Shown piece after piece: positions 1-64,000 of a stretch of 64,000 bases of DNA (the stretch's first letter is position 1; every line of letters begins with the position of its first letter). The stretch comes from a virus. The notes under the pieces were generated by a model that saw nothing but the letters and a program-made list of their open reading frames with translations, had not been told where the DNA came from and made no database searches. The stretch spans positions 1 through 64,000 of IMG/VR virus record IMGVR_UViG_3300047463_000166. One strand, given 5' to 3'. The translations under genes were made by a program, and so were the position numbers.

Positions 1-55
1 TAGAGGCTATCGGGGAGTAAGGCATAGGGAGAAAACTAGAGGGAAGAAACAAAGT

Positions 56-115
56 GGGGCAAAATGCTACGGGGCAGAATGCTACGGCGCAATTCGCTAC
101 AGTGTAGCGTTCTGC
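56..115. repeat. Three 15-bp tandem repeats plus an inverted partner (iteron-like)
   Basis: Three head-to-tail 15-bp units lie at 56-70, 71-85 and 86-100, with consensus GGGGCARAATGCTAC; the third is more diverged. An imperfect inverted copy, GTAGCGTTCTGC at 104-115, can pair with 74-85 with one mismatch. Short direct repeats beside non-coding DNA are typical of iterons or protein-binding clusters, but nothing here proves an origin. The following G/A-rich stretch (125-165) contains further GGGGCA and GGCAAAAA words. Confidence 0.5.
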
Positions 116-157
116 TACTGCCAGGTGCCGCAAAAAGGGGCAGGTGTGGCAAAAAAG

Positions 158-194
158 GGCAAAAACCTCGGTCAGAGATTAGAAACCGAGGTTT
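158..194 (-). terminator. Hairpin, terminator-like on the minus strand
   Basis: A perfect 10-bp stem (163-172 with 185-194) encloses a 12-nt loop. Read on the minus strand the stem is followed by TTTTTGCCC, so it resembles a factor-independent terminator for leftward transcription. On the plus strand no T-run follows. No minus-strand gene ends here, so the role is uncertain. A smaller hairpin followed by Ts lies at about 217-233. Confidence 0.4.
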
Positions 195-246
195 GAGGGG
201 AAAAACCAGATCCAGAAAATCGTCCGATTTTTTGAAACCTCAAAAT

Positions 247-281
247 GGTGAGTCGATTTTTCAAATTTGAAACTTTTCAGG
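247..281 (+). promoter_or_regulatory. 34-bp conserved element, copy A (perfect 14-bp palindrome)
   Basis: GGTGAGTC at 247-254, three variable bases, then TTTTCAAATTTGAAAC and CTTTT. The core TTTCAAATTTGAAA is a perfect inverted repeat. The same block with identical spacing recurs at 1297 and 14817. This copy precedes a structured non-coding stretch and a terminator, so it could be a promoter or operator for a small RNA. Conservation and spacing are seen directly; the function is inferred. Confidence 0.6.
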
Positions 282-353
282 CTCCGGCAGAGGTCGGCAG
301 AGGTCGGCAGTAACCGGCTTCGATCGACGATCGACCCCCACCCCCTCTTTCAA

Positions 354-490
354 GGTCAGCTTATATATACACCTGTGCGTGTGGAGTATATGGTACAACA
401 TCCATACATCCATGAGTACTATGTGATGTCGTGGACTCATGGATGTGATTCTTTTCTTCCATAGTAGTATATATAAGCTAAGGTCTGACC
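354..490 (+). ncRNA. Candidate structured non-coding RNA
   Basis: The outer arms pair over a long distance: GGTCAG (354-359) with CTGACC (485-490), and CTTATATATAC (360-370) with GTATATATAAG (467-477), leaving a 7-nt bulge at 478-484. Inside, CATCCATGAGT (407-417) pairs with ACTCATGGATG (435-445) around a 17-nt loop. No convincing reading frame covers this stretch. It lies between the palindromic element at 247 and a terminator at 575-610, which would frame a transcript of roughly 300 nt. It is not a known RNA family that I recognise. The strand is inferred from the terminator. Confidence 0.45.
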
Positions 491-574
491 TACCCCTTGT
501 ATTATCAATCACTTGAAAGTAAAAACTATATCCGACCATTTTAGTCTCCAATGGCTCGTGGATGTTCACGATTT

Positions 575-610
575 GAACACCCTCTCAGTGTAAGGTGTTT
601 TTTGTTTTTT
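575..610 (+). terminator. Rho-independent terminator
   Basis: AACACC (576-581) pairs with GGTGTT (594-599) around a 12-nt loop, followed by a T-rich tract (598-610). It would end rightward transcription from the left non-coding region before the first gene group. Confidence 0.55.
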
Positions 611-847
611 GGTCGTGGTGGTCGTGTGATGTCATGGCTGCGCTCACCCGCCACACGAGATCCGAGACCCGAAACTCCTCTCATCATTCTCTAATCTTGT
701 GTCTCCTTTTTACAACAGTGTATCTAAACAGATACAACATTGACCGTGTGAGGCGATCGTGCTGGCACTGTGGCGCAATGCCGACACACCAAACACGAGA
801 ATCGAGACACGAAATTCGTGTTGCGTGATAAATCAAGGGCTTATGAT
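611..847. other. Non-coding stretch with a short hairpin and a palindrome
   Basis: No convincing gene is seen. A 7-bp hairpin with an AAAC loop lies at 719-736. A 15-bp palindrome, ACACGAA-A-TTCGTGT, lies at 807-821, about 30 bp upstream of the sigma-54-like promoter at 849. Words of the type CGAGACACGAAA recur (for example 659-674 and 798-814). Similar words, such as AATTCGCGTTTCG, occur among the promoter motifs at the right end of the window. The palindrome could be an activator site, but this is inference. Confidence 0.4.
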
Positions 848-864
848 TTGGCACCGTCATTGCA
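848..864 (+). promoter_or_regulatory. Sigma-54-like promoter for the first gene group
   Basis: TTGGCACCGTCATTGCA matches the sigma-54 consensus TGGCAC-N5-TTGCA, with the diagnostic GG (850-851) and GC (862-863) exactly ten bases apart. The predicted start is near 875, followed by AGGAGGG and the ATG at 887. The match and its position in front of the first gene are seen directly; recognition by RpoN is inferred. Confidence 0.65.
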
Positions 865-886
865 ATCTATTCCGGTATAGGAGGGC

Positions 887-1081
887 ATGAAGATGATGAA
901 AGTGACGGCAAATAACGAGACGTTGGATGTGATCGTCGAGCAGGATTGGCCGAGCGGCTTTCGAGCAGTGGTGGATGGGGAGTATGACGGAGCACCGGAC
1001 GGCGGCGGGTTCATCGGGTTTGGATCCACACAGGACGATGCGATTTCCGACCTGTTAGATAAGCGGGGAGGTCTGCTATGA
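887..1081 (+). CDS. Hypothetical small acidic protein (64 aa)
   Basis: First gene of the rightward block, with a strong GGAGGG ribosome site just before the ATG. An ATG two codons further on is an alternative start. The product is acidic and glycine-rich in the middle (DGAPDGGGFIGFG), with a C-terminal segment that looks helical. I do not recognise a family. It overlaps the next start by four bases (ATGA), so the two are translationally coupled. Position right after the sigma-54-like site suggests early expression. Confidence 0.7.
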   Translation: MKMMKVTANNETLDVIVEQDWPSGFRAVVDGEYDGAPDGGGFIGFGSTQDDAISDLLDKRGGLL

Positions 1082-1293
1082 ATATCAACCCAATCATCCG
1101 GCAGATCGTCAACAGGCAGCACGTCGGCACGTCGAACCGGCGCGTCATTCGAGCAGTGGTCAACGGGCTTCGGCGCAAGGCGCGGACCTTCCTGGCGATG
1201 CCGAAGGCCGACCGGCGAGCCCTGATGGAACAGGCGATCGAGGCCCACCGTCAGAATCGAGCCGAGTACCGATGGGTGATGGGCGGACACTGA
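1078..1293 (+). CDS. Hypothetical basic protein (71 aa)
   Basis: Starts in an ATGA overlap with the preceding gene. The product is strongly basic and helical (many Arg, Ala and Lys, for example RRVIRAVVNGLRRKARTF), as seen in small nucleic-acid-binding phage proteins, but no known fold is recognisable. It ends four bases before the second copy of the 34-bp palindromic element, so it closes the first short gene group. Confidence 0.7.
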   Translation: MNINPIIRQIVNRQHVGTSNRRVIRAVVNGLRRKARTFLAMPKADRRALMEQAIEAHRQNRAEYRWVMGGH

Positions 1294-1296
1294 GTT

Positions 1297-1330
1297 GGTG
1301 AGTCTGGTTTTCAAATTTGAAACTTTTGGA
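1297..1330 (+). promoter_or_regulatory. 34-bp conserved element, copy B
   Basis: GGTGAGTC, three variable bases and TTTTCAAATTTGAAACTTTT, identical in spacing to copies at 247 and 14817. It lies between the gene ending at 1293 and the ATG at 1338, and its 3' edge runs into the ribosome site GGAGG (1328-1332). The position suggests a promoter or operator controlling the genes from 1338 onward. Confidence 0.6.
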
Positions 1331-1337
1331 GGTCTTT

Positions 1338-1715
1338 ATGACAAAACGATCGATGGAGTATCAGTACGGGTTTTTCTCTCCGGCGAAGTACACGGCGACG
1401 AAGTGGAACACGGCGACGAAGTGGAACACGGCTGAGGACAAACAGAAGTTTGCGATGGGCTTGGTGCGGTTTGTCGAGTCCGGCTTCAAGCCGACGCGAT
1501 TCTGCAAACCGTTGTACAGGCGGCTCTCGATGTGCTTCGGGCATATGGCTCACTTCAACAAAGACGGCTTTTATGACGAATGGTTCAGCACACCTGAGAA
1601 GCAAGCGGAGTGGGTGAACTACGTCGTGAGCCGGACGGTGTACGGAGATCCGGCGTGGACCTACAGCGACGTGGAGCGGGACATTCAAAAGTACGTAAGG
1701 GAGAATTGGCTATGA
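1338..1715 (+). CDS. Hypothetical protein with an 18-bp internal duplication (125 aa)
   Basis: The ATG at 1338 is preceded by TGGAGG; a TTG at 1317 lies in the palindromic element and is rejected. Near the N-terminus a perfect 18-bp direct duplication encodes the hexapeptide TATKWN twice. The rest is rich in aromatic and basic residues with no recognisable motif. Stop and next start overlap (ATGA, 1712-1715). Confidence 0.75.
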   Translation: MTKRSMEYQYGFFSPAKYTATKWNTATKWNTAEDKQKFAMGLVRFVESGFKPTRFCKPLYRRLSMCFGHMAHFNKDGFYDEWFSTPEKQAEWVNYVVSRTVYGDPAWTYSDVERDIQKYVRENWL

Positions 1716-1951
1716 GAGACTTCACCAAAACACGCGAAGCTCTGGCCCTGTATGACGCGAAACTGGCTGTGTTCAACAGCGACACTTTCAGCCGTATGCG
1801 GAACGGTGAAGCGGTGAAGTTCTTCATTGAGATGCAAGAGATTGAACGCGAAGTATGCAGACAGTTCATTGTTGCGACGAGCGATGTCAACAGTCCTGAC
1901 AAGGCGAATGTCATCGGCGTTGGCCCCTGGCTGAGAAAGATGGTGCAGTGA
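1712..1951 (+). CDS. Hypothetical protein (79 aa)
   Basis: ATGA-coupled to the preceding gene. Mostly helical and charged (for example MQEIEREVCRQF); no family recognised. Its TGA overlaps the next ATG by one base at 1951. Confidence 0.7.
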   Translation: MRDFTKTREALALYDAKLAVFNSDTFSRMRNGEAVKFFIEMQEIEREVCRQFIVATSDVNSPDKANVIGVGPWLRKMVQ

Positions 1952-2154
1952 TGAGTCCAGCGGAACACGAAGCACGAGACAAGGCAGCCGAGGTCATCTC
2001 TGAGTTGTACGGCAGACATGGAGCGGGATTCGTGTTGGCGACGATCGGGAAACGAATCAAGCAGACAAACGATCAATTCAATCTGTCGGCGGTCGAGCGT
2101 GAGCGGGTGAGGGAGTGGGCGCATGACATGCTCGAAGAAGGGATTCAATCATGA
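1951..2154 (+). CDS. Hypothetical helical protein (67 aa)
   Basis: The ATG at 1951 shares one base with the previous TGA; a GTG one codon upstream is possible. The N-terminal half is rich in Glu, Ala and Arg and probably helical. No known domain. ATGA overlap with the next gene at 2151. Confidence 0.7.
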   Translation: MSPAEHEARDKAAEVISELYGRHGAGFVLATIGKRIKQTNDQFNLSAVERERVREWAHDMLEEGIQS

Positions 2155-2627
2155 ACATCACGTCAAAATATAATTTGGGACAGAAAGTATTTGCCGGTGG
2201 GTGTATGTGGCACTCGGTCCCTGTGACCTGTGAGCATTGCAACGGTTCCGGTATGGTGACGGTGTCAACGGCTCTTGAGTCGTATGACGTGCCATGCCCC
2301 TACTGCGAACAGGACATGTGGGGCCAGAAGTCGAAAGGGTACACGAATGCGTACGATTTTCATACGTACGTACATTCCCTGACGATCGGAGAAGTGAGAG
2401 TCGAGATCAGCAACACGAAACACGATGCTGAATACATGTGTGAGGAGACTGGTGTCGGCTCCGGCACACTGCACGACGAGAAGAATTTGTTCGAGACCTA
2501 TGAGGAAGCCAAGGCACACGGCGAAGCACAAGCGGCTGAGGCCAAGCTCCGGCGTGAAGAAGAGGCTAAGAAGAAAGCCAAGACCAAAACCACCAGAGTC
2601 CGAACCAAGAAGGAGACCAAACCATGA
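2151..2627 (+). CDS. Zinc-finger protein with DnaJ-type CxxCxGxG motif (158 aa)
   Basis: Residues about 27-34 read CEHCNGSG, the CxxCxGxG repeat of DnaJ-like zinc fingers; a second pair, CPYC, follows about 20 residues later and can complete a four-cysteine site. The C-terminal 45 residues are a highly charged Glu/Lys/Arg/Thr tail (KKKAKTKTTRVR), probably disordered and able to contact nucleic acid. There is no J domain, so this is a stand-alone zinc ribbon rather than a DnaJ homologue. ATGA-coupled on both sides. Function unknown. Confidence 0.75.
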   Translation: MNITSKYNLGQKVFAGGCMWHSVPVTCEHCNGSGMVTVSTALESYDVPCPYCEQDMWGQKSKGYTNAYDFHTYVHSLTIGEVRVEISNTKHDAEYMCEETGVGSGTLHDEKNLFETYEEAKAHGEAQAAEAKLRREEEAKKKAKTKTTRVRTKKETKP

Positions 2628-3100
2628 GCGGGATTGTCAGGAGTGAGCACAACGGGTACGAGATCACCGGCAGTGTGTACAGTGATGGGTCGATTGGTTG
2701 GAAGTGCGAGGCACTTGAAAAGAATCCTCGGTGGAATGGTGACTCCGAAGAGTTTTCTGACTACCGAGAAATCGTCAAAGCGTTGGATGAGTACGATCTG
2801 AAGTGTCGAAAGAGTTTTGTGAATAAGGCGGCGTACATCGTCAACCGTGGGTGGAGCACAGAGAAGTCTTCACACGAGAAGGTTGAAGTCACGTCACTGA
2901 CTCCGAACGGCAAAGAGGCGTGGGTCAAGACAAAAGAGGGAAAACTACGGAAGCTCGATGTGGCGTCACTCTACGACAGTGAAGAGGGCGTCAGGTTCTT
3001 TGTAAAGTATCTTGATGAAACGATTGCCAAGTTTGAGCGTGACAAGCAAGCCTTACAGGATGCGCTCGATAAGACGCGGTGGGTGCCGAAACATGAATGA
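2624..3100 (+). CDS. Hypothetical protein (158 aa)
   Basis: ATGA-coupled to the zinc-finger gene. An N-terminal beta-rich segment (NGYEITGSVYSDGSIGWKC) is followed by helices and a predicted coiled-coil C-terminus (FERDKQALQDALDK). I do not recognise a family. Confidence 0.75.
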   Translation: MSGIVRSEHNGYEITGSVYSDGSIGWKCEALEKNPRWNGDSEEFSDYREIVKALDEYDLKCRKSFVNKAAYIVNRGWSTEKSSHEKVEVTSLTPNGKEAWVKTKEGKLRKLDVASLYDSEEGVRFFVKYLDETIAKFERDKQALQDALDKTRWVPKHE

Positions 3101-3386
3101 TGTTGTCTACATCTACGCTCAAGATATGCACTGGTCGAGAACACTGTGCATGGCACCGATCAGCGATCGAGCACATAACCGAGATCAGGCGATAGATTGT
3201 GCTGGCCGGTTATACAAACGGGAGAAGGTACCGATCGTCATCGCAAGAAACGATTACGGGTATTTTGCGGTGGGAAAGATCGGGACAATCGACAGTAAGG
3301 AATTTCCCTACTGTGTCGGCGTCGTGGACGGCAGCGTATTTCTGTCGGCATCGAACATCAAGGAATGGGGTGTCCCATGTGGCTGA
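3093..3386 (+). CDS. Hypothetical protein (97 aa)
   Basis: The ATG at 3093 overlaps the preceding stop (ATGAATGA). The product looks like a compact alternating alpha/beta fold (VPIVIARNDYGYFAVGKIG); no motif that would define a function. Confidence 0.7.
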   Translation: MNDVVYIYAQDMHWSRTLCMAPISDRAHNRDQAIDCAGRLYKREKVPIVIARNDYGYFAVGKIGTIDSKEFPYCVGVVDGSVFLSASNIKEWGVPCG

Positions 3387-3550
3387 ACATTGTGGTCAAT
3401 CAAATCGAGCAAGTGTGGAACGTCGTTATTGAAGGACAGAGACGGACTTCGTTTACAGCGTGTAACACGAAAGGCGAAGCCGAAGATCTGGCATCCATTG
3501 CCCGAAAGAATCCGACTGTGGCAGAAAAACTTCATGGAGTGAGGGACTAA
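3377..3550 (+). CDS. Hypothetical protein (57 aa)
   Basis: The ATG at 3377 overlaps the end of the previous gene by ten bases; an ATG at 3365 is also in frame and neither has an ideal ribosome site. The sequence resembles a short beta-hairpin followed by a helix (KGEAEDLASIARK). Function unknown. Confidence 0.6.
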   Translation: MWLNIVVNQIEQVWNVVIEGQRRTSFTACNTKGEAEDLASIARKNPTVAEKLHGVRD

Positions 3551-3552
3551 TC

Positions 3553-3990
3553 ATGTACTACGATGAAATTGAAGGGCCAAAGATGCGGAGGCGTGTACCA
3601 CGAAAGAGGACGCTTGAATTGTACCGTGAAGCATTGACAGCGGTTCAAGCATACAAGAAGCAGGTACTCGACCAGGACGCATTCGGTGACGATGTCCTGT
3701 CGATCATGGCGACGGCAAGAGGGATCGATGAGTGGAAGCGGTACGATTGGGAGTGTGTTTCTGATGCGTGTCGGACGCTTCGGATACCTATTGAAGTTGG
3801 CATGCAGTTGACGGCGTGGAACGATCAGCTTGATGATGAGAAGGAACTCGACGAGATCAAGCACAAAGATTCTGGTCATGAGCGGTGGTTGTACTTTTGC
3901 TGGCGTCTTCAACGTGAGATCCAAGCCCTTGAGTCTACACCCAGGAGACCAAGGCGGAAACGACTGAAGATTGTGAAGGTGATTTCATGA
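3553..3990 (+). CDS. Hypothetical charged helical protein (145 aa)
   Basis: Starts two bases after the previous stop. Predominantly helical, with a very basic C-terminus (RRPRRKRLKIVK) that could bind nucleic acid. No recognised domain. Its stop overlaps a possible small ORF at 3987. Confidence 0.7.
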   Translation: MYYDEIEGPKMRRRVPRKRTLELYREALTAVQAYKKQVLDQDAFGDDVLSIMATARGIDEWKRYDWECVSDACRTLRIPIEVGMQLTAWNDQLDDEKELDEIKHKDSGHERWLYFCWRLQREIQALESTPRRPRRKRLKIVKVIS

Positions 3991-4130
3991 GGCATTTTGG
4001 TGTGGTGGTGAGGCGTTTTTGTCAGAAAAAGCGGTCGGGTTTTCTGAAGGAAATCACCGGAAACGAAAGGAATTCAACGGCTTACGTTTTTGGGTTTCTG
4101 GCACCCTGTTTGCAGTACATAGAGGTATGA
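3987..4130 (+). CDS. Possible small basic protein (47 aa)
   Basis: An open frame begins in an ATGA overlap with the preceding gene and ends in an ATGA overlap with the next start at 4127, the coupling used throughout this block. The product is basic at the N-terminus and hydrophobic at the C-terminus. Against this, its 3' end contains a good sigma-54-like promoter (4099-4114), so the region may instead be a leader or intergenic control region. It contains T-rich and A-rich words shared with the intergenic region at 10079-10215. Confidence 0.35.
   Translation: MRHFGVVVRRFCQKKRSGFLKEITGNERNSTAYVFGFLAPCLQYIEV
4099..4114 (+). promoter_or_regulatory. Sigma-54-like promoter
   Basis: TGGCACCCTGTTTGCA fits TGGCAC-N5-TTGCA, with GG (4100-4101) and GC (4112-4113) ten bases apart. 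The following GTACATAGAGG resembles the GTATAGGAG found after the site at 10186. The predicted start (about 4124) almost coincides with the ATG at 4127, so that gene would be nearly leaderless or start further in. It also lies inside a possible 47-codon ORF. Confidence 0.5.
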
Positions 4131-4333
4131 ATACGGCAATCAAAAGAGTGCGGCTGACCGGCAAGACGAAGAAAGGCCGAGAGCGGGTCAGGCAGCATGG
4201 GGAGTTTTGGAGAGTGGACATGCCTCACAGTCTCCCCCACCGGCTCTTGTTGTGGTCAGAGAAGACCGGAGATTGGCGGTGGGTGTGGATCGACGGAGAG
4301 GACGTGCATTTTACCGTGGAGGTACTATCATGA
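4127..4333 (+). CDS. Hypothetical basic protein (68 aa)
   Basis: The ATG at 4127 is preceded by AGAGGT. The product starts with a basic Arg/Lys-rich half and ends in a tryptophan-rich beta-strand segment (GDWRWVWIDGEDVHFTV). No family recognised. ATGA-coupled to the next gene. Confidence 0.65.
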   Translation: MNTAIKRVRLTGKTKKGRERVRQHGEFWRVDMPHSLPHRLLLWSEKTGDWRWVWIDGEDVHFTVEVLS

Positions 4334-4587
4334 GATATGTAGTTGAGTACAAGGAAGACAATTACGACAATTACGACGAACCTGAGCAGTACCACATCCG
4401 AGACACGAAGCACGATACGGTCGTTGCGCGTATCCAAGTCGGAGACTTCACCGGCAAGGTGGAGTGGAACAACGGGACCATCGAAGCTCGGAAGAGGGTG
4501 TGTGAGAAGGAGTTGGAAGCGATCGACATGGCGCGGTTGCTTTGCGAGAAGCTCGAAGTGGCTGCGGAGAACGGGGAAGTGGCGTGA
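4330..4587 (+). CDS. Hypothetical acidic protein (85 aa)
   Basis: ATGA overlap with the previous gene. An acidic N-terminus rich in Asp, Asn and Tyr is followed by a beta segment and a C-terminal helix (ELEAIDMARLLCEKLEVAAENG). Function unknown. Confidence 0.7.
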   Translation: MRYVVEYKEDNYDNYDEPEQYHIRDTKHDTVVARIQVGDFTGKVEWNNGTIEARKRVCEKELEAIDMARLLCEKLEVAAENGEVA

Positions 4588-4652
4588 CAAGTTCAAAGGC
4601 TGTCGGGATTCTGTTGGCGTGGTTCAAACACAATACACAAAAGGAGCGAGAC

Positions 4653-5150
4653 ATGAGCACCAGAGCACAAATTGGGTTTTACGAGGATTCTGTTCTGATC
4701 ACGAGGCCGGTTGCGTTGCTGTACCAGCACAGTGATGGGTATCCGACCAGCAAAGAGGCCGGTGTCGTGCGGACGTTGCTGGATATTTGCGTTCCGCTGA
4801 TCGAGCAGCGTGGCTCGTACGATCCTGAGTATTTGGCGGCTCAGACGTTGTTCCGCCTCATTGCACAGTATGACAGCGGTGCAAGTGGGCTCGGTTTCGG
4901 CATCGGCAATGCACTGCATGGTGACGTACGGTTCTACTATGCGGTGACGGAGTATGGTGTGTATGTGTACGATGCGCGAAACATGACGGACGAATCACTC
5001 AATAATCTCTCCGACTTAGAGCCGATGTTCTTCACAAGCTGGAAGAACGACGAGAAGCGGCGGAAGGTTGAGAAGGAGATCGAGAATCTTGAGGCGCGGT
5101 TGAAGGATCTGTACAACCAGCGCAAGAGTGTGCAGGTGGCGAGGCCGTAA
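4653..5150 (+). CDS. Hypothetical protein with C-terminal coiled coil (165 aa)
   Basis: The ATG at 4653 has a strong AAAGGAG site; upstream in-frame starts (for example GTG 4584) lack one. The N-terminal segment STRAQIGFYED... and the middle region (GFGIGNALHGDVRFYYAV) look globular, while the last 35 residues form a Lys/Glu coiled coil. Proteins with the opening MSTRAQI occur in phages, but I cannot assign a function. TAATG coupling to the next gene. Confidence 0.75.
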   Translation: MSTRAQIGFYEDSVLITRPVALLYQHSDGYPTSKEAGVVRTLLDICVPLIEQRGSYDPEYLAAQTLFRLIAQYDSGASGLGFGIGNALHGDVRFYYAVTEYGVYVYDARNMTDESLNNLSDLEPMFFTSWKNDEKRRKVEKEIENLEARLKDLYNQRKSVQVARP

Positions 5151-5389
5151 TGCTCGGAGTCACGTTGCAAATCAATGACAGGATCATCGCATTCTACGAA
5201 ATACGTAGAATGCACCCTGTCTGCAAGGCGATGCAGGACAACACGATCGGCACGTACAATGTGTACGACGACGAAGGCAACCTGATGATCGAGGGAATCA
5301 AGCATCGGTACGGAGATCGGGCGGAAGCGTTGGTTGCCAAAGTGATGCGGAAAGTGAGGAAGCTGCAATGCGTCCAGACACGGGCTTAG
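5150..5389 (+). CDS. Hypothetical protein (79 aa)
   Basis: Starts in TAATG overlap. A small beta-rich product (NVYDDEGNLMIEGIKHRYG) with a C-terminal basic helix. Not recognised. It overlaps the next small membrane-protein gene by 22 bases. Confidence 0.65.
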   Translation: MLGVTLQINDRIIAFYEIRRMHPVCKAMQDNTIGTYNVYDDEGNLMIEGIKHRYGDRAEALVAKVMRKVRKLQCVQTRA

Positions 5390-5490
5390 ATGCGTCGAAG
5401 GGTATTTTCTTAGGGATCATTCTGTCGATCGTGTTGTGGTTTTTGTTGACAGTCGGAGCCGTAACGGTGTGGTCATGGCTGACAGGATAA
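5368..5490 (+). CDS. Small single-pass membrane protein (40 aa)
   Basis: The ATG at 5368 is preceded by GTGAGGAAG. After about 12 residues the product is one hydrophobic span (IFLGIILSIVLWFLLTVGAV) ending WSWLTG, so it is most likely an inner-membrane peptide. Such small proteins in phages can act in lysis control, superinfection exclusion or host takeover, but nothing specific is visible. It ends 35 bases before tRNA-Thr. Confidence 0.6.
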   Translation: MRPDTGLDASKGIFLGIILSIVLWFLLTVGAVTVWSWLTG

Positions 5491-5525
5491 CATCGGTACG
5501 TGACTGTGTCGCGCATTTGTCTGAG

Positions 5526-5600
5526 GCCGACGTAGCTCAATGCTAGAGCAGCGGTTTTGTAAACCGTAGGTTGGAGGTTGGAGTCCTCTCGTCGGCTCCA
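5526..5600 (+). tRNA. tRNA-Thr (anticodon TGT), CCA encoded
   Basis: The 7-bp acceptor stem GCCGACG/CGTCGGC is perfect. The anticodon stem GCGGT/ACCGT encloses loop TTTGTAA, giving anticodon TGT for ACA. The T-arm is GGAGG with loop TTGGAGT, so the usual TTC is TTG. Discriminator T is followed by an encoded CCA (5598-5600). It sits inside the early operon and is probably processed from the mRNA. Confidence 0.92.
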
Positions 5601-5659
5601 TTCGAGCGGTTCCGGTACGACGGCAGGATGTTGAACGATCCACACGCAGGAGACAAGAA

Positions 5660-5845
5660 ATGAAGCCGATCAAGCGCGTCTATCAACTTGTATTCGTGAT
5701 GGTCGATGGTGCTGAATTGGCCTGGAAGATCTTCTCGAAGATCGAACACTACGAAGCCTACGTAGAAGGACTGAACGAGGAACACCTGAGACGGTTGGGC
5801 ATCTCTGCCATTCGATATCGGATGCACTACATCGATCCTTTTTGA
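5660..5845 (+). CDS. Hypothetical protein (61 aa)
   Basis: Preceded by CAGGAGAC. A small product with an N-terminal strand region (VYQLVFVMVDG) and a helical centre. Located between the two tRNAs, with no identifiable domain. Confidence 0.65.
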   Translation: MKPIKRVYQLVFVMVDGAELAWKIFSKIEHYEAYVEGLNEEHLRRLGISAIRYRMHYIDPF

Positions 5846-5855
5846 GGAGGTCATC

Positions 5856-6017
5856 ATGGTAATGGCACGAAAGAATGAAGACCATAAGTTGCTTGTGCTC
5901 GAAGGGTTCAAGAGTGGGTTCATCAAAGTGGCAATCGACTATGATGATGTGCCCCATGAGGAAGTTGAGGCGTGGACGATGGAGTTGATCGAGGTTCTGA
6001 ATAACAACGGATTTTGA
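5856..6017 (+). CDS. Hypothetical protein (53 aa)
   Basis: The ATG at 5856 follows TGAGGAGG at good spacing. The product is acidic, with hydrophobic strands (KLLVLEGFKSGFIKVAIDYD) and a C-terminal helix. Its TGA stop (6015-6017) is part of the tRNA-Asn acceptor stem, so translation and tRNA maturation compete for the same bases. Confidence 0.65.
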   Translation: MVMARKNEDHKLLVLEGFKSGFIKVAIDYDDVPHEEVEAWTMELIEVLNNNGF

Positions 6018-6091
6018 GGGGTAGCCAAGTCGGTACGGCACCTGACTGTTAATCAGGAGACGCGCAGGTTCGAGCCCTGCCCCCTCAGCCA
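6015..6091 (+). tRNA. tRNA-Asn (anticodon GTT), CCA encoded
   Basis: The acceptor TGAGGGG (6015-6021) pairs fully with CCCCTCA (6081-6087). The anticodon stem CCTGA/TCAGG encloses CTGTTAA, giving GTT. The T-arm GCAGG-TTCGAGC-CCTGC is canonical. Discriminator G and encoded CCA end at 6091. The first three bases are the stop codon of the preceding gene. Confidence 0.95.
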
Positions 6092-6155
6092 GATATCGAT
6101 TTGGGTGATGGTGTAGAAAAACACAACCGGCATGGACCGGAAGAGGTAGGAGTTT

Positions 6156-6193
6156 CTAGGGATAGACGTTGGAACGTACGTGAAATCCCCTAG
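6156..6193 (+). other. Hairpin in the leader of the phosphoesterase gene
   Basis: CTAGGGAT (6156-6163) pairs with ATCCCCTAG (6185-6193) with one bulged C, and an inner ACGT-TGGA-ACGT hairpin forms the tip. It lies in the 144-bp gap between tRNA-Asn and the gene at 6236. It could stabilise the processed mRNA 5' end after tRNA cleavage or act in translation control. No T-run follows, so it is not a classical terminator. Confidence 0.35.
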
Positions 6194-6235
6194 CTTGTAC
6201 TACTCATCCAGCCACACACGAAAGACAAGATTGTA

Positions 6236-6787
6236 ATGCGTTGGTTTATCTCAGATCTACATTTCGGCCATAAAAACATCATTGACTACTGTTCGAGGCC
6301 GTTCCAAACCGCTGAAGAGATGGATCAGGCAATGATGGTGCAATGGAATATGACCATTCATCCTAGCGATCATGTGTACGTTGTCGGTGACGTGACGTTC
6401 CACAGTCCAATGAAGACCGATGAGATCCTCAGCCAGTTGAACGGGCGTAAGCATTTGATCTTAGGTAATCACGACTACGATAAGAAGAAGGTGAAGGGCT
6501 CGCTCAAGAAACACTTCGTTACGATCGAAGAATCAGCGACGTTATTGATCGAGGGAGTGAATCGGAACGCGCATATGTTTCACTTCCCGTTATTTGGACG
6601 AGATAAGCCGAAGATCATGATCCACGGTCACTCACATAATTATCGACCGTTGGTGACGACATACGAGACGACAGGGCAGCTACTTATCAACGTGAGCGTC
6701 GAGAACATTGAGTACACGCCGATATCCGAAACACGAATTGCGGATTTCATCAAACAGCATGAGGATTTTCTGAGGGGTGGGGTATGA
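6236..6787 (+). CDS. Calcineurin-like metallophosphoesterase (183 aa)
   Basis: All hallmark motifs of the two-metal phosphoesterase fold are present in order: DLHFGH near residue 7, GDVTF near 52, GNHDYD near 77 and HGHSH near 129. Length fits the short YfcE-like or phage branch. Members hydrolyse phosphomonoesters or phosphodiesters; the substrate cannot be read from sequence. The gene lies directly upstream of an RNA ligase and downstream of two tRNAs, so a role in RNA-end processing (removing a 2',3'-cyclic phosphate or 3' phosphate) is attractive but inferred. The ribosome site is weak. Confidence 0.9.
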   Translation: MRWFISDLHFGHKNIIDYCSRPFQTAEEMDQAMMVQWNMTIHPSDHVYVVGDVTFHSPMKTDEILSQLNGRKHLILGNHDYDKKKVKGSLKKHFVTIEESATLLIEGVNRNAHMFHFPLFGRDKPKIMIHGHSHNYRPLVTTYETTGQLLINVSVENIEYTPISETRIADFIKQHEDFLRGGV

Positions 6788-6948
6788 AGAAAGAGTCCCA
6801 GGATCAGGTTGTCTTGGTGACGTTGGAATCGTCTCTGTCTCAGTGGGAGACAGACCGTACATTGTTCACAGCATTAGGTATGAAGGTTCACTCTATTCGT
6901 ACAATCAAAAGGAGGCCGTCATGGAAAAGATCATCGACAACAGAGTGA
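6784..6948 (+). CDS. Possible small protein (54 aa)
   Basis: ATGA-coupled to the phosphoesterase gene. The frame runs 165 bases and ends 28 bases inside the RNA ligase gene. Ser/Thr-rich N-terminus and a basic C-terminus; no motif. Without this ORF there would be a 133-bp gap, otherwise rare in this block, and coupling supports reality. Confidence 0.45.
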   Translation: MKKESQDQVVLVTLESSLSQWETDRTLFTALGMKVHSIRTIKRRPSWKRSSTTE

Positions 6949-8060
6949 TCGTGGTTGCAGTCGAGCACGTCGAGAAACATCCGAACGCTGACCGACTGGA
7001 CATTGCTCACTTTGCAGGTTGGAACGTCGTCACGCAGAAAGGAAATTTCTCCCCTGGCGATCGGGCTGTGTATTTGCCGATCGACTCCGTACTTCCGAAG
7101 GAGTTGGAGCTTGAATTGTTCCCACCGGAAAGCAAGATCAAGCTCTCGAAGAGCCGGATCAAGACGATCAAGATCCGAGGCGCGATCAGTCAGGGGATGT
7201 TGGTACCGGCTACCGATCAATCGATCGTGTCGCGCTGCGGTCAGGTATTCATCGGTGACGACATCACCGACAAGCTCGGAGTCACGAAATACGAGCCACC
7301 GGTTGAGCAGACTCCTCCTCGGCTTGGTGTGGCGAAGGTCAGGAAGAAACATCCATTCTTCCCTGAGTACGGCAAGATCAGTCACCTGAAGAACTACCCT
7401 GACCTTTTCCAAGAGGGTGAGAAGGTTGTGGTGACGGAGAAGATTCACGGCACGAACTTCAGAGCGGGATGGGTGCCGATCGAACTCAATACGGTGTGGA
7501 AGCGGATTAAGTATATGCTTACAAAGCTCATCGGCAGAGCGCAAAAGTGGGAGTTTGTGTTTGGCTCCCATCATGTCAACATTGCCGACAAAGGATTCAA
7601 CAACGGATTCTATCCGAAGAACGTCTATGAAGAGACGGTCGTGAACTACGGGCTCCGTCATAATATCCCGATGGGTTTTGTGATCTATGGGGAGATCTAC
7701 GGCTCCGGCATTCAGAGCGGTTATAGCTACGGGCTTGATGCTCAGGAGCACCGGCTGGCAATCTTCGACGTGTTGGTGACGAACGACAGAGGCGAGCAAT
7801 TCTATCTTGATTGGCACGGCGTCGATCATTTTGCACGAGCCACAGGTCTTCCGCTTGTGCCGGTGCTGTACAAGGGTTCGTATAAACCGGAAATTATCAA
7901 CGATTGGGTTGAAGGTGCCTCAATACTTGACCCTAAGCAGAAAGTGCGTGAGGGCTGCGTCATTAAGCCGGAGGTCGAGACGAAGTGTTGGATTGGCCGG
8001 AAGATGCTGAGGGCGATCAATCCTGAGTATCTTCTGAAAGATCAGAGTGAGTGGCACTGA
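6921..8060 (+). CDS. ATP-dependent RNA ligase, DRB0094/Rnl5-like (379 aa)
   Basis: The ATG at 6921 has AGGAGG. Residues 1 to about 125 form an OB-like N-terminal domain as in Deinococcus DraRnl. The nucleotidyltransferase motif I EKIHGTN supplies the lysine that becomes adenylated. IYGEIYG fits the later motif III/IIIa region, and EGCVIKP near residue 346 fits motif V. The family seals 3'-OH/5'-phosphate RNA nicks. With two tRNA genes and a neighbouring phosphoesterase, repair of tRNAs cut by host anticodon nucleases is a reasonable inference. Confidence 0.88.
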   Translation: MEKIIDNRVIVVAVEHVEKHPNADRLDIAHFAGWNVVTQKGNFSPGDRAVYLPIDSVLPKELELELFPPESKIKLSKSRIKTIKIRGAISQGMLVPATDQSIVSRCGQVFIGDDITDKLGVTKYEPPVEQTPPRLGVAKVRKKHPFFPEYGKISHLKNYPDLFQEGEKVVVTEKIHGTNFRAGWVPIELNTVWKRIKYMLTKLIGRAQKWEFVFGSHHVNIADKGFNNGFYPKNVYEETVVNYGLRHNIPMGFVIYGEIYGSGIQSGYSYGLDAQEHRLAIFDVLVTNDRGEQFYLDWHGVDHFARATGLPLVPVLYKGSYKPEIINDWVEGASILDPKQKVREGCVIKPEVETKCWIGRKMLRAINPEYLLKDQSEWH

Positions 8061-8218
8061 TGGATGCGCCAGTCACATCATGCCCTTCTTGTGCGAAGAG
8101 TAGCTATGAATGGAGGGCGGTCGAAAGCATCGGATGGTGCTATAGTTGCGGCTTCTTTGTATACTACAGTTCAGTTGCCGAGTTTCAGAAAGTTGGAGAA
8201 CGACGTGGCTCTAAGTAA
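8060..8218 (+). CDS. Small zinc-ribbon protein (52 aa)
   Basis: Starts in a TGATG overlap with the ligase stop. CPSC at residues 8-11 and CYSC near 27-30 form a four-cysteine zinc ribbon typical of transcription- or nucleic-acid-associated small phage proteins. No other domain is present. It overlaps the homing endonuclease start by 14 bases. Confidence 0.7.
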   Translation: MDAPVTSCPSCAKSSYEWRAVESIGWCYSCGFFVYYSSVAEFQKVGERRGSK

Positions 8219-8579
8219 CGAATATGTAGCGGGGCTGTTAGATGGAGAAGGATCGATCGGTCTGTATCGAGACGTGCGGGTGCCGAACACATACAAGCCG
8301 AAGATCTGTATTCAACTTCGAGACGAAGTCGGGACGGCGTCGGTGCTCTCTGAGTTGTGCCGCCGTTATGGTGTCCGGCTTCAGCGAAACAGGAGGGGAA
8401 TGTGTGCATTCTCACTGTATCGGGCTACTTCCTTAAAACAATTCATCGACGACGTACTTCCTTATACACGGCTCAAGACAACGCAACTGATTTTACTTTG
8501 GGCGTGGTTAGAAACTCGCACATTCAACTACCGGTTCCATCAATTATTGAAGAATCACAAACAACGGAGGATCAAATGA
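8205..8579 (+). CDS. LAGLIDADG homing endonuclease (124 aa)
   Basis: The GTG at 8205 has a GGAG site; no ATG is available upstream of the motif. Residues 7-20 read YVAGLLDGEGSIGL, the LAGLIDADG helix with its catalytic acidic residue. The remaining length fits a single-motif enzyme that works as a homodimer. It is free-standing, inserted between the zinc-ribbon gene and the 61-aa gene, and not inside an obvious intron. Such genes spread by cutting unoccupied alleles. The target site cannot be deduced here. Confidence 0.85.
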   Translation: MALSNEYVAGLLDGEGSIGLYRDVRVPNTYKPKICIQLRDEVGTASVLSELCRRYGVRLQRNRRGMCAFSLYRATSLKQFIDDVLPYTRLKTTQLILLWAWLETRTFNYRFHQLLKNHKQRRIK

Positions 8580-8761
8580 GTCAGGGAACGCGCACACAAT
8601 TCGGAGAGTGGCTCTCGGAGAAAAAACATCTGACGCACACTGCGTACAGCCATTTGGCGGTACCGGCGAAGGCGTCGATCTACGACGAGTACCGAAAATC
8701 AACACGAAAGGGGGTGGCGACCGATGGCAACAAAGAAGAAGCAGGGCAAAAAGAAGGGTAA
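8576..8761 (+). CDS. Hypothetical protein (61 aa)
   Basis: ATGA-coupled to the homing endonuclease, with GGAGG upstream. Hydrophilic, with a Lys/Glu-rich tail; no recognised fold. Confidence 0.6.
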   Translation: MSQGTRTQFGEWLSEKKHLTHTAYSHLAVPAKASIYDEYRKSTRKGVATDGNKEEAGQKEG

Positions 8762-8806
8762 GTAATCGATCGTAGGGCCGTGCCTGAGATAGTGGCCTTG
8801 GTAAGA

Positions 8807-8828
8807 TCAGTTCATGTGCTCGAACTGA
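8807..8828 (+). other. Short hairpin in an intergenic gap
   Basis: TCAGTTC and GAACTGA pair around an 8-nt loop in the 97-bp gap before the DUF6915-like gene. No U-tract follows. It may be a processing or mRNA-stability element. Confidence 0.3.
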
Positions 8829-8858
8829 CGCCCTGCACCGATATAGGAGACACGAGAC

Positions 8859-9293
8859 ATGAAACCCTGGATTCATGCAGAGAACAGTGTGAAGAAGTTT
8901 GGTGGTGAAGTCGATGACTACCTTGACATCCATAATTGGTTGGATCAAACAAAAGCACATTTCCCTGATATGCGGCATCGCGCTATTCTCCACAGTAGTT
9001 TTGGGATTTTCCTGTGCGAGCAGGTGCATGGCGTTTCTTTCAAGCGTAAGTCGGATGGGAAGCGTGTGCAGGTCCGCGATATCGCGGAGCATCACGTCAT
9101 TGAAGACATGGGTTTCATCCCGACGATCCAAGATTACCTGAAGGACATGCCGTTCTATGATTGGCTCGGAGGAAAGCCGAAGAAGAAACAACGGTTGAAG
9201 CTCGACGACCTCGATCAGTTTGTACAGAAAGAGATTCCATCAACCGATCAAGGTCCGAGTGACTGGCCCCCAGGCATACGTGTTGTTGATTAG
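8859..9293 (+). CDS. DUF6915-like protein (144 aa)
   Basis: The N-terminal pattern resembles the phage and prokaryotic DUF6915 family as I know it: a W-x-H-x-E-x-S-x-x-K-F-G-G opening, a conserved HNW, then FPDMRHRAILHSSFGIFLCE. The central HHVIEDMGFIPTIQDYL matches the rest of that family. Conserved histidines suggest metal binding, but no activity is established. The last 40 residues (KKKQRLKLDDLDQF...) look like a linker or tail. ATAGGAG precedes the ATG. Confidence 0.75.
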   Translation: MKPWIHAENSVKKFGGEVDDYLDIHNWLDQTKAHFPDMRHRAILHSSFGIFLCEQVHGVSFKRKSDGKRVQVRDIAEHHVIEDMGFIPTIQDYLKDMPFYDWLGGKPKKKQRLKLDDLDQFVQKEIPSTDQGPSDWPPGIRVVD

Positions 9294-9303
9294 GGAGGAT
9301 TCA

Positions 9304-9579
9304 ATGGCAACCAAAGCGGAGAAAGCCCTCCTGACCAGGAAGGCGTGGGTTATTCAAGAAATCGGGTGGGAGTACAACGACGAGTACTACTACCGAGGCA
9401 ACTCGGAAGGTGGGACTCCGTTGAAGGTGTACTTCGCGCATGATAGGGCGTTGGTTGATTGCGCCAAGATGAATGCGGTGAAGCTCAAGGAAGAGAAGGC
9501 GTCGGAGTACCCGATGGAACAGAGCAACGGCGAAGTCGTCAAGGAGTTTTTTGAGGTCGTAGAAGTGGAGGTTTGCTGA
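9304..9579 (+). CDS. Hypothetical protein (91 aa)
   Basis: The ATG at 9304 follows GGGAGG. An alpha/beta small protein with a tyrosine-rich central segment (YNDEYYYRG) and an acidic C-terminal strand (EFFEVVEVEVC). Not recognised. It sits in a group of three genes that ends at a large hairpin. Confidence 0.7.
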   Translation: MATKAEKALLTRKAWVIQEIGWEYNDEYYYRGNSEGGTPLKVYFAHDRALVDCAKMNAVKLKEEKASEYPMEQSNGEVVKEFFEVVEVEVC

Positions 9580-9580
9580 C

Positions 9581-10078
9581 ATGAGCACGAAGGAAAACGT
9601 GGACATCACCATTCCGAGTCCGATTCAGCGTGTGCTCGACAAGACACGAGAACTGCAAAAAGAGATCAAGGAAGTCGGTCAGGGCTCCATCAAGGAAATG
9701 TTTGAGGCTATCTTCAAACAGGCTCCGGCTGTCTTGGCCGTAAAGTGGACTCAATACACTCCACACTTCAACGATGGTGAGCCTTGTGTGTTCAATGTGA
9801 ACGAACCCGAAGTGCAGTTTGCTGAGGGTACATTTTTAGCGAAGGCGCATGAAGAAGGTCGTTCGTATCCCGAACAAGATGAGTATGCGGACGGAGAAGA
9901 GTTCTACGACAAATGGACGTTTCGAGTCCAGCAGAAAACCGTGGCGGATCTTATCAATGAAGTCTACACGGTCTTTCAAGAGATCGACCAAGTTATGCAA
10001 GCGGTCTTCGGTGATGGTGTTCAGGTGACGGTGACGCGAGACGGCGACGTAGAGATCGACGAATACGACCATGACTGA
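9581..10078 (+). CDS. Hypothetical acidic protein (165 aa)
   Basis: GGAGG lies ten bases before the ATG. The product is acidic, with helical ends and a central Asp/Glu-rich region (DEYADGEEFYDKW). The C-terminus alternates strands (VQVTVTRDGDVEIDEYD). Unknown family. It is the last gene before the hairpin and sigma-54-like promoter at 10118-10200. Confidence 0.75.
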   Translation: MSTKENVDITIPSPIQRVLDKTRELQKEIKEVGQGSIKEMFEAIFKQAPAVLAVKWTQYTPHFNDGEPCVFNVNEPEVQFAEGTFLAKAHEEGRSYPEQDEYADGEEFYDKWTFRVQQKTVADLINEVYTVFQEIDQVMQAVFGDGVQVTVTRDGDVEIDEYDHD

Positions 10079-10117
10079 GGCGTTTTAGTCGTTTATGAGG
10101 CGAAAAGGTGTCACAGA

Positions 10118-10150
10118 GGGGAAGAAATAAGGACCACCTTATTTCTCCCC
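10118..10150 (+). terminator. Long stable hairpin, possible terminator or processing site
   Basis: GGGGA (10118-10122), a bulged A and GAAATAAGG (10124-10132) pair with CCTTATTTC (10137-10145) and TCCCC (10146-10150) around an ACCA loop: 14 pairs with one bulge. No U-run follows, so termination would be atypical. It separates the 8859-10078 group from the promoter at 10185. Confidence 0.45.
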
Positions 10151-10184
10151 CTAGTAAAATCAAGCACTTACATTCCTTTCGTTT

Positions 10185-10200
10185 GGGCATCTGGTTTGCA
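10185..10200 (+). promoter_or_regulatory. Sigma-54-like promoter upstream of the DUF932 gene
   Basis: GGGCATCTGGTTTGCA fits the GG-N10-GC rule (10186-10187 and 10198-10199), with TTTGCA at -12. A leader of about 50 nt follows, then CAGGAGG and the ATG at 10260. The downstream GTATAGGAG is also found after the site at 850 and, in related form, after the one at 4100. Confidence 0.6.
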
Positions 10201-10259
10201 GTATAGGAGAGTATCGACGGCAATGTAGCCGAGATAAACTAAAAACCAGGAGGTTCAAC

Positions 10260-11147
10260 ATGCGAAACGTAGTCCCGATGAAGTCAGTGGCAATCGAAGC
10301 AGAGCAGAGCCAGGTGTCTCCCTTGGGAGCATTGAAGAACATTGCACCGTCAGTGTTCTCCCTGAGTTCGTCGCCTATCGTTTCTGAAAACTACAGACAT
10401 ATCACCACTTCAGATGTTGTCCAGCACTTGATGTTGCAAGGCTGGCAGCTTGACAAGGCCGGTGAATCGCGGATCACCAAGGCAAAACGTGAGGCAGGAC
10501 TTGCCCCTTATGTGGCCCATGCGGTGACGCTCCGGCATCCTGATTTCCAGATCGGTCAACGTCTGAAGCTCGGTCAGATCGTCCCCAATATCATGATCGG
10601 CGGAAGCCACAACCGAACCACGGCGTTCTGGATGAACGGCGGTCTGTGGCGTTGCGTGTGCGATAATCAAGCGGTTGTCGGGCTCAATACGTTCGCGGCT
10701 CGCTTCCGTCACCAGGGTAATTTCACAAAGCTCATGGACAGCGTCTATCGTGCGATTGATACGATCGTGTCTAAGTCAAACGTGTTGACTGACTCAGTCG
10801 ATCGTTGGTCGTCCATCCAGCTTTCGACAGAGCAACGGCATGAACTCTATCGTCGAGTTATCATGCTTCGTCCTGAGTCAGACGGTCGGGCATTGGCTCT
10901 CAACAACTTGGACGTGTTTGACGAACGTCGGCGTCCCGAAGATGGCGGCAACGATTTATTCACCACGTTCAACGTGATGCAGGAGCACACGATGCGCGGT
11001 CACAGAGGCTTTGTCACCATGCCGAACGGTGGCGGTGCGAACCGTTCTATCTCTCGCGGCATCGGTGGAGTCAATGCCTTCGTTGACGTGAACCGGCAGA
11101 TGTGGGAACTCACCGAGGCTTATGCGAACGAACTCTCAAACGCCTAA
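10260..11147 (+). CDS. DUF932 family phage protein (295 aa)
   Basis: The C-terminal part contains TFNVMQEHTMRG, matching the conserved W/F-N-x-x-Q-E-x-x-x-R-G region of DUF932 (phage/plasmid-like TIGR03299) proteins. Upstream are the expected GSHNRTTAFWMNGGLWRCVCDN and FAARFRHQGN segments. Members are common in phages and plasmids, often near recombination genes; a link to DNA metabolism has been proposed but is not established. It has its own promoter-like site and a strong ribosome site, so it may be highly expressed. Confidence 0.85.
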   Translation: MRNVVPMKSVAIEAEQSQVSPLGALKNIAPSVFSLSSSPIVSENYRHITTSDVVQHLMLQGWQLDKAGESRITKAKREAGLAPYVAHAVTLRHPDFQIGQRLKLGQIVPNIMIGGSHNRTTAFWMNGGLWRCVCDNQAVVGLNTFAARFRHQGNFTKLMDSVYRAIDTIVSKSNVLTDSVDRWSSIQLSTEQRHELYRRVIMLRPESDGRALALNNLDVFDERRRPEDGGNDLFTTFNVMQEHTMRGHRGFVTMPNGGGANRSISRGIGGVNAFVDVNRQMWELTEAYANELSNA

Positions 11148-11550
11148 GCCGGAAGAAAATGGTGCGGGGGATTCAACAGTCTCCCGCACCGGTCGTGTCT
11201 GCTACGTATGCGGGAAGAGGATTCAAAAGAACGAACTCGGCTTTTATCCCATCACCCATGCGTACTGTCGGCCAGGATCTTCAAAGTGGATAGCTTACTT
11301 TGATACACTACCTGAGTCAAAGAAGACCGAGGCCGGTAGATTGATTGCTCAACACTACCGTAATAAAAACGAGGAAACCAAACAACGCATTGCTAAATGG
11401 CGGGAGAAAAAAGCACATGAGAATGAAAAGTCCCATAGCGGCGATGTTGGCCTTAAACGATCTGGTCGAAAGAGAGGCAGACGGTCATTACAAGCCGGTG
11501 TACGACGAGATCCTAAAGCTAAACAAAGAATTTCCAAACGTCGCAAGTAA
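11122..11550 (+). CDS. Zinc-binding small protein; 3' half overlaps next gene (142 aa)
   Basis: Starts 26 bases inside the end of the DUF932 gene. CYVCGKRI near residue 27 and a downstream H/C pair (THAYC) suggest one zinc site. After about residue 98 the reading frame becomes a very basic low-complexity tail that coincides with the better-looking gene starting at 11417 in another frame. Either the tail is a real overlap, or a missed frameshift has removed a stop near 11420. The N-terminal half is the supported part. Confidence 0.55.
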   Translation: MRTNSQTPKPEENGAGDSTVSRTGRVCYVCGKRIQKNELGFYPITHAYCRPGSSKWIAYFDTLPESKKTEAGRLIAQHYRNKNEETKQRIAKWREKKAHENEKSHSGDVGLKRSGRKRGRRSLQAGVRRDPKAKQRISKRRK

Positions 11551-11962
11551 CCATGTCGGCTTTGATCCTGGCCCTGAAGTGATGGAGTACACGGTTGCGA
11601 ACCTACTCTTTTCCGCAAGTGCGGCTGGCGAGTACCCGAAAGAGCCGACATACAGCAGAAAAGACAGTCTTTTCGTCGTCAAGTTCATGAAAACAGTCCC
11701 AGGCGGCAGACCCGCATTGTTAGATGTACTTTACGATATGTTCCCTCAAGCGGTATTCTGTACAGAGCACCTATTTTTCTTGCATCGGCAGATACAGCGG
11801 TTGTTTCTGTTACCGGTTGAAGAGCGTCCCGATCAACTGCGCGAATCAAAGCTCTGCGATTGGACGTACCCACTGGATCGTATCGAGGCACTAAGGGTGC
11901 AAGCTGTGGATTTATGGAAAGACGAGGAGGACAAACTATATGCTGATGAAGATCGGAAATAG
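11417..11962 (+). CDS. Hypothetical protein (181 aa)
   Basis: Starts with an ATG inside the previous frame; the upstream ribosome site is poor (GAGAAAAAAG). The composition is that of a globular alpha-helical protein (FPQAVFCTEHLFFLHRQIQRLF). No known motif. It overlaps the next gene by 23 bases, where AGGAGG for that gene is embedded. Confidence 0.7.
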   Translation: MRMKSPIAAMLALNDLVEREADGHYKPVYDEILKLNKEFPNVASNHVGFDPGPEVMEYTVANLLFSASAAGEYPKEPTYSRKDSLFVVKFMKTVPGGRPALLDVLYDMFPQAVFCTEHLFFLHRQIQRLFLLPVEERPDQLRESKLCDWTYPLDRIEALRVQAVDLWKDEEDKLYADEDRK

Positions 11963-12245
11963 GGACGGACAGCAGCCGGACGGCATTGGTATATGGTCTA
12001 CCGGCTTGTCATGGTTTGACGAAGGGACGATTCACCCCATCACGGCACAGGTTGTCTACGCAACTCCTGAGTTTGAGATCGTCGATGTGACGCTGGACTA
12101 CGACAAGAAGACCGTTGAGATCCCCGATCGATTGACAGCCATGATCGTCGCAACGGCGGTCGATGAGTATGCACAGGTAGTTCCTGCATTAAAGAAGAAA
12201 CGTGCAGCAAAGAAGACGACAGAAACCGACCCAATGTTTGAGTAG
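11940..12245 (+). CDS. Hypothetical protein (101 aa)
   Basis: GAGGAGG lies nine bases before the ATG. Beta-rich N-terminal half (EFEIVDVTLDYDKKTVEI) and a Lys-rich tail (LKKKRAAKKTTE). Not recognised. Confidence 0.7.
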   Translation: MLMKIGNRDGQQPDGIGIWSTGLSWFDEGTIHPITAQVVYATPEFEIVDVTLDYDKKTVEIPDRLTAMIVATAVDEYAQVVPALKKKRAAKKTTETDPMFE

Positions 12246-12253
12246 AGGAAATC

Positions 12254-12397
12254 ATGACAGTCACACAAGTTCTCGATCAGTACTATCTGGCGAAACGGGC
12301 GAACAACAAAGAAGAACAGCTTGCGATTGCTGACTTACTTGTTGAGAAGTACATTCCCGAATTGATTCCCAAAACCAAAGGTGAGGACGTTGACTAA
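12254..12397 (+). CDS. Hypothetical helical protein (47 aa)
   Basis: The ATG at 12254 follows AGAGGAA. A short helical product (QLAIADLLVEKYIPELI). It ends just inside the next gene. No function assigned. Confidence 0.55.
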   Translation: MTVTQVLDQYYLAKRANNKEEQLAIADLLVEKYIPELIPKTKGEDVD

Positions 12398-12947
12398 GTT
12401 TGTCCGACGTGTCGATCTACCCGAACGCTTTGATAACAAGGACGAGCGGCTTGCTCTGTACGCATTGCTGGCTGACACGCTCGGTGTGTACTACTGGTGT
12501 GAGACGTTCATTCTTCGAGCACGAGGAACCCCTCGTCGATTCTGTATGCTTGGTCAACGTGGGCTCGTTGAGTATGCCGCAAAGAAAGTTCAGCAGATCT
12601 ACAATCTTATTCAGGTCACAGCGGCAAAACGAAACGAGACAATCGGTTGGGAGTACGGTTCGGTTATCTCACTTCGAGATGCGCTGAACACACGTCGAAG
12701 AGAAGAGATCGTGGATCCGGCTTACAGCGAACAGATGATGGCATCTGTGTATCGGGCTCGGCACGACCTGAAGAACTCTTACAAGGTTGGACATTCCGAC
12801 GCACGAGCGGTCTTCGATATCGACGGATTTGACCGAGGCAAGACGCACCCTTGGCAGATTGGCAAGATGCACAACCCACTTGAGGCATTGCAATACGTCG
12901 CAGAAAACCCTGGAAGGTATGGAGACGAGCATGTACGAAAAAATTGA
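12381..12947 (+). CDS. Hypothetical protein (188 aa)
   Basis: GTG at 12381, or more likely TTG at 12390, which has GGTGAGG directly upstream; the start is uncertain by three codons. Mostly helical, rich in Arg and Tyr, with a DARAVFDIDGFDRGKTHPWQIG segment. I do not recognise it. It overlaps the ThyX gene by 17 bases, indicating coupling with thymidylate synthesis. Confidence 0.65.
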   Translation: MRTLTKFVRRVDLPERFDNKDERLALYALLADTLGVYYWCETFILRARGTPRRFCMLGQRGLVEYAAKKVQQIYNLIQVTAAKRNETIGWEYGSVISLRDALNTRRREEIVDPAYSEQMMASVYRARHDLKNSYKVGHSDARAVFDIDGFDRGKTHPWQIGKMHNPLEALQYVAENPGRYGDEHVRKN

Positions 12948-13692
12948 GGTATTGAACGGGCAAGGATATATCGCTCTAGTCGATGCGATGGGTAACGACA
13001 AGAGTATTCTCGACGCAGCACGAGTCTCGTACAATCGAGACACAATCAGCGATCAGCAAAATGAAGCACTCACTGAGAAGGACGAAAAACTACTTAGGTA
13101 TTTATTGACAAACCGGCATACTTCGCCCTTCGAGCACGTTCAGTTGAAGTTTGAGGTCAGTGCTCCTATTTTCGTATTCCGGCAATGGCATCGTCATCGG
13201 ACATGGAGCTACAACGAGATCAGCGCGAGGTACACCGAACTCCCTGAAAAGTTTTACGTGCCCACGCCGGACGATATTGGAGTGCAACACAGCAGCAACA
13301 AACAGATGCGTGAAACCGTAGCTCTCGATCAGAGCAGCCGCATTGAGCGAAAAATTCAGATCGACCAGTACGAGATTGCCTGTAAGCAATCTTTCTTAGT
13401 GTACAAAGATTTGATTGAGGCCGGATGGCCGCGAGAACTTGCGAGGGCTGTTCTGCCGGTGTCTACCTTCTCTCGAATGGCCGCAACGGTCGATCTTCAC
13501 AACCTGATGAGCTTCCTCCGGCTTCGACTTCATGCCCATGCTCAAAAGGAAATCCAGGTGTACGCTGTGGCGATTTTGCACCTGATGAGGCAGATTGTCC
13601 CACTTACCACGGCGATTTTTCTTGGTACTTTAGAAGGCCAAAAAGGATACGAACACATAGATACAGGAAAAACCAAGGTAATTCTGTCTTGA
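12931..13692 (+). CDS. thyX: Flavin-dependent thymidylate synthase ThyX (253 aa)
   Basis: Residues 88-101 read RHRTWSYNEISARY, the ThyX signature RHRxxSxNExSxRY. Length fits the family (about 220-260 aa). ThyX converts dUMP to dTMP using methylenetetrahydrofolate and FAD/NADPH. ARAVLPVS near residue 172 matches the conserved C-terminal substrate-binding region (R-x-x-LP). The ATG at 12931 has a GGAG site six bases upstream; an in-frame ATG at 12919 lacks one. With dCMP deaminase and ribonucleotide reductase later in the block it completes a dTTP supply route. Confidence 0.95.
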   Translation: MYEKIEVLNGQGYIALVDAMGNDKSILDAARVSYNRDTISDQQNEALTEKDEKLLRYLLTNRHTSPFEHVQLKFEVSAPIFVFRQWHRHRTWSYNEISARYTELPEKFYVPTPDDIGVQHSSNKQMRETVALDQSSRIERKIQIDQYEIACKQSFLVYKDLIEAGWPRELARAVLPVSTFSRMAATVDLHNLMSFLRLRLHAHAQKEIQVYAVAILHLMRQIVPLTTAIFLGTLEGQKGYEHIDTGKTKVILS

Positions 13693-13709
13693 CATTGTCG
13701 GACATGGTT

Positions 13710-13725
13710 AGGCACCGTTATTGCT
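13710..13725 (+). promoter_or_regulatory. Sigma-54-like promoter
   Basis: AGGCACCGTTATTGCT: GG (13711-13712) and GC (13723-13724) are ten bases apart. The core GGCACCG(T)NATTGC is nearly identical to the site at 850. Predicted start near 13735, three bases from the ATG at 13738, so the first gene would be essentially leaderless. Confidence 0.6.
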
Positions 13726-13737
13726 TGGACGTTCAGT

Positions 13738-14160
13738 ATGAGACAGTTAGTTTTCATAGCCGTCGTACTTGTTTCACCAGCTTACGCCGATGATCCGATG
13801 AATCAGCCGCTTGACTCTGTGGGAGTCCGAGGGTATGATTCAACACTTTGTAACGATAAATGGAATGATTGTAGCGACTATGATCGACAACAATTCGATT
13901 GGAAGTACCCAGGAACCCCCCTCGAAACCATCTCCCTCTATCCCCTCAAACCAAAAGCTGAGGGTTACGAAGAGCACAACGAAGAACCCTCCGGTGTGGG
14001 AAACAGTCCCGCTCGGTATGGTGAAAGGTCGAGATCGGAAAGGCGGCTCGAAGTACTCATGGATGAAAAAACGACCGACCTCTGCCGCGATCAAGGCAGG
14101 ACAGCCGGTAGGCAGCAACTACAATCTTATTTTTGTCCGAGACGGCCAGCGAACAGGTAG
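13738..14160 (+). CDS. Exported protein with signal peptide (140 aa; 3' part doubtful)
   Basis: The N-terminus MRQLVFIAVVLVSPAYADDP is a clear Sec signal peptide with an AYA-D cleavage site. The mature part has two cysteines (CNDKWNDC) and is acidic. From about residue 80 the frame reads like a shadow of the overlapping frame at 13835-14443. A run of six C (13916-13921) lies in the overlap and could reflect a frameshift or a sequencing indel. The promoter-like site immediately upstream supports expression. Confidence 0.5.
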   Translation: MRQLVFIAVVLVSPAYADDPMNQPLDSVGVRGYDSTLCNDKWNDCSDYDRQQFDWKYPGTPLETISLYPLKPKAEGYEEHNEEPSGVGNSPARYGERSRSERRLEVLMDEKTTDLCRDQGRTAGRQQLQSYFCPRRPANR

Positions 14161-14443
14161 AACGTATGAAGTTATCTACACGTCGCCCCTGAATGTAGCG
14201 AAGACGTTCAAAATTACGGTTGCAGCAAGCTCGTTGCGTGATCTGTTCAAGCAAACTGTACACGCTATCGGAAATTTAAGAGCGACGGAGACAACAGAAA
14301 ACTTCTCGCTGCACTTCCAGGCAATCACGCACAAGGAAGGCATGACAGAGGAGATCATGGAGATACCGTTAGCGCGAGAGTTAGACGAACGTCATCGGCC
14401 ATCGACCGATGAACCTGTTGAACCTATCATTGTGGAGGATTGA
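13835..14443 (+). CDS. Hypothetical protein in overlapping frame (202 aa)
   Basis: The C-terminal 110 residues look like a real globular protein (GSNYNLIFVRDG..., then FSLHFQAITH) and end in TGATG coupling with the next gene. The start is uncertain: ATG 13835 has GGGAG upstream, ATG 14018 lacks a ribosome site. The first 60 residues overlap the signal-peptide ORF and have low-complexity Pro/Ser composition. A frameshifted fusion of both frames is possible. Confidence 0.55.
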   Translation: MIQHFVTINGMIVATMIDNNSIGSTQEPPSKPSPSIPSNQKLRVTKSTTKNPPVWETVPLGMVKGRDRKGGSKYSWMKKRPTSAAIKAGQPVGSNYNLIFVRDGQRTGRTYEVIYTSPLNVAKTFKITVAASSLRDLFKQTVHAIGNLRATETTENFSLHFQAITHKEGMTEEIMEIPLARELDERHRPSTDEPVEPIIVED

Positions 14444-14817
14444 TGTTCTACGTAGGTGTTTTTGCTCATTACGAAGGTGCAGACAAGGCGCATCTGGTCA
14501 AGGTGAAGATCCTCGAAAAGCTCGGTCACAGTGTCGGTCGAGGGGAGCGGTTCTTGAAGGAACACCCTGTCAAGATCGACGGAGAACACAAGTATCGTGC
14601 TCTGATCTTTCAGCTTCCGCCTCGATTCATTCTCAGCAATGACGCAATTCGGCATACGATGAAAGTGTACCGTTGCGATTGGCAGACGGCCAAGTTTCAT
14701 TGCTATCGATTGTCGGCAACTAACGTGCTTGGAAAACAGGACGTATGGGAGGACGTGCTGACGGCGACGAATGAAAAAGAAGTCGAAGCAGCAGCGCAAC
14801 CACCAACCACAATATAG
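14443..14817 (+). CDS. Hypothetical protein (124 aa)
   Basis: TGATG overlap with the preceding gene, with TGGAGG in front. A compact alpha/beta product (MFYVGVFAHYEG..., then KYRALIFQLPPRFILS); no motif recognised. It ends at the third copy of the palindromic element. Confidence 0.7.
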   Translation: MFYVGVFAHYEGADKAHLVKVKILEKLGHSVGRGERFLKEHPVKIDGEHKYRALIFQLPPRFILSNDAIRHTMKVYRCDWQTAKFHCYRLSATNVLGKQDVWEDVLTATNEKEVEAAAQPPTTI

Positions 14818-14849
14818 GTGAGTCTGTTTTTCAAATTTGAAACTTTTGG
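14817..14849 (+). promoter_or_regulatory. 34-bp conserved element, copy C
   Basis: GGTGAGTCTG then TTTTTCAAATTTGAAACTTT. Same spacing and near-identical sequence to copies at 247 and 1297. It lies between the gene ending at 14817 and the helicase ATG at 14862, marking the start of the replication module. Confidence 0.6.
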
Positions 14850-14861
14850 AGCCTGACGACA

Positions 14862-16322
14862 ATGGCGTACGACTACGTGTTCAAACCATTTAAGCATCAA
14901 TTAGAGGGTATCGGGTTGTTGAGAACCAACCGGTACTTCGGCTTCTTTGATGAGCCTGGATGTGGTAAGTCGAAGGTCATTGTCGATGGGACTAACCAAC
15001 TCTTTGCAGATCGAGCGAATAATTTAACCGTAGTGGTATGCCCTAATACGGTCAAAGCGACGTGGTCGAATCCTGTGTGGGGCCAGGTTGCGACTCATAC
15101 ACCATCGACGTTTCCTATACCGGTTATGGTGCGTATTGACGCCGGAAAGCGTCTCCCTGATGCCTTGGCACTGAAAGCCTATAAAGGTATTAGACCGGTT
15201 TGGATCGTAGTCAATTACGAGGCGTTGCGTTCTGATGTCCTTCAACAGTGGCTCATGCAAGTACTACAGTTTCTCAGTCCGTCTACACTTGTTCTTGATG
15301 AGTCCACACGAATTAAGAATCGCACAGCCCTTCAAACGAAAGCGGTGATGCGTATTTCGTTGTGCGCCGGACGCCGATACATTTTGACGGGTACGCCCAT
15401 CACAAACAATCCGCTTGACCTCTATTCGCAGATCAATTTCTTGTCGAAGGATATCCTCAAGTTCCCCTCATTCGTCGCGTTTAGAAACCGTTATGCTGAA
15501 ATGGGAGGGTACTCTGTCGGCGGTCGTCCGGTCGAGGTTGTCGGCTGGAAGAATCTTGATGAACTTCGTACCAAAATTTCAAAGTTTTCTAGGGTGGTCA
15601 GCAAGGAAGAAGCCCTGCCGGATCTTCCATCGAAGCTGTATGCGAGGATCGAGGTACCTCTGACGAAGGAGCAGGAAAAAGCATACAAGCAGATGAGAGA
15701 GTATGCGATTGCAGAGTTTCCTGGTACGGTCGATCGTGCAATGGCCCCTATCGCGTTGACAAAATTGCTCAGGTTGTCGCAGATTACAGCCGGACATCTG
15801 ACCGTTTCTGACGGATTTGGGCAAAGTGAGATCAAGAACTTCAAAGAAAATCCAAAAGTGAATGTGGTATTAGACTTGCTTCAAGAACATGAGCGGTTGG
15901 TAGTGTTTGGTATGTTCATCGCTGAGATTCAACAGCTTGAACAAGCTCTTATGGATGCAGATATCAGTCATGGTTCAATTTACGGCGAGACGCCAAACAC
16001 GGAACGCGAGTTTATTCAAGGTCAATACCAAGCAGGGCATTTACGTGTCGTCATTTGCCAAGTCGTCACAGGAGGTATCGGAATCACATTGACTCGTGGA
16101 CATGCTGCGTGTTTCTTGACGAATCCATATTCGTACGAGGCTCGCAGACAGGCCGAAGATCGGTTGCATCGCCCTGGTCAAACTCACAACGTCATTTATT
16201 ATGACATCATCGCCACTTGCGAAGGTGAACGGACTATCGATGCAACCGTCCTCGACGTGCTGAAGAAAAAGCAAGACCTTAGCGACCGTGTCCTCGGTCA
16301 CAACCTAGAGGAGATTATCTAA
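14862..16322 (+). CDS. SNF2-type superfamily 2 DNA helicase/translocase (486 aa)
   Basis: Motifs appear in order: Walker A EPGCGKS at residues 31-37, the DExx box DEST (motif II), LTGTPITNN (motif III), GGIGITLTRG (motif V) and QAEDRLHRPGQ (motif VI), the last typical of SNF2/Rad54-like enzymes. It is short, lacking extra accessory domains, as in phage versions. These proteins translocate on double-stranded DNA using ATP and can remodel replication or recombination intermediates. It opens the replication cluster and is preceded by the palindromic element. Confidence 0.9.
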   Translation: MAYDYVFKPFKHQLEGIGLLRTNRYFGFFDEPGCGKSKVIVDGTNQLFADRANNLTVVVCPNTVKATWSNPVWGQVATHTPSTFPIPVMVRIDAGKRLPDALALKAYKGIRPVWIVVNYEALRSDVLQQWLMQVLQFLSPSTLVLDESTRIKNRTALQTKAVMRISLCAGRRYILTGTPITNNPLDLYSQINFLSKDILKFPSFVAFRNRYAEMGGYSVGGRPVEVVGWKNLDELRTKISKFSRVVSKEEALPDLPSKLYARIEVPLTKEQEKAYKQMREYAIAEFPGTVDRAMAPIALTKLLRLSQITAGHLTVSDGFGQSEIKNFKENPKVNVVLDLLQEHERLVVFGMFIAEIQQLEQALMDADISHGSIYGETPNTEREFIQGQYQAGHLRVVICQVVTGGIGITLTRGHAACFLTNPYSYEARRQAEDRLHRPGQTHNVIYYDIIATCEGERTIDATVLDVLKKKQDLSDRVLGHNLEEII

Positions 16323-16789
16323 TGGCACGAAAGAGAGCCGAATGGCAGAACCAGAAGCACAGTCTTGAACAGCGACGAGACGCGGTACAGACCATGATGG
16401 ACACATACCGCGAACAGGGAGACGTTGCACTGTGTCGCTTGATGACGGACTTCCGTGAAGAGGCTACTCGTCTTGAGGTACGACAACAGGAAATCTCAGA
16501 GCATCTTGAGGCGATCGGGCAAGTACTCTCCGACAAGTGGGTGGCAGAAGGCCAGAGTTCTCTGACGGTGGATGGGCTCGGTACGTTTTCAATCTACCCA
16601 AAACTGTACGTATCAGCGGCGGACAAGGATGCGTACTTGCAATGGTTGCGTGACAACGGGATGGAGGCGTTGATTCAACCGGCAGTGCCGCCAAAAACAA
16701 CAGAATCATTGGTTCGAGAGCGGTTAGAAGAAGGGCTTCCGTGCGAGGGGATGGGTCTCAATATCACTTACAAATCAATCGTTCGATAG
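16322..16789 (+). CDS. Coiled-coil phage protein next to a DNA-binding protein (155 aa)
   Basis: TAATG-coupled to the helicase. Residues 1 to about 75 form a long charged coiled coil (Gln/Arg/Glu-rich). The C-terminal half has SLTVDGLGTFSIYP and DAYLQWLRDNGMEALIQ, a pattern I associate with small phage proteins encoded beside single-strand-binding or recombination genes. The function is not established. Confidence 0.75.
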   Translation: MARKRAEWQNQKHSLEQRRDAVQTMMDTYREQGDVALCRLMTDFREEATRLEVRQQEISEHLEAIGQVLSDKWVAEGQSSLTVDGLGTFSIYPKLYVSAADKDAYLQWLRDNGMEALIQPAVPPKTTESLVRERLEEGLPCEGMGLNITYKSIVR

Positions 16790-16800
16790 GAGGTTTTCTC

Positions 16801-17565
16801 ATGGGTACCGAATTAGTCAAGATCGATTCAGCGGTTCCGGCGACAGCCGAATTGCTTGCAGCGGCGGGGCTGACTGAGGAAGAGTTGGCCGCGCAAACCG
16901 GTGTGATGGGAATGGAAGGTGTTCGCCAAGAGCATATTCAGATTCCTCGGTTGGCGATTGCTCAACCTTTAAGCCCACAGATGATTCGGTCGAAGCCGGA
17001 ATACATCGAAGGCTTGATGGTGGGACAGTACTTCAACACCGTGACGCGGGAAGTGTACGGCGATGTCGTGACGGTTGTGCCGGTGAAGTACAGCATGAGC
17101 CGGATCAAGTTTACGAACAATGCTCTCGATTGCCGCTCGAAGAACGGCATCGATGGTGGTCACTACGCAGAGACATGTAAGACGTGTCAGTTCTCCAAGT
17201 GGGGATCCGGTCGTGAAGGGAAGGGCACTGACTGCAAAGAATACTTGAACTTCCTGGTGGTTGAGACCAGCACGTTGCAGCCAATGGTCATTTCGTTCAA
17301 GTCGGCGTCGTTGTCGGCGGGGAAGACGTGGAGCACGTTGATCCTCGGTCGAAAGATCGTGTTGTCGAACGGCGATCGTAAACCAGCACCGGCATTCATG
17401 ACGACGTATTCGCTCAAGACCGTGGAGAAGTCTTCCGGCAGTGGGGTGTACTACGTACCGGTTGTCTCGGTTGCGGGACCATCCGATACGCAGTTGGTGA
17501 CGGAAGGAATGGCTCTTCACAAGTCATTCAAGGGTGAACTGGACTCCGATGCTCAGGACGAGTAA
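16801..17565 (+). CDS. Zinc-containing putative ssDNA-binding protein (254 aa)
   Basis: ATAGGAGG precedes the ATG. The centre contains C-x-S-x-N-G, then HYAETCKTCQFSKWG and a later GTDCKEY. This histidine/cysteine cluster is typical of a phage family with one zinc site followed by a beta-rich segment (FLVVETSTLQPMVISFKSAS), often found beside primase, helicase and polymerase genes. The acidic C-terminus (DSDAQDE) is reminiscent of single-strand DNA-binding proteins that recruit partners. Assignment rests on context and pattern, not on a definitive motif. Confidence 0.65.
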   Translation: MGTELVKIDSAVPATAELLAAAGLTEEELAAQTGVMGMEGVRQEHIQIPRLAIAQPLSPQMIRSKPEYIEGLMVGQYFNTVTREVYGDVVTVVPVKYSMSRIKFTNNALDCRSKNGIDGGHYAETCKTCQFSKWGSGREGKGTDCKEYLNFLVVETSTLQPMVISFKSASLSAGKTWSTLILGRKIVLSNGDRKPAPAFMTTYSLKTVEKSSGSGVYYVPVVSVAGPSDTQLVTEGMALHKSFKGELDSDAQDE

Positions 17566-17570
17566 GTTTT

Positions 17571-19211
17571 ATGGAGCAGATTCTCGTAGAACAATTTGCG
17601 TTGTTGTTTGCGGGACTAACAAGGGCGAAGGGTCGGTATGTATCAACTACCGATCCTTCGCAGTTGGTGGTCGGTGACAAAGCCAAAGGCAAAGCGACGA
17701 CGCGGACTGAACCAGTCACGATTGACGATTACACAAAGCACCTTGCCGGAGAAATCGGCTTGGGGATTGTGCCAGTCCGCGATGATGGCACATGCGTTTT
17801 CGGGGCGATTGATGTCGATCAATATGCCGGTCTCGACCACCAGAAGCTCGTCAAAGACCTTGCAGAGCACGGCTTTTCAGCAATGGTCTGCCGTTCAAAA
17901 AGTGGTGGGGCTCATGTCTACTTCTTTATCCAAGAGCCAGGGATCAAAGCACCGATCCTCATTGAGTTACTCAAGAAGGTCCGTAGCCAACTTGGTATCG
18001 ATTATCGTAAAGCGAGAGAGATCTTTCCGAAACAGACGAAGCAAGCGGCTGGCGGCATAGGAAATTGGATCAATCTTCCGTACTTCGGGGAGACGCCTCG
18101 GAAAGCGATCAAAGAAGATGGTACGGAATACACCCTCGAAGAGTTCTTATCGTCTGTCAAGCGGCTCAATCCAGCGGATCTTGAGAAGAAGGTCGGAGAC
18201 GACGAATTACTTCTCACTTCTGAGTTACCTCCTTGTCTTGAATGTCTTGTACGAGATGGAATACCAAACGGACAACGGAACGACGCGCTATTCAACTTTA
18301 CGGTTTTTGCTGCGAAGAAGCATCAGTTGGACCGAAAGAAGACTCTCAAGGTTCTGGACAATGTCAACATGAAGGTGTGCCAACCACCGACTGCAAGCCG
18401 TGAGCTTGCGACGGTGTTAGATAGTGTCCTGAAGCACGAATATAATTACCGATGCGATCAGAGCCCGATCGTTGATTACTGCGACAAGGTCAAATGCGCC
18501 ATGCGTCCATACGGACCAGCGGCGTCAATGCGGCCATCGAACATTCCTGAGATTAAGAAGATTGAAGTCCTGGGCGATGAAGTGGGAGAGACACGGTACC
18601 ATGTGACGCTGTCGAACTGCCCGAAGACGGTGGTGTGCGATGCGAAGGCGATATTTGATTACGATCTGCTTCGGCGTTGTACGCTCGACACTACGCACGT
18701 CATGCTTCCGGCTGTGTCAAAGAAAGATTGGGACACATATATTACTGCACGGTGGACGGTCCTCTCGGAGAGCATCAGAATTGCAAAGGAACGGACGAAG
18801 ATCGGTATGATGGAAGCGTTGCTCGATCAGTGGCTTCGTCGGTATGTGAGCGACACTGAGATGGACTTCAAACTCGGTCGCCCATACCACCTGAACGGTC
18901 AGATCTACATCAATCTCACGGACGCCTCACGGTACATCAAGGAAGCCTCGACAGGCGGGAAGATTGACCTGACCGGCACGGCAAGTTTTCTTGAGAACAC
19001 TGGATGGGAAAAGACAGAGCTTCGACTTGGTGAAGGCGTACACACTCTCTGGACGAAGGTCTACGCTGATATCAAGCCCATGCCGAAGGAAGTCACGAAA
19101 GCCGAGATACAAGAGACGATCGTTGAAATTCCCAAGGTCCACGAAGATCAGGCGTTGGTCACAGATTTGGATTGGTCGCAATTTTCACCGCAACACGAGG
19201 AGGAGTCATGA
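17571..19211 (+). CDS. AEP-superfamily DNA primase, TOTE-like (546 aa)
   Basis: The N-terminal catalytic core shows the three archaeo-eukaryotic primase motifs: DVD at residues 81-83 (metal-binding acids), SKSGGAH at 109-115 (nucleotide-binding histidine), and EIFPKQ followed by GNWINLPYF at about 150-172, as in the primases of TOTE-type elements. A middle cysteine segment (CDQSPIVDYCDKVKC) may be a zinc site. The C-terminal 250 residues could be a PriCT-like or unknown domain. It makes primers for the family A polymerase encoded 3 kb downstream. Confidence 0.85.
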   Translation: MEQILVEQFALLFAGLTRAKGRYVSTTDPSQLVVGDKAKGKATTRTEPVTIDDYTKHLAGEIGLGIVPVRDDGTCVFGAIDVDQYAGLDHQKLVKDLAEHGFSAMVCRSKSGGAHVYFFIQEPGIKAPILIELLKKVRSQLGIDYRKAREIFPKQTKQAAGGIGNWINLPYFGETPRKAIKEDGTEYTLEEFLSSVKRLNPADLEKKVGDDELLLTSELPPCLECLVRDGIPNGQRNDALFNFTVFAAKKHQLDRKKTLKVLDNVNMKVCQPPTASRELATVLDSVLKHEYNYRCDQSPIVDYCDKVKCAMRPYGPAASMRPSNIPEIKKIEVLGDEVGETRYHVTLSNCPKTVVCDAKAIFDYDLLRRCTLDTTHVMLPAVSKKDWDTYITARWTVLSESIRIAKERTKIGMMEALLDQWLRRYVSDTEMDFKLGRPYHLNGQIYINLTDASRYIKEASTGGKIDLTGTASFLENTGWEKTELRLGEGVHTLWTKVYADIKPMPKEVTKAEIQETIVEIPKVHEDQALVTDLDWSQFSPQHEEES

Positions 19212-19672
19212 TCTACCGATATCGCAACATGAGTCTCAAGGATTGGTACTACGAGATCCGGCATCAGGTGCGTCGTGTCGCGTCGTTCTTCATTCGCGGT
19301 CGTCGCGGGTGGGCTCCGATGGATACGTGGTCGCTCGATCGACATGTACTGAAGATCATGTCTGAAGGGATGCGGCATCTGGCAGAGCACGCGCACGGAT
19401 TTCCTTCGTGGATACCCGAAGAGTATAACCTCGACACCAACGAGAATGGGGAAACGATCGACTCCGACGCGGCCTTTGAGTGCTGGCAAAAATGGCTGCA
19501 TGAACAGGCGGACTGGATTGATTGGTACATTGCCGATGATCTCTTCATCTCTCCTGAGATGTCCGATTTCGAGAAGACGGCAGCAATCAACCTGTACGAC
19601 AAGAAGTACAAGACGTTCAAGGAAGTCATTCTTCCGAACATCGTGAAGCACATTGACTCGTTGTGGGACTGA
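19208..19672 (+). CDS. Conserved-type phage hypothetical protein (154 aa)
   Basis: ATGA-coupled to the primase, with GAGGAG. The pattern GWAPMDTWSLDRHVLKIMSEGMRHLAEHAHGFP resembles a phage protein family of unknown function (D-x-W-x-L, then H-G-x-P). Rich in Trp, His and acidic residues; helical. Confidence 0.7.
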   Translation: MIYRYRNMSLKDWYYEIRHQVRRVASFFIRGRRGWAPMDTWSLDRHVLKIMSEGMRHLAEHAHGFPSWIPEEYNLDTNENGETIDSDAAFECWQKWLHEQADWIDWYIADDLFISPEMSDFEKTAAINLYDKKYKTFKEVILPNIVKHIDSLWD

Positions 19673-19673
19673 T

Positions 19674-19847
19674 ATGAATTGGCATTGGCCGCATAAAAAT
19701 GGCAACAACTACGCGCCGTGGTACCGGATTATCCGGCGTGGGGTTTTCATCGTACCGACCGCAATCTGTGTTCTTGCGCTGGCGATGTGCGCGACCTTGG
19801 GGTGGGGTTGGGCCGAAGGTCGTCGAGTGTGGAAGGAATTTGTATGA
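19674..19847 (+). CDS. Small membrane protein (57 aa)
   Basis: Short polar N-terminus, then one transmembrane span (GVFIVPTAICVLALAMCATL) and a positively charged C-terminus. The ribosome site is weak. ATGA-type overlap with the helicase gene. Confidence 0.6.
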   Translation: MNWHWPHKNGNNYAPWYRIIRRGVFIVPTAICVLALAMCATLGWGWAEGRRVWKEFV

Positions 19848-21364
19848 AGCAGAACCGGATCAAAGTTTTCGGTCCTCCTGGGACCGGCAAAACAACATGG
19901 TGTCTTGAGACGCTCGGCCATCACCTTGAGGCCGGAGACAAGGTCTTGTTCGTGGCATTCACGCGAGCGGCGGCAGACGAAGGCAAGGACCGGTTGCGAG
20001 CGAAGTTTGGCGAGGTACCGGCCAATGCAACGTGCAGCACGATTCACTCCCTATGCCTCCGGCTGCTTGGTATCCCGAAGGACTGCCTCTTCGATCAGAA
20101 GTTCGTGAAGTGGAAGTTCTACCAGACGATCGACAGGATGGGACTCTCGAACGACAAGATTGCGGCGACACTGGAACTGTACAATCGGCTTCGCAATGAA
20201 GAGGCGTACGATCCGACTGTCTTGGACTACGCGAAGAACCACGGCGACATGAGTGATATTTACGACTCGATCGGCTTGAAGCAACTCTTCATCGATCGAT
20301 ACGAGCAATACAAGACACAAGACGCGAGAGTGGACTTCACGGATCTCTTGTCTCGTGTGGCGAACGGAGAGGGTACCATCCCACAGTACGATGTGGTGAT
20401 TATCGACGAAGCGCAAGATCTGACGATGCTTCAGTGGCGTGTGATGGAGCGAGTCTGTGCGTCTTCTCCTCACACCGTCTATGCTGTGGGCGACGACGAT
20501 CAGAGCGTGTACGAGTTTATGGGCGCGGCTGTGATGTATTTCCTCTCGTGGCCTTGCACGTCTTTGCAGGTGCTCGAAGAGACGTACCGGCTCCCACAGA
20601 ATTTTCTTGATTACTCCATCAAATTTGCCGAACGGATTCACCACCGACAAGCCAAGAAGATTCACACAAGCATCTCAGGGAACGGGATTATCAACGAAGG
20701 ATCAATCACTGACTTCCTACCGTTCTATCGATATGCGACAGAATTGTACCTTGTACGGAACAAGTACATGCTGAAGCGCGTACAAGGTCTCATGGCGTTG
20801 AATGGTTTCCCCTACAAGGGAAAAGACTCGTTGTGGATGCGTAGGGATGTGCAGTCGATTGCCTCGTTGCTCGCATGGCGAACGAATCAGTTAAGCAACG
20901 GAGACTGGAAACGGCTTCGTTACTATATGCCCCCTGACCTTATCAGCAAGCTCGAAACCCTGTATCCGGCAGTGGCCGAACGTGGTTCTGAGGTTGCGCT
21001 TCCGGCTCTCGACAAGCTCTTCAAACCAGCGTTCTTCGAGGATGCGTACGATCAGTGGTGGAGACGGTTCTACCCGAACATGCCGAATGAACTCAAACTC
21101 ACTGTTATGAAAGGCTTTAGAGAATTTGGCGTGGAGCGATCTTTACATCCTACACTGGAACTTTCGACTGTTCACGGCGCGAAGGGAAAAGAGGCCGATT
21201 GTGTCTACCTGTGTTCAGGATTGACCGAGAAACTCCGGCGTCTTGCAGACAGTGAGGACACGGAGCACAGAGTATTTTACGTTGGCGCGACACGCGCAAA
21301 GAAGGAATTGGTTCTCATATCTGATATCGACAACAGTTCACAGTATCCGTTTCCAAAACCATAA
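19844..21364 (+). CDS. UvrD/Rep-like superfamily 1 DNA helicase (506 aa)
   Basis: Walker A GPPGTGKT at residues 10-17, FTRAAADE (motif Ia) near 39, DEAQD (motif II) at 188-192 and GDDDQSVYEFMGA (motif III) at 216-228. ETYRLP matches motif IV and VHGAKGKEAD plus VGATRAKKEL motifs V-VI. It is an ATP-driven 3'-5' ssDNA translocase likely used to unwind DNA ahead of the fork or in recombination, and is smaller than bacterial UvrD because subdomains are reduced. Confidence 0.92.
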   Translation: MKQNRIKVFGPPGTGKTTWCLETLGHHLEAGDKVLFVAFTRAAADEGKDRLRAKFGEVPANATCSTIHSLCLRLLGIPKDCLFDQKFVKWKFYQTIDRMGLSNDKIAATLELYNRLRNEEAYDPTVLDYAKNHGDMSDIYDSIGLKQLFIDRYEQYKTQDARVDFTDLLSRVANGEGTIPQYDVVIIDEAQDLTMLQWRVMERVCASSPHTVYAVGDDDQSVYEFMGAAVMYFLSWPCTSLQVLEETYRLPQNFLDYSIKFAERIHHRQAKKIHTSISGNGIINEGSITDFLPFYRYATELYLVRNKYMLKRVQGLMALNGFPYKGKDSLWMRRDVQSIASLLAWRTNQLSNGDWKRLRYYMPPDLISKLETLYPAVAERGSEVALPALDKLFKPAFFEDAYDQWWRRFYPNMPNELKLTVMKGFREFGVERSLHPTLELSTVHGAKGKEADCVYLCSGLTEKLRRLADSEDTEHRVFYVGATRAKKELVLISDIDNSSQYPFPKP

Positions 21365-21378
21365 CGAAAGGCTCAAAC

Positions 21379-22110
21379 ATGTTTCCTCAAATTTGGTTAT
21401 CTCCTACGACACTCAACATGGTGAAGGACTGCCACAGGTGCATGTGGGAACATATCCTGTGGAAGCAGAAGCGTCCACAAGGGCCGTTTCCGACACTACC
21501 TCGTGGGGTTGACGACGCACAGAAGACATACTGCGATCAGTACCGTGGTGTGCTTGCGCCGTCGCTCAAAGCTCTGGCCGCACAAGAGCCGTCTTTGATG
21601 GAGTACTCGCTTCACAAAGATCTGCGATGGATGAATAGCCTTCGTGACTGGAAGGGTGGTCTTTCTACGACCATCACTTTCGGGAGTCAGAAGTACCGTG
21701 TCTCCGGTGCGGTCGATGATCTTCTCGTTCGTGACTCGGATGGAGCCCTGGCAATCCTTGATGGAAAGTCGAAGGCGAAGAAGCCGGAAGCAGGAGAAGG
21801 GCTCAAGTATTACGGGACACAGATGGATACGTACGATCTGCTGATTCGTAAGAGCGGTCTCGACTCAGCCGGTGTTGCGTATCTGTGGTACCTGGTGCCG
21901 GTGTCGATGGAAGATCGGGATATCTTATTGCCGAACCCTACCGTCAACATCGTGTTCGATCAGTTCGTGCAGAAGATTGAAGTCAGCGGTGATCGGTCGA
22001 TGGCGTTGATCGAGGAAGTTCACAAGATGGTGGTTGACCACACAGACCGGACAAAGCCGCCAGCCGCAGGATCGAATTGCGAGTACTGTGCATGGGCAGG
22101 GAGGAGTTAA
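21379..22110 (+). CDS. PD-(D/E)XK nuclease, Cas4/RecB-like (243 aa)
   Basis: VSGAVDDLLV (first catalytic Asp) is followed by LAILDGKSKAK, the D-x-K active-site pair, and then YGTQMDTYDLL, the QxxxY-like helix of RecB/AddB-type nucleases. A cysteine near the N-terminus (KDCHRCMW) and a C-terminal CEYC could form the iron-sulphur site of Cas4-like enzymes. It probably processes DNA ends with the adjacent UvrD-like helicase, analogous to AddAB, during recombination-dependent replication. Confidence 0.85.
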   Translation: MFPQIWLSPTTLNMVKDCHRCMWEHILWKQKRPQGPFPTLPRGVDDAQKTYCDQYRGVLAPSLKALAAQEPSLMEYSLHKDLRWMNSLRDWKGGLSTTITFGSQKYRVSGAVDDLLVRDSDGALAILDGKSKAKKPEAGEGLKYYGTQMDTYDLLIRKSGLDSAGVAYLWYLVPVSMEDRDILLPNPTVNIVFDQFVQKIEVSGDRSMALIEEVHKMVVDHTDRTKPPAAGSNCEYCAWAGRS

Positions 22111-22111
22111 T

Positions 22112-22423
22112 ATGATTCGTGTACGTATCGCTGCCCAGTTATTTGAGCAGTGCCTCAAGTCCGGCTATAAGACCGGATACCTTCTTGAGATCATTCAAGG
22201 ACTCCCGATGGACTGTCAGCTTATTGATGCGAGCTTCGATAAGCAAGATGGGACGGTAACTTTGATGTTCTCTCAGCCGCGTGTTCCTGATACGCAGCTT
22301 GAGGATCTGAACATCTCTATCAAGTCGGTCAAGGCTAATCCTGTTGACCTTGAGAGAACGCCTCCAATACCACCGAAAGCAGACTACAGCAAACTTCCGG
22401 TTGTTGAAAGGACGATCGGCTAA
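22112..22423 (+). CDS. Hypothetical protein between nuclease and polymerase (103 aa)
   Basis: GGAGGAG precedes the ATG. Small alpha/beta product (LIDASFDKQDGTVTLMFSQP), not recognised. TAATG-coupled to the DNA polymerase, so probably co-translated. Confidence 0.7.
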   Translation: MIRVRIAAQLFEQCLKSGYKTGYLLEIIQGLPMDCQLIDASFDKQDGTVTLMFSQPRVPDTQLEDLNISIKSVKANPVDLERTPPIPPKADYSKLPVVERTIG

Positions 22424-24276
22424 TGGAGTACCAACTTCCAAAACCATTCGACCTCAGCCCACACGAGACAGTCTATCTCGATATCGAGACAACAGGCTTC
22501 GATATCTACAAAACTGATAAGCCGATTGGCATCTCTGTGGGCGTCGGAGGTCCGAACAATACGAGCGTCTTTCGGTACTATCCGATGCGTCACAACGTCG
22601 GGCCGAACCACGATGTACGGCAGATCTATCAGTGGCTCTCGTCGTCATTGAAGAACAAGACGATCGTGGGCCACAACATCGGCGCGTTCGATCTTCCGGC
22701 CTTGCGCCACGATGGGCTCAACCTCATTGGGCGCGGCAACAAGTTCCGAGACACGATGCACGGAGCCATCATTCATAATCCTGACGCACCTGGTTACTCT
22801 CTGGACGGGTGCGCCAAGCGGTACCTCGGTGCGGATATCGGAAAGGTGTCGGGGCTCGACAAAGAGCGACTGGCCGACTACCATCCCTCAGAGGTTGGAT
22901 CGTATGCAGAACAAGATACGAGACTCTGCTGGATGCTCGATCCTGTCTTGCAGGGATTTCTACGTAAGGGCGAGCTTCAGGAGGTCTTCGACCTTGAGTG
23001 CCGAACGATTGAGCCGGTGGTCGAGATGCAGGAGAATGGTCTCCTGTTCGATCACGCGAGAGCGAAGTCGTGGATAGACTTGGCTCAGAAAGATCTTCGA
23101 GCCGCACAGGACGCAATCAGCGGAGTGAACCCGAACAGCGGTAAGCAGATGCAAGAAGCCTGTGACCGGATGGGGATCGTCTATCCGTGGAACTGGAAAT
23201 GCCCGACACCAACCTGCGAAGAAGCCTACCCTGACTATAAGCATGAAGGGCAGACGCATCGGTGCTGGCGATGCAAGGTGGATCTTATCGCTTCGTCACC
23301 ACATTTCGGGAAGAAGTTCTTGAAGCACATCGATCATCCGTTCGTCAAGAATCTCTTGAAGGCGAAGCAGCTTCACAAGCTCCTCAATACGTTTCTCATT
23401 CCGTGGGTGGAGAACATCGATCCGGCAAACCCTATTCTCCGGTTCCAGCTTCACCAGCTACGGGAGCGTGATGAGGCCGGTGCGTCGAGCGGGGCCGTCT
23501 CAGGGCGGTTCTCGTGCTCAGGGATGGGTGAAGGCGCACAACCTCAACAGGTGTGGTCAGTCGAAAATCAGATTGCAGAGATCGGGGATGACTATATTCT
23601 TCGCTCGTTGTTCATTCCTGGGAACGGCAACAAGTTTCTGTCGGCGGACGCTTCACAGATTGAGTACCGATTCTTCGCACACTACTCCGACAATGCCGAC
23701 TTGATTAAGGCGTACAACGACAACCCGAAGATCGACTTCCACCAGTTCGTTGCCGACGTAGCCCTGAAGGGCAAGATGGTCCGCAAGAAGGCGAAGAATA
23801 TCAACTTTGGGATCTTGTACAACATGGGTGTGGAGAAGCTGGCACGAGAAATGAACGTCTCTCTGAAAGAAGCAAATGAGATGATGGCGATCTATAATGA
23901 ACACTTTCCTGCGGCACGATCCTTGCGTGATCGATGCAAGAGGATGGCGCAGATCGGGGCTCCGACCGTCACCCTATACGGACGGCGGTTTGAATGGCCG
24001 GAAGGACGAAGAAACAAAGCCTACGTCGCGCTCAACCGGCTTATCCAAGGATCAGCGGCGGACGTAATGAAGCTGGCGTTGGTAAAAGCATACAACGGCG
24101 GATACTTCTCCAAGATGCGCCTCACGGTTCATGACGAATTGGACGGTGACATTCTGAGTGACGATGCGGCCAGGGCATTGAAGGCGGACCTCGAAGATCC
24201 GGCCTTCCTTGACAATCGTGTGAAGGTTCCCCTCTTGTGGGAAACTTCTATTGCTCATAATTGGAGTGGGAAGTAG
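22423..24276 (+). CDS. Family A DNA polymerase with 3'-5' exonuclease and zinc-ribbon insertion (617 aa)
   Basis: Exonuclease motifs: DIETTG (D20/E22), VGHNIGAFD (82-90) and YAEQD (161-165). Polymerase motif A is DASQIEYR (409-416), motif B R454-x3-K458 then NFGILYNMG, and motif C HDELDG near 578, the full PolA set. Between the domains, about residues 255-290, sit C260, C265, C281 and C284, an inserted zinc ribbon that standard PolA enzymes lack. No 5'-nuclease domain is present. This is the replicative polymerase of the phage. Confidence 0.95.
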   Translation: MEYQLPKPFDLSPHETVYLDIETTGFDIYKTDKPIGISVGVGGPNNTSVFRYYPMRHNVGPNHDVRQIYQWLSSSLKNKTIVGHNIGAFDLPALRHDGLNLIGRGNKFRDTMHGAIIHNPDAPGYSLDGCAKRYLGADIGKVSGLDKERLADYHPSEVGSYAEQDTRLCWMLDPVLQGFLRKGELQEVFDLECRTIEPVVEMQENGLLFDHARAKSWIDLAQKDLRAAQDAISGVNPNSGKQMQEACDRMGIVYPWNWKCPTPTCEEAYPDYKHEGQTHRCWRCKVDLIASSPHFGKKFLKHIDHPFVKNLLKAKQLHKLLNTFLIPWVENIDPANPILRFQLHQLRERDEAGASSGAVSGRFSCSGMGEGAQPQQVWSVENQIAEIGDDYILRSLFIPGNGNKFLSADASQIEYRFFAHYSDNADLIKAYNDNPKIDFHQFVADVALKGKMVRKKAKNINFGILYNMGVEKLAREMNVSLKEANEMMAIYNEHFPAARSLRDRCKRMAQIGAPTVTLYGRRFEWPEGRRNKAYVALNRLIQGSAADVMKLALVKAYNGGYFSKMRLTVHDELDGDILSDDAARALKADLEDPAFLDNRVKVPLLWETSIAHNWSGK

Positions 24277-25049
24277 TGTATGAACTCATTCTCATACTGG
24301 CGTTGAAGCAGACCGTTGCGGTCAAAACGACAGGGTATTGTCCGACGTATCCCTGCGTGAATAGGAATGCAGAACACGGCATTACAAAGAGTGGACGTCG
24401 AGCTAGACGAGGGACTTGCGCGGCGGATTGGAAGATCTATCCAGCCGGTAGTATCTTCTTTGTCCCAGGATACGGCCTGTGTCGAGTGGAGGATACCGGT
24501 CGGCTCGTTAAAGGTCACCATCTCGACTTGTACTTCGACACGAGACAAGAAGCAGAACAGTGGGGCGTCAAACACCAATTCATTCGGAGGGTCAAAATGG
24601 ATAGCACGTCTAAAGAATTTGAAACTCTTTTAGAAGATCAGTTCACCATTGGGAAGTGGGCGACCGAGAACTTCGGGAAGCCGAACATCTTGGCGGTGCT
24701 TCGTCGTTCGTGTGACGAACTACTCGAAGCGATGGAGGTCTGCGTCGTCGAGAACGAAGCGACCCGCACCATGTTCAAAGCGATGCGTTTAGGTTTAAGC
24801 CATTTGGACAAGTATGCCTTGTCGAATGAGCATCAGCTTAAACTCGTTGACGCGATCGGCTACGAACTAGCCGATTCGGAGATCGTAAACAAACACGCGG
24901 CGGCTGTTATGGGGATCGATCTGAACAGCTACGTTCAGAGGAAGATGGAGATCAACCGTCGCCGGACGTGGAAGAAGAACGCGGACGGCACCGGCCAGCA
25001 CGTTGAGGAGGACATCATTCTGAACTCGATCGATCAGGAGGAAGCATGA
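24276..25049 (+). CDS. 3D-domain protein continuous with a MazG-like pyrophosphohydrolase (257 aa)
   Basis: The GTG at 24276 overlaps the polymerase stop. Residues about 15-105 are a 3D (Asp-Asp-Asp) domain, as in MltA-like murein enzymes: TGYCP, GITKSGR, then GTCAADW, RVEDTGRL and HHLDLYFD. After residue 107 the same frame continues, without a stop, into about 150 residues resembling MazG/DUF550 nucleotide pyrophosphohydrolases (W-x-x-x-x-F-G-K-P, ELADSEIV, RKMEINRRRTW, DGTGQHV). An internal ATG at 24597 has CGGAGGG in front, so the MazG-like part may also be made alone. It precedes the reductase gene, fitting dNTP pool control. Confidence 0.75.
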   Translation: MYELILILALKQTVAVKTTGYCPTYPCVNRNAEHGITKSGRRARRGTCAADWKIYPAGSIFFVPGYGLCRVEDTGRLVKGHHLDLYFDTRQEAEQWGVKHQFIRRVKMDSTSKEFETLLEDQFTIGKWATENFGKPNILAVLRRSCDELLEAMEVCVVENEATRTMFKAMRLGLSHLDKYALSNEHQLKLVDAIGYELADSEIVNKHAAAVMGIDLNSYVQRKMEINRRRTWKKNADGTGQHVEEDIILNSIDQEEA

Positions 25050-27016
25050 CAAACAAAATTCTTAGGGATAAGTATATCAAGCAGTTCGACAACGCGAAGT
25101 TCGAGACGATCATGGGTGAAGTCACCTTCTGGCGTACGTACTCTCGCAGTATATGGGACGAGAACCGTAAAGAGCGGTGGAATGAAACGGTGGGTCGTGT
25201 CGTCAACGGTGTCTTCGATGTGCTCCGTACACACTGCGTCACACATGGGCGGAAGTGGGACAACGAACGTGCTGAACGTACGGCGCGAGACATGTTTCAC
25301 CGTATCCTCAACTTCAAGTTCACCCCACCTGGCCGTGGCCTGTACGCGATGGGCACGGACGCGGTATCTGCACATGGCGGGGCTGTGCTGAACAACTGCG
25401 CGTTCCTCTCGACACGAGATCCGAGACCTGATGTATTTGCCAAGCTCATGAACCTCACGATGCTTGGTGTCGGAGTCGGCTACGATACGCTCGGAGCAGG
25501 GAAGGCAGTGGTTGTTCCACCATCACCGACACTCACGTACACGAGCATTGAGGATACGAGACAAGGGTGGGTTGATTCGGTTGACGAACTTCTTGCATCA
25601 TATTTTGCGGGTGGTCATGCGGCAACGGTTGTCTTTGATTACGGGAAGATTCGTCCAGCCGGTTTACCGATCAGACGTTTTGGTGGTGTCTCAAGTGGAC
25701 CTGAACCATTGAGGAGATTGCACGATTCGTTGCGGGTGTTGTGTAATTCGTATGCGGGAAAGCGGATTGACAGCACGTTTATCGTTGATTGCTGCAATCT
25801 GATTGGTCGGTGTGTGGTTGCCGGTAATGTCCGGCGATCGGCGCAGATTGCCCTCGGACAAGAAGGTGATCGTGACTTCCTGTATCTCAAAGAAGACTTC
25901 AGCAAGGTCGCTGAATACCGTGCCTTCAGCAACAACAGCATCAGGGCGCACGTCGGTATGGACTATTCCGAGGCCGGACCTTTGACGGCTCGTACAGGGG
26001 AACCTGGTTATTTCTGGTTGGACAATTCACGGATGTTTGGCCGGATGAACGGACAGGTCTCCGAGCGTACAGACTTCCTGGCGATGGGCACCAACCCATG
26101 CAGTGAGCAGACTCTTGAGGACGGCGAACTGTGTTGCTTGGTGGAGACCTATCCCGCGAAGCACGACACACTGGACGACTATCTCAAGACCTTGAAGCTC
26201 GCGTACCTCTATGCAAAGGCTGTGACTCTCGTCAAGACCGGCTTCCCCGATACCGACGAGATCATTGCGCGAAACCGTCGCATTGGATGCAGTATGAGCG
26301 GGGTGGTACAAGCCATTCAGAAGTTTGGCGCGACACAGTTTCTTCGGTGGTGCAATCGCGGATACGATGCGCTGACCGGCTTAGATGCCTCCTATAGCGA
26401 TTGGTTAGGCGTCCCTGAATCGATCAAGCGCACGTCGATCAAACCATCGGGGACGGTCTCGATCCTTGCCAATGCGAGTCCTGGCATTCATTACCCACAC
26501 TCTGAGTACTACATCAGGCGTGTCAGGTTTGCATCCAACTCTCCCATTCTGCCTCACCTGAAGCAAGCCGGTTACAACATCGTGCCGGAAGTATATGGGC
26601 AAGAGAAGGGAAAAGAGAACACGATGGTTGTGGAGTTTCCCATCCATGAGCCCCTCTTCTCGAAGGGGAAGGCTCAGGCGTCGATGTGGGAACAACTCGC
26701 GCTCACAGCCGCCATGCAGCGATATTGGGCCGATAATCAAGTGTCTGTGACGGTTCACTTCACGAAGGAAGAGGCGAAGGATATTCCTTTGGCCCTTGAG
26801 ATTTATCAGCACCAACTGAAGTCTGTGAGCTTCTTGCCGTACGATCCGCACCAGGTTTATCAGCTTGCGCCGTACGAAGAGATCACCAAAGAGCAGTACG
26901 ACGCACTGGCATCGAACTTGCTAGAGGTAGTCTTACCGTACGACGTGGCCGACGCTGTACAAGAAAGTCAACCGAAGGGATGCGACTCGGATACGTGCGA
27001 ACTTCCAAAGGGGTGA
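25046..27016 (+). CDS. Adenosylcobalamin-dependent ribonucleotide reductase, class II (656 aa)
   Basis: Family marks: PPGRGLYAMGTD, LNNCAFLST (substrate-facing cysteine), NPCSEQTLEDGELCC (the N-C-E radical site) and a C-terminal C-x4-C (GCDSDTC) that relays electrons. No small-subunit gene is nearby and the single chain resembles monomeric RTPR enzymes from Lactobacillus, which reduce NTPs using vitamin B12. CAGGAGG precedes the ATG. It supplies dNTPs for phage replication without oxygen dependence; the B12 must come from the host. Confidence 0.92.
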   Translation: MTNKILRDKYIKQFDNAKFETIMGEVTFWRTYSRSIWDENRKERWNETVGRVVNGVFDVLRTHCVTHGRKWDNERAERTARDMFHRILNFKFTPPGRGLYAMGTDAVSAHGGAVLNNCAFLSTRDPRPDVFAKLMNLTMLGVGVGYDTLGAGKAVVVPPSPTLTYTSIEDTRQGWVDSVDELLASYFAGGHAATVVFDYGKIRPAGLPIRRFGGVSSGPEPLRRLHDSLRVLCNSYAGKRIDSTFIVDCCNLIGRCVVAGNVRRSAQIALGQEGDRDFLYLKEDFSKVAEYRAFSNNSIRAHVGMDYSEAGPLTARTGEPGYFWLDNSRMFGRMNGQVSERTDFLAMGTNPCSEQTLEDGELCCLVETYPAKHDTLDDYLKTLKLAYLYAKAVTLVKTGFPDTDEIIARNRRIGCSMSGVVQAIQKFGATQFLRWCNRGYDALTGLDASYSDWLGVPESIKRTSIKPSGTVSILANASPGIHYPHSEYYIRRVRFASNSPILPHLKQAGYNIVPEVYGQEKGKENTMVVEFPIHEPLFSKGKAQASMWEQLALTAAMQRYWADNQVSVTVHFTKEEAKDIPLALEIYQHQLKSVSFLPYDPHQVYQLAPYEEITKEQYDALASNLLEVVLPYDVADAVQESQPKGCDSDTCELPKG

Positions 27017-27019
27017 TCT

Positions 27020-27238
27020 ATGGGATGCGGACCTAAAGCAGCGGAAGAGCGGGAAGAGACGCTGTACTACGAGCAGCGCATGGCGGCTTTGAGAAAAGTC
27101 ACGCCGGAAACATGGGACACACTCATTGACGATGTGCAGCGTTTGCTAGACTCTATCGAGCACAGCAGCATCATGGGTATTGCCCGAAACGCGATCAATG
27201 TCGCAGATAATCTCAAACTTATACGGAGGGTACGATGA
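27020..27238 (+). CDS. Hypothetical helical protein (72 aa)
   Basis: Four bases after the reductase stop, with AAAGGGG. The N-terminal MGCGPK could be processed, but the context does not suggest a lipoprotein. Mostly helical and acidic; no domain. Confidence 0.65.
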   Translation: MGCGPKAAEEREETLYYEQRMAALRKVTPETWDTLIDDVQRLLDSIEHSSIMGIARNAINVADNLKLIRRVR

Positions 27239-27426
27239 GAGCACAAATTATGATGGAGCGGCAAGTACGTGTACAGGTACCACTTGCTGACATCCTCGGT
27301 TTGATTGGGCTATGTGAGAAGAACTACGTTCTCCGCGACGTTAGGACTTTCCGTGGGATGCAAATGAGCGACGAACTTGTGGAGCTTGTCTTATCGGAGG
27401 CATTGCCACATGAACCCCGAAAATAA
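27235..27426 (+). CDS. Hypothetical protein (63 aa)
   Basis: ATGA overlap with the previous gene. Short product with a hydrophobic helix (LADILGLIGLC) and an acidic end. Function unknown. It overlaps the nuclease start by 17 bases. Confidence 0.6.
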   Translation: MRAQIMMERQVRVQVPLADILGLIGLCEKNYVLRDVRTFRGMQMSDELVELVLSEALPHEPRK

Positions 27427-27958
27427 GTTTCGTAAATGGTTTCTTGAGCGACTCCAAAAGCACATGGCCCACTGTCATCCGAACACGAAGATCACGGTGC
27501 AGAAACACGCGGACTACGCCACGGACGGCATCGCAGATATTGATTTGTCGATCAATGGTATGACATGCTGGCTGGAAATCAAACTTCTAACCAGCCTGAA
27601 GAAAGAAAGGAAGCTGCATGTTACGCCATTACAGCGAGCCTACCTTGAAGGACGTGCCAAAGGTGGTGTCCCAACGGGACTTCTTGTTGGCCTTGCTCTT
27701 GGGCCAAGAAAGGGGTATCTCGCTGCTCTTTTTGTCCCACCAATATCCGAGGTCGTTCACAGAGACATGTTCAGACAGTCTGAACACGTTATGGAGCAGA
27801 TTTACTCGATGGCGTACACAGCGGCGAGAGCGTCAGCGAAAGCCTTCGAGTCTGATCTTACGGGTGTTCGACGTACTAATGATTTTGCTGATGGCGACGT
27901 TACTCGTCTACGCGATAGCGAATACGGAAGAGACGAAGCCGACGCCGATGGTGGTTGA
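27410..27958 (+). CDS. PD-(D/E)XK/VRR-like nuclease (182 aa)
   Basis: GIADIDLSINGMTCWLEIKLL supplies the Asp and the E-x-K catalytic pair of restriction-type nucleases, followed by HVTPLQRAYL, a helix seen in VRR-NUC-like proteins. It may act on branched DNA or resolve junctions. The C-terminal 40 residues look less constrained and overlap the next gene by 80 bases in another frame, so the true end could be earlier if a frameshift is present. Confidence 0.7.
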   Translation: MNPENKFRKWFLERLQKHMAHCHPNTKITVQKHADYATDGIADIDLSINGMTCWLEIKLLTSLKKERKLHVTPLQRAYLEGRAKGGVPTGLLVGLALGPRKGYLAALFVPPISEVVHRDMFRQSEHVMEQIYSMAYTAARASAKAFESDLTGVRRTNDFADGDVTRLRDSEYGRDEADADGG

Positions 27959-28250
27959 CCCTTGCAAGGTCGATTGGCAGACGTTACCTGATCCGATCGA
28001 TATGGAGACGGACTATACGGCAGGACTACATATAAATCATTTCGATGTCAATGGCGATGGCACGATTGATTATTCTGTAGCCTTCCAAATCACGTACACG
28101 AGTGAATTGGATCTCGTGTATGATCTTAACCAAGTCCCACTGTTCGTCAAGGTGGGCACACTTATGGGGGTTCTCGATGAAGATCACAACACAGGGTATG
28201 TGGAGTGTAATCGTTACAGTCTTGACAGTAGCCGCACTACTCGTCACTGA
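27879..28250 (+). CDS. Exported protein with EF-hand-like calcium site (123 aa)
   Basis: Starts MILLMATLLVYAIANTEE, a signal peptide or membrane anchor; GTG 27864 is an alternative start. The mature part contains DVNGDGTIDY, a D-x-N-x-D-G-x-x-D calcium-binding loop, and two cysteines. It probably acts in the envelope. It overlaps both the upstream nuclease and the downstream Fn3 protein. Confidence 0.6.
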   Translation: MILLMATLLVYAIANTEETKPTPMVVDPCKVDWQTLPDPIDMETDYTAGLHINHFDVNGDGTIDYSVAFQITYTSELDLVYDLNQVPLFVKVGTLMGVLDEDHNTGYVECNRYSLDSSRTTRH

Positions 28251-28620
28251 CTCATTCCATGTACAGGCGCAGACTGTTCTCAAAACAGTTCAAGCAACTC
28301 TGACATGGAACGCCAACACGGAAACGGATCTTGCTGGATACAAGGTCTACCGTGGACAGGGCGCGACAGCATGTGCGACGACCGCGACGTTGCCAGCCCT
28401 GGTGGATGCAGCCGGAGCACCGATTACCGTGACACCGACCGCGACACCGACGTTTGTGGACAATACGTTTCAGTCTGTAGACAGCACGATCTGTTACGAG
28501 ATAACAGCGTACGACACGGCTGGAAACGAGTCACCGAGGAGTAACCGTGCTGTTGCTTCGGTAAACGTAAACCCTCCGTCAGCCCCCCAAAGCCTCAACC
28601 TTCGCGTTGTGATAAAGTAA
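28177..28620 (+). CDS. Exported fibronectin type III domain protein (147 aa)
   Basis: Signal peptide (WSVIVTVLTVAALLVTDS, cleavage near VQAQ) followed by one Fn3 domain: ATLTWNANTETDLAGYKVYRG at the A-C strands and YEITAYDTAGNESPRSN at the F-G strands. Fn3 modules mediate carbohydrate or protein contacts; in phages they usually decorate virions, but this copy has an export signal, so it may sit in the host envelope. It overlaps the preceding gene by 74 bases. Start 28198 is possible. Confidence 0.75.
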   Translation: MKITTQGMWSVIVTVLTVAALLVTDSFHVQAQTVLKTVQATLTWNANTETDLAGYKVYRGQGATACATTATLPALVDAAGAPITVTPTATPTFVDNTFQSVDSTICYEITAYDTAGNESPRSNRAVASVNVNPPSAPQSLNLRVVIK

Positions 28621-28628
28621 AGGGCTTT

Positions 28629-28644
28629 TGGCGGTGGCTCTGCG
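28629..28644 (+). promoter_or_regulatory. Weak sigma-54-like site
   Basis: TGGCGGTGGCTCTGCG keeps GG (28630-28631) and GC (28642-28643) ten bases apart but departs from TGGCAC and TTGCA. It lies in a 52-bp intergenic gap after the Fn3 gene and before the zinc-ribbon gene, the position expected for a promoter. Confidence 0.25.
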
Positions 28645-28672
28645 GGTGGATGAATCTGAAGGTAACCATTAA

Positions 28673-28831
28673 ATGAGAATAAAGATTCTGAAGGAGCCCT
28701 GCCCGAAATGTGGCGGGGCTCTCACCCCTGATCCAGTACAGGGAGATGGACTTTACTGGTGGTATCGGTGTATAAATTGTGGTTGCACACCGAGAGTGCC
28801 AAAGCCGAAGCGACCGGAGAGAACAATGTGA
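28673..28831 (+). CDS. Small zinc-ribbon protein (52 aa)
   Basis: CPKCGG at residues 10-15 and CINCGC near 33-38 form a C-x2-C/C-x2-C ribbon with aromatic residues between (LYWWYRC). The C-terminus is basic and Pro-rich. The ATG at 28673 lacks a strong ribosome site. It overlaps the next GTG start (ATGTGA). Confidence 0.7.
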   Translation: MRIKILKEPCPKCGGALTPDPVQGDGLYWWYRCINCGCTPRVPKPKRPERTM

Positions 28832-29166
28832 AAGAGTATAACGTCAAAGAACTACCAGTGCAGAACGTGTGGCCGACCGGAGAGATCGGTATCTCGTGGA
28901 TCGATGGCCTGTGGGAACGAAACGGTCAGAATCTCTTATGCCCTATCTCGAAACTCATTCTTGAAAAGCAGCCCCAAACGCCGTCGTGGATCAAAGCCGC
29001 GTCGATCATTCTTGGGTGGTCGCTTGGCCGGACACTTGCGTTCAAACTCTCATTAGGGAAAGCTCCCCTTTCCCAAAAAGGAAGTTCACATGAAGCCAAC
29101 AAAGGCATCACCGACGCGCAATTATATAATCTCCTCTTCAAGTTGGCTCGGAAAGTTCATCACTGA
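28828..29166 (+). CDS. Hypothetical protein (112 aa)
   Basis: GTG start in the ATGTGA overlap, with GGAGAG upstream. The central SWIKAASIILGWSLGRTLAFKLSLG segment is mildly hydrophobic. The last 25 residues overlap the gene at 29090 in a different frame. Not recognised. Confidence 0.5.
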   Translation: MKEYNVKELPVQNVWPTGEIGISWIDGLWERNGQNLLCPISKLILEKQPQTPSWIKAASIILGWSLGRTLAFKLSLGKAPLSQKGSSHEANKGITDAQLYNLLFKLARKVHH

Positions 29167-29332
29167 GTTCGTGCCGTACGCTCATGTCATGCTCGACGAC
29201 GCAAAGGAAAATTACGTACTCACCAAGGAAGAATACAACTCTTACGTGGTCGCAGCCTATGCCGACCTAAAGGTACCCTATGAAGACGACCGTCCAGAAG
29301 TTTCTTTTGTACAGCGCATTTCTTTGGATTAG
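29090..29332 (+). CDS. Hypothetical protein (80 aa)
   Basis: AAGGAAG precedes the ATG. Acidic, Tyr-rich C-terminal half (LTKEEYNSYVVAAYADLKV). No domain. It overlaps the previous and next genes by 77 and 53 bases. Confidence 0.6.
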   Translation: MKPTKASPTRNYIISSSSWLGKFITEFVPYAHVMLDDAKENYVLTKEEYNSYVVAAYADLKVPYEDDRPEVSFVQRISLD

Positions 29333-29474
29333 TTTCAGTTCAGTGATCCTCATGATGATGCTGATTGTCGAGGTCGCCAGTACATTCGGCGGTCCCGCAG
29401 CCATTCTGATTATCGGGGCCACGGCATTCAGCTTTCTTTATCTCGTACATGTAAACCAGAAACAAAAGGCGTGA
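29280..29474 (+). CDS. Small membrane protein, two spans (64 aa)
   Basis: AAAGGTACC before the ATG. Two hydrophobic segments (FLWISFSSVILMMMLIVEVA and AAILIIGATAFSFLYLV) joined by a short Gly/Pro turn, with a basic C-terminus inside. The hairpin topology resembles small holins or antiholins, but it lies outside the lysis cassette, so the role is open. Confidence 0.65.
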   Translation: MKTTVQKFLLYSAFLWISFSSVILMMMLIVEVASTFGGPAAILIIGATAFSFLYLVHVNQKQKA

Positions 29475-29475
29475 C

Positions 29476-29763
29476 ATGGAATACGAAATTCACATCACAA
29501 TGGAACATATTCCTGACAAGCTCAGTATGCAAGTGTTTCTCAACTCCTATAACTGGTCGTACTCCGCAATCGACGGAGATCCGCATCTTGGCCCCAAGGT
29601 TTTTCATTATGCGACCAAGCACTACGACGCGGACATTCACGATCTGCGGTACGTGCTTCAACGAACAGAAGACCTGATAACGCTGCTCCAACAGAACGGG
29701 GCGACTGTGGTTCGGCACAAGGTCGAATTGGTTGTCTTTGACAGTCGAAAAAGGGGGCAATAA
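29476..29763 (+). CDS. Hypothetical protein (95 aa)
   Basis: Begins with MEYEIHITMEH and alternates strand and helix, with a C-terminal VVRHKVELVVFD strand. Small ferredoxin-like proteins of this pattern occur beside nucleotide-metabolism genes, but no family can be named with confidence. TAATG-coupled to dCMP deaminase. Confidence 0.7.
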   Translation: MEYEIHITMEHIPDKLSMQVFLNSYNWSYSAIDGDPHLGPKVFHYATKHYDADIHDLRYVLQRTEDLITLLQQNGATVVRHKVELVVFDSRKRGQ

Positions 29764-30251
29764 TGGATTTTAGGCGATCCAAGTGGGACCATCGGTTTCT
29801 GAAATTGGCCGAGCACATTGCCAGTTGGTCGAAAGATCCCTCGACCAAAGTCGGCGCGGTGCTCGTACAGGATGGTAATCGAGTCGTCGGGATTGGGTAC
29901 AACGGCTTTCCTCGTGGCGTCAAGGACGACGATGAGCGATACGCAAACCGAGACAAGAAATACCAACTGGTCGTTCATGCAGAGGTCAACGCGATTCTCA
30001 TGGCTGGTGACAAAGCACGAGGCGCAACCCTCTACGTATGGCCGTCGTTCATGTCGCCGCCGATCTGTGCAGAGTGCTGCAAGACGGCGATCCAGGCCGG
30101 TATCCGTGAGATTGTCGGATATCAGATCGATGAGAAGGATTTGAACGAGCGTCAACTCAGATGGAAGGATTCGATTCTCGTGTCTCGTGATATGTGCTAC
30201 GAGGCGGGGATCAGGTGCCGTGGGGTCTATCATTCAGGGGAGGGACTATGA
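29763..30251 (+). CDS. Deoxycytidylate (dCMP) deaminase (162 aa)
   Basis: HAEVNAIL supplies the zinc histidine and catalytic glutamate, and PPICAECC the two zinc cysteines, the signature of the cytidine/deoxycytidylate deaminase family. GVKDDDERY in the N-terminal half fits phage T4-type dCMP deaminase. It converts dCMP to dUMP, the substrate of ThyX encoded upstream. Confidence 0.92.
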   Translation: MDFRRSKWDHRFLKLAEHIASWSKDPSTKVGAVLVQDGNRVVGIGYNGFPRGVKDDDERYANRDKKYQLVVHAEVNAILMAGDKARGATLYVWPSFMSPPICAECCKTAIQAGIREIVGYQIDEKDLNERQLRWKDSILVSRDMCYEAGIRCRGVYHSGEGL

Positions 30252-30829
30252 AAATCGCATTTACCGGTGCTGGTGGAACCGGCAAGACAACATTAGCGAA
30301 GTACCTTGCTGAGAAGTGGGGCATCCCCTACGTCGGCAGCGTCAGTCGTGAAGTGATGACGGAGATGGGTGTGGCGAGTGAGATGGCCCAAGAACGAATG
30401 ACGGACAACGAGCTACTGACTCTGCAACAGCGGATCTACGAGAGGCGAAAAGAGAAACTCGCGGCTCTTGATTCGTATGTCACCGACCGGTGTGCGTTGG
30501 ACAACTACATCTACGGCCTTCGTCGGTGTGGCACTGCGTTGACCGAAGAGGTTCGTGCTGAGTGGGAGAAGGGAGCCGTGGCCGATCTCTATGCTCAGGA
30601 TCTCGTGTTTCATACTCCGATCGGGTTGTTCGAGACGGTTGCGGACGGAGTGCGTGTGACGGATATCAGCCACCAACACTTGATGGACGCGGCCATGTAC
30701 GGTTTTCTTTGCAAACACGCCTTTGATAAGATGGCAGGACATGTGTATATCGTCAACATGGCCGATCTGAATCGACGGAAGAAGTATATCGACTCACTGG
30801 TTTCAGAGGTCTATGCCAATGGCAAATGA
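30248..30829 (+). CDS. P-loop kinase, AAA_28/NadR-like (193 aa)
   Basis: Walker A GAGGTGKTT at residues 7-15. YVTDRCALDNYIYG is the Walker B-type segment found in NadR-like and deoxynucleotide kinases. The absence of a LID domain suits NadR/thymidylate-kinase-like small enzymes. It may phosphorylate a nucleoside or dNMP, or nicotinamide riboside; sequence does not decide. ATGA-coupled to dCMP deaminase, supporting nucleotide metabolism. Confidence 0.8.
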   Translation: MKIAFTGAGGTGKTTLAKYLAEKWGIPYVGSVSREVMTEMGVASEMAQERMTDNELLTLQQRIYERRKEKLAALDSYVTDRCALDNYIYGLRRCGTALTEEVRAEWEKGAVADLYAQDLVFHTPIGLFETVADGVRVTDISHQHLMDAAMYGFLCKHAFDKMAGHVYIVNMADLNRRKKYIDSLVSEVYANGK

Positions 30830-31052
30830 ACATGTGCCTCCCGATATCCCTGTTGATCCGTATGAGCGTAAGCCGAAACTTACGCTCGTACCGTGTGACC
30901 ACTTCTGGCTCGAAGTCAGAACGGTCCCTAACCAAGTCGTGATCGCAATCTGCAATCGTCGCGGGTGCCGGAAGCGGGGAACCTTTACGATGGAGGATTG
31001 GGGAGCCTTAGCACAAGAAGGACGGGCGTTGAACAAACCGGTGAGGGTATAA
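30819..31052 (+). CDS. Hypothetical zinc-site protein (77 aa)
   Basis: The ATG at 30819 has AGAGGT eight bases upstream; ATG 30813 is closer to it and less likely. CDHFW near the N-terminus and CNRRGCRKRG later could form a C-x-H/C-x4-C zinc site. It overlaps the kinase by 11 bases. Function unknown. Confidence 0.65.
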   Translation: MANEHVPPDIPVDPYERKPKLTLVPCDHFWLEVRTVPNQVVIAICNRRGCRKRGTFTMEDWGALAQEGRALNKPVRV

Positions 31053-31216
31053 TGACAAGACTCGTACAGATTGGCGATTGGATTTGTTTTCAACAATTAG
31101 GGAGTCCGACGTACGCTCTGGTGCTGTATATCCTTGACGAAGGATCAAGACTTGGGCGGAAAGTAGTGACGACAAATGGTGAAATCCACGAGTCATCGAT
31201 TCTTGAGATTCGTTGA
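31052..31216 (+). CDS. Hypothetical small protein (54 aa), last rightward gene
   Basis: TAATG overlap with the previous gene. A beta-rich SH3-like short product (QIGDWICFQQLG, YALVLYILDEG). Its stop is one base from the end of the convergent structural block, with no clear terminator between. Confidence 0.65.
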   Translation: MTRLVQIGDWICFQQLGSPTYALVLYILDEGSRLGRKVVTTNGEIHESSILEIR

Positions 31217-31217
31217 G

Positions 31218-31592
31218 TTAAGGTTTGAGACTAGAGAGCAGATATCCGGCGACACCTGTTGCCAGAGAGCCAATGAAAGCCCATACGACTTTCCACATGG
31301 AGCCAACTTTACCCTTTAGGTCGTGAACATGCGTCACCAAACCTGGGGTCTCGGCTGAACCGTACATCTGTAAGTGCATTTCCTTAAAGTCTTTGTGGTA
31401 ATGGTCGTCGATCGCCTTGTGCTCTCGATGCTCCGCGATGAGGGTATTAAGAGCTTGCTGATTCGCGTGAAAAAGAAGAGCATTCTCATGCACTGAAGCT
31501 GTCAGTCTTTCGACATCTTTTGAGATGGAAATGATGAGTGCTTCTGGTGACTCCAACGCCATACCTACCTTATTTCCCTTATCTTCTGCCAC
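31218..31592 (-). CDS. Coiled-coil membrane-anchored protein, XhlA-like (124 aa)
   Basis: GTG start with AGGAGG. A central helix rich in His and charged residues (HREHKAIDDHYHKDF) is followed by one C-terminal transmembrane span (VVWAFIGSLATGVAGYLLSSL). The architecture resembles haemolysin XhlA-like phage proteins that help holin function. Last gene of the leftward block, beyond the tail spikes. The exact role is unproven. Confidence 0.65.
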   Translation of the reverse strand: MAEDKGNKVGMALESPEALIISISKDVERLTASVHENALLFHANQQALNTLIAEHREHKAIDDHYHKDFKEMHLQMYGSAETPGLVTHVHDLKGKVGSMWKVVWAFIGSLATGVAGYLLSSLKP

Positions 31593-31624
31593 AGTTGACC
31601 CTCCTTAATATACGCGGAAAAGCC

Positions 31625-32095
31625 TTATGGAAGCAAGGCTGGATCCTGAATTGTAACATAAGGAAAGACGTGTGCAGACTCATTTTCTGATGATACGAAC
31701 TCATTGCGAACTAAGGGAAATTTTCTAAGCAGCCCGTTGAGACCTGCTGAGGGAATCGAAATAGTGACGGTTTGTGTACCGGCGTACAGACTCCGATCTG
31801 ATCCAGCCGCGTTTGTGACATATGGCAGACCGGCATCGGCAAAATTCATTGTGGACAAATCGATCGCCGCGTCGTAGGTCTCGATTACGAACGGGAGACC
31901 GGCATATGCCTTATCCAGCTCATTATTTTGAAGGTCACCGGATGTGGTCGTCTCAGCCGCGTTCCTCACGAATACGACGCCTTGAAAATCAAGATCAAGG
32001 GCGTACGTATCGATCGATAATTTTGCGGAGGTCTCACAGAAGACCAATCCCGCGTGAGCAATATCCAGCGGTGTCAAATTACTTGGTAGTGCCAT
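31625..32095 (-). CDS. Hypothetical virion-associated protein (156 aa)
   Basis: Contains repeated motifs of the form F-A-D-A-G-L-P-Y/F-V and Y-A-G-L-P-F-V about 25 residues apart, suggesting a short beta-solenoid or repeat fold. Directly downstream of the spike genes, so probably a tail-tip accessory. No known family. Confidence 0.65.
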   Translation of the reverse strand: MALPSNLTPLDIAHAGLVFCETSAKLSIDTYALDLDFQGVVFVRNAAETTTSGDLQNNELDKAYAGLPFVIETYDAAIDLSTMNFADAGLPYVTNAAGSDRSLYAGTQTVTISIPSAGLNGLLRKFPLVRNEFVSSENESAHVFPYVTIQDPALLP

Positions 32096-32097
32096 GT

Positions 32098-34275
32098 CTA
32101 CGCCTGTTGTGCTGAGAAGTCATCGATGTAGAGCGAGTACGTTGTCCCGCCATACACATGTACTTCTAATTCAATCACACCGGCCTCGGTCGGTCCAAGT
32201 GTAATCGTGACCTTTTCCCATGTGTCGGCTGCGACTGTGATGCTTGAACTCACGTCGTTCTCAATGCCAGTCAGTTGTCCGCCACGGCACACGAGTTTTC
32301 CCGTAATGCCGGTATTTGTTCGTCTCATCCAGACCGAGACTGTGACCGTTGCGCTTGCATTGACAGCCAGTTTTGCGAGTGGATAGATGAATGGAAAGTT
32401 TGAATTGAACATTGTTGTGGTTGTAGGACTGATCTTCCATGAGAGCCCACTCGCTGTATGACGAACGGAGTTTTCAGAGAACACGGTACATGCGAGTCCA
32501 CCGGCATAGAGTCGATGATCGCCGCTCGTGCCGTTGAAGTTACGAAAACGAATGCCTGTTCGTTTGTGCCATGTCCCAGGAATCGCGTTGTCGAACTTCG
32601 TGGTTTCAGCTAATGAGGATTTGAGCACCACAATGTCTTGTGGATAGTTGCCTGGATTGCCGTGAATAATTCCACCAGATGTGTTCCCGCTTGTCGTAAT
32701 GGAGTTGTACGTACCAGTACCCATCCCTAAATATGCGCCATGTGAACTGCATCCTGTTGCTGTGAGGGCTTTCACGGTCCAGTTGGCCCACGTTCCATTG
32801 TCGTGTACCCATCCATAGCGAGCGTGGTCGGCTGAAGTCACAGTGCCGAAGATCCAATAATAATTATTCGCCGTAAGCCCATTAATACCGTCTCGGCAAT
32901 TCTTCGTAATGAGCGTATCGACTCGTGAGAATATATTCTCGTTGTCGAGGTAGAACCCATACCCATAATACACACCAGCATCTCCCCCTGATAACGTCAC
33001 GATCTTTGTGAAGATGTTATCTGAACCAAACATTTTCACTCCGGAGCTACCAAACGGGCACACGCCGATGTAGTCTATTGTCGAGTCACTGATGTTGACA
33101 TTGACACCTACATCACAACCACCAGCCCAAATGGTCCCGATCTGTGCCGATCCAGCACCAGTAAAGTGCCATCCTGTCGAATATCGATAACAGCCAATTT
33201 TGTCGAATTTGTAATATGATTTCGATCCCGCTCTGATACCGTACCCATACCCTGTGCGCCCATCAAAGTACGTCCCGTCGAGATTCTGTGTCGTCATCGC
33301 TGTCTGATCCCACCCACCGGAGAAGGTGATGAGTGAACCAGCCGAGCCACTGTCTTGCAGTTCTTGGACAACTGTAAATCCAAATTGCGGTTGATCGGTT
33401 GCAATCGTCTTTCGTATCCATGCTGTGACAGATTCCGTCACTCCAGAATACCCACGAGAAAGACCACTGATTTGATAATATGCGATACCAGGCCAGAAAT
33501 CGAGTTTCACAGTCGTTCCGTTGATATTCAAGATCGGGTACCACATCTCGTCGCCGCCTGTATTCTTTCCGATCAAAGTCTGTAAGTTCAAACAATCATC
33601 ACCAGCCGCTCGTGTCGTACTGATATTGTCGAGGTACACATCGCAAGCCCCTGGATCGAGATCACAATAGAGCGCGATCGACTGAATCGATGCACCCAAA
33701 GCCGAGCCCTTGTTAATGTAGACTGGAAACCATCGCCCTGTGTAGGCTTGTGCCGGTATCGCCAATGTATCGACAGTCGTCACACCGGCTGTATCGGAAC
33801 ACAGACGGATTGAAAGGGTATTTGCGGCCAAAGACGATGCGGTTTGAATCATGCACCAGAACGTAATGCCCTGGTAGGTGCTGTAGTTTTGAGCCGCACC
33901 GAGGGCAAAGTACGCCGCAAGACCGGTTGTGAAACCAGACGCAATGGCGATCTTGGCCGATTTATCTCCTGAGACACCACGGAAGTATGTCGTATCTGCC
34001 GTACAGGTGACGTTGGCTGAGGCCGTCCAAGCTGTGTCACCGTCTGTAATGAGGGCGTTCCTGGCCGATCCAAGGGTCACTGTTGCGCTTTTATTCGTGA
34101 AGGAGCCGGTCGTACCGAGCGACGTGGGGTTTGGGCTGCCCATGACCCTGATCGTGTCTCCTGGGGCAATTCTGGCTGCTGTAGCTCCACTTGTGATGGT
34201 CTTCCACCGGTTTGCAAAGGTCGTCCCGTCGTTTGAGTCATTTCCGCCTTCGTAATCTAAGTAAAAGGTCGCCAT
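32098..34275 (-). CDS. Tail spike-like beta-helix protein, paralogue 2 (725 aa)
   Basis: Shares its start (MATFYLDYEGGNDSNDGTTF) and overall plan with the next upstream gene. About residues 40-240 form a beta-sandwich-like region. About 330-590 are Gly/Asn-rich with short strands typical of right-handed beta-helix spikes. The C-terminal 130 residues (SVWMRRTNTGITGKL, VIELEVHVYGG) look like a carbohydrate-binding jelly roll. Likely receptor recognition or polysaccharide cleavage. Confidence 0.8.
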   Translation of the reverse strand: MATFYLDYEGGNDSNDGTTFANRWKTITSGATAARIAPGDTIRVMGSPNPTSLGTTGSFTNKSATVTLGSARNALITDGDTAWTASANVTCTADTTYFRGVSGDKSAKIAIASGFTTGLAAYFALGAAQNYSTYQGITFWCMIQTASSLAANTLSIRLCSDTAGVTTVDTLAIPAQAYTGRWFPVYINKGSALGASIQSIALYCDLDPGACDVYLDNISTTRAAGDDCLNLQTLIGKNTGGDEMWYPILNINGTTVKLDFWPGIAYYQISGLSRGYSGVTESVTAWIRKTIATDQPQFGFTVVQELQDSGSAGSLITFSGGWDQTAMTTQNLDGTYFDGRTGYGYGIRAGSKSYYKFDKIGCYRYSTGWHFTGAGSAQIGTIWAGGCDVGVNVNISDSTIDYIGVCPFGSSGVKMFGSDNIFTKIVTLSGGDAGVYYGYGFYLDNENIFSRVDTLITKNCRDGINGLTANNYYWIFGTVTSADHARYGWVHDNGTWANWTVKALTATGCSSHGAYLGMGTGTYNSITTSGNTSGGIIHGNPGNYPQDIVVLKSSLAETTKFDNAIPGTWHKRTGIRFRNFNGTSGDHRLYAGGLACTVFSENSVRHTASGLSWKISPTTTTMFNSNFPFIYPLAKLAVNASATVTVSVWMRRTNTGITGKLVCRGGQLTGIENDVSSSITVAADTWEKVTITLGPTEAGVIELEVHVYGGTTYSLYIDDFSAQQA

Positions 34276-36542
34276 TAGCTTACTCCTAAATCGTCAATGT
34301 AACATGAGTAGGTTGACCCACCGTACACCACCATTTCTAGTTCTACCACACCGGCTGCTGATGGTGTGACGGTCACACTCAACTGCTGCCATGTATCCGC
34401 TGCTGCTGTTATGCTCGAAGTTTGGTCGCTCGTGATCCCCGCCAACTGGTACGCTCGAAGTCTTAGAGTGGCTGTCAGACCAGTGTTCGTCCGGCGAGCC
34501 CACACGGTAATCGTCTTTGACACACCAGCCGGTAAATAAACTTTTGCAAACGGCCATATGAACGGCGTTTGAGCCGTCCAGTAGGTTGTAGACTGTGGAG
34601 AAATCTTCCATGCCAAACCACTCGCGGTATGACGCACTGAGCTTTCAGAAAACACTTCGGTACGGTGTGAACCTGACCCATAATAATTTCGATGATCTCC
34701 GCTTGTGCCGTTATAATCGTGGATATGAAGACCGCCCTGACTCGAACTATAGGAACCAGAATCAAAAAACACTGGAGTCGTACAGGTCAATGATGATTTC
34801 AAAATGTCGAGTTGAGTTTTTCCACCACTAAATCGAATGCCGATCCCTGTACCTGTCGCAGTAAAATCACCGATAACGACACGCGAGCCACATGATCCGT
34901 TCGATGAGAGCCAGAGAGCTTGGCATGAGCTATTCGTTGCACAGACCATTTGTTTGATGAAAAAATTTCTATGGTCGCTATCAAGATTACCAAACGCAAC
35001 TGATGTAGATGCGAGTGCGTCTGAATCGACAAGATCAATCGTGCTATCTGTTGCAATGGCAAACGACACACCAAATGTGCCGTGATTCTTTGAGTACGCT
35101 GCTCCGACCCAACTATTGATAAAGGAGCCAGTGAACGACACGCCTCCATAGTAGGAGGAGCCAGTACGAATTTCGGTGACTTTAATATCGGCAATCGACG
35201 GAAGGTTCACCGCCGTATGGACGCCACTGTACCCGTTTCCGTACGCCCACATTTTATTCAGGGTGATGTTTTGTAGGTTGAGAGAATTGAACCCTTCGGC
35301 GTTTCCACACGCCCACAAGATACCGGTCGCTTCTACCGCACGGTAGGTCGCATCGACCAGACCAGTCCCACCATGAAGATAGTGACCAACCACGTTGTTG
35401 TTTGTGTGAATATCACCGATCCACTTCATGCCAGTTGATGTACCATCTGCACGAATGCCGTAGTAATACCGAACGAAGTTCATCTTCTCCGTCCAGATAT
35501 AATTCTTCGAGGAGATATGATAGCCATAACCAAATCCACTCTGGCCGTCAAACCATGTTTCCCCTGTTTGTGTAGACATGTCTGTTGTGTTCCACCCACC
35601 AGAAAATGTAATAGGTGTTCCAAGCGTTCCACTGTCCTGTACTGCTTGTACAGCAGTCGTACTCGCCGCTACAAGGTCTGTCTTAATGGTCTTGCGAATA
35701 TAACCAGTCACGGTCTCCGTAGTACCGTAATAACCTTTCCACGATGCAATCGAGGCTACCGCAATGGTAGGATTGGCATCGAGGAGCAATGTTGTACCGC
35801 TGATACTTCTGAGACCCCACCATGTCTCTGTCGAAGTATTCTTCCCGATTAGAGTGGTGAGATTCAGACAATCATTTCCAGCGGCCTTCGTTGTACTGAT
35901 GTTATCGATGAAGAGGTTAATGGTCCCAGGATCAGAAATCGCATTGATTGAGATCGAGCGAATTGCCGAGCCAAGAGCCGAGCCTTTATTGACGTATACC
36001 GGCACCCATTGACCAACCTGTGAGATTGCAGGAATGGCGAATGAGTCAACAACAGTTTCCCCAACTGTGTCAGAGCAGAAATCAAGTGTGAGAACACCGG
36101 CTGCGAGGGTTGCCGTAGTGACTTGGAACCAGAAAGTCACACCTTCATACGAACTGTAGTTCTGGTTCGACCCAAGATCAAGATACGCCACTTTACCGGT
36201 CGCAAAACCAGCCGCGATTGCATGTTTGGCCGATCCTGTCGATGTTCGATAAACCGTCGTATCAGCGGTACACGTCACGTTTGCTGACGCTGTCCACGCT
36301 GTATCGCAATTCGTTACAAGAGCATTGAGTGCTGATGCCAACGTCACGGTTGCTGATCCGTTTGTCCAGGTCGCATTGACGGCAAGCGAGGTCGGGTCAG
36401 GAGACTGCTTCACGCGGATCGTATCACCAGGCGCAATACGCGCAGCCGTGGCTCCCGATGTAATCGTCTTCCATCGGTTTGCGAATGTCGTTCCGTCGTT
36501 GGCGTCATTACCGCCTTCGTAGTCAAGATAGAATGTTGCCAT
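34275..36542 (-). CDS. Tail spike-like beta-helix protein, paralogue 1 (755 aa)
   Basis: About 60-80 N-terminal residues are almost identical to the gene at 32098. The central beta-helix region is diverged (NYIWTEKMNFVRYYYG, WVGAAYSKNHG). The C-terminal jelly-roll-like domain (VWARRTNTGLTATL, VVELEMVVYGGSTYS) is conserved again. This mosaic of conserved ends and variable centre is typical of receptor-binding spikes evolving to new surface sugars. It starts at the stop of the nuclease gene. Confidence 0.8.
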   Translation of the reverse strand: MATFYLDYEGGNDANDGTTFANRWKTITSGATAARIAPGDTIRVKQSPDPTSLAVNATWTNGSATVTLASALNALVTNCDTAWTASANVTCTADTTVYRTSTGSAKHAIAAGFATGKVAYLDLGSNQNYSSYEGVTFWFQVTTATLAAGVLTLDFCSDTVGETVVDSFAIPAISQVGQWVPVYVNKGSALGSAIRSISINAISDPGTINLFIDNISTTKAAGNDCLNLTTLIGKNTSTETWWGLRSISGTTLLLDANPTIAVASIASWKGYYGTTETVTGYIRKTIKTDLVAASTTAVQAVQDSGTLGTPITFSGGWNTTDMSTQTGETWFDGQSGFGYGYHISSKNYIWTEKMNFVRYYYGIRADGTSTGMKWIGDIHTNNNVVGHYLHGGTGLVDATYRAVEATGILWACGNAEGFNSLNLQNITLNKMWAYGNGYSGVHTAVNLPSIADIKVTEIRTGSSYYGGVSFTGSFINSWVGAAYSKNHGTFGVSFAIATDSTIDLVDSDALASTSVAFGNLDSDHRNFFIKQMVCATNSSCQALWLSSNGSCGSRVVIGDFTATGTGIGIRFSGGKTQLDILKSSLTCTTPVFFDSGSYSSSQGGLHIHDYNGTSGDHRNYYGSGSHRTEVFSESSVRHTASGLAWKISPQSTTYWTAQTPFIWPFAKVYLPAGVSKTITVWARRTNTGLTATLRLRAYQLAGITSDQTSSITAAADTWQQLSVTVTPSAAGVVELEMVVYGGSTYSCYIDDLGVS

Positions 36543-36859
36543 TACATCACCTTCGCATGACCAGCATCAAGCATGGCCTTGTTGACATTTCGACCGAGAA
36601 TCGTTTGGTCGTACAGTGTGCCAAGTAGTCTCCCATACTTATCATCTCGGTCCAACACCGTTTGGATCACGGTGATCTTAGGGAGAATACTGATAAGGTA
36701 CTCTTTGGCTAACGGTCCCTCCGGTATGTTCATCTCAGGGGCATTGACCCCAAGAAGTCTTACCGTCTTTGTGACTTTGATATGCAGGCCAAGGTCGATT
36801 GTCACGACGACCGTGTCACCATCAATGACTCTATCAACTGTACAGAAGTACGTGTACAT
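36542..36859 (-). CDS. Staphylococcal-nuclease-like (thermonuclease) protein (105 aa)
   Basis: RVIDGDTVVVTIDLG, RLLGVNAPE and DKYGRLLG are the three conserved SNase regions, with catalytic Arg/Glu (R-L-L-G-V-N-A-P-E) and the second Arg (Y-G-R) present. There is no signal peptide. The ATG at 36859 has AGGAG; an upstream in-frame ATG lacks one. It is placed inside the tail-fibre operon, so it may be a virion-borne or lysis-time nuclease rather than a replication enzyme. Shorter than the secreted bacterial enzyme because export and tail regions are missing. Confidence 0.88.
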   Translation of the reverse strand: MYTYFCTVDRVIDGDTVVVTIDLGLHIKVTKTVRLLGVNAPEMNIPEGPLAKEYLISILPKITVIQTVLDRDDKYGRLLGTLYDQTILGRNVNKAMLDAGHAKVM

Positions 36860-36867
36860 GGTGCTCC

Positions 36868-38736
36868 TTATAAGAACTGTTCGCACGTCAACGCGAAGGT
36901 GAATGTCATATTATTCGTTGCGTCATTGTTCGTGATCTTAATATGGAGTTCGCTTGTATTGTCCGAATCCAGATACATAAACGGAAGTCGATCGGTGTAA
37001 ATACGACTGTTCGCTGTTGAGCTAATCCCTGTCGCTGAGTATAACAAGTCTGCGGCGAGGAAGGTATCTTTCGCGTAGATATTCACATCGTATGTTCCTG
37101 TGGAGGTACCACCCGTCTCAGTCAGTTTCAAGAGATATACAAGGCCGCGATTGACGAAGCTCGTTTTATTGAAGCTGGTACTGGTATTTGCTGCGGCGAC
37201 GTTGCTCGCGCTGCTGAATGCTTTGGTCTGTGTGCCGACGCCAGTCACACGAATGTAATAGCCCATGAGCCATACGCGCACGTTACAGGTTCCTGAACCG
37301 GACGCCGTCTTTAAGTATTCGTAACCGATCGTCGGGCTCGATGTATTACCGTTGTCACCAGGAATGACGAGCGTCGAGAGATAGCCGCTGTGCTCTGATG
37401 TTCCACCCCACACGGTATAAGACTTCGTCGGTGACGAGACCGCACCGTACTGCTTGAACTTGATGTTGATGGTTGAGCCAGGAGCACTGTCCCAAAACGC
37501 AACCCGCAATACGAGAGCTGCCACACCTTGAGGGGCATCTGAAATGTATCCATCGCCACTCGGTCCTAGATTCTTTTGCACGTACGCACCGTCTGTGCTT
37601 CCAGCTAACTGTTCCAGAATCAAGATGGGGTCATCGAGTGCCTTGTATTTCGTGAGTCCTTGTGCGCCAAGATCTATGCCTGACCCACTTCCCATATCAT
37701 TGAAGGTAGTTCCGTCGTTGGTATATTGCCATTTGTCTGTGGTCTCGTTCCATCGGAGAGAGACATCAGGACTTGTTCCTCGTTCAATGGTAAAAGAGCC
37801 GTTGCTGGATGGTGTTCCAGTAACCGTTCGCAAGAGTTTGAAATCTGCGGAGTCAGTACCGATATCAGTGTTCTGAGCATGTGATCCGGTACCACCACCA
37901 CGAGCCCACGTCCGTTTATCCGTGACGGTCGAAATTGCCCCGCCTGATGTAACAACTGTAAATAGTGGGATTCTTCCTGACGTGAAACCGGAAGTGTTGG
38001 CGGTGACGGCTCCGGTTGAGACATTGACTTCGACGTAGTTGGTTGTGGCGTTTGTGAGGGCCACAGTTCCATCTGATGTGGATGTGACGACGTTATCATT
38101 GTGAACCAGTCCTCCATAGTAACCGAAGTTCAAACCAGAGTGTGCCGCGCTTCGTTCTGCGTATTGTCCAGGTAAGAACGTGCTGGCAGCCGCGATTGCA
38201 TCGAGCCGTGCATCCAAACTATCGTAACCAGAGATCGCCGCATTATAATCATCGCCATCGAACAAGATGTCGCAGGTGCTTGAGTAGAATATAACCGACG
38301 ACACGACATGTGTTGACGCATCCCACGAAAACTGCCATGCGGTATCAGCGGTTGCACTGGTTGTGACAGTGGGGATACCACCGGTCGGGACGTTTAAGTA
38401 CAGTGTGGCGGTAGAGAAACTGAGTAGCGCGATCGTGGTCTGAAGTGACGTGCGGTATTCCGATCCACTCCAATACGAGCCAGCCGCGACTGTCATGTTG
38501 TACGGTGACGGGCTCAATGTCGCCGCGACAGGTTTATAGCTCGCCTTGCCGATGATCCCGTTTCGATCGTAAATTTCATTGAGCCGTACATCAGCCCCGA
38601 CACTACTCGCCGTACCTTGCACGGAAGAATAGAGTGAATTGATCGCGGCTTCGATCTTCGTGTAGTTCGACTCATGATCGGCCACATAGGAAGCTGAGGC
38701 CGCAAAGACTTTGACAAGTGAGACTGTTGTCGCCAT
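36868..38736 (-). CDS. Tail fibre-like protein (622 aa)
   Basis: AAAGGAG precedes the ATG. A helical N-terminal segment (DHESNYTKIEAAINSLYSS) is followed by beta-rich Ser/Thr/Gly-rich regions, typical of trimeric fibres. Around residues 210-330, FTSGRIPLFTVVTSGGAISTVTDKR resembles phage fibre/baseplate collar segments. The C-terminal 250 residues appear to contain a carbohydrate-binding-like domain. Assigned by composition and context. Confidence 0.7.
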   Translation of the reverse strand: MATTVSLVKVFAASASYVADHESNYTKIEAAINSLYSSVQGTASSVGADVRLNEIYDRNGIIGKASYKPVAATLSPSPYNMTVAAGSYWSGSEYRTSLQTTIALLSFSTATLYLNVPTGGIPTVTTSATADTAWQFSWDASTHVVSSVIFYSSTCDILFDGDDYNAAISGYDSLDARLDAIAAASTFLPGQYAERSAAHSGLNFGYYGGLVHNDNVVTSTSDGTVALTNATTNYVEVNVSTGAVTANTSGFTSGRIPLFTVVTSGGAISTVTDKRTWARGGGTGSHAQNTDIGTDSADFKLLRTVTGTPSSNGSFTIERGTSPDVSLRWNETTDKWQYTNDGTTFNDMGSGSGIDLGAQGLTKYKALDDPILILEQLAGSTDGAYVQKNLGPSGDGYISDAPQGVAALVLRVAFWDSAPGSTINIKFKQYGAVSSPTKSYTVWGGTSEHSGYLSTLVIPGDNGNTSSPTIGYEYLKTASGSGTCNVRVWLMGYYIRVTGVGTQTKAFSSASNVAAANTSTSFNKTSFVNRGLVYLLKLTETGGTSTGTYDVNIYAKDTFLAADLLYSATGISSTANSRIYTDRLPFMYLDSDNTSELHIKITNNDATNNMTFTFALTCEQFL

Positions 38737-38745
38737 AACACTCCT

Positions 38746-39270
38746 TTAGGGGGTCGTAAAGACGTACTGAAGATTTCCTTGGGCGTCGTATTTACCTAAC
38801 GTCCCATAAGGAAGTTTACCATAGACAAACCCGCCATTGACAGCAGGATTTCCAAGGTCGCTGTAGTTCAGTAAGGTATAGGTGGAGCCGTACGTCGTGG
38901 TCGCTCCTTGTGTGTATCCTGTGTCAGAGTAGGTCACAACGATGAGATGTGTTTGTCCGTTGACGATTGACGCCAATCCCACAATCTCGTACGTTCGTGT
39001 CAATTCCATCCGGCGCAGTCGGACCTTCGTGCTTGGACCGGCTTTGTGAACGCCATGCGAAGCGTCGGCAATCGGAATGGACTTGACAACGGTATTGGAG
39101 TCTGGTCTCGTTCCATCTCCACCAAGATCAACATCCATGACCCACATGTACGTGCTCAGAGCGTAGTCGAACCACTGATAAGCCGGAGAAACCGATGTAC
39201 CGATAATCTCGTCGTACCGACGAGGTACGCGAGAGTCAATCAACTGTATGAGAGGTTGCTGTACACCCAT
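38746..39270 (-). CDS. Hypothetical tail-tip protein (174 aa)
   Basis: TAATG-coupled to the 520-aa tail protein. Beta-rich, with Thr/Tyr-rich strands (TYEIVGLASIVNGQTHLIVVTYS). No family recognised; context places it in the tail tip. Confidence 0.65.
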   Translation of the reverse strand: MGVQQPLIQLIDSRVPRRYDEIIGTSVSPAYQWFDYALSTYMWVMDVDLGGDGTRPDSNTVVKSIPIADASHGVHKAGPSTKVRLRRMELTRTYEIVGLASIVNGQTHLIVVTYSDTGYTQGATTTYGSTYTLLNYSDLGNPAVNGGFVYGKLPYGTLGKYDAQGNLQYVFTTP

Positions 39271-40832
39271 TACACCACCGTCCTATATCCGGTCACAGTC
39301 ATGGTTGCGACTTCAGAAGAGTCTTGTGTAACCACACGCGAGACACTCTCGACCCATATCTTTACTTGAGACGAGAGTTGAATAATATCCCCTGGCTCAA
39401 TACGAGGATCGTACCGAAGCAAGAGTGATCGAGGCTGTTCCTTCATCACTTCAAAGTGGAGTTCATTGATGACAAGAGGCTGTGCCTGTTCGAGTGTCGA
39501 GACAAAATCGTTACGGATCTCTTTCTCTCGTTCCTCCCAAAACTCAACACCAGACTTGATAGCAATCGCTTGCTCTTCAAGGTAGACCATCTCGTAGGGC
39601 GTACCCCAAATCTCGTAGGTACCTGTTCCAATACACATCATGATGAGCATGATACCAATCATGAGGGCTGACTCAACGAGTCGCCCTACAGGAATTGTGA
39701 CACCGGCTGATACGATAAATCCTCCGGTTGTTACATAGTCTGGAATGAAGGCAGCAGCCATCAATGCAGCCATCATCGTTGTCGCCAGTACCGGAGCCCA
39801 CACCGTTACCTCGATCTCGATTTGTGAATGGAACTCGTCTATCTTAGTCATCGTCTCGGTACAGAATGGAAGAAGTCCGGCGTTCGCACTTTGCTTCACG
39901 ATAAATCGTGGATTGTCACACCGAGTATGACGCTCGTCACTGTAGAACGCATCAACCGTGATCGAGGGTGTGAAGAACCCTGCTGTGACCGTCGCATTGG
40001 CAAGGTTTTGATCCGGCCCGTCCACACGAGACAAGGTATTCGAGAGATAGGTCAGGATGACCTTGTTGATTGTTTCGCTTGTCGAAGCTCGTGCTTCGTA
40101 TTTCCGTACGTACGTGTCGTCCGCCAACGACTCAGTAATCCGTTTCTGGTCGGTCGAGTACAGAGAGAGTTGTCCCTTTCCGTTAAACCACGGCTTCTTC
40201 TTGACTCCGAACGCAAGTTGCTCAAGCGCATCCCACGGTGGGTAGTTGACGACTTGATTACTGTTCTTACTGAATGGTACACCCCACGGCATATTGACGT
40301 TGAACTCTGCGTCGGACAATAGCATCACATCCTTTGCGATGTTCTCGAACATGCTGCTCCAATCAGAGCCGACCGTGTAATTGTTCGACGTGACGTTTCT
40401 TCGTTTCCAGGCTTGGTTGTTCGATCGACTGAACACACTGAACTGAACCTGGATATTCTGTCCGCGCTGTTGAGCCCAACTATACGTCCCTTCAACGGTA
40501 CCACTGAATGTCCACAACCACTCTGATTCAGCGAGTCCCTCGAAGCCTTCAAAGAGACGAATGATTCGTCCCTGCTTAATCGCTGTACGGTACGTTCCGG
40601 CATCAGGGTGAAACAACAAAGCCGCATCTTCACTCAACGTGATCTGAAGTCGGTCAAAGGAGTACTCGATCCTCTGAACGTAGTTCGTTAGGTTTACCGG
40701 TGTCTGTACATAGCTCCCATCGATAATCGCACCCCACGAGTCAGTCACAGGGTTGAACGAGAGGAGTTTCCATTTCGGGTATAGGACCGAACGCTCAAGC
40801 GCGGTTGCGTATCCTGACGTTGTAGCGATCAT
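39270..40832 (-). CDS. Tail protein with central hydrophobic segments, possible hub (520 aa)
   Basis: The N-terminal 150 residues look like a phage distal tail/hub beta domain. Residues about 340-415 contain two long hydrophobic stretches (TTMMAALMAAAFI and ESALMIGIMLIMMCIG). The C-terminal part is again soluble. Hydrophobic segments in a tail protein fit a membrane-penetrating or channel-forming function during DNA entry, but this is inferred. Confidence 0.65.
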   Translation of the reverse strand: MIATTSGYATALERSVLYPKWKLLSFNPVTDSWGAIIDGSYVQTPVNLTNYVQRIEYSFDRLQITLSEDAALLFHPDAGTYRTAIKQGRIIRLFEGFEGLAESEWLWTFSGTVEGTYSWAQQRGQNIQVQFSVFSRSNNQAWKRRNVTSNNYTVGSDWSSMFENIAKDVMLLSDAEFNVNMPWGVPFSKNSNQVVNYPPWDALEQLAFGVKKKPWFNGKGQLSLYSTDQKRITESLADDTYVRKYEARASTSETINKVILTYLSNTLSRVDGPDQNLANATVTAGFFTPSITVDAFYSDERHTRCDNPRFIVKQSANAGLLPFCTETMTKIDEFHSQIEIEVTVWAPVLATTMMAALMAAAFIPDYVTTGGFIVSAGVTIPVGRLVESALMIGIMLIMMCIGTGTYEIWGTPYEMVYLEEQAIAIKSGVEFWEEREKEIRNDFVSTLEQAQPLVINELHFEVMKEQPRSLLLRYDPRIEPGDIIQLSSQVKIWVESVSRVVTQDSSEVATMTVTGYRTVV

Positions 40833-41434
40833 TACACTTCTCCGATAATCCTGAAGGCCAACTGGACCGTTCCCGCGACATATCCATGACGTGTGACAAG
40901 GTAATCAAACTCAAAGTCTCCTGCACCTTGTCCGGCAGAGCCGGTCACAGAAAGCGTCAAGGACTCGATCACGATGTTGTATTTCTTTGTCGTTCGGTCT
41001 CGCGGCTCCCACGTAATGTACGTACCATTCGTCGGTGGGTTGTTGTAGTAATCTTGCAGAGCAAGAAACATCGACAACGTCATTCGTGATTCGCGTGTCG
41101 AGCCGTTCCATCGCTCAGTAATAGCGACATCTCGACTCACCCCTTGCCACCCAATCATGATGTTGTCCTGTAACGTCGCCTGTACGAAAGCGCGAGGCCG
41201 TCTGTCCATCGGGCTTGTATTGAAGTTCGTGTACACATCAGGGTTCGACTCATAGATCAACGGTGCAAACGAACTGGTTGGGTACGTCAGCCTCCGAAGT
41301 TCGCCTGTCTGTGTCATGGCCGGATTGCTTGACGAGACAGCCACAACTGATGCAGGTTTGATATCCTGTGTCGTCGTCGCAACCGGAGTGTTGTTTCCAA
41401 CCGTGAAGTTGAGTGTGCCTGTGATTGTAGCCAT
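40832..41434 (-). CDS. Hypothetical tail protein (200 aa)
   Basis: TAATG coupling with both neighbours. Beta-rich composition with a TGELRRLTYPTSSFAPLIY region. I do not recognise it. Position between the tape measure and hub genes suggests a tail-tip component. Confidence 0.65.
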   Translation of the reverse strand: MATITGTLNFTVGNNTPVATTTQDIKPASVVAVSSSNPAMTQTGELRRLTYPTSSFAPLIYESNPDVYTNFNTSPMDRRPRAFVQATLQDNIMIGWQGVSRDVAITERWNGSTRESRMTLSMFLALQDYYNNPPTNGTYITWEPRDRTTKKYNIVIESLTLSVTGSAGQGAGDFEFDYLVTRHGYVAGTVQLAFRIIGEV

Positions 41435-42612
41435 TATGTTAGTACCTTATCGTCTACGTGTGTGACAACCAGTGTCTCACTTGATCCCGCAACAGTCGGT
41501 TTGAGTGTGAACTCAACACGTCCACTGACTTCAGTCATGAGTGTCGGCGTCGTGACAAGGGCTGAAGTGGGACTACATGAGACGGTGACTTCTCTGAATG
41601 CGCCAGCCTCTCCTTTTGATCCGAGCACATGGGACACGAACGGAACATTGGTGTTGACGGTTAAGGGCTTGAGATTGATCGGGACCGTCACTTTGACCGC
41701 AGCAATCTGTGGTGCGTAAATCTCAAACGCATTGTTATGCTTACCGGTCGTGGCATCGTCGGCCTTGATCCGTACAGCCGCGAGCTTCTTTCGTTTGGTA
41801 TCGAATGCAATCTGAGTCATTCGATCGGCTCCACCAGCCGTCTGTAGCTCAGAGAGTAGTTCGATCTTATTCTTTGCATAGTTATATTTCAAGAGCGACT
41901 GCCGCCCATCAGTTGCCGTTGTCCAGATATTCCCTGAGAAGAGAGCCCACATGCGCTGGTCACTCTCATATCCCACACCCCAACAAAATGATTCAGGGAA
42001 CGGTTGCTCCCATAGCATCGTTGCTGCCGATGGATAGGCTGAATAATCGTATACCTGTATCCGATTACCAGCCATCAAAGTCACAAGCGCAAGAAGTTTC
42101 TTTTCTGGACAGAGTGCGTAGCCTTGATTTGTTCCCGCTAAATTAGGGATCTGTGTAGCAGTCACATAAGGATTGGCTATTTGTGTTGCCGTTGGGATGC
42201 AGTCGGGAGTCGTCACATCGATAATCCCATACTGAGAGCCGACCGTAGAGATATATCCAGCAACTACTTTTCCAAGACCTGCATTGTATGCTGGATCTGT
42301 CCAAGCGTGTGACACAGCATAGCCGACAAGAGGAATGCGTTGTTCTTCAATACCAGTCTCAGGGTGGATGACACTGGCAACAATCTCCCATGTCGGCCAG
42401 TTGGCGATGTTGTTCCATGTCACAAGCCGATATCGATCGACCGCAGCGTCATATACGAATGAGTCAAGAATAAAAATCGTCTCATAGTACTGTTTCGTGG
42501 TCGTCCCACACATTCCACCAGCCCCAATAGGACTATAGAAGCCATTGTAGTTTCCGTCACATCCACGATATACGTAGAAATCTGTTGTTCGATGGAGAAG
42601 CTCAAGTGCCAT
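41434..42612 (-). CDS. Probable beta-propeller tail protein with Ig-like C-terminus (392 aa)
   Basis: Starts MALELLHRTTDFYVYRG, similar in form to the neighbouring gene (MALIKLYETPS). The centre has repeated W/Y-containing beta segments (SAYPSAATMLWEQPF, DQRMWALFSGNIW) consistent with a propeller. The last 80 residues (AFREVTVSCSPTSALV..., SGRVEFTLKP) resemble a bacterial Ig-like module. Probably surface-exposed on the tail tip. Confidence 0.6.
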   Translation of the reverse strand: MALELLHRTTDFYVYRGCDGNYNGFYSPIGAGGMCGTTTKQYYETIFILDSFVYDAAVDRYRLVTWNNIANWPTWEIVASVIHPETGIEEQRIPLVGYAVSHAWTDPAYNAGLGKVVAGYISTVGSQYGIIDVTTPDCIPTATQIANPYVTATQIPNLAGTNQGYALCPEKKLLALVTLMAGNRIQVYDYSAYPSAATMLWEQPFPESFCWGVGYESDQRMWALFSGNIWTTATDGRQSLLKYNYAKNKIELLSELQTAGGADRMTQIAFDTKRKKLAAVRIKADDATTGKHNNAFEIYAPQIAAVKVTVPINLKPLTVNTNVPFVSHVLGSKGEAGAFREVTVSCSPTSALVTTPTLMTEVSGRVEFTLKPTVAGSSETLVVTHVDDKVLT

Positions 42613-42613
42613 G

Positions 42614-43567
42614 TTAATATCCTGTCGTCACGGTGATAGTTTGACTGCCACCTACGTAATCACTGACCCCTGGCCCACAGTACTTATTCGTTGCGACACC
42701 GTTGGGATTCGTCAAAGTCACATTCTTTTCAAGATGTCCTTCACTTGTCGAGAGGCTCCAACTGACCGGCCAATTAAAGACAGGTTCATTATTTGATCCT
42801 GTCAACGTCACACTTAGCGCATCTTCTCGATACCGGCAACGATTTGCTCCCATTGTAATTGCGGAAAAGGTTGTCGGAGCAATTTGAAAACTCCAGATCG
42901 CCATTCTCTTCGTTGTGGCATCAATCGACCAAATGTTGTCGTGCTCCGTATCGATAAATACATTCGATGCTTTGTTGAAGGTCGATGTGTAAAGATTCGT
43001 TCCTGCGTACAGGTCGTAGAAACGTGCGACACCGTATGTGCCGTTGTTGTCATCGATCGCAACAAGGATATTATTCTTGGTGATCGCCCATGTCTTCGGA
43101 GTAAATGGTGTGATCGAGCCAGTCAAGGTGAAGGTGCCGATCGACGTTCCTGCCATGTTGTACTTCGTCACGGTCGAACCAGAAATACGGTAACCGACTC
43201 CCTTCCATACGGCCATACGTTCTCGGCTCAACCCTGTGTACGTGAACTGAGGAATCTTTGAGTAGTCCTGTCTCAGACTAATTGGATCGAGATACGCATT
43301 CTGTCCACCAGAGACACCATAGATGTTATGGTAAAACATTTGATCGGCATCGTGATCCATTGAGTATAACCCACCGTCGCCTTGACACACACGAACGAAT
43401 GTCCCGTCTCGGTAGATCTTATAGGTTGACTGAAACGTGTAGTTATTGAAGACCACACAATCATGCCGTCTTAAATAGTACCCGAACGCTGTTGGGTACC
43501 CGTACAGAGTCTCAGTTCCATACAGAGTAACCGCGCTTGGAGTCTCATAGAGTTTTATCAATGCCAT
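42614..43567 (-). CDS. Probable beta-propeller tail protein, paralogue (317 aa)
   Basis: The ATG at 43567 is chosen because the upstream frame overlaps the 89-aa gene. N-terminal YTFQSTYKIYRDGTFVRVCQG and later MAVWKGVGYRISGSTVTKYN suggest propeller blades. The C-terminus (ALSVTLTGSNNEPVFNWP..., GGSQTITVTTGY) resembles a Big_1/invasin-like Ig domain. Shares plan with the gene at 41434, so the pair probably arose by duplication. Confidence 0.6.
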   Translation of the reverse strand: MALIKLYETPSAVTLYGTETLYGYPTAFGYYLRRHDCVVFNNYTFQSTYKIYRDGTFVRVCQGDGGLYSMDHDADQMFYHNIYGVSGGQNAYLDPISLRQDYSKIPQFTYTGLSRERMAVWKGVGYRISGSTVTKYNMAGTSIGTFTLTGSITPFTPKTWAITKNNILVAIDDNNGTYGVARFYDLYAGTNLYTSTFNKASNVFIDTEHDNIWSIDATTKRMAIWSFQIAPTTFSAITMGANRCRYREDALSVTLTGSNNEPVFNWPVSWSLSTSEGHLEKNVTLTNPNGVATNKYCGPGVSDYVGGSQTITVTTGY

Positions 43568-43569
43568 GA

Positions 43570-43839
43570 TTAGACCGCCGTTGATTCGTAGACTTTGATT
43601 CTGTCCCAATCTGTTGCTGCGAGGTTCGACGTGGGTGCCGTGTAGATGGCCGTCGCGTACCCGTCCGAATCCGTTTCTTTTTGAGCATTCGACAACGTCC
43701 CATAAGCTACACCCTCTACATTGTTGCTGACGCCAACAAGATGCCACCAAATACATCGGTTGGGGTTTCCTTTGTATGTGACGGTTCCCCCTCCACCGAT
43801 CTTCTGAACTGTGCTCGCAAGTGTGATGATCGCCGCCAT
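43570..43839 (-). CDS. Hypothetical virion protein (89 aa)
   Basis: Small beta-rich product (QKIGGGGTVTYKGNPN, TAIYTAPTSNL), with a Big-like flavour. It lies between the tape measure and the propeller genes. Function unknown. Confidence 0.65.
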   Translation of the reverse strand: MAAIITLASTVQKIGGGGTVTYKGNPNRCIWWHLVGVSNNVEGVAYGTLSNAQKETDSDGYATAIYTAPTSNLAATDWDRIKVYESTAV

Positions 43840-43841
43840 GA

Positions 43842-46800
43842 CTACACTCCTTGAATCTGTAGTGCGTCTCCAACCATTCGGCTGACAACGGCATCGATCT
43901 GAGCCGTGTTCAACCCACCGACTTGCCCTTCAACCGCACGAGCAATACGAGCAAGCAAGACGTTTGTCGGCACCAACGCATCCTGTAGACTCTCCCCGAT
44001 CTGCCCGATCGGGATCTGTGTCTGTCCGCCGATCAAACCACGAACCTGCTCCGTGCTCTGAATACCGACCGTGGGATTGCTGGCTGTCGCTGATCCACCA
44101 CGATCGCCCATCAACTGACCAAGGACAAACGACGCAATAAGTCCTAGACCAGCCGTAAACGCCCCACTGAGGGACGATTGCATCTCTTTCGGTAGATCCT
44201 TCGCAATCGAGTTAAAGACCCCGCTAAAGGCATCCTTGAAGGTTTTACCGACACTGTCGAAGACATTCTTCATCGAGTCGCGTACCAAATTGTCCGCGAT
44301 ACCCTTGAAGGCTTGAGCAAAGTTCGTTTTCTTCCCCTCGAAGGAGCCAAGCACCGAATCAAGCAGGGTACTCATCCCGCTCTTTGCAGCATTCCCAACT
44401 GCATCAAGAGCAGTCTTGTACGCAGCCTGTGCCTGAATAACATCAAACGAAGCGCGAATAGCGTCCTGTGAGGCAAAGACTTCCTCTTTTTTCGCTTCGA
44501 CAAGGCGGATCGACTCAATCGCGGACGCATTACCTTCATCAGCGAGGCTCTTCAGTGAGTTTCGTACGGCTTCGAGCCCACCGATCGTTTTCGCAAACTC
44601 CGTCTCAGACGCTAGGCGTTGCTGATTGATCCCTTCAAATGTTGTCTGCAACTCCGTTCGAGGTTGTGCATTCGCAGCTTGCAGACTGACTGCTGCTAGT
44701 CTTTGCTGCTGGTTTGCAACAGCGGCGTTCGCACGATCAAGGATCGCTTTCGACAGGGCTTGCTCAACGCGAGCTTGTTCCTGTACCAGTTTGAGGCGTT
44801 CAACCTCAATCTGCATTTCAGTCTGTCGAGCCACGCCAAGACGTTTGACCGCAGCGATCTGCTCTTCAAGTGCCGCATCACCGAGTTTTTTATTGAAGAG
44901 TTGATCTGCGACCTCTTGTTGTGATGTAAGGATCTGCTGCGCTTCCTTCAGTTGCGTCAGAGCTTTCTCAACACCGGCTTTGTCTCCCTTTGCTCGTGCT
45001 TCATCAACCTTCTTACCGGCCTCATTGACGAAGCCGATCAGGTCAGCCATGATTGCGTTATGATTCGTCTCAGCCGTCTCACGAATTTTCTTTGCGTTCT
45101 GTTCGTGGATCATGGCTTCATCGTCAGCGAGTTTTTCCGCTGCTGCTCGTGCGTCCGTTGCAAACTGCTCGAAGCCGCTGCTCAAGACTTTGAACTGATT
45201 TTTGAGGTTGCGGAATGTCGCCTCAATCAGTCCTTCTGTCGTGCCTCTGACATTCTCAATGAGGTCAGTGAAGTAAACATCTGCGCCCTTTGAGAGATCT
45301 GCGACATTCTTTTGAGTGAACATCGCCACATCATGTGTCGTTGACCGTACACCGGTCAAAACTCCGTCAATGATGATCGCGCCCTCTTCCAACAACGAGA
45401 ACTCACGTCGAAGTTTCTGAATGTCGGCGTCAATCTCAGAGGAGATGGTTCGTTCAGCAAACTGACGCAAGAACCGGTCTGCGCGGATCTGTGCTTCACG
45501 TAATTGTTTTTGAAGGTTTTCGGTTTGTTGAACTGCCGCCGTATTCTCGATCAACGGAGTTTTTGTCGGCGCAGTGATTGCCGTAGACGGCGCATTCAGA
45601 TTGGCTCGAATACCGTCCTGCACCTCCCGAATAGCTTTCTGAAAATCTCGTTGATTATCAGCGAGCGTCTTGGCGAAGTCGAACTTCCCAATTTGCTCCA
45701 TGCCCGTACCGAGCACTTTAATCGCTTCGCTTGTCGCTTTAATCGCCTTTTCGTACTTCTCCATGCCTGGGATAACTTTGGCGGTTAATTCTCCACCGGC
45801 TTTTGCCGCGCCCTCAACTAACTGCCCAAGCGGACTCGATCGCACGAGATCTGTTAATCGTGACTGGAGAAAATCGAGAAAGTTTCCAAACGAATCTTGT
45901 GCCTTCTCAACATTCTTTGGGTCCATCGCATTGAAGACTTCGAGGAATGTGATAGCCGCAATGGGGAGATTGCGAATCAAAAGAAGAACAACTTCGAGGA
46001 TATGTCCAAGAGCCGCGCCGATAGTCGTCAACAGTGCTGCAAGGTCAACAATCGGGGCAATCTGCTTTGAGATATCTTTTCCACTCAGGAAGACTTCAGC
46101 AAACTTGATAAATCCCTCGACACCCTTCCCGATTGCCGTCCCGACGACCGCACCAAATGCGGCAAGTTCCTTCTTGTTATCGTTCAAAAATTTCGTAAAG
46201 CGAGTGATGGACTCCGTGATCTTCTCGAAGAATGGGGTACCGGCGATACGAGTGACTTGAGCCACGACGGTTTCAAGACCATTCAATGTGGCTTGGAAGG
46301 TCTTTTGAATCTCGCCTGTCGCTGCCTTTGACCCCTGTAAAATTCCTTCAAGGGGTTTCAAACTCTGTGTGATACGGATGCGCTCACCGATCGCATCAAC
46401 GTCTCCACCGAACGCACGAATCAACTGAGACAACTGAGACGTGCTTCTCAGTGTCCCATTTATCAAGGACCGAATTTCTTCTTGGATCTGAATGGTTGAT
46501 TGCTGTCCACCAGTCAACAACAAGATTAAGTCCGTCACCTGAGCAAGTTGCTCAAGTTCCGCTTTTCGTATGATGACGCCTCGTTGCGCGAAGGTGTTGT
46601 ACGCTAACTGTAGATCAATGGACGACGCGAAGTACTTCGCTGCCAACCGCTCCAACTCAATGAATGTTCCCTTCGTCGCCTTGAGGTTCTGAAGAAACAC
46701 ATCACCGACTGTCCGGCCAGCGTTCTGTGTGGAGTCAGATAGGTTCGTGATAGCGGCTGCTGTACCAATCGCTGCCGTATTGAACTGGTCGATCGAACTG

Positions 46801-47132
46801 ATCGTGAACTTAATGGATCCAGCGATGCCGTCATACGTCGTTTTTGCCGCGCCGTACAAGAGCGTGAACGCTGCAACGAGCTTCAGGGCTCCGGTGTTCA
46901 GACCAGCGAGCCCTGATTGGAGTGTACCGAATCCACCGTGAAGTTGATTTGACTGTTGATGGAGATTATTCTGACTCTTTGCCAAATCGTCAGAGGACTT
47001 CTTCAGAGAATCCTGGCTTTTCTCTAAACCCCCTGCGGCTTTTGTGAGGGCTTCAATAGCCTTCGCAGTCTGTTCAAGACTGGCAAGGAACTCCTTATGA
47101 GCTACCTGAAGGTCTATTTTTACGTCTGCCAT
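43842..47132 (-). CDS. Tail tape measure protein (1096 aa)
   Basis: Long helical protein with an extended N-terminal coiled coil (SLEQTAKAIEALTKAAGGLEKSQ region), hydrophobic spans (ILEVVLLLIRNLPIAAITFL near residue 380; SGAFTAGLGLIASFVLGQLM near the C-terminus) and a large Gln/Ala/Glu coiled-coil centre. It sits just downstream of tail-chaperone-like genes and the tail-tube gene, the canonical position. Using the usual 0.15 nm per residue, the length predicts a tail near 160 nm. It also carries membrane-insertion-type segments. Confidence 0.92.
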   Translation of the reverse strand: MADVKIDLQVAHKEFLASLEQTAKAIEALTKAAGGLEKSQDSLKKSSDDLAKSQNNLHQQSNQLHGGFGTLQSGLAGLNTGALKLVAAFTLLYGAAKTTYDGIAGSIKFTISSIDQFNTAAIGTAAAITNLSDSTQNAGRTVGDVFLQNLKATKGTFIELERLAAKYFASSIDLQLAYNTFAQRGVIIRKAELEQLAQVTDLILLLTGGQQSTIQIQEEIRSLINGTLRSTSQLSQLIRAFGGDVDAIGERIRITQSLKPLEGILQGSKAATGEIQKTFQATLNGLETVVAQVTRIAGTPFFEKITESITRFTKFLNDNKKELAAFGAVVGTAIGKGVEGFIKFAEVFLSGKDISKQIAPIVDLAALLTTIGAALGHILEVVLLLIRNLPIAAITFLEVFNAMDPKNVEKAQDSFGNFLDFLQSRLTDLVRSSPLGQLVEGAAKAGGELTAKVIPGMEKYEKAIKATSEAIKVLGTGMEQIGKFDFAKTLADNQRDFQKAIREVQDGIRANLNAPSTAITAPTKTPLIENTAAVQQTENLQKQLREAQIRADRFLRQFAERTISSEIDADIQKLRREFSLLEEGAIIIDGVLTGVRSTTHDVAMFTQKNVADLSKGADVYFTDLIENVRGTTEGLIEATFRNLKNQFKVLSSGFEQFATDARAAAEKLADDEAMIHEQNAKKIRETAETNHNAIMADLIGFVNEAGKKVDEARAKGDKAGVEKALTQLKEAQQILTSQQEVADQLFNKKLGDAALEEQIAAVKRLGVARQTEMQIEVERLKLVQEQARVEQALSKAILDRANAAVANQQQRLAAVSLQAANAQPRTELQTTFEGINQQRLASETEFAKTIGGLEAVRNSLKSLADEGNASAIESIRLVEAKKEEVFASQDAIRASFDVIQAQAAYKTALDAVGNAAKSGMSTLLDSVLGSFEGKKTNFAQAFKGIADNLVRDSMKNVFDSVGKTFKDAFSGVFNSIAKDLPKEMQSSLSGAFTAGLGLIASFVLGQLMGDRGGSATASNPTVGIQSTEQVRGLIGGQTQIPIGQIGESLQDALVPTNVLLARIARAVEGQVGGLNTAQIDAVVSRMVGDALQIQGV

Positions 47133-47454
47133 TCGACTTCTCCATTACTGCCGTGCCGGTGAATCCGGCCAGTAGTGCCTTTGCGTCCTCCTGTGAGCCT
47201 TGTCCGCTCGACTTGATCGACTTGATCTGCCGTTGCAGATTGTCGATATGTGACCGGAGGGCTCTTGGCTGCTTACCACTGAAACCAGCCTCGATTGCGT
47301 GTATTGCCCCAACTGCTGCACCGTTCGCAGCCGCCATCATATCGTAGATCCGATTGATCTGTGCTGCCTTCGACAGTGCCGTGACAGTCGAGATTGGGTA
47401 CTCAGAGAGTACGGATTGCAGTGAGTGACCGCGACTCACTAGCGTCTCGACCAT
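47095..47454 (-). CDS. Putative tail assembly chaperone, second gene (119 aa)
   Basis: TAATG-coupled to the previous gene and overlapping the tape measure start by 38 bases. Helical, Ala/Ser-rich, with a basic C-terminus (GRRKNRPSGSS). Position matches the chaperone that many siphophages make by frameshift; here a stop/restart overlap is seen instead. Assignment is by gene order. Confidence 0.6.
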   Translation of the reverse strand: MVETLVSRGHSLQSVLSEYPISTVTALSKAAQINRIYDMMAAANGAAVGAIHAIEAGFSGKQPRALRSHIDNLQRQIKSIKSSGQGSQEDAKALLAGFTGTAVMEKSNGRRKNRPSGSS

Positions 47455-47870
47455 TAGATCGAAACTGTCTGTCCCTGTGTCGCGTTGTTTGCGGCCAGCT
47501 TTCCGAAAAAACCGTTCAGGTGTTCCAGGTTCGCCTTCAATACTAACAAAAGAAGCACGATCCCGTCAGTATATTTCATGTCTTGAAGCTGTGTTTCGGT
47601 TAAATTGCACGAGACTGACAGAATAGCCGGAGCGTGTGTGACAAACGGTTGAATCGAGGTCAGCAGTCCGTTGGTCTTGTCGAGCATCGAAGACGAATCA
47701 CTCTCTTCGAGGATCGCGGAAAATGAATTCCAGTCAGCTTGTGTGGTCTGGTACTCCTTCGCAACCGCACTGAGAACGCCGCCGAGCTTCGAGAACTGGA
47801 CGATGTTCCATTCCTTGACCTTGATACCGTTGTACTCCGTGCCGGAAAAGAGGGCAAAAATGCCGTCCAT
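47454..47870 (-). CDS. Putative tail assembly chaperone, first gene (138 aa)
   Basis: Small helical protein directly downstream of the tail-tube gene and upstream of the tape measure pair, the usual place of the tail chaperone (gpG-like). A hydrophobic segment (GIVLLLLVLKANLEHL) lies in the C-terminal half. No sequence signature for the family. Confidence 0.6.
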   Translation of the reverse strand: MDGIFALFSGTEYNGIKVKEWNIVQFSKLGGVLSAVAKEYQTTQADWNSFSAILEESDSSSMLDKTNGLLTSIQPFVTHAPAILSVSCNLTETQLQDMKYTDGIVLLLLVLKANLEHLNGFFGKLAANNATQGQTVSI

Positions 47871-47910
47871 GATGAGGACTCCTTATAGATGTGAGGTAGT
47901 TGAGGAGCAA

Positions 47911-47940
47911 GGCAGAGTGTATCGTGAGATACACTCTGCC
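47911..47940 (-). terminator. Strong hairpin after the tail-tube gene
   Basis: A perfect 13-bp stem (47911-47923 with 47928-47940) closes a 4-nt loop in the gap after the tail-tube stop (47958). Only a weak T-run follows on the minus strand. It probably lowers read-through, keeping the abundant tail-tube mRNA apart from chaperone and tape measure messages, or protects the 3' end. Confidence 0.5.
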
Positions 47941-47957
47941 GATTAGAGAAACCTTTC

Positions 47958-49133
47958 TTATGCAATCGCGTCGAAGACGACGATTCTGCCGTAAGGATGC
48001 GTCGGAGTATTCTCCGTATCGTCCAACACGGTCAACTTCAGCGGGATCTTCATGAACTCCTGATCGTTCAAGCTCAAGTTGCCGCTCGAAGCAATCTGAC
48101 ATTTCGGGATCTCAATGTCGAAGCTCAACCCGCGTCCGCTCTGAGGATGCACTTCCAATCGAGCCGCACCTTCAGCCGCACCAGCTTTCACGAGGTTCGA
48201 GATAACCGCCGTGAAGGTCGGGTACGTATAGCTCACCTTGATCTGCTCACCGTCCGCAATCTTCCCACCGGAGACCGCACGGATACGCGCATCGCTCGTT
48301 GAAGTACCGAGGTCAACAACGTAGTCAGTGTTCTCCACGATCGTCGCACTGCGCCCGATGCTGTTCACGGTTGCAGGAGTGGCCGGAGAAGCCGCTGTCT
48401 GCGAGAACCGGAGCCAGTAGGCTGTGATGCTGTTCACAGTATTCTGAGCCCAAGAACCAGGGATTGTGAACGTCACTGTTCCGTCAGCAGAGAAGTCCGC
48501 TGTGCCGGAAGTCGAGAGCGTTGTCCATGCGGATCCGTTCCAGTACTCCCACTTTGCGCCGGTATAGCCGACAGCGGAAGTCGCCACGTCGATACCGAAT
48601 GTCTGGAACTTGGTCGTCTTCCCGATGTACAAGAAGTCCCCCGCGTCCGCGTTGATCGTAAACGGAGTACCTGCCGATGTATCGGCTTCTGTGCTGTTGT
48701 TCGTGTAGGTCGAGACCCCATCGAACAGGTAGCAGTAATCGACGAACTGACGAACAGAGTACGAAGTAATGGCCCCAGGCTTACCCAAGGACACCATCGC
48801 ATAACTGGTCGGCAGAGATACCTTCTGATCGACCACAGCAGTCGTACCAGAGTTTTGTTGTGCAGCCGTATCACCCTTGAAGAACAGGATGAAGTTGCTG
48901 ATAACCGGCTCGTCCAAAGCGAAATCGATCGTGATGGACTCACTCAGCGCAAGAACCTTATCCTTCACACGAGTTCCAGGGCGGTTGGTAAAGTGTTCCA
49001 ACTCCTGTGTCTCACGTCCGATTGCAACATCAACCATGTTGCCAAGATCGCGTTCAACACCACCAGTCGGCGTGAAGAACAGCTTAATCCCACCAGGTAC
49101 GGTGTAATTGTCTGTGTCATGAATTTGCGGCAT
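47958..49133 (-). CDS. Major tail tube protein (391 aa)
   Basis: GGIKLFFTPTGGVERDLGNMVDV near the N-terminus and the C-terminal LNDQEFMKIPLKLTVLDD resemble the phage tail-tube fold. A middle insertion of about 120 residues (WEYWNGSAWTTLS, TFTIPGSWAQN) looks like an extra surface domain. The AGGAGG site before the ATG is strong. Order (connectors, this gene, chaperones, tape measure) supports the assignment. Confidence 0.8.
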   Translation of the reverse strand: MPQIHDTDNYTVPGGIKLFFTPTGGVERDLGNMVDVAIGRETQELEHFTNRPGTRVKDKVLALSESITIDFALDEPVISNFILFFKGDTAAQQNSGTTAVVDQKVSLPTSYAMVSLGKPGAITSYSVRQFVDYCYLFDGVSTYTNNSTEADTSAGTPFTINADAGDFLYIGKTTKFQTFGIDVATSAVGYTGAKWEYWNGSAWTTLSTSGTADFSADGTVTFTIPGSWAQNTVNSITAYWLRFSQTAASPATPATVNSIGRSATIVENTDYVVDLGTSTSDARIRAVSGGKIADGEQIKVSYTYPTFTAVISNLVKAGAAEGAARLEVHPQSGRGLSFDIEIPKCQIASSGNLSLNDQEFMKIPLKLTVLDDTENTPTHPYGRIVVFDAIA

Positions 49134-49150
49134 AGCGAATCCTCCTATTG

Positions 49151-49618
49151 TTAGCTAAAGGCGTTACCCCTGTCGTGCCGATACTCCACATCAAACGTGG
49201 CGTTCAGCACTCCTACTGAATCACTCGTAATGACCCTATCGTACTGAATTTCCACTACATTAACAAGCCCATTTTTTGAGAGTCCGACGTTATTGTGAAA
49301 CACCGCATGGAGTCTCGCCGCAATGATGTCCATCATCTCGAACATGTCGGCAAAACTCGTCTCTCGCCGGTCCAAAATCGTCCCCTTCAAGAAGACTTGA
49401 AACATCAAGTGCATCTTGGCAACCGCGAGACGGTTCTGATAACTACGATCTTCCGCTTCAATTTCAATGAGATATGCAGCCGGAAGCTCGATCGCTACAA
49501 GGTCAACCGGAGGCGCAGTAAAGGCGCGAATCGTCTTGACTTCGGGAACCTCAGCAGCGACCGCTGCCAAGATCTTCTCAATGATTTCTGTCCGTACCGG
49601 CTTCGTTGTGTGCGGCAT
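49151..49618 (-). CDS. Putative tail terminator/tail completion protein (155 aa)
   Basis: Small alpha/beta protein with a KTTTIRAF-like start (KTIRAFTAPPVDLVAIELPAAYL) and a C-terminal YDRVITSDSVGVLNATFDVEY strand, the pattern of tail terminators that cap the tube at the head side. Position between the HK97 gp10-like protein and the tail tube supports it. Confidence 0.65.
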   Translation of the reverse strand: MPHTTKPVRTEIIEKILAAVAAEVPEVKTIRAFTAPPVDLVAIELPAAYLIEIEAEDRSYQNRLAVAKMHLMFQVFLKGTILDRRETSFADMFEMMDIIAARLHAVFHNNVGLSKNGLVNVVEIQYDRVITSDSVGVLNATFDVEYRHDRGNAFS

Positions 49619-49620
49619 GA

Positions 49621-50202
49621 TTACCCTTGTGCTCCAAGTGCCTTCTCAATTTCCTTCTCAAGTTCTTCCTGCATAATCTTCTGTGCAGTTGGAACGATCA
49701 TCTTCTGCACATCGATACGGGTTGGTACCCGAACTTCATTTCGCAAGGCAAAGATCGGGAAGACTCCCTTCTTTCGCTCCACCGCATATAGAATACCGCC
49801 ATACGCGAATCGTCTTTTGTATTTCGTTGCTTCTTTCGGCGGACGGTTTTGCGCGTTCTTCAATATCGGGACCGTCAATGCTTTTGCTATTTTGGGCCGT
49901 ATGACAGTGACGCGCTTTCCATTGTTCGTGAAGTGCGTCGAAGCGTAGGGCACATTGATATGGATCTCTGCCGAAACGCCTTCCTCACCTTTCTGTGCGC
50001 GGGTAAACGTCGTGTGACGCTCCATCGCGCCAGTATTTCGTGCCAGTTGTCCGGCAGTCGTTTTTGCTCCACCCATGAACGCCGTGCGAATGAAGTCTCT
50101 AATACGCGGAGCCGCACGATTCAACACTCGCACCGTCGCTAGATTCGTCAACCGGTCTCCGAGCTTCTCAAGCCGCTTTGAGATATTGACTCGTCTTCCC
50201 AT
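49621..50202 (-). CDS. HK97 gp10-like head-tail protein (193 aa)
   Basis: The ATG at 50202 lies directly after the previous stop (TAAAATG). N-terminal helix (SKRLEKLGDRLTNLATVRVLNRAAPRIRDFI), then VPYASTHFTNNGKRVTV, a pattern shared with gp10/minor tail proteins. It overlaps neither neighbour. An upstream in-frame start would overlap the connector gene. The ribosome site is absent, so translation probably depends on re-initiation. Confidence 0.7.
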   Translation of the reverse strand: MGRRVNISKRLEKLGDRLTNLATVRVLNRAAPRIRDFIRTAFMGGAKTTAGQLARNTGAMERHTTFTRAQKGEEGVSAEIHINVPYASTHFTNNGKRVTVIRPKIAKALTVPILKNAQNRPPKEATKYKRRFAYGGILYAVERKKGVFPIFALRNEVRVPTRIDVQKMIVPTAQKIMQEELEKEIEKALGAQG

Positions 50203-50203
50203 T

Positions 50204-50797
50204 TTAATAAATGTTACTGATCCGAATGTTCCGAATCGTGTCAATCACATCTGGCAACAACCACCGATTCGTAATCTTTGAGAGTATACCGGTTCCAATG
50301 TTAGTATTATCGAAACCGATCGTAGACCTATTCTTAAATAAGTACACGCTCTGAAGTGTGGCCGCTTGTTTAACCGCTTCAGGAATGTTGGAGTTGATTG
50401 TGTCCGCAGACACGAATCCGCCGATATACGTCACCTTCAAACATTCTTCACCACCCATGAATACACCGTATTTACTATAGATGCAGTTCTTTTTATCAGA
50501 TGGGTCGAGAATATACTCCGAAGCCGCAAGGATGGTTCCATTATCAAAATCATAGTCCGCCGCGTAGATGATCGACGTGATCGATGTGATCGGAGGAGCA
50601 CTCACATAGATCCTAGAACTCCCGCCATTCCTCAGTTCAACTCTCGTCTGACTGAACAACGGTCTGTTTGCCGCGTACTCGAACTTTTGGGACACGCCGA
50701 GAATGATTGCGTCGAGCAGCGCGTCGAAGGAGTTTGTCCCTGCCGTATCTTCGAGATACTTCTTCACTTCCTCTTTCGTTGTCAAAACATTCGCCAT
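50204..50797 (-). CDS. Head-tail connector, gp6-like (197 aa)
   Basis: The N-terminal MANVLTTKEEVKKYL and helices (FDALLDAIILGVSQKFEYAANRPL), then VSAPPITSITSI and a C-terminal helical region, fit the phage gp6/gp15-like connector (a DNA-packaging/head-completion protein). GGGAGTG precedes the ATG at 50797. An alternative ATG lies three codons upstream. Confidence 0.75.
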   Translation of the reverse strand: MANVLTTKEEVKKYLEDTAGTNSFDALLDAIILGVSQKFEYAANRPLFSQTRVELRNGGSSRIYVSAPPITSITSIIYAADYDFDNGTILAASEYILDPSDKKNCIYSKYGVFMGGEECLKVTYIGGFVSADTINSNIPEAVKQAATLQSVYLFKNRSTIGFDNTNIGTGILSKITNRWLLPDVIDTIRNIRISNIY

Positions 50798-50869
50798 CGT
50801 AGTCACACTCCCTTTGCATTCCGTCGTAGACGAAACCGATCTTCCAATCGAGTTTGAGATTGCCCATGA

Positions 50870-51349
50870 CTAACTCAGTGCGGTTCCCATATACGGAGCC
50901 ACACCCATCCGTACACCGGTCACAATCGCCTTCATAATCTTTCCACCAACACTGTCCTCGGTCGGAATTTGATCGAGCACACCGTACTTATCCAGTTCGT
51001 GTTTCGTCAGTTGTACAAGAACAATCGCCACACCCTGCCAACGCTTCGGGACTTGCTGTGCAATCGCACCACTCCACTGCCCTTCATCAAGGGGTGTTCC
51101 ATCCTTGTGAAAGTTCTCGATCGCTGACATCACTTTAAGAATGACTTCAGCATCTTGAGGCTTGAGCCCATCTTTCTGTGATGCAGCCCACGCTGCAATC
51201 GCAGCCGTTGAAAGAAGCTGAATTGATTCGTAATCCGGCTCACTCACAGAGGTAGAACCGTCAGGATTGACAGTCGTTGTCACGCAGCCGTTGAGCACGA
51301 GCCCGAAGGCCAACACACATGCAATGAGACTATTCTTTAGGTAGTTCAA
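50870..51349 (-). CDS. Lipoprotein in the lysis cassette (159 aa)
   Basis: TTG start at 51349 with GGAGATC upstream, overlapping the holin-like gene. Signal sequence LIACVLAFGLVLNGC with a lipobox (LNGC) for signal peptidase II. The mature part begins VTTTVNPDGSTS and has a long helical stretch. Could be an Rz1-like outer-membrane spanin relative or another lysis accessory. It is larger than Rz1, so spanin identity is a guess. Confidence 0.65.
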   Translation of the reverse strand: MNYLKNSLIACVLAFGLVLNGCVTTTVNPDGSTSVSEPDYESIQLLSTAAIAAWAASQKDGLKPQDAEVILKVMSAIENFHKDGTPLDEGQWSGAIAQQVPKRWQGVAIVLVQLTKHELDKYGVLDQIPTEDSVGGKIMKAIVTGVRMGVAPYMGTALS

Positions 51350-51572
51350 TTTTGATCTCCTTCCCTGGATTGGCCGCTGCCCACTTCTCAATGGAGTCAG
51401 CGATGTTTTGTGCCTTTCCACCAATACCCCAAATACCGAGGCCAGTCCCGATCAAGCCGATGCCGGTACCAGGATCAATGACGCCGAACGCCATGCCTAC
51501 TGCACCACCACCGACGAGCACAAGGCCACCAGCAAACGTCTTAAAACCTTTTGCGAAACTTAGCCAATTCAT
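51330..51572 (-). CDS. Holin-like membrane protein (80 aa)
   Basis: One or two hydrophobic glycine-rich spans (FAGGLVLVGGGAVGMAFGVI and GTGIGLIGTGLGIWGIG) separated by a short turn, then a charged C-terminus ending KIELPKE. It lies between the endolysin and the lipoprotein with short overlaps, the expected holin position. Confidence 0.7.
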   Translation of the reverse strand: MNWLSFAKGFKTFAGGLVLVGGGAVGMAFGVIDPGTGIGLIGTGLGIWGIGGKAQNIADSIEKWAAANPGKEIKIELPKE

Positions 51573-52021
51573 GCTTGACCTCCTGAGCTATCTTCTTTAA
51601 GGCCATAATTCCACATCCCCTCACCGTAATACGGTGCATTCTCGACATCGAAATGCAGGAATGTCGTCGCAATGCCGACACGAAGGCCCATCGCCAAGGC
51701 CATCTGTACGGCTTCTGCTCTCAACGTAATTGACCAACCGGTTGTGTCGATATCCGCCGCTCGTGTCAATCCCTCATACCCAGGGGTACACTGGCCGAGC
51801 ACACCAGGAAGGTGTGTAGACTTTGTCCCACCACCGACTGTGGTATTGTGCGTGACACATCGAGCACCGGACGTAATCTTGAACGGTACACCGAGCTTGA
51901 TCCGCAAGCAGTGCAGCGCATGAATCAAGTCATCCGCAATCGTCACTTCCGATGAACCGAACCCACACCCGCATTTACACGCAAATTCTTTTGCACTGAA
52001 ATACTTTGAACTATGCAACAT
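51569..52021 (-). CDS. Endolysin, peptidase M15 family (150 aa)
   Basis: FACKCGCGFG opens the protein, followed by the M15/VanY-like zinc motif: STHLPG (first His), GLTRAADID (Asp) and FLHFDV (second His). TSGARC precedes it, as in M15_3 peptidases (the arginine and serine are conserved). It cleaves peptide cross-links of murein (L-alanyl-D-glutamate or D-Ala type). The first start is the ATG at 52021. Confidence 0.88.
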   Translation of the reverse strand: MLHSSKYFSAKEFACKCGCGFGSSEVTIADDLIHALHCLRIKLGVPFKITSGARCVTHNTTVGGGTKSTHLPGVLGQCTPGYEGLTRAADIDTTGWSITLRAEAVQMALAMGLRVGIATTFLHFDVENAPYYGEGMWNYGLKEDSSGGQA

Positions 52022-52030
52022 GATAACCTC

Positions 52031-52363
52031 TTAGGCTAGTTTTGGACCGACCTTGTATTCATGAATGCCCAACTCAGACACGATCGCACCATCAGAGACC
52101 CGTTGAATCTCGACTTGCGTTTGCAACGTACCGAGGACCAACTCTCCCGTCGTAAACGTGTACTCTGCATACCCGTCATTGGAGCCGGTCAAAAGGGACA
52201 TGGTGCGCTTTGTCATGACGCCGCCCTCTGGTTTCACCAGGATGTAGGCATTGTATGTCCCGTTGAACGGCACAAGCAGTGCGCCAGTCAAGGCGTCGAT
52301 CATCCGAACGCGAATTTTGGAGCCGGTATCACCGACCGTGAAATCGTATGTGTTGTGTGCCAT
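52031..52363 (-). CDS. BppU-like virion protein (110 aa)
   Basis: DFTVGDTGSKIRVRMIDALTGALLVPFNGTYNAYILVKPEGG resembles the N-terminal beta-sandwich of BppU/DUF2479-type proteins that attach receptor-binding proteins to a baseplate or collar. Short (one domain) and located next to the fibre-like gene and the lysis cassette. Confidence 0.65.
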   Translation of the reverse strand: MAHNTYDFTVGDTGSKIRVRMIDALTGALLVPFNGTYNAYILVKPEGGVMTKRTMSLLTGSNDGYAEYTFTTGELVLGTLQTQVEIQRVSDGAIVSELGIHEYKVGPKLA

Positions 52364-52401
52364 AGTGTTTTACCCTAGCATAATTCCTTGATGAAAATCA
52401 C

Positions 52402-52554
52402 CTACTCAAGTTTCGTTCTTCGCGTCTCGGATTGCGTGAGGGCAAGCCGAGCATCGCGGACTATAAAGCGAATACCTTCTGTGTAAGCCGGTTCAATGGG
52501 ATCAATGAAGTAATCAGGATCTACGTAATCTGTTTGAACGTACGGTTGTGCCAT
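52402..52554 (-). CDS. Hypothetical small protein (50 aa)
   Basis: A clean frame from ATG at 52554 to TAG at 52402 fills what would otherwise be a 192-bp gap. The product starts MAQPYVQTDYVDPDYF and has a C-terminal basic helix (RDARLALTQSETRRTKLE). No ribosome site stands out; the start lies two bases after the fibre-like gene's stop. Confidence 0.55.
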   Translation of the reverse strand: MAQPYVQTDYVDPDYFIDPIEPAYTEGIRFIVRDARLALTQSETRRTKLE

Positions 52555-52555
52555 G

Positions 52556-53260
52556 TTATGTCCAGAAAGGCGGTGTCTTTTGCTTGGTACCGACTACCGT
52601 TGTCTGTAAGTGAAGGTCAACTTCGTGCAAGAAAGGCGACGGTACGCCCCCTGACGAGACCGTGATATTGTTTGCAATGAGATAGACCCGACCAAGAATT
52701 AGTGTGTCAGGTTCAATGATTGAAAGGTCTAAAGTTCCTCCTGCCCCACCCACATCAGCGCACTTTACTTCCGCGATCATATGCTGACGCTGTACAGTCG
52801 AAGCGTTATGCACCATTGAGAGTGTAGTCGAAGAAACGAACGCACCCTGGTTATGTCCTTTTGCTGCGCTCAACTCAAATCCCCATGTCACGCTTCCACC
52901 CGTAACAAGCGTACTCAGATGAGCCCAATGCGCGTGAATATACAGAGGCGTCCCTACTACGTACTCATGCGGAAGATGATACGTAAAATATGCAACATCG
53001 TTGACGGCAAACTGAAGTTGCTTAAAACCACCAATGAATGTTGCCCATGAAGGTTTGTTTGGTCCTCCTTCATCAATCCGAAAAACTGATGTCAAATCAC
53101 GCCACGAGTATGTCGGCGTCCCAAGAGAGTCCGTTTTTATTCCTGCATTCTGTGTTTTTGGCACCATGAGATTCAGACCGTCCCGAAGATCGGTGAGGTT
53201 CGTATCCATCTCATTGTGACTCAGGGGAGTGCCTTTTCCTGCGCGTGTCGTGATTGCCAT
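52556..53260 (-). CDS. Tail/head fibre-like protein (234 aa)
   Basis: The opening MAITTRAGKGTPLSHNEMDTNL matches the common start of phage fibre and appendage proteins (A-x-T-x-R-x-x-K-G-x-x-L-S-x-x-E-x-D). The remainder is beta-rich, with HAHWAHLSTLVTGGSVTWGFELSA resembling a jelly roll. Encoded immediately downstream of the giant repetitive protein. Confidence 0.7.
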   Translation of the reverse strand: MAITTRAGKGTPLSHNEMDTNLTDLRDGLNLMVPKTQNAGIKTDSLGTPTYSWRDLTSVFRIDEGGPNKPSWATFIGGFKQLQFAVNDVAYFTYHLPHEYVVGTPLYIHAHWAHLSTLVTGGSVTWGFELSAAKGHNQGAFVSSTTLSMVHNASTVQRQHMIAEVKCADVGGAGGTLDLSIIEPDTLILGRVYLIANNITVSSGGVPSPFLHEVDLHLQTTVVGTKQKTPPFWT

Positions 53261-53261
53261 G

Positions 53262-56200
53262 TTACACCTTCATTGTTTCGTGTTTCGTGAATTGTATTAG
53301 GGCCGTCTCTCGATAGATCGCCGTTCCAAGGTACTGATGCTGTACCGTCAGGATTGGAGCCCGTACGTTGATTGTAGCCGATCCAGCCGCTAAGATCGAG
53401 TCGAATGTGGCCGTCCTAGTCGCAGTCGGAGCCGTTACCGTGACGGTGTTCGTCTCAACTACATGCGTCAGGTGTACACCAGCCAAGACCGGAGCAGAGA
53501 CCGTAACCGTGTTGGCCGTTGCTGCAACATACTGGTCAAGACTCAGAAGTGTTGCAACCGGTGCTGTGACGGTAACGATATTGACTCCCGCACTAGCGAG
53601 CGCATCTACCTGCATCGTTGCTGTTGGAGCCGTGACATTAACTGTGTTCGCCGTCGTCTCGACTACAACATTCACTGTGGCAGTTGGTGCTGTCACCGTC
53701 ACAGTGTTAGTTGTCTGCGGCATCGTTAGGTGTACTGCCGGAACAGTCGGAGCCGAGAGTGTAATGACGTTCGCGTCAGCGAGTAAGTTTCCTGCTTGAA
53801 TGATCTCCGCTGCCGGTGCGGTCAGAGTAATGACGTTGGCCGTCTGCGGCATCGTCAAGTGAACTGCGGGAACAGTCGGAGCCGATAAGGTAACGGTGTT
53901 CTGTCCGGCTGCTAATGTAACCTCAGCCAACAATGTCTCTTCAGGGGCCGAGAGTGTAACGGTGTTCTGTCCGGCTGCTAATGTCGTCTCAGCGAGAAGA
54001 GTATTCGCCGGAGCCGATAACGTCACGATATTCGCTGAAGCCGATAAGGTAATCTCAGCCAACAGCGTCTCTTCAGGAGCCGATAATGTAACGGTATTCT
54101 GTCCGGCTGCTACTGTGACCTCAGCCAACTGTGATTGTGCAGGAGCCGACAATGTAATGGTGTTTTGTCCCGCTGCAAGTGTGTCTCCACCAGCAGGAGC
54201 GTCAATCCCCGCTGTCGGTGCCGAGAGCGTGACTGTGTTCTGTCCGGCTGCTACTGTGACCTCAGCCAACTGTGACTGTGCAGGAGCCGACACCGTAACA
54301 GTATTGGTGTCCTGCGGCATCGTGAGGTTGATAGCCGGAATGGTCGGAGCCGTGATGGTGATGACGTTCGCAGCCGGAGTGTGTAGGTTTGGATTCAACT
54401 CCGCTGTTGGCGCAGTAAGAGTAGTTGTCACACCACCGAACGTCAGAACGTCGTTCGCAATAGCTGTACTGGTCGTCTTGATATACTGCGACTTGCTGGT
54501 GAAGGCTTCGACCTGAGCACCCCAAATCCACAGGTTCGATGAGCCGTCTCCGGTGTAGTCAAAGTATTGTTCGGCATCCATCGATACCGGCACACCGACA
54601 GGGGGTTTACCAACAGCAATTTCTAAATTGAACCCTGTTGATGGTTTCTCGATAAATCCACCAGCCGAGATACGGTACCACCCATTCGACAGAGCTTCGA
54701 TCGTAGCCGTGTGCGGTCCTGCTGTACTCACGTCTCCGTAGTACGCATTGACGCTGAGGCCAGTATCAGGGTCGATGAGTGTACCAGCCCCGCTTAAATG
54801 GAAGCCTTGGAAAATATAGTTCCGTTGATACGAACCCGCAAAGTTGTCCGACATTATCAACGCAATGTACGAGAGAGAATTGGGCTTCACATGGAGTGAG
54901 CAGTTGACGTACGTGCGGTCGTGCGGGAACGTAATCTGCGAGTAACTTGCAATAGTGTGGAACAGACCTGTTGTGTCCTCGGTCACTTTCGTTGCTGTGG
55001 TTGTCCCGTCAGGAGCGGTCGTATCATTCGCTGTGACACTTGCCCCCGTAAACCCTCCATTGTTGTTCGTTGACCAAACTGCGTTCGTGAAATCTTCTGA
55101 CCACAGAACCAAGTTTTTCTTTGGTTGAATACCGACGAGAAGTGTCGCGGTCCCTGCCGTGACGGTGACGGTATTGGCTGTGGCCGGAACCGTCAAGACC
55201 ATCGACGGGACAACCGGTGCCGTCACAGTGATGGTGTTGGTTGTGGCTGGTACCGTGAGATGAACGGCTTCTACAGTCGGTGCTGTGACCGTGACTGTAT
55301 TCTGTCCAGCCGCAAGAACCACTTCTTGTATAAGGCTCGCGGTTGGGGCTGTGACCGTAATTGTATTCTGTCCGGCTGCTAATGTGGTCGCAATAAGCTG
55401 TGATTGAGCAGGAGCCGAGACTGTAATAGTGTTCTGTCCAGCCGCAAGAACCACGCCTTGTATAAGGCTCGCGGTTGGAGCGACAATTACTATGGTAGGT
55501 GACTCATTATTGCCACCTTCCCAATTATCCGCGCTCACAAATTTAGAGACTACCTCACCCGCGACACCTGGAGAACCGCCCGAAATAGTTGTATCTACGA
55601 CTTGATGCTTGAGCTGACCATTGACTCTAGCGGATAAGACGGAGCCGAATGCACGTAATTCAAGGACAGCACTGCTAGATAAACCTGAACCTGTCTGTAG
55701 TGTCGTGACGGTACCACTAACAGAGCGAATGAGTTTCGATGAGGTTGAATTGGCGATATATGCGTAGTATGTCGCCGCGCCAGTCTGACCTCTAACAAGT
55801 ACACCGATAAATGAATCGTTGGCTATAGACGAGAGCGTAACCTTAGAGTAGTGATCTGATAAGAACGTCTGTCCGGTATAAGCGGCGGCGGTGTTTGGTC
55901 CTGTGTTTAGGTCGTTCCTGAGTTGATTAGACTCGGCAAGCATTGTTCCAGACAGGAGCGACCAATTAGCGTTATGTGTCGGAAGTTGTACACTGCTGAC
56001 CTCTGTGAATTCGTCGGTGAATGTCTTGTTCGTCCATGCCGGAGCTGTTAAATGAACAGCAGGGATATCAGGAGCAGAGACCGTAACCGTGTTGGTTGTC
56101 TGCGGCATCGTCAGATCAACAGCGGGGACAGTCGGAGCCGAGAGTGTAACCGTATTTGCGCCAGCATCCAACGCAACGTCGAATGTTGGATGAACCATGA

Positions 56201-56843
56201 TCGTCTGTGACCGCCATGCGGCGGAAACGTCTACGCCAAATGTACCAGGATTTTCTGCCGAGCCTGTATTAAGAGCGCGTTCGGCGGCTAGGATGAGCCC
56301 ACCAAGGTTTGTACCTGCGGTCCCGCACGACTTCTGCCGTGGAGGATTCGGTGTGTAATTTGTCGGTGGTGTATTACCCCACGTATCGTCGTCAGCTTCT
56401 TCTCCGGCCATACCAGCTAACGCGATGAATAGATAATCTTTGGTGCTGCCAGGAGTTGCAGATGCCGGAGGATCAGGGGTTGCAGATGTGCCGGTTGCTG
56501 TCGTGCCGATCTGCGGTGCTTGAAGCGCAGGATTTGCGGCTCCGGTAATACGGTACGTGATCTCCGCACTTCTCGTGCTCGCAGAGGTTGTTAGGGTCGG
56601 AGCCGTCTCTCCACCTGTGGCCCATCGGTAGGCGATATAGAGACCGTTCCCTAAGTTCTCATCGAGGAGTTCAGTCCAATCCGCGTGTGCGTTGACTGTC
56701 GCAGCGGTTGAACCTTTATCGAGAATGATAATGAGAAGATCGCCAGCCGAAACTGTACCAAGGCCGGTCCAGTTCAGGACGTGACTCGTTCCTGCTGTAT
56801 TGGTCGATGATTCTGCTGTGCCAGCAACAACAGGAGAGGCCAT
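53262..56843 (-). CDS. Giant repetitive beta-rich virion protein (1193 aa)
   Basis: Most of the chain consists of some 25 units of about 19-25 residues with consensus A-A-G-Q-N-T-V-T-(L/V)-S/T-A-P followed by a variable stretch such as AVHLTMPQT or LLAEVTL. Two non-repeat domains interrupt it: one starting TFTDEFTEVSSVQL (residues about 270-440) and one starting NLVLWSEDFTNAVW (about 570-760), both like carbohydrate-binding jelly rolls. It is probably a long fibre or head decoration. It lies between capsid and connector genes, not in the tail-fibre group. Confidence 0.75.
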   Translation of the reverse strand: MASPVVAGTAESSTNTAGTSHVLNWTGLGTVSAGDLLIIILDKGSTAATVNAHADWTELLDENLGNGLYIAYRWATGGETAPTLTTSASTRSAEITYRITGAANPALQAPQIGTTATGTSATPDPPASATPGSTKDYLFIALAGMAGEEADDDTWGNTPPTNYTPNPPRQKSCGTAGTNLGGLILAAERALNTGSAENPGTFGVDVSAAWRSQTIMVHPTFDVALDAGANTVTLSAPTVPAVDLTMPQTTNTVTVSAPDIPAVHLTAPAWTNKTFTDEFTEVSSVQLPTHNANWSLLSGTMLAESNQLRNDLNTGPNTAAAYTGQTFLSDHYSKVTLSSIANDSFIGVLVRGQTGAATYYAYIANSTSSKLIRSVSGTVTTLQTGSGLSSSAVLELRAFGSVLSARVNGQLKHQVVDTTISGGSPGVAGEVVSKFVSADNWEGGNNESPTIVIVAPTASLIQGVVLAAGQNTITVSAPAQSQLIATTLAAGQNTITVTAPTASLIQEVVLAAGQNTVTVTAPTVEAVHLTVPATTNTITVTAPVVPSMVLTVPATANTVTVTAGTATLLVGIQPKKNLVLWSEDFTNAVWSTNNNGGFTGASVTANDTTAPDGTTTATKVTEDTTGLFHTIASYSQITFPHDRTYVNCSLHVKPNSLSYIALIMSDNFAGSYQRNYIFQGFHLSGAGTLIDPDTGLSVNAYYGDVSTAGPHTATIEALSNGWYRISAGGFIEKPSTGFNLEIAVGKPPVGVPVSMDAEQYFDYTGDGSSNLWIWGAQVEAFTSKSQYIKTTSTAIANDVLTFGGVTTTLTAPTAELNPNLHTPAANVITITAPTIPAINLTMPQDTNTVTVSAPAQSQLAEVTVAAGQNTVTLSAPTAGIDAPAGGDTLAAGQNTITLSAPAQSQLAEVTVAAGQNTVTLSAPEETLLAEITLSASANIVTLSAPANTLLAETTLAAGQNTVTLSAPEETLLAEVTLAAGQNTVTLSAPTVPAVHLTMPQTANVITLTAPAAEIIQAGNLLADANVITLSAPTVPAVHLTMPQTTNTVTVTAPTATVNVVVETTANTVNVTAPTATMQVDALASAGVNIVTVTAPVATLLSLDQYVAATANTVTVSAPVLAGVHLTHVVETNTVTVTAPTATRTATFDSILAAGSATINVRAPILTVQHQYLGTAIYRETALIQFTKHETMKV
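53360..56170 (-). repeat. Tandem degenerate repeats encoding the beta-solenoid-like units
   Basis: At DNA level the repeat appears as recurring blocks of about 57-75 bp, for example the near-identical stretches around 53910, 53965, 54085 and 54250, separated by diverged ones. The pattern suggests expansion by unequal recombination, which could change fibre length between isolates. The unit order is interrupted by the two inserted domains. Confidence 0.6.
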
Positions 56844-56863
56844 GATTGAGAAGCCCTTTCAAG

Positions 56864-56907
56864 CAAAGAAAAGCACGTAGCACAATACTCACATATCGTG
56901 CTACGTG
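56864..56907 (-). terminator. Rho-independent terminator after the 147-aa gene
   Basis: A 10-bp stem (56874-56883 with 56898-56907) is followed on the minus strand by CTTTTCTTT. It separates the capsid group from the giant repetitive protein and would require a new promoter or read-through for the latter. Confidence 0.6.
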
Positions 56908-56912
56908 TTTCG

Positions 56913-57356
56913 TTATGCGAGTTTCAGGACTCCACCGTTGGCCGGAGTAGCCCACTGAATCGTGACGTTACCGCCGTTGGTTGCGGTATCAGTCAGGTCG
57001 TAAAACGCAATAACCGGAGCGGTTGTATCTGTACCGGTATGCCTGAACAAAATCGCTCCACCGATCGTCTGACCAGCAGCCAGACCAGTGAACACCACAT
57101 CGTCCGCGTCCAGGTACGCGAAGTCGTTCACGTCGTCCTGTGTCACAGTCTTATTCGCCAACGTCTGACGAGCGTATCCGCTGACCGAAATCTCCTGATC
57201 GATCGGATCACCCGTACCAGCGTTGTCGATAAAGTTGTGATCGGGGTTGAATGTGTAGCCAGTGTTGACCAACATCAACCGAAGATCCGACGTATCGAGG
57301 TCGGTGCCGCCGTTCGCAATCTGCGCTTTTCCTCTATTATACACTCCGTTTGCCAT
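56913..57356 (-). CDS. Putative virion protein (147 aa)
   Basis: The start MANGVYNRGKAQIANGGTDLDTSDLRLMLVNTGYTFNPD is characteristic of a small phage structural protein family often annotated as virion or capsid-associated. Beta-rich, no cysteine. Flanked by terminators, hence independently tuned. Function (decoration, vertex or collar) unknown. Confidence 0.7.
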   Translation of the reverse strand: MANGVYNRGKAQIANGGTDLDTSDLRLMLVNTGYTFNPDHNFIDNAGTGDPIDQEISVSGYARQTLANKTVTQDDVNDFAYLDADDVVFTGLAAGQTIGGAILFRHTGTDTTAPVIAFYDLTDTATNGGNVTIQWATPANGGVLKLA

Positions 57357-57375
57357 GAGGTATCCTCCTATTTAC

Positions 57376-57410
57376 AAAAAAGGCTAGGGCACAGAGTATG
57401 CACCCTAGCC
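57376..57410 (-). terminator. Rho-independent terminator after the 135-aa gene
   Basis: Stem GGCTAGGG/CCCTAGCC (57382-57389 with 57403-57410) is followed on the minus strand by TTTTTTG. It reduces transcription beyond the capsid-group genes. Confidence 0.7.
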
Positions 57411-57440
57411 CGTTTCCTAGCCTTCCGAAGAACCCGCTTC

Positions 57441-57848
57441 TTACACGTTGAAGACAGGTGTCTGATCCGGCTTGTAGTGCCCGTTGACCAACAGAACCGA
57501 AGCTCCGTAGTCAGCAGCCGCCGTCCCAACCGCACCGACCACTCGGATGTACCGACGAACTGTGTTGCCGTTCAGCTTCAGCATGGCAATCTGGGCCTGG
57601 TTATCGCCAGTATCCGCAACTGCTGTGAAGGCCGCGCCGGACACATCAGCCCAAGACGAGTTATCCGCCGAATCCTGAATCTTGACGTTCAAGGTACCAG
57701 TCGAGGCGACGTTCCCGACCGAGAGCACCACACACGCTTCATCGTAACCAGCGGTGTCGATGCTGGCACCGTTCACTGTGCCGACTGCACTTCCAGCCGC
57801 ACCATACTTCGGTTTCACATTGTACGCGAGAGACTTGTTTGCCGACAT
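57441..57848 (-). CDS. Putative capsid decoration protein (135 aa)
   Basis: Small Ala/Gly/Val-rich beta protein (ACVVLSVGNVASTGTLNVKIQDSADNSSW) directly downstream of the major capsid gene and flanked by a terminator, the location and size of decoration or cement proteins. No diagnostic motif. Strong AGGAGG site. Confidence 0.6.
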   Translation of the reverse strand: MSANKSLAYNVKPKYGAAGSAVGTVNGASIDTAGYDEACVVLSVGNVASTGTLNVKIQDSADNSSWADVSGAAFTAVADTGDNQAQIAMLKLNGNTVRRYIRVVGAVGTAAADYGASVLLVNGHYKPDQTPVFNV

Positions 57849-57930
57849 ATTAAATCCTCCTTGGTTCAGAGAGGGTGGGGTTTTATCCCCACCCGATCTC
57901 AGTTTCTTATGTTAATCGTGAAGATCGCTA

Positions 57931-59178
57931 TTAGGCGATTGTCTCCACGTTCAAGTGCTGTCCGATGCAGAAGCTCTCCGTATGTCTCAGCATCACGTCA
58001 ACTTCCTGCACGAACCGAATCCATGTCTGGTTCGTTGTGAAGGCGGTAGACGCTTCCTGAGAGGCCATGATCGTCAAACCCTGCCACACACCCACGATCA
58101 ACTCGGCCCAATTCCCGAACAGGACTTCCGTCTCGTCAGGGCTGGTTGTCGTTGTGATCGCCATGTTGGTCGTCGATTGGAACGGATAACCCAACATGTC
58201 AGTAATTCGACCTTGGGTGGCCGGATTCTGAACGAACCCACCGAGGCCGTCTTCCGAAGATGTCCCATTGCTAGTACGAGCCAACGCGAGGTTCTTCTTC
58301 ACGCGGGGATGGAAGCACCAGCCCAACTTACCTTTGAGGGAGTTGGCTTCGGCTAACTTATTCTCGATCTCATACAGCCCACCCCAAATCCCGACACGCT
58401 TGGCGATTGAGGTCATGTCGTAGGTCAGAACGCCAGGGACGTTCATCAACCCAAGAGGCTGACCGTTGGCACCAACACCACGGATCGCGGCGAGGTCAAC
58501 AGCTTCCGCCATCGCAAACGCAACGTCCTGTCGCACCAGAGCTTCGATCGACGGGTTGCTCATCCGAAGCAGCCGGTTGGACAGCTTCACGAGAGCAGCC
58601 GCGCCCTTCGGGGTCATTTGGCTCTGCTTGAGGGTCAAGTCCGAAGCAGTGATCCCGTTGGGATTATCTTCACCGAGCCAGTAGACAGTTGCCCCACCAG
58701 ACTGACCAGGAACCTCAACCGGCGAACCAGTCAACCCTTCGATATAGGTCGCACCGAGATTCTTGGTCACGAGGTTGGCACGGAACATCTCAATGAAATC
58801 ACCGAGAGCCTGAACCGGAACCACGTACCCACCAGCCGTATCTGTTTCGGTGGACATCGTCTTAGTGATCCCGTCACCGGACTCGGCAGTGTTCTGAAAC
58901 ACTTCACGCTCGAAACCAGCGTTGCCCCAATTCTTCGTCGCAATGGCGTTGATCGCCTTCAGCAACGAGAACTTCTGCTTCTCATCTTCCAGACCAGGGA
59001 GAGATGTTTTCTTGCCAGCGGAAACGGACTTGAGTTCGCCCATCTCCTGCTTCATCTTCACGTAATCCTCACGGAGAGCCTTGATCTCGTCCTGCGCCGA
59101 TTTCATCAACGCGGAGTCGCCAATGGCCTTCTCCATCTTGTCTTGCAGTTCTGCGAGTTTCTTCAACAGTTCTTCCAT
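57931..59178 (-). CDS. Major capsid protein, HK97 fold (415 aa)
   Basis: N-terminal coiled-coil delta domain (ELLKKLAELQDKMEKAIG, then EIKALREDYVKMKQEMGEL), then GGYVVPVQALGDFIEMFR, the N-arm/E-loop region, and a C-terminal QEVDVMLRHTESFCIG P-domain end, the arrangement of HK97 gp5. The delta domain acts as internal scaffold and would be cut by the neighbouring protease near residue 100. The ATG at 59178 has AGGAGG nine bases upstream. Confidence 0.92.
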   Translation of the reverse strand: MEELLKKLAELQDKMEKAIGDSALMKSAQDEIKALREDYVKMKQEMGELKSVSAGKKTSLPGLEDEKQKFSLLKAINAIATKNWGNAGFEREVFQNTAESGDGITKTMSTETDTAGGYVVPVQALGDFIEMFRANLVTKNLGATYIEGLTGSPVEVPGQSGGATVYWLGEDNPNGITASDLTLKQSQMTPKGAAALVKLSNRLLRMSNPSIEALVRQDVAFAMAEAVDLAAIRGVGANGQPLGLMNVPGVLTYDMTSIAKRVGIWGGLYEIENKLAEANSLKGKLGWCFHPRVKKNLALARTSNGTSSEDGLGGFVQNPATQGRITDMLGYPFQSTTNMAITTTTSPDETEVLFGNWAELIVGVWQGLTIMASQEASTAFTTNQTWIRFVQEVDVMLRHTESFCIGQHLNVETIA

Positions 59179-59207
59179 AACGTCATCCTCCTTCAATATG
59201 CTTCACA

Positions 59208-60272
59208 TTATCGTGAAGCGTTTAGTTTCCCTTGCATTCCTTCCAACATCGCAAACGCCTTCTTCATAATATCCGATGCCGGAGACTCAGGAAGCCCTTG
59301 CGTCAAACTTGCGACATCTGGTTTCTGCTTCGAGGCCATCTGCCCAATGACGTTCCCGAACAATGTCTGTACGGCATCGAGAGATTTCTTCGCTTCGAGA
59401 CTCGCTTCGCTCTGACCTTTGATAAGTGTCTCAAGATCCGCGATGCGTTTTTCGAGAGCCGCAATCTGTTCCTTCATCAGTGCCTCCTCTTCTGCCGAAA
59501 CTTCTGCACTTGCTTCACGTTCTACTTCTACAGGATTTTCATTAGGTAAATCAAGTGGTGCTTCTAAAGTTTTTGTGATGCACTCCTCGAACTCCGTTTC
59601 AGTAAGGTTTCCAGACTTCACCGCCGTCACCAATGCCTTGCTGTCAGCGGGAATTGGTACGACTGACAGTTCCAGCAACTCAAGACTCGTGAACTTCCGG
59701 CCAATGATGTTGCCTTCATCATCCTTCAACCATTCTGCGGATTTCACCCTTGCGCCGATCGACACACCGTTGAGATACCCACCCTTGACGAGCTTGTACA
59801 CGGTGTCCGCAAATGCGTACTCTTCCGCCGTGGCGAACTGAATCGTCATAGAGAGTTTGCCTTTGTCGTTGGAGACCTCAACGGCCTTGCCCACCGGCAG
59901 CGCATAATGATCGTGCGCCCATAAAATGACAGGGTTCTTCATGTAGTTCTGTGTCTCGATTCCATCGATCTTGACAATGTCGCCCACACGGTCGGCTTTG
60001 CCGCTCGCCGCAATGACGCGGATCTGCCGCTTTGCATCAAGCGCAGAGTCAGATGCGAATTGAATATCGGACAACAGCTTTCGTTGTGTTCCCTTGACAA
60101 TCAAATCTTGATTCGGCATAGACTTCTCCTTTTTCTTCTTGTCCCATGAACTTTGGCACACCGCGTACCGCTGATCCTGTTTTGGATATTCAGTATTCAT
60201 CGTCGGGTTTGCCATGCACCGTCCCATGAACGCATCATGAGACTCTCCCTTATTAGGTTTCGGTATTGGCAT
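59208..60272 (-). CDS. Prohead protease (HK97 S78 family) with C-terminal scaffold-like helix (354 aa)
   Basis: A 50-residue N-terminal extension (MPIPKPNKGESHDAFMGRC) precedes the protease core: VILWAHDHYALPVG (catalytic His) and YLNGVSIGAR (catalytic Ser), the U35/S78 signature. The last 120 residues are a Glu/Ala/Lys coiled coil (LMKEQIAALEKRIADLETL) that may scaffold the procapsid. It overlaps the portal gene by 20 bases; the start ATG has AGGAG. Confidence 0.85.
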   Translation of the reverse strand: MPIPKPNKGESHDAFMGRCMANPTMNTEYPKQDQRYAVCQSSWDKKKKEKSMPNQDLIVKGTQRKLLSDIQFASDSALDAKRQIRVIAASGKADRVGDIVKIDGIETQNYMKNPVILWAHDHYALPVGKAVEVSNDKGKLSMTIQFATAEEYAFADTVYKLVKGGYLNGVSIGARVKSAEWLKDDEGNIIGRKFTSLELLELSVVPIPADSKALVTAVKSGNLTETEFEECITKTLEAPLDLPNENPVEVEREASAEVSAEEEALMKEQIAALEKRIADLETLIKGQSEASLEAKKSLDAVQTLFGNVIGQMASKQKPDVASLTQGLPESPASDIMKKAFAMLEGMQGKLNASR

Positions 60273-61626
60273 CACCAATCTCCTTCTTCGCTGGCACAGG
60301 TTTCGGCTTCTGTGGATTCTGTTGATCTTGTGGCGGACCATCAGACGAGCCACCAGGAGCCATTGAAGGCGCAGCAACGACTACCTTGCCGGTCTCATCG
60401 ACTTGATTCACATTCTGCATCACATAACTCGCGTTTCCATTCGGCACGTCGTCGAGTCCAAGTTTGAAGCGTTTGTTTAGTCTGTTGAGCGGATAACCCA
60501 TCTGCCACAACTTGAAGGCCATTTCGACCTTCTCGACCATATCACCTTGCAGGGCTTCAACGTCGGTGAGATCGAACTCTGCGTAGATGTTACCGGTACC
60601 AGACACCGAGAATAATTGCGACCACATGACCCATTCGATCAACTTCATTTTCGGCACAAGGGTCTTCACCCAAAATTCTCTCGCCTGAACCTTCGCCACG
60701 GCGAAATTGACATCAGTCCACACACCAAGTTCCAACTTCGGCACTTTGAAACACGCGAGCACTTCATCGCGGTTCCACTGCTTCTGGTTGAGAAACTCCA
60801 TGTCCTTCTGCGATACGGAGAGTTGCTTGTACTTCGCACCGCCCTCAAGCAGTGCCAGCGTGTGCGCTTTATTGACGCCTTGATGATGCTCACGGAACTG
60901 AGTCAGCATCCGATTGAACTGTTCGTCCGTCAAATCCTCTTCGATCTCGATGACGCCCCCAGGCAGCGCACTATTCGAGAAGAACGCCTTGTTGTACTCT
61001 GATGCGAGTTGATCTTGGTCGATGCCAAGCTGTGCGGCTTCGATTGGTGCAAGCCCACGAATGGGGTCATACGGATTGAAGAGTTTGAAGTGACATACTT
61101 CCCACTTTGCAAATGGTGTATCGACACGATCGCCTCTCTCATTGATCGTCTCCGTCTTCCAGCCGGTCAACTTCTCAGCTTTATTCTTGACAGGCTCAAA
61201 GATTCTTCCATCGAACGGCTGAATCTCTCGCGGCACCGCAGTCGGCTCATCACGATCGAGCACCCACATACACTCTCCGAACAGCAGCAAATACGTGACG
61301 GTCGCTTCCATCAACTGTTGCAAGCCCATCTCAGCGTTGGGTTTCTCAAACAGTGTTGACCATTGATTCGATTGTCGGTCTGCGGCTTTCTTGTCTCGTG
61401 AATTTTTCCACGCGAGGGGTGTCTGTGAAATGTTCAACGCGACGGATTCAACGGCTCCATGCACCCACGCATGAACTCTATACGGTTCAGTGACCTGATT
61501 TCCGCCCAAAATGGCCGATAAACTGGTCATGCGGTTTGTCCCCGCCAGCGTGAATTGCGAATCAGATAACCGCTGAATGATCGGGATACTTTTCTGAACA
61601 ATCCAATTCTCAAGCCACTTATACAT
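60253..61626 (-). CDS. Portal protein, HK97 type (457 aa)
   Basis: MEATVTYLLLFGECMWVLDRD and NSALPGGVIEIEEDLTDEQFNRM, then QWNRDEVLACFKVPKLELG are typical phage_portal family regions (HK97 gp3). A Pro/Gln/Lys-rich tail (QDQQNPQKPKPVPAKK) extends past the core. Forms the dodecameric DNA gate. Eight-base overlap with the large terminase gene. Confidence 0.92.
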   Translation of the reverse strand: MYKWLENWIVQKSIPIIQRLSDSQFTLAGTNRMTSLSAILGGNQVTEPYRVHAWVHGAVESVALNISQTPLAWKNSRDKKAADRQSNQWSTLFEKPNAEMGLQQLMEATVTYLLLFGECMWVLDRDEPTAVPREIQPFDGRIFEPVKNKAEKLTGWKTETINERGDRVDTPFAKWEVCHFKLFNPYDPIRGLAPIEAAQLGIDQDQLASEYNKAFFSNSALPGGVIEIEEDLTDEQFNRMLTQFREHHQGVNKAHTLALLEGGAKYKQLSVSQKDMEFLNQKQWNRDEVLACFKVPKLELGVWTDVNFAVAKVQAREFWVKTLVPKMKLIEWVMWSQLFSVSGTGNIYAEFDLTDVEALQGDMVEKVEMAFKLWQMGYPLNRLNKRFKLGLDDVPNGNASYVMQNVNQVDETGKVVVAAPSMAPGGSSDGPPQDQQNPQKPKPVPAKKEIGDANTET

Positions 61627-62968
61627 GCAGGAACCTCACTCGTGGTGTTCGACGTTCAACAATGAGCCACGTCAGCGCAAAGACCAGCGCATCGACTCTG
61701 TCCGGTGACTGTCCCTTCTTCGCTTGCTCTTCAGGGTTGAATGTCACCATCTGTTCTTCCAACTGCTCGAAGTATTCTGTGTGGAAGATACGCTTTTGCT
61801 CGTATAACGCGCCGACCGGCTCTGCACGAAGACGTTTTCCCTTCGAGGAGTGCAGCTTCATGAACGATACGGCGAGACCACCCTTGGCTTGTCGCAACGT
61901 ATATTCCACTAGGTCGCCGCCATTATTGACTTCTCCTAATACCTTATCCGCTTTCCATTTATGATACAAGTGGATTATCAACGCGGCCCACTCATTCGGC
62001 TTGTAGTGACCGCTTCGGTCTTCAAGCACATCGGCATTCTGCCCGTTGTTATAGCTGCCACACACCACGATACCGGTCTCATCACTCCCTTCTCCGGCAC
62101 TCACCGCAGGGTCTACCGCGATACAGATCCGCTCGTATTGATCGACCGGCATCGGCCCTTGCTTCTTCATGATGTTGTCTTCAGAGAAGATGGCTCCTTC
62201 AACCGCAGCCAGGAACAGCCCTTCAATTTCCTGCTTACCGAGTCTCGTGCCTTGGTACCGCTCAAGGATCGCCTTGATGAAGGAGTCCGGTAGGTTTTTC
62301 CTGTTGTCCAACATCGAGCCCCTCGTCAACACGAGGCCAGGAAGTTTGCGGACTCGATTCATGAAGATCGTCGGCTTCGGTGTCGTGGTAATGATCGTCT
62401 GCGGATTGGAACCAAGGCGCATCCCAAACTGCAACATGTCCCACGTCCCCTCGTCGGCCCACGCTGCCAACTCGTCGCACCACGCTTTTTCATGTTGTGG
62501 GCCACGCAACCGCTCGCTCTCTTCAGCAGAGTACATCATGCCGATGGCTCCGTTGGGCCAGATGATTCGCCGCTTTGAGGGTTCGTACTTAGGGAGAAAC
62601 TCGTCACGCGAGCAGCCGATGATGCCGGACTCGCCGTTGACCATCACGTCACGCACGTCGGCAGCAGTCGGCGCAACAAGGGCCACACGTTTGACGCCGT
62701 GGTTTTCTACTTGATCGCGGATCCACTCGGCTCCCGTTCGTGTTTTTCCAAAACCCCGTCCGGCCTGGATCAGCCAGTAGACCCACTCATCACTCGGCGG
62801 CGGGAGTTGATTGTCCCTCGCCCACAACGACCACTCCTTTTTCAGATACTCCCGCTCCGTCTCGCTCACGTTGCTCAGAAGCTCGTCTCTTTCCTGCACG
62901 GTCAAGCGCGTTAGCGAGTTTATCTCGTGCGGAGTTTCGTTCAGCACGTTGCTGTGCGTCGAGGTCAT
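61619..62968 (-). CDS. Terminase large subunit (449 aa)
   Basis: Walker A GRGFGKT at residues 70-76, Walker B/acidic CDELAAW, ITTTPKP as the coupling motif, and a nuclease domain with IAVDPAVS, VLGEVNNGGD and DRVDALVFAL (RNase H-like metal ligands), as in Terminase_6/headful-type enzymes. Its first 59 codons overlap the small subunit gene in a different frame; no later Met fits, so the overlap appears genuine. Confidence 0.93.
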   Translation of the reverse strand: MTSTHSNVLNETPHEINSLTRLTVQERDELLSNVSETEREYLKKEWSLWARDNQLPPPSDEWVYWLIQAGRGFGKTRTGAEWIRDQVENHGVKRVALVAPTAADVRDVMVNGESGIIGCSRDEFLPKYEPSKRRIIWPNGAIGMMYSAEESERLRGPQHEKAWCDELAAWADEGTWDMLQFGMRLGSNPQTIITTTPKPTIFMNRVRKLPGLVLTRGSMLDNRKNLPDSFIKAILERYQGTRLGKQEIEGLFLAAVEGAIFSEDNIMKKQGPMPVDQYERICIAVDPAVSAGEGSDETGIVVCGSYNNGQNADVLEDRSGHYKPNEWAALIIHLYHKWKADKVLGEVNNGGDLVEYTLRQAKGGLAVSFMKLHSSKGKRLRAEPVGALYEQKRIFHTEYFEQLEEQMVTFNPEEQAKKGQSPDRVDALVFALTWLIVERRTPRVRFLHV

Positions 62969-63395
62969 TTTTCTCTACCTTCTCTGTTTGTTCAAGGTAT
63001 TGCTTTCCAAGGTGAACGAGCATTCGCTCGCTCCCCATCATCGCTGCGTCCCACTGTGCCAAGCGGAGTCTTGCCTTCGCACGTTCGCGTCCCCGCGCCC
63101 ACACAGGAGAAAACGTCACGTTGAATTGTTCTTTTGTGAGGCCGGTGATTGCAATCACTTCACTCGGCTCACACATGAGGCTCCCTAATCGTTCCACGAG
63201 TTGCAAGTCACGCTCAGTCGGACACGTCGGATCGTCCATGATGGACACATCCATCGCATAGACACGTTCGGACGCAGGAAGTTGCGCTTCGGCTGGCATC
63301 AGCACATTCACTCGATCGAGCGTTCGTAATCGACCGCCATTACGCGACGGGTTCTCCGGCACAGCAAGATTGGTATCTACGGTTGATTCACTCAT
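62790..63395 (-). CDS. Terminase small subunit (201 aa)
   Basis: Helical, with a central EVIAITGLTKEQFNVTF helix-turn-helix-like segment, then a charged coiled-coil region and a disordered C-terminal tail (KRRASEQRERDGAGVSEKG) that overlaps the large subunit by 179 bases. It recognises DNA and recruits the large subunit. First gene of the leftward late block, with no other ORF between it and the promoter-like motifs at 63702-63743. Confidence 0.7.
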   Translation of the reverse strand: MSESTVDTNLAVPENPSRNGGRLRTLDRVNVLMPAEAQLPASERVYAMDVSIMDDPTCPTERDLQLVERLGSLMCEPSEVIAITGLTKEQFNVTFSPVWARGRERAKARLRLAQWDAAMMGSERMLVHLGKQYLEQTEKVEKNDLDAQQRAERNSARDKLANALDRAGKRRASEQRERDGAGVSEKGVVVVGEGQSTPAAE

Positions 63396-63690
63396 GGAGT
63401 CACATTAGGGCGAACTACGTAATATGTCAAGTGATTAGCGCAGAACGTGATCTGTTTGTCAAGTTTTGTGTCTCGTTTTACATGCTTCGTGTTCCGAACC
63501 TTCATGTTTTTTTCCTGTGTATATTTTAGGGGGTCTGCGTATTACTCGGAGGGGGTCGAAAAAATTTTCCACAAGTGGTGGGGGTGTGCGATTTCTACCA
63601 CACTATTAGTTGTGTGTTGCATTTATGCACTACGTATGTGCGATTTCTACCACACTATATGTGGTGTTGTAATAATGATACACACTATAT
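63396..63690. repeat. Non-coding leader with 22-bp direct repeats
   Basis: No gene is seen. A 22-bp direct repeat TGTGCGATTTCTACCACACT (first 20 bases shown) occurs at 63585-63606 and 63637-63658, 52 bp apart. The second copy runs into the near-palindrome ACCACACTATATGTGGT (63650-63666), and a third partial copy follows at 63679-63694. The repeats lie in the putative 5' leader of the late block and could be operators or activator sites. Confidence 0.5.
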
Positions 63691-63701
63691 GTAGTTCGAC
63701 A

Positions 63702-63743
63702 TGCACGTTTCATGCCTCATATCGCCTTGCAAGAATCATGCCA
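63702..63743 (-). promoter_or_regulatory. Two sigma-54-like promoters facing the late block
   Basis: On the minus strand TGGCATGATTCTTGCA (63743 to 63728) and AGGCATGAAACGTGCA (63717 to 63702) both keep GG-N10-GC. They are 10 bp apart and point toward the terminase genes, whose first ATG is at 63395, giving leaders of around 300 nt. Confidence 0.6.
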
Positions 63744-63770
63744 AACGAAATCCGAGGCTTGAAACACGAA

Positions 63771-63976
63771 TGGCATAAGACTTGCATTGGCATAGGAATT
63801 GCATATCTCGGAATTCGCGTTTCGGTATAAGACTTGCAAGGCACAAAACTTGCAAGGCACAAAACTTGCAAGGCGGAATTCGCGTTTCGTGTCTGGCAAG
63901 AAAATTGCAAGGCATGAAAAATGCAATAGCAAAAAACGTGTTACGAGTTTCGCGTTTTGTGGCATGAGTTTTGCAT
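63771..63976 (+). promoter_or_regulatory. Array of eight plus-strand sigma-54-like promoters
   Basis: Eight sites with exact GG-N10-GC spacing. Their GG starts are at 63772, 63789, 63824, 63840, 63856, 63895, 63911 and 63961. Typical cores are TGGCATAAGACTTGCA, TGGCATAGGAATTGCA, AGGCACAAAACTTGCA (twice, overlapping), TGGCAAGAAAATTGCA and TGGCATGAGTTTTGCA. Short AATTCGCGTTTCG words (63812, 63877) are interspersed. All point toward base 64000, that is away from the late genes. No gene lies to the right in the window, so they may drive the early block if the molecule closes on itself. Confidence 0.6.
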
Positions 63977-64000
63977 GGCGCGTACCATCTTTCCTCACTG

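Follow-up and report, generated by a model that had tools for sequence, protein, structure and literature searches.

Arrays of sigma-54-type sites in a phage control region and in unrelated phages

Introduction

Sigma-54 (RpoN) is the sole bacterial sigma factor that requires an ATP-driven activator. To our knowledge, phages as a group are not known to use it. Phage promoter clusters read by host sigma-70, or by a phage sigma factor or RNA polymerase, occupy control regions between divergent operons, as does the array described here; they carry other recognition sequences, whereas sigma-54 sites need an ATP-dependent activator. The -24/-12 promoters recognized by sigma-54 in bacteria share with the phage arrays the form YTGGCAYG-N4-TTGCW, the GG-N10-GC spacing and the match to a matrix from E. 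coli ChIP-seq (PMC4591121). The bacterial promoters are mostly single, whereas the phage arrays reach 10-26 sites, often on both strands and in helical register. Transcription-factor decoy arrays, or sponges, place many high-affinity-type sites in the non-coding DNA of a multiplying genome, and the phage arrays would, judging from their sequence, do likewise. The Pakpunavirus phages PAK_P4 and phiMK have an intergenic element that, like the array studied here, contains sigma-54-type sites (a convergent pair and a third site). It differs in having convergent pairs instead of tandem plus-strand sites, and its annotation does not mention sigma-54. A search of the open-access literature turned up no phage described as having sigma-54 arrays, which is no proof, as subscription papers fell mostly outside its scope. 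We rate the sigma-54 sites as known and their arrangement and carrier as new.

Results

Sites of the window array

The window is the whole stretch of DNA that was analysed, positions 1 to 64,000 of the IMG/VR virus record IMGVR_UViG_3300047463_000166. An earlier note had described eight plus-strand GG-N10-GC 16-mers near its right end, and all eight are present within 63771-63975 (Table 1). It had also described two overlapping direct copies 16 bp apart; sites 4 and 5 are identical with a 16-bp period, but they are directly adjacent and do not overlap. A perfect and a weaker minus-strand site to the left of the array (63728 and 63702) are additional to these eight. The array has the -24/-12 elements, GG-N10-GC spacing and TGGCAY/TTGCW core of sigma-54 sites. 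The distances between neighbours (26, 17, 35, 16, 16, 39, 16 and 50 bp) agree with the spacing classes of other arrays.

Sites were scored using a sigma-54 matrix that we derived from E. coli ChIP-seq data (the 42 intergenic-sense sites given in PMC4591121); it is the reference for the site scores. Within 206 bp, six sites match or exceed the lower quartile of the E. coli promoters, against a mean of 0.011 and a maximum of 1 in 1000 dinucleotide shuffles, so that the claimed excess over chance was borne out. A consensus-based matrix also found six sites in the same 206 bp (shuffles, mean 0.027, maximum 1). Across the whole window, a looser consensus allowing two mismatches gave no enrichment (38 matches, 30.7 expected), and the enrichment signal is therefore local.

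Two other repeats are present in this region. One, CGGAATTCGCGTTTCG, occurs with a variant interleaved among the sigma-54-type sites (63809-63824, 63874-63889 and 63944-63959). The other is a dyad, CCACACTATATGTGG, in three near-copies at 63597-63695, 75-175 bp left of the array; these copies are possible activator or repressor sites. An Rfam search of the window control region returned no match.

Table 1 Features of the window and of related loci (coordinates refer to the window unless a locus is given; scores are from the E. coli matrix)
Feature	Coordinates	Strand	Sequence	Score	Remark
Sigma-54-type site 1	63771..63786	+	TGGCATAAGACTTGCA	17.7	
Sigma-54-type site 2	63788..63803	+	TGGCATAGGAATTGCA	17.3	17 bp past site 1
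Site 3	63823..63838	+	CGGTATAAGACTTGCA	9.0	weak
Site 4	63839..63854	+	AGGCACAAAACTTGCA	15.4	
Site 5	63855..63870	+	as site 4	15.4	repeats site 4 exactly; 16-bp period
Site 6	63894..63909	+	TGGCAAGAAAATTGCA	18.9	
Site 7	63910..63925	+	AGGCATGAAAAATGCA	13.1	16 bp past site 6
Site 8	63960..63975	+	TGGCATGAGTTTTGCA	19.6	
Minus-strand site	63728..63743	-	TGGCATGATTCTTGCA	21.4	score equals best E. coli promoter; oriented to terminase operon
Weaker minus-strand site	63702..63717	-	AGGCATGAAACGTGCA	11.0	26 bp from 63728 site
Single sigma-54-type site	849..864	+	TGGCACCGTCATTGCA	16.3	intergenic
Single site	4099..4114	+	TGGCACCCTGTTTGCA	16.7	early gene downstream
Site ahead of DUF932 gene	10185..10200	+	GGGCATCTGGTTTGCA		
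First gene of leftward packaging operon	62790..63395	-			201 aa; overlaps terL, which is downstream
Terminase large subunit	61619..62968	-			phrog_979, 1e-30
CGGAAAATTT..CGGGG and TATACACAGAAAAAAAC element	L009:2500-2570, L008:3020-3090, L010:480-560, L011:100-170, window:63505-63570				
B12-dependent ribonucleotide reductase	25046-27016				
PHA02142-type RNA ligase	6777-8060				
tRNA-Thr	5526-5600				
tRNA-Asn	6015-6091				

Genomic position and relatives

The array had been placed at a genome end, which proved to be a mere contig end. The record is 64094 bp long, and the array is internal in a relative, G003 (locus L009, 67785 bp), which has an overlap of about 144 bp between its two ends. 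The two are colinear at 62-77% DNA identity; thus, the apparent end is where the contig breaks off. The array separates a leftward packaging operon from a rightward early operon. By position, the first gene of the packaging operon probably encodes the small terminase (no family match).

Whether related phages keep the array, a question raised in the earlier note, has a positive answer. Loci L008 and L009 have it in the same place and direction, and L011 has a truncated part. In the window, L008 and L009 together, 15 of 18 sites are oriented away from the terminase and toward the early operon. Direct comparison of a paired module in L008 (TGGCAT-GACTC-TTGCTAAGGCACGCGTCTTGCATAGCGCG) and L009 (TGGCAC-GTTTC-TTGCTAAGGCACCGATATTGCATAGCGCG) shows that TGGCA/TTGC/GGCA/TTGC are retained while the spacers are different. 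The first early gene of G003 begins ~600 bp downstream of its array.

In the relatives, dense TACGTAGTTTTCCCTA-type and CACGAAACACG-type repeats, which differ per phage, are found between array and early genes (L009:2040-2330, L010:180-460, L008:2690-2850). On the other side, between the array and the terminase operon, the CGGAAAATTT..CGGGG and TATACACAGAAAAAAAC element is conserved (Table 1); it is a possible origin or late promoter. Similar AAAATTTTTC/CACAGAAAA text is found upstream of the terminase in Cronobacter phage Ss1 and Vibrio phage VA-RY-3. The window phage also encodes a B12-dependent ribonucleotide reductase, a PHA02142-type RNA ligase and two tRNAs (Table 1). The PAK_P4 annotation likewise includes a PHA02142-type RNA ligase.

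Single sites and phage-coded factors

Single sites precede rightward genes of the early region at 849, 4099, 10185 and 13710 in the window, at 980 and 8853 in G003 and at 445 in G005. At 849, the predicted start is about 11 nt ahead of an ATG with a strong Shine-Dalgarno sequence. A DUF932-type gene is preceded by a site in three phages (window 10185, G003 8853 and G005 445). Several single early sites have the form TTGCW-N11-TAT, in which case the predicted start is G; array members lack it. A sigma-70 reading of the single sites was rejected because 11 nt from TTGCW to TAT are incompatible with -35/-10 spacing. Also rejected were G003:12406 and G005:3946 as early promoters, these being lipoprotein signal-peptide codons, and window 15865, 23912 and 26907 as promoter sites, all inside genes.

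In seven family records searched in all six frames, neither PF00158 (sigma-54 activator) nor PF04552 (RpoN DNA-binding) was found. We rejected a phage-coded sigma-54 system, given that neither an RpoN nor an AAA+ activator gene occurs in these seven records. Among 27 other array contigs there was no clear AAA+ activator, and only weak AAA hits. A terminase-based search for the host in genomes and isolate phages found nothing close; the nearest genome terminase has 37-45% identity.

Arrays across IMG/VR

We scanned IMG/VR for strict pairs, defined as two copies of TGGCAYGN4TTGCW separated by 0-30 bp. At least 120 stretches contain one, versus 2 for the reversed control. A looser scan for tandem pairs with a 16/17-bp period matched 38 stretches, versus 6 for the backwards-read pattern. 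The matches listed by the two scans together comprise 155 loci, including the window's family, which group into 82 DNA-level clusters. Among these listed matches, 21% of strict sites in the 82 clusters fall in ORFs of at least 120 aa, and such ORFs make up 66% of the sequence. The arrays are thus a widespread class, mostly intergenic and present in dozens of unrelated phage clusters. Within loci chosen for their arrays, 334 sites with scores of at least 14.7 fall in 76 kb of array segments, versus 67 in the remaining 619 kb. None of 398 sampled Pseudomonadota genomes has the strict tandem pair. This is mildly informative, because even at the frequency seen in viruses only a few were to be expected.

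In the listed matches, the array is upstream of the terminase in 24 of the 25 clusters that have a terminase within 4 kb, and downstream in one. Arrays point away from the terminase in 13 clusters and toward it in 8, with 3 tied. The only protein families widely recurrent near the listed arrays (~5 kb flank in most loci) are the terminase and GP88 (PF17338); a shared regulator gene adjoining the arrays was rejected on this ground. We also rejected the arrays as a trait of a terminase lineage, since related isolate phages and prophages in known hosts are without them. The densest array seen, at 5660-6450 of the 147-kb contig L116, has about 26 sites (15 plus, 11 minus) and is largely non-coding. 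Its span is roughly 800 bp to 1.4 kb. At L198:8256-8456, TTATCCACAGG DnaA-box-like repeats are found beside sigma-54 sites.

Motif identity and spacing

From the arrays of the 82 clusters, a motif learned with positions unforced reads YTGGCAYG-R-W-T-C-TTGCW (among the matches listed, as for the four comparisons that follow). Compared column by column with the E. coli ChIP-seq matrix, the correlation is 0.96. The motif was seeded with consensus sites, so that agreement in the core is partly built in, and the weak columns and flanks are the fairer test. Based on the eight low-information columns, the correlation is 0.80 (permutation p 0.0005). The unforced bases 5' of TGGCA in strict sites follow the sigma-54 consensus, with Y in 92% and R in 69% at the preceding base. 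The median site score is 18.8 in arrays and 16.0 in E. coli promoters.

Spacing was evaluated in 64 clusters from a spacing-unbiased scan of the matches listed, with one count per cluster per spacing. Same-strand neighbours in these listed matches are separated by 25-29 or 35-41 bp and hardly ever by 19-24 or 30-34 bp; a 10.5-bp periodicity fits these distances (p about 6e-10). The 16-17-bp class is the product of the dedicated pair scan. Such half-integral helical turns put neighbouring sites on opposite faces of the helix, as would be expected if selection favoured a bulky protein occupying both at once. Repeat-unit duplication may contribute to this periodicity, although each cluster entered the count only once for a given spacing. 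Among convergent pairs, gaps of 1-5 bp predominate (37/62 cluster-gap counts), which gives a 34-bp palindrome, found in 53 contigs. In 27 of 33 listed arrays with at least four sites, both strands carry sites; simple tandem promoters are thus not a sufficient explanation.

Pseudomonas phages

One of the palindrome contigs (L328) is Pseudomonas phage phiMK, and the palindrome region is present in 134 Pseudomonas phages. In seven aligned phages, whose hosts are P. aeruginosa, P. putida, P. syringae and another Pseudomonas, the outer TGGCA/TGCCA never changes, the inner TTGC hardly does, and the N4 spacers vary. Pakpunavirus phages, which infect the RpoN-bearing species Pseudomonas aeruginosa, have conserved the 34-bp palindrome. 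Sites in these phages are far from the terminase and near early-type genes.

In PAK_P4 (NC_022986.1), nine sites score 14.7 or more, and all but one of these belong to either of two clusters (55671-55856 and 67531-68480). Both clusters coincide with as16 and as17, the only antisense RNAs from RNA-seq annotated outside the structural-gene region. The annotated start of as16 (55850, in rounded coordinates) is near the start predicted from site 55841 (~55830); sigma-70-like promoters are present near as16, so the agreement is suggestive only. In the 67500-68700 region, as17 spans the second cluster, where an HNH endonuclease gene (67726-68328) is apparently inserted. An intergenic stretch of phiMK (L328:1040-1112), GCGGGCAACGCAGGCA..GGAGG..GAGCACCGGAGGCAAACA.GGAGGGAGCCTGAGATTTAG, is strongly conserved at orthologous places in other Pseudomonas phages. 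It is a candidate small RNA with several GGA motifs, preceded by a TATAAT box and directly followed by the sigma-54 palindrome. For the phiMK region, Rfam gave no more than a chance-level match.

Discussion

Judged by their sequence, the sites are probably of sigma-54 type and bound by RpoN. We put at about even the chance that the array consists of real RpoN sites on which the host sigma-54 polymerase docks, with activator-dependent early transcription as the most likely outcome. At the control region separating the two divergent operons, host RNA polymerase with sigma-54 would dock on several array sites simultaneously. Once a host AAA+ activator was engaged, the docked polymerase would transcribe toward the early genes, with the minus-strand sites possibly acting on the packaging side. 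Since sites in the window's family point mainly toward the early genes, this is the direction that docked polymerase would most likely take. We infer that host sigma-54 binds the sites, that several are occupied at once and that transcription follows.

The earlier note had read the array as sigma-54 promoters that time phage genes. The sigma-54-type motif is upheld by the matrix match, the shuffles and conservation, whereas a role as gene-timing promoters is not established, given that many related arrays have mixed strands in a fixed helical geometry and that members are 16-17 bp apart. Neighbours at this distance are too close for all to fire independently, which counts against a plain promoter array, as do the lack of a phage activator gene, the ~600 bp to the early gene in G003 and, in array members, the missing TTGCW-N11-TAT form of the single early sites. 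In the window's family, the common direction of 15/18 sites speaks for promoters or for a platform that loads polymerase in one direction. Across phages, sites that are clustered, tightly packed, in helical register and on both strands speak for titration or a scaffold.

Titration would mean that the array acts chiefly as a sponge: as copies of the phage DNA accumulate, it would draw host RNA polymerase-sigma-54 off host promoters, such as those for motility, nitrogen or phage-shock genes, and its own transcription would be secondary. Such a role suits sites that are concentrated in one or two non-coding places and not genome-wide, have mixed orientation across arrays and are nearer the ideal than host promoters, in phages without a dedicated activator; phasing on opposite faces would also ease simultaneous occupancy. 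We nevertheless consider it rather unlikely, because the window's own family is strongly one-directional, single sites are located at gene starts, and 16-17-bp neighbours are probably mutually exclusive. A combined role is tentative, if conceivable: the arrays, with near-ideal sites in helical register, may be a convergently evolved sponge and landing platform that takes up large numbers of host RNA polymerase-sigma-54 while phage DNA accumulates, silencing the RpoN regulon while polymerase is poised on phage DNA.

A different protein, phage- or host-coded, could have a sigma-54-like motif, the arrays then being operators or a nucleoprotein scaffold; the earlier note had offered a phage protein of this kind as its alternative. 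The 34-bp convergent pairs and fixed spacing classes do resemble ordered binding by a regulator, and close relatives by terminase lineage in known hosts are without arrays. This is nonetheless quite unlikely, as agreement with the experimental sigma-54 matrix extends to weak columns and, besides the terminase and GP88, no family recurs widely near the listed arrays (~5 kb flank, most loci). A packaging, replication-origin or recombination site is very improbable. It would fit the position upstream of the terminase in 24/25 of the listed clusters with a terminase within 4 kb, and one array (L198) that adjoins TTATCCACA DnaA-box-like repeats. The same motif, however, occurs in phages with terminases of different families and, in Pakpunavirus, far from the terminase and near early-type genes, and a sigma-54 matrix match is not expected of a terminase-specific site. 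Packaging or origin roles account for the neighbourhood, but not for the motif or for the Pakpunavirus location.

Dense arrays of strict geometry in dozens of unrelated phage lineages indicate that selection built them repeatedly. Returning to docking by the host sigma-54 polymerase, the array evidence points to an unrecognised phage route to capture host RNA polymerase. If the sites bind RpoN, phages would either time their genes via host stress activators or drain host sigma-54. The Pakpunavirus phages of P. aeruginosa make the question directly testable.
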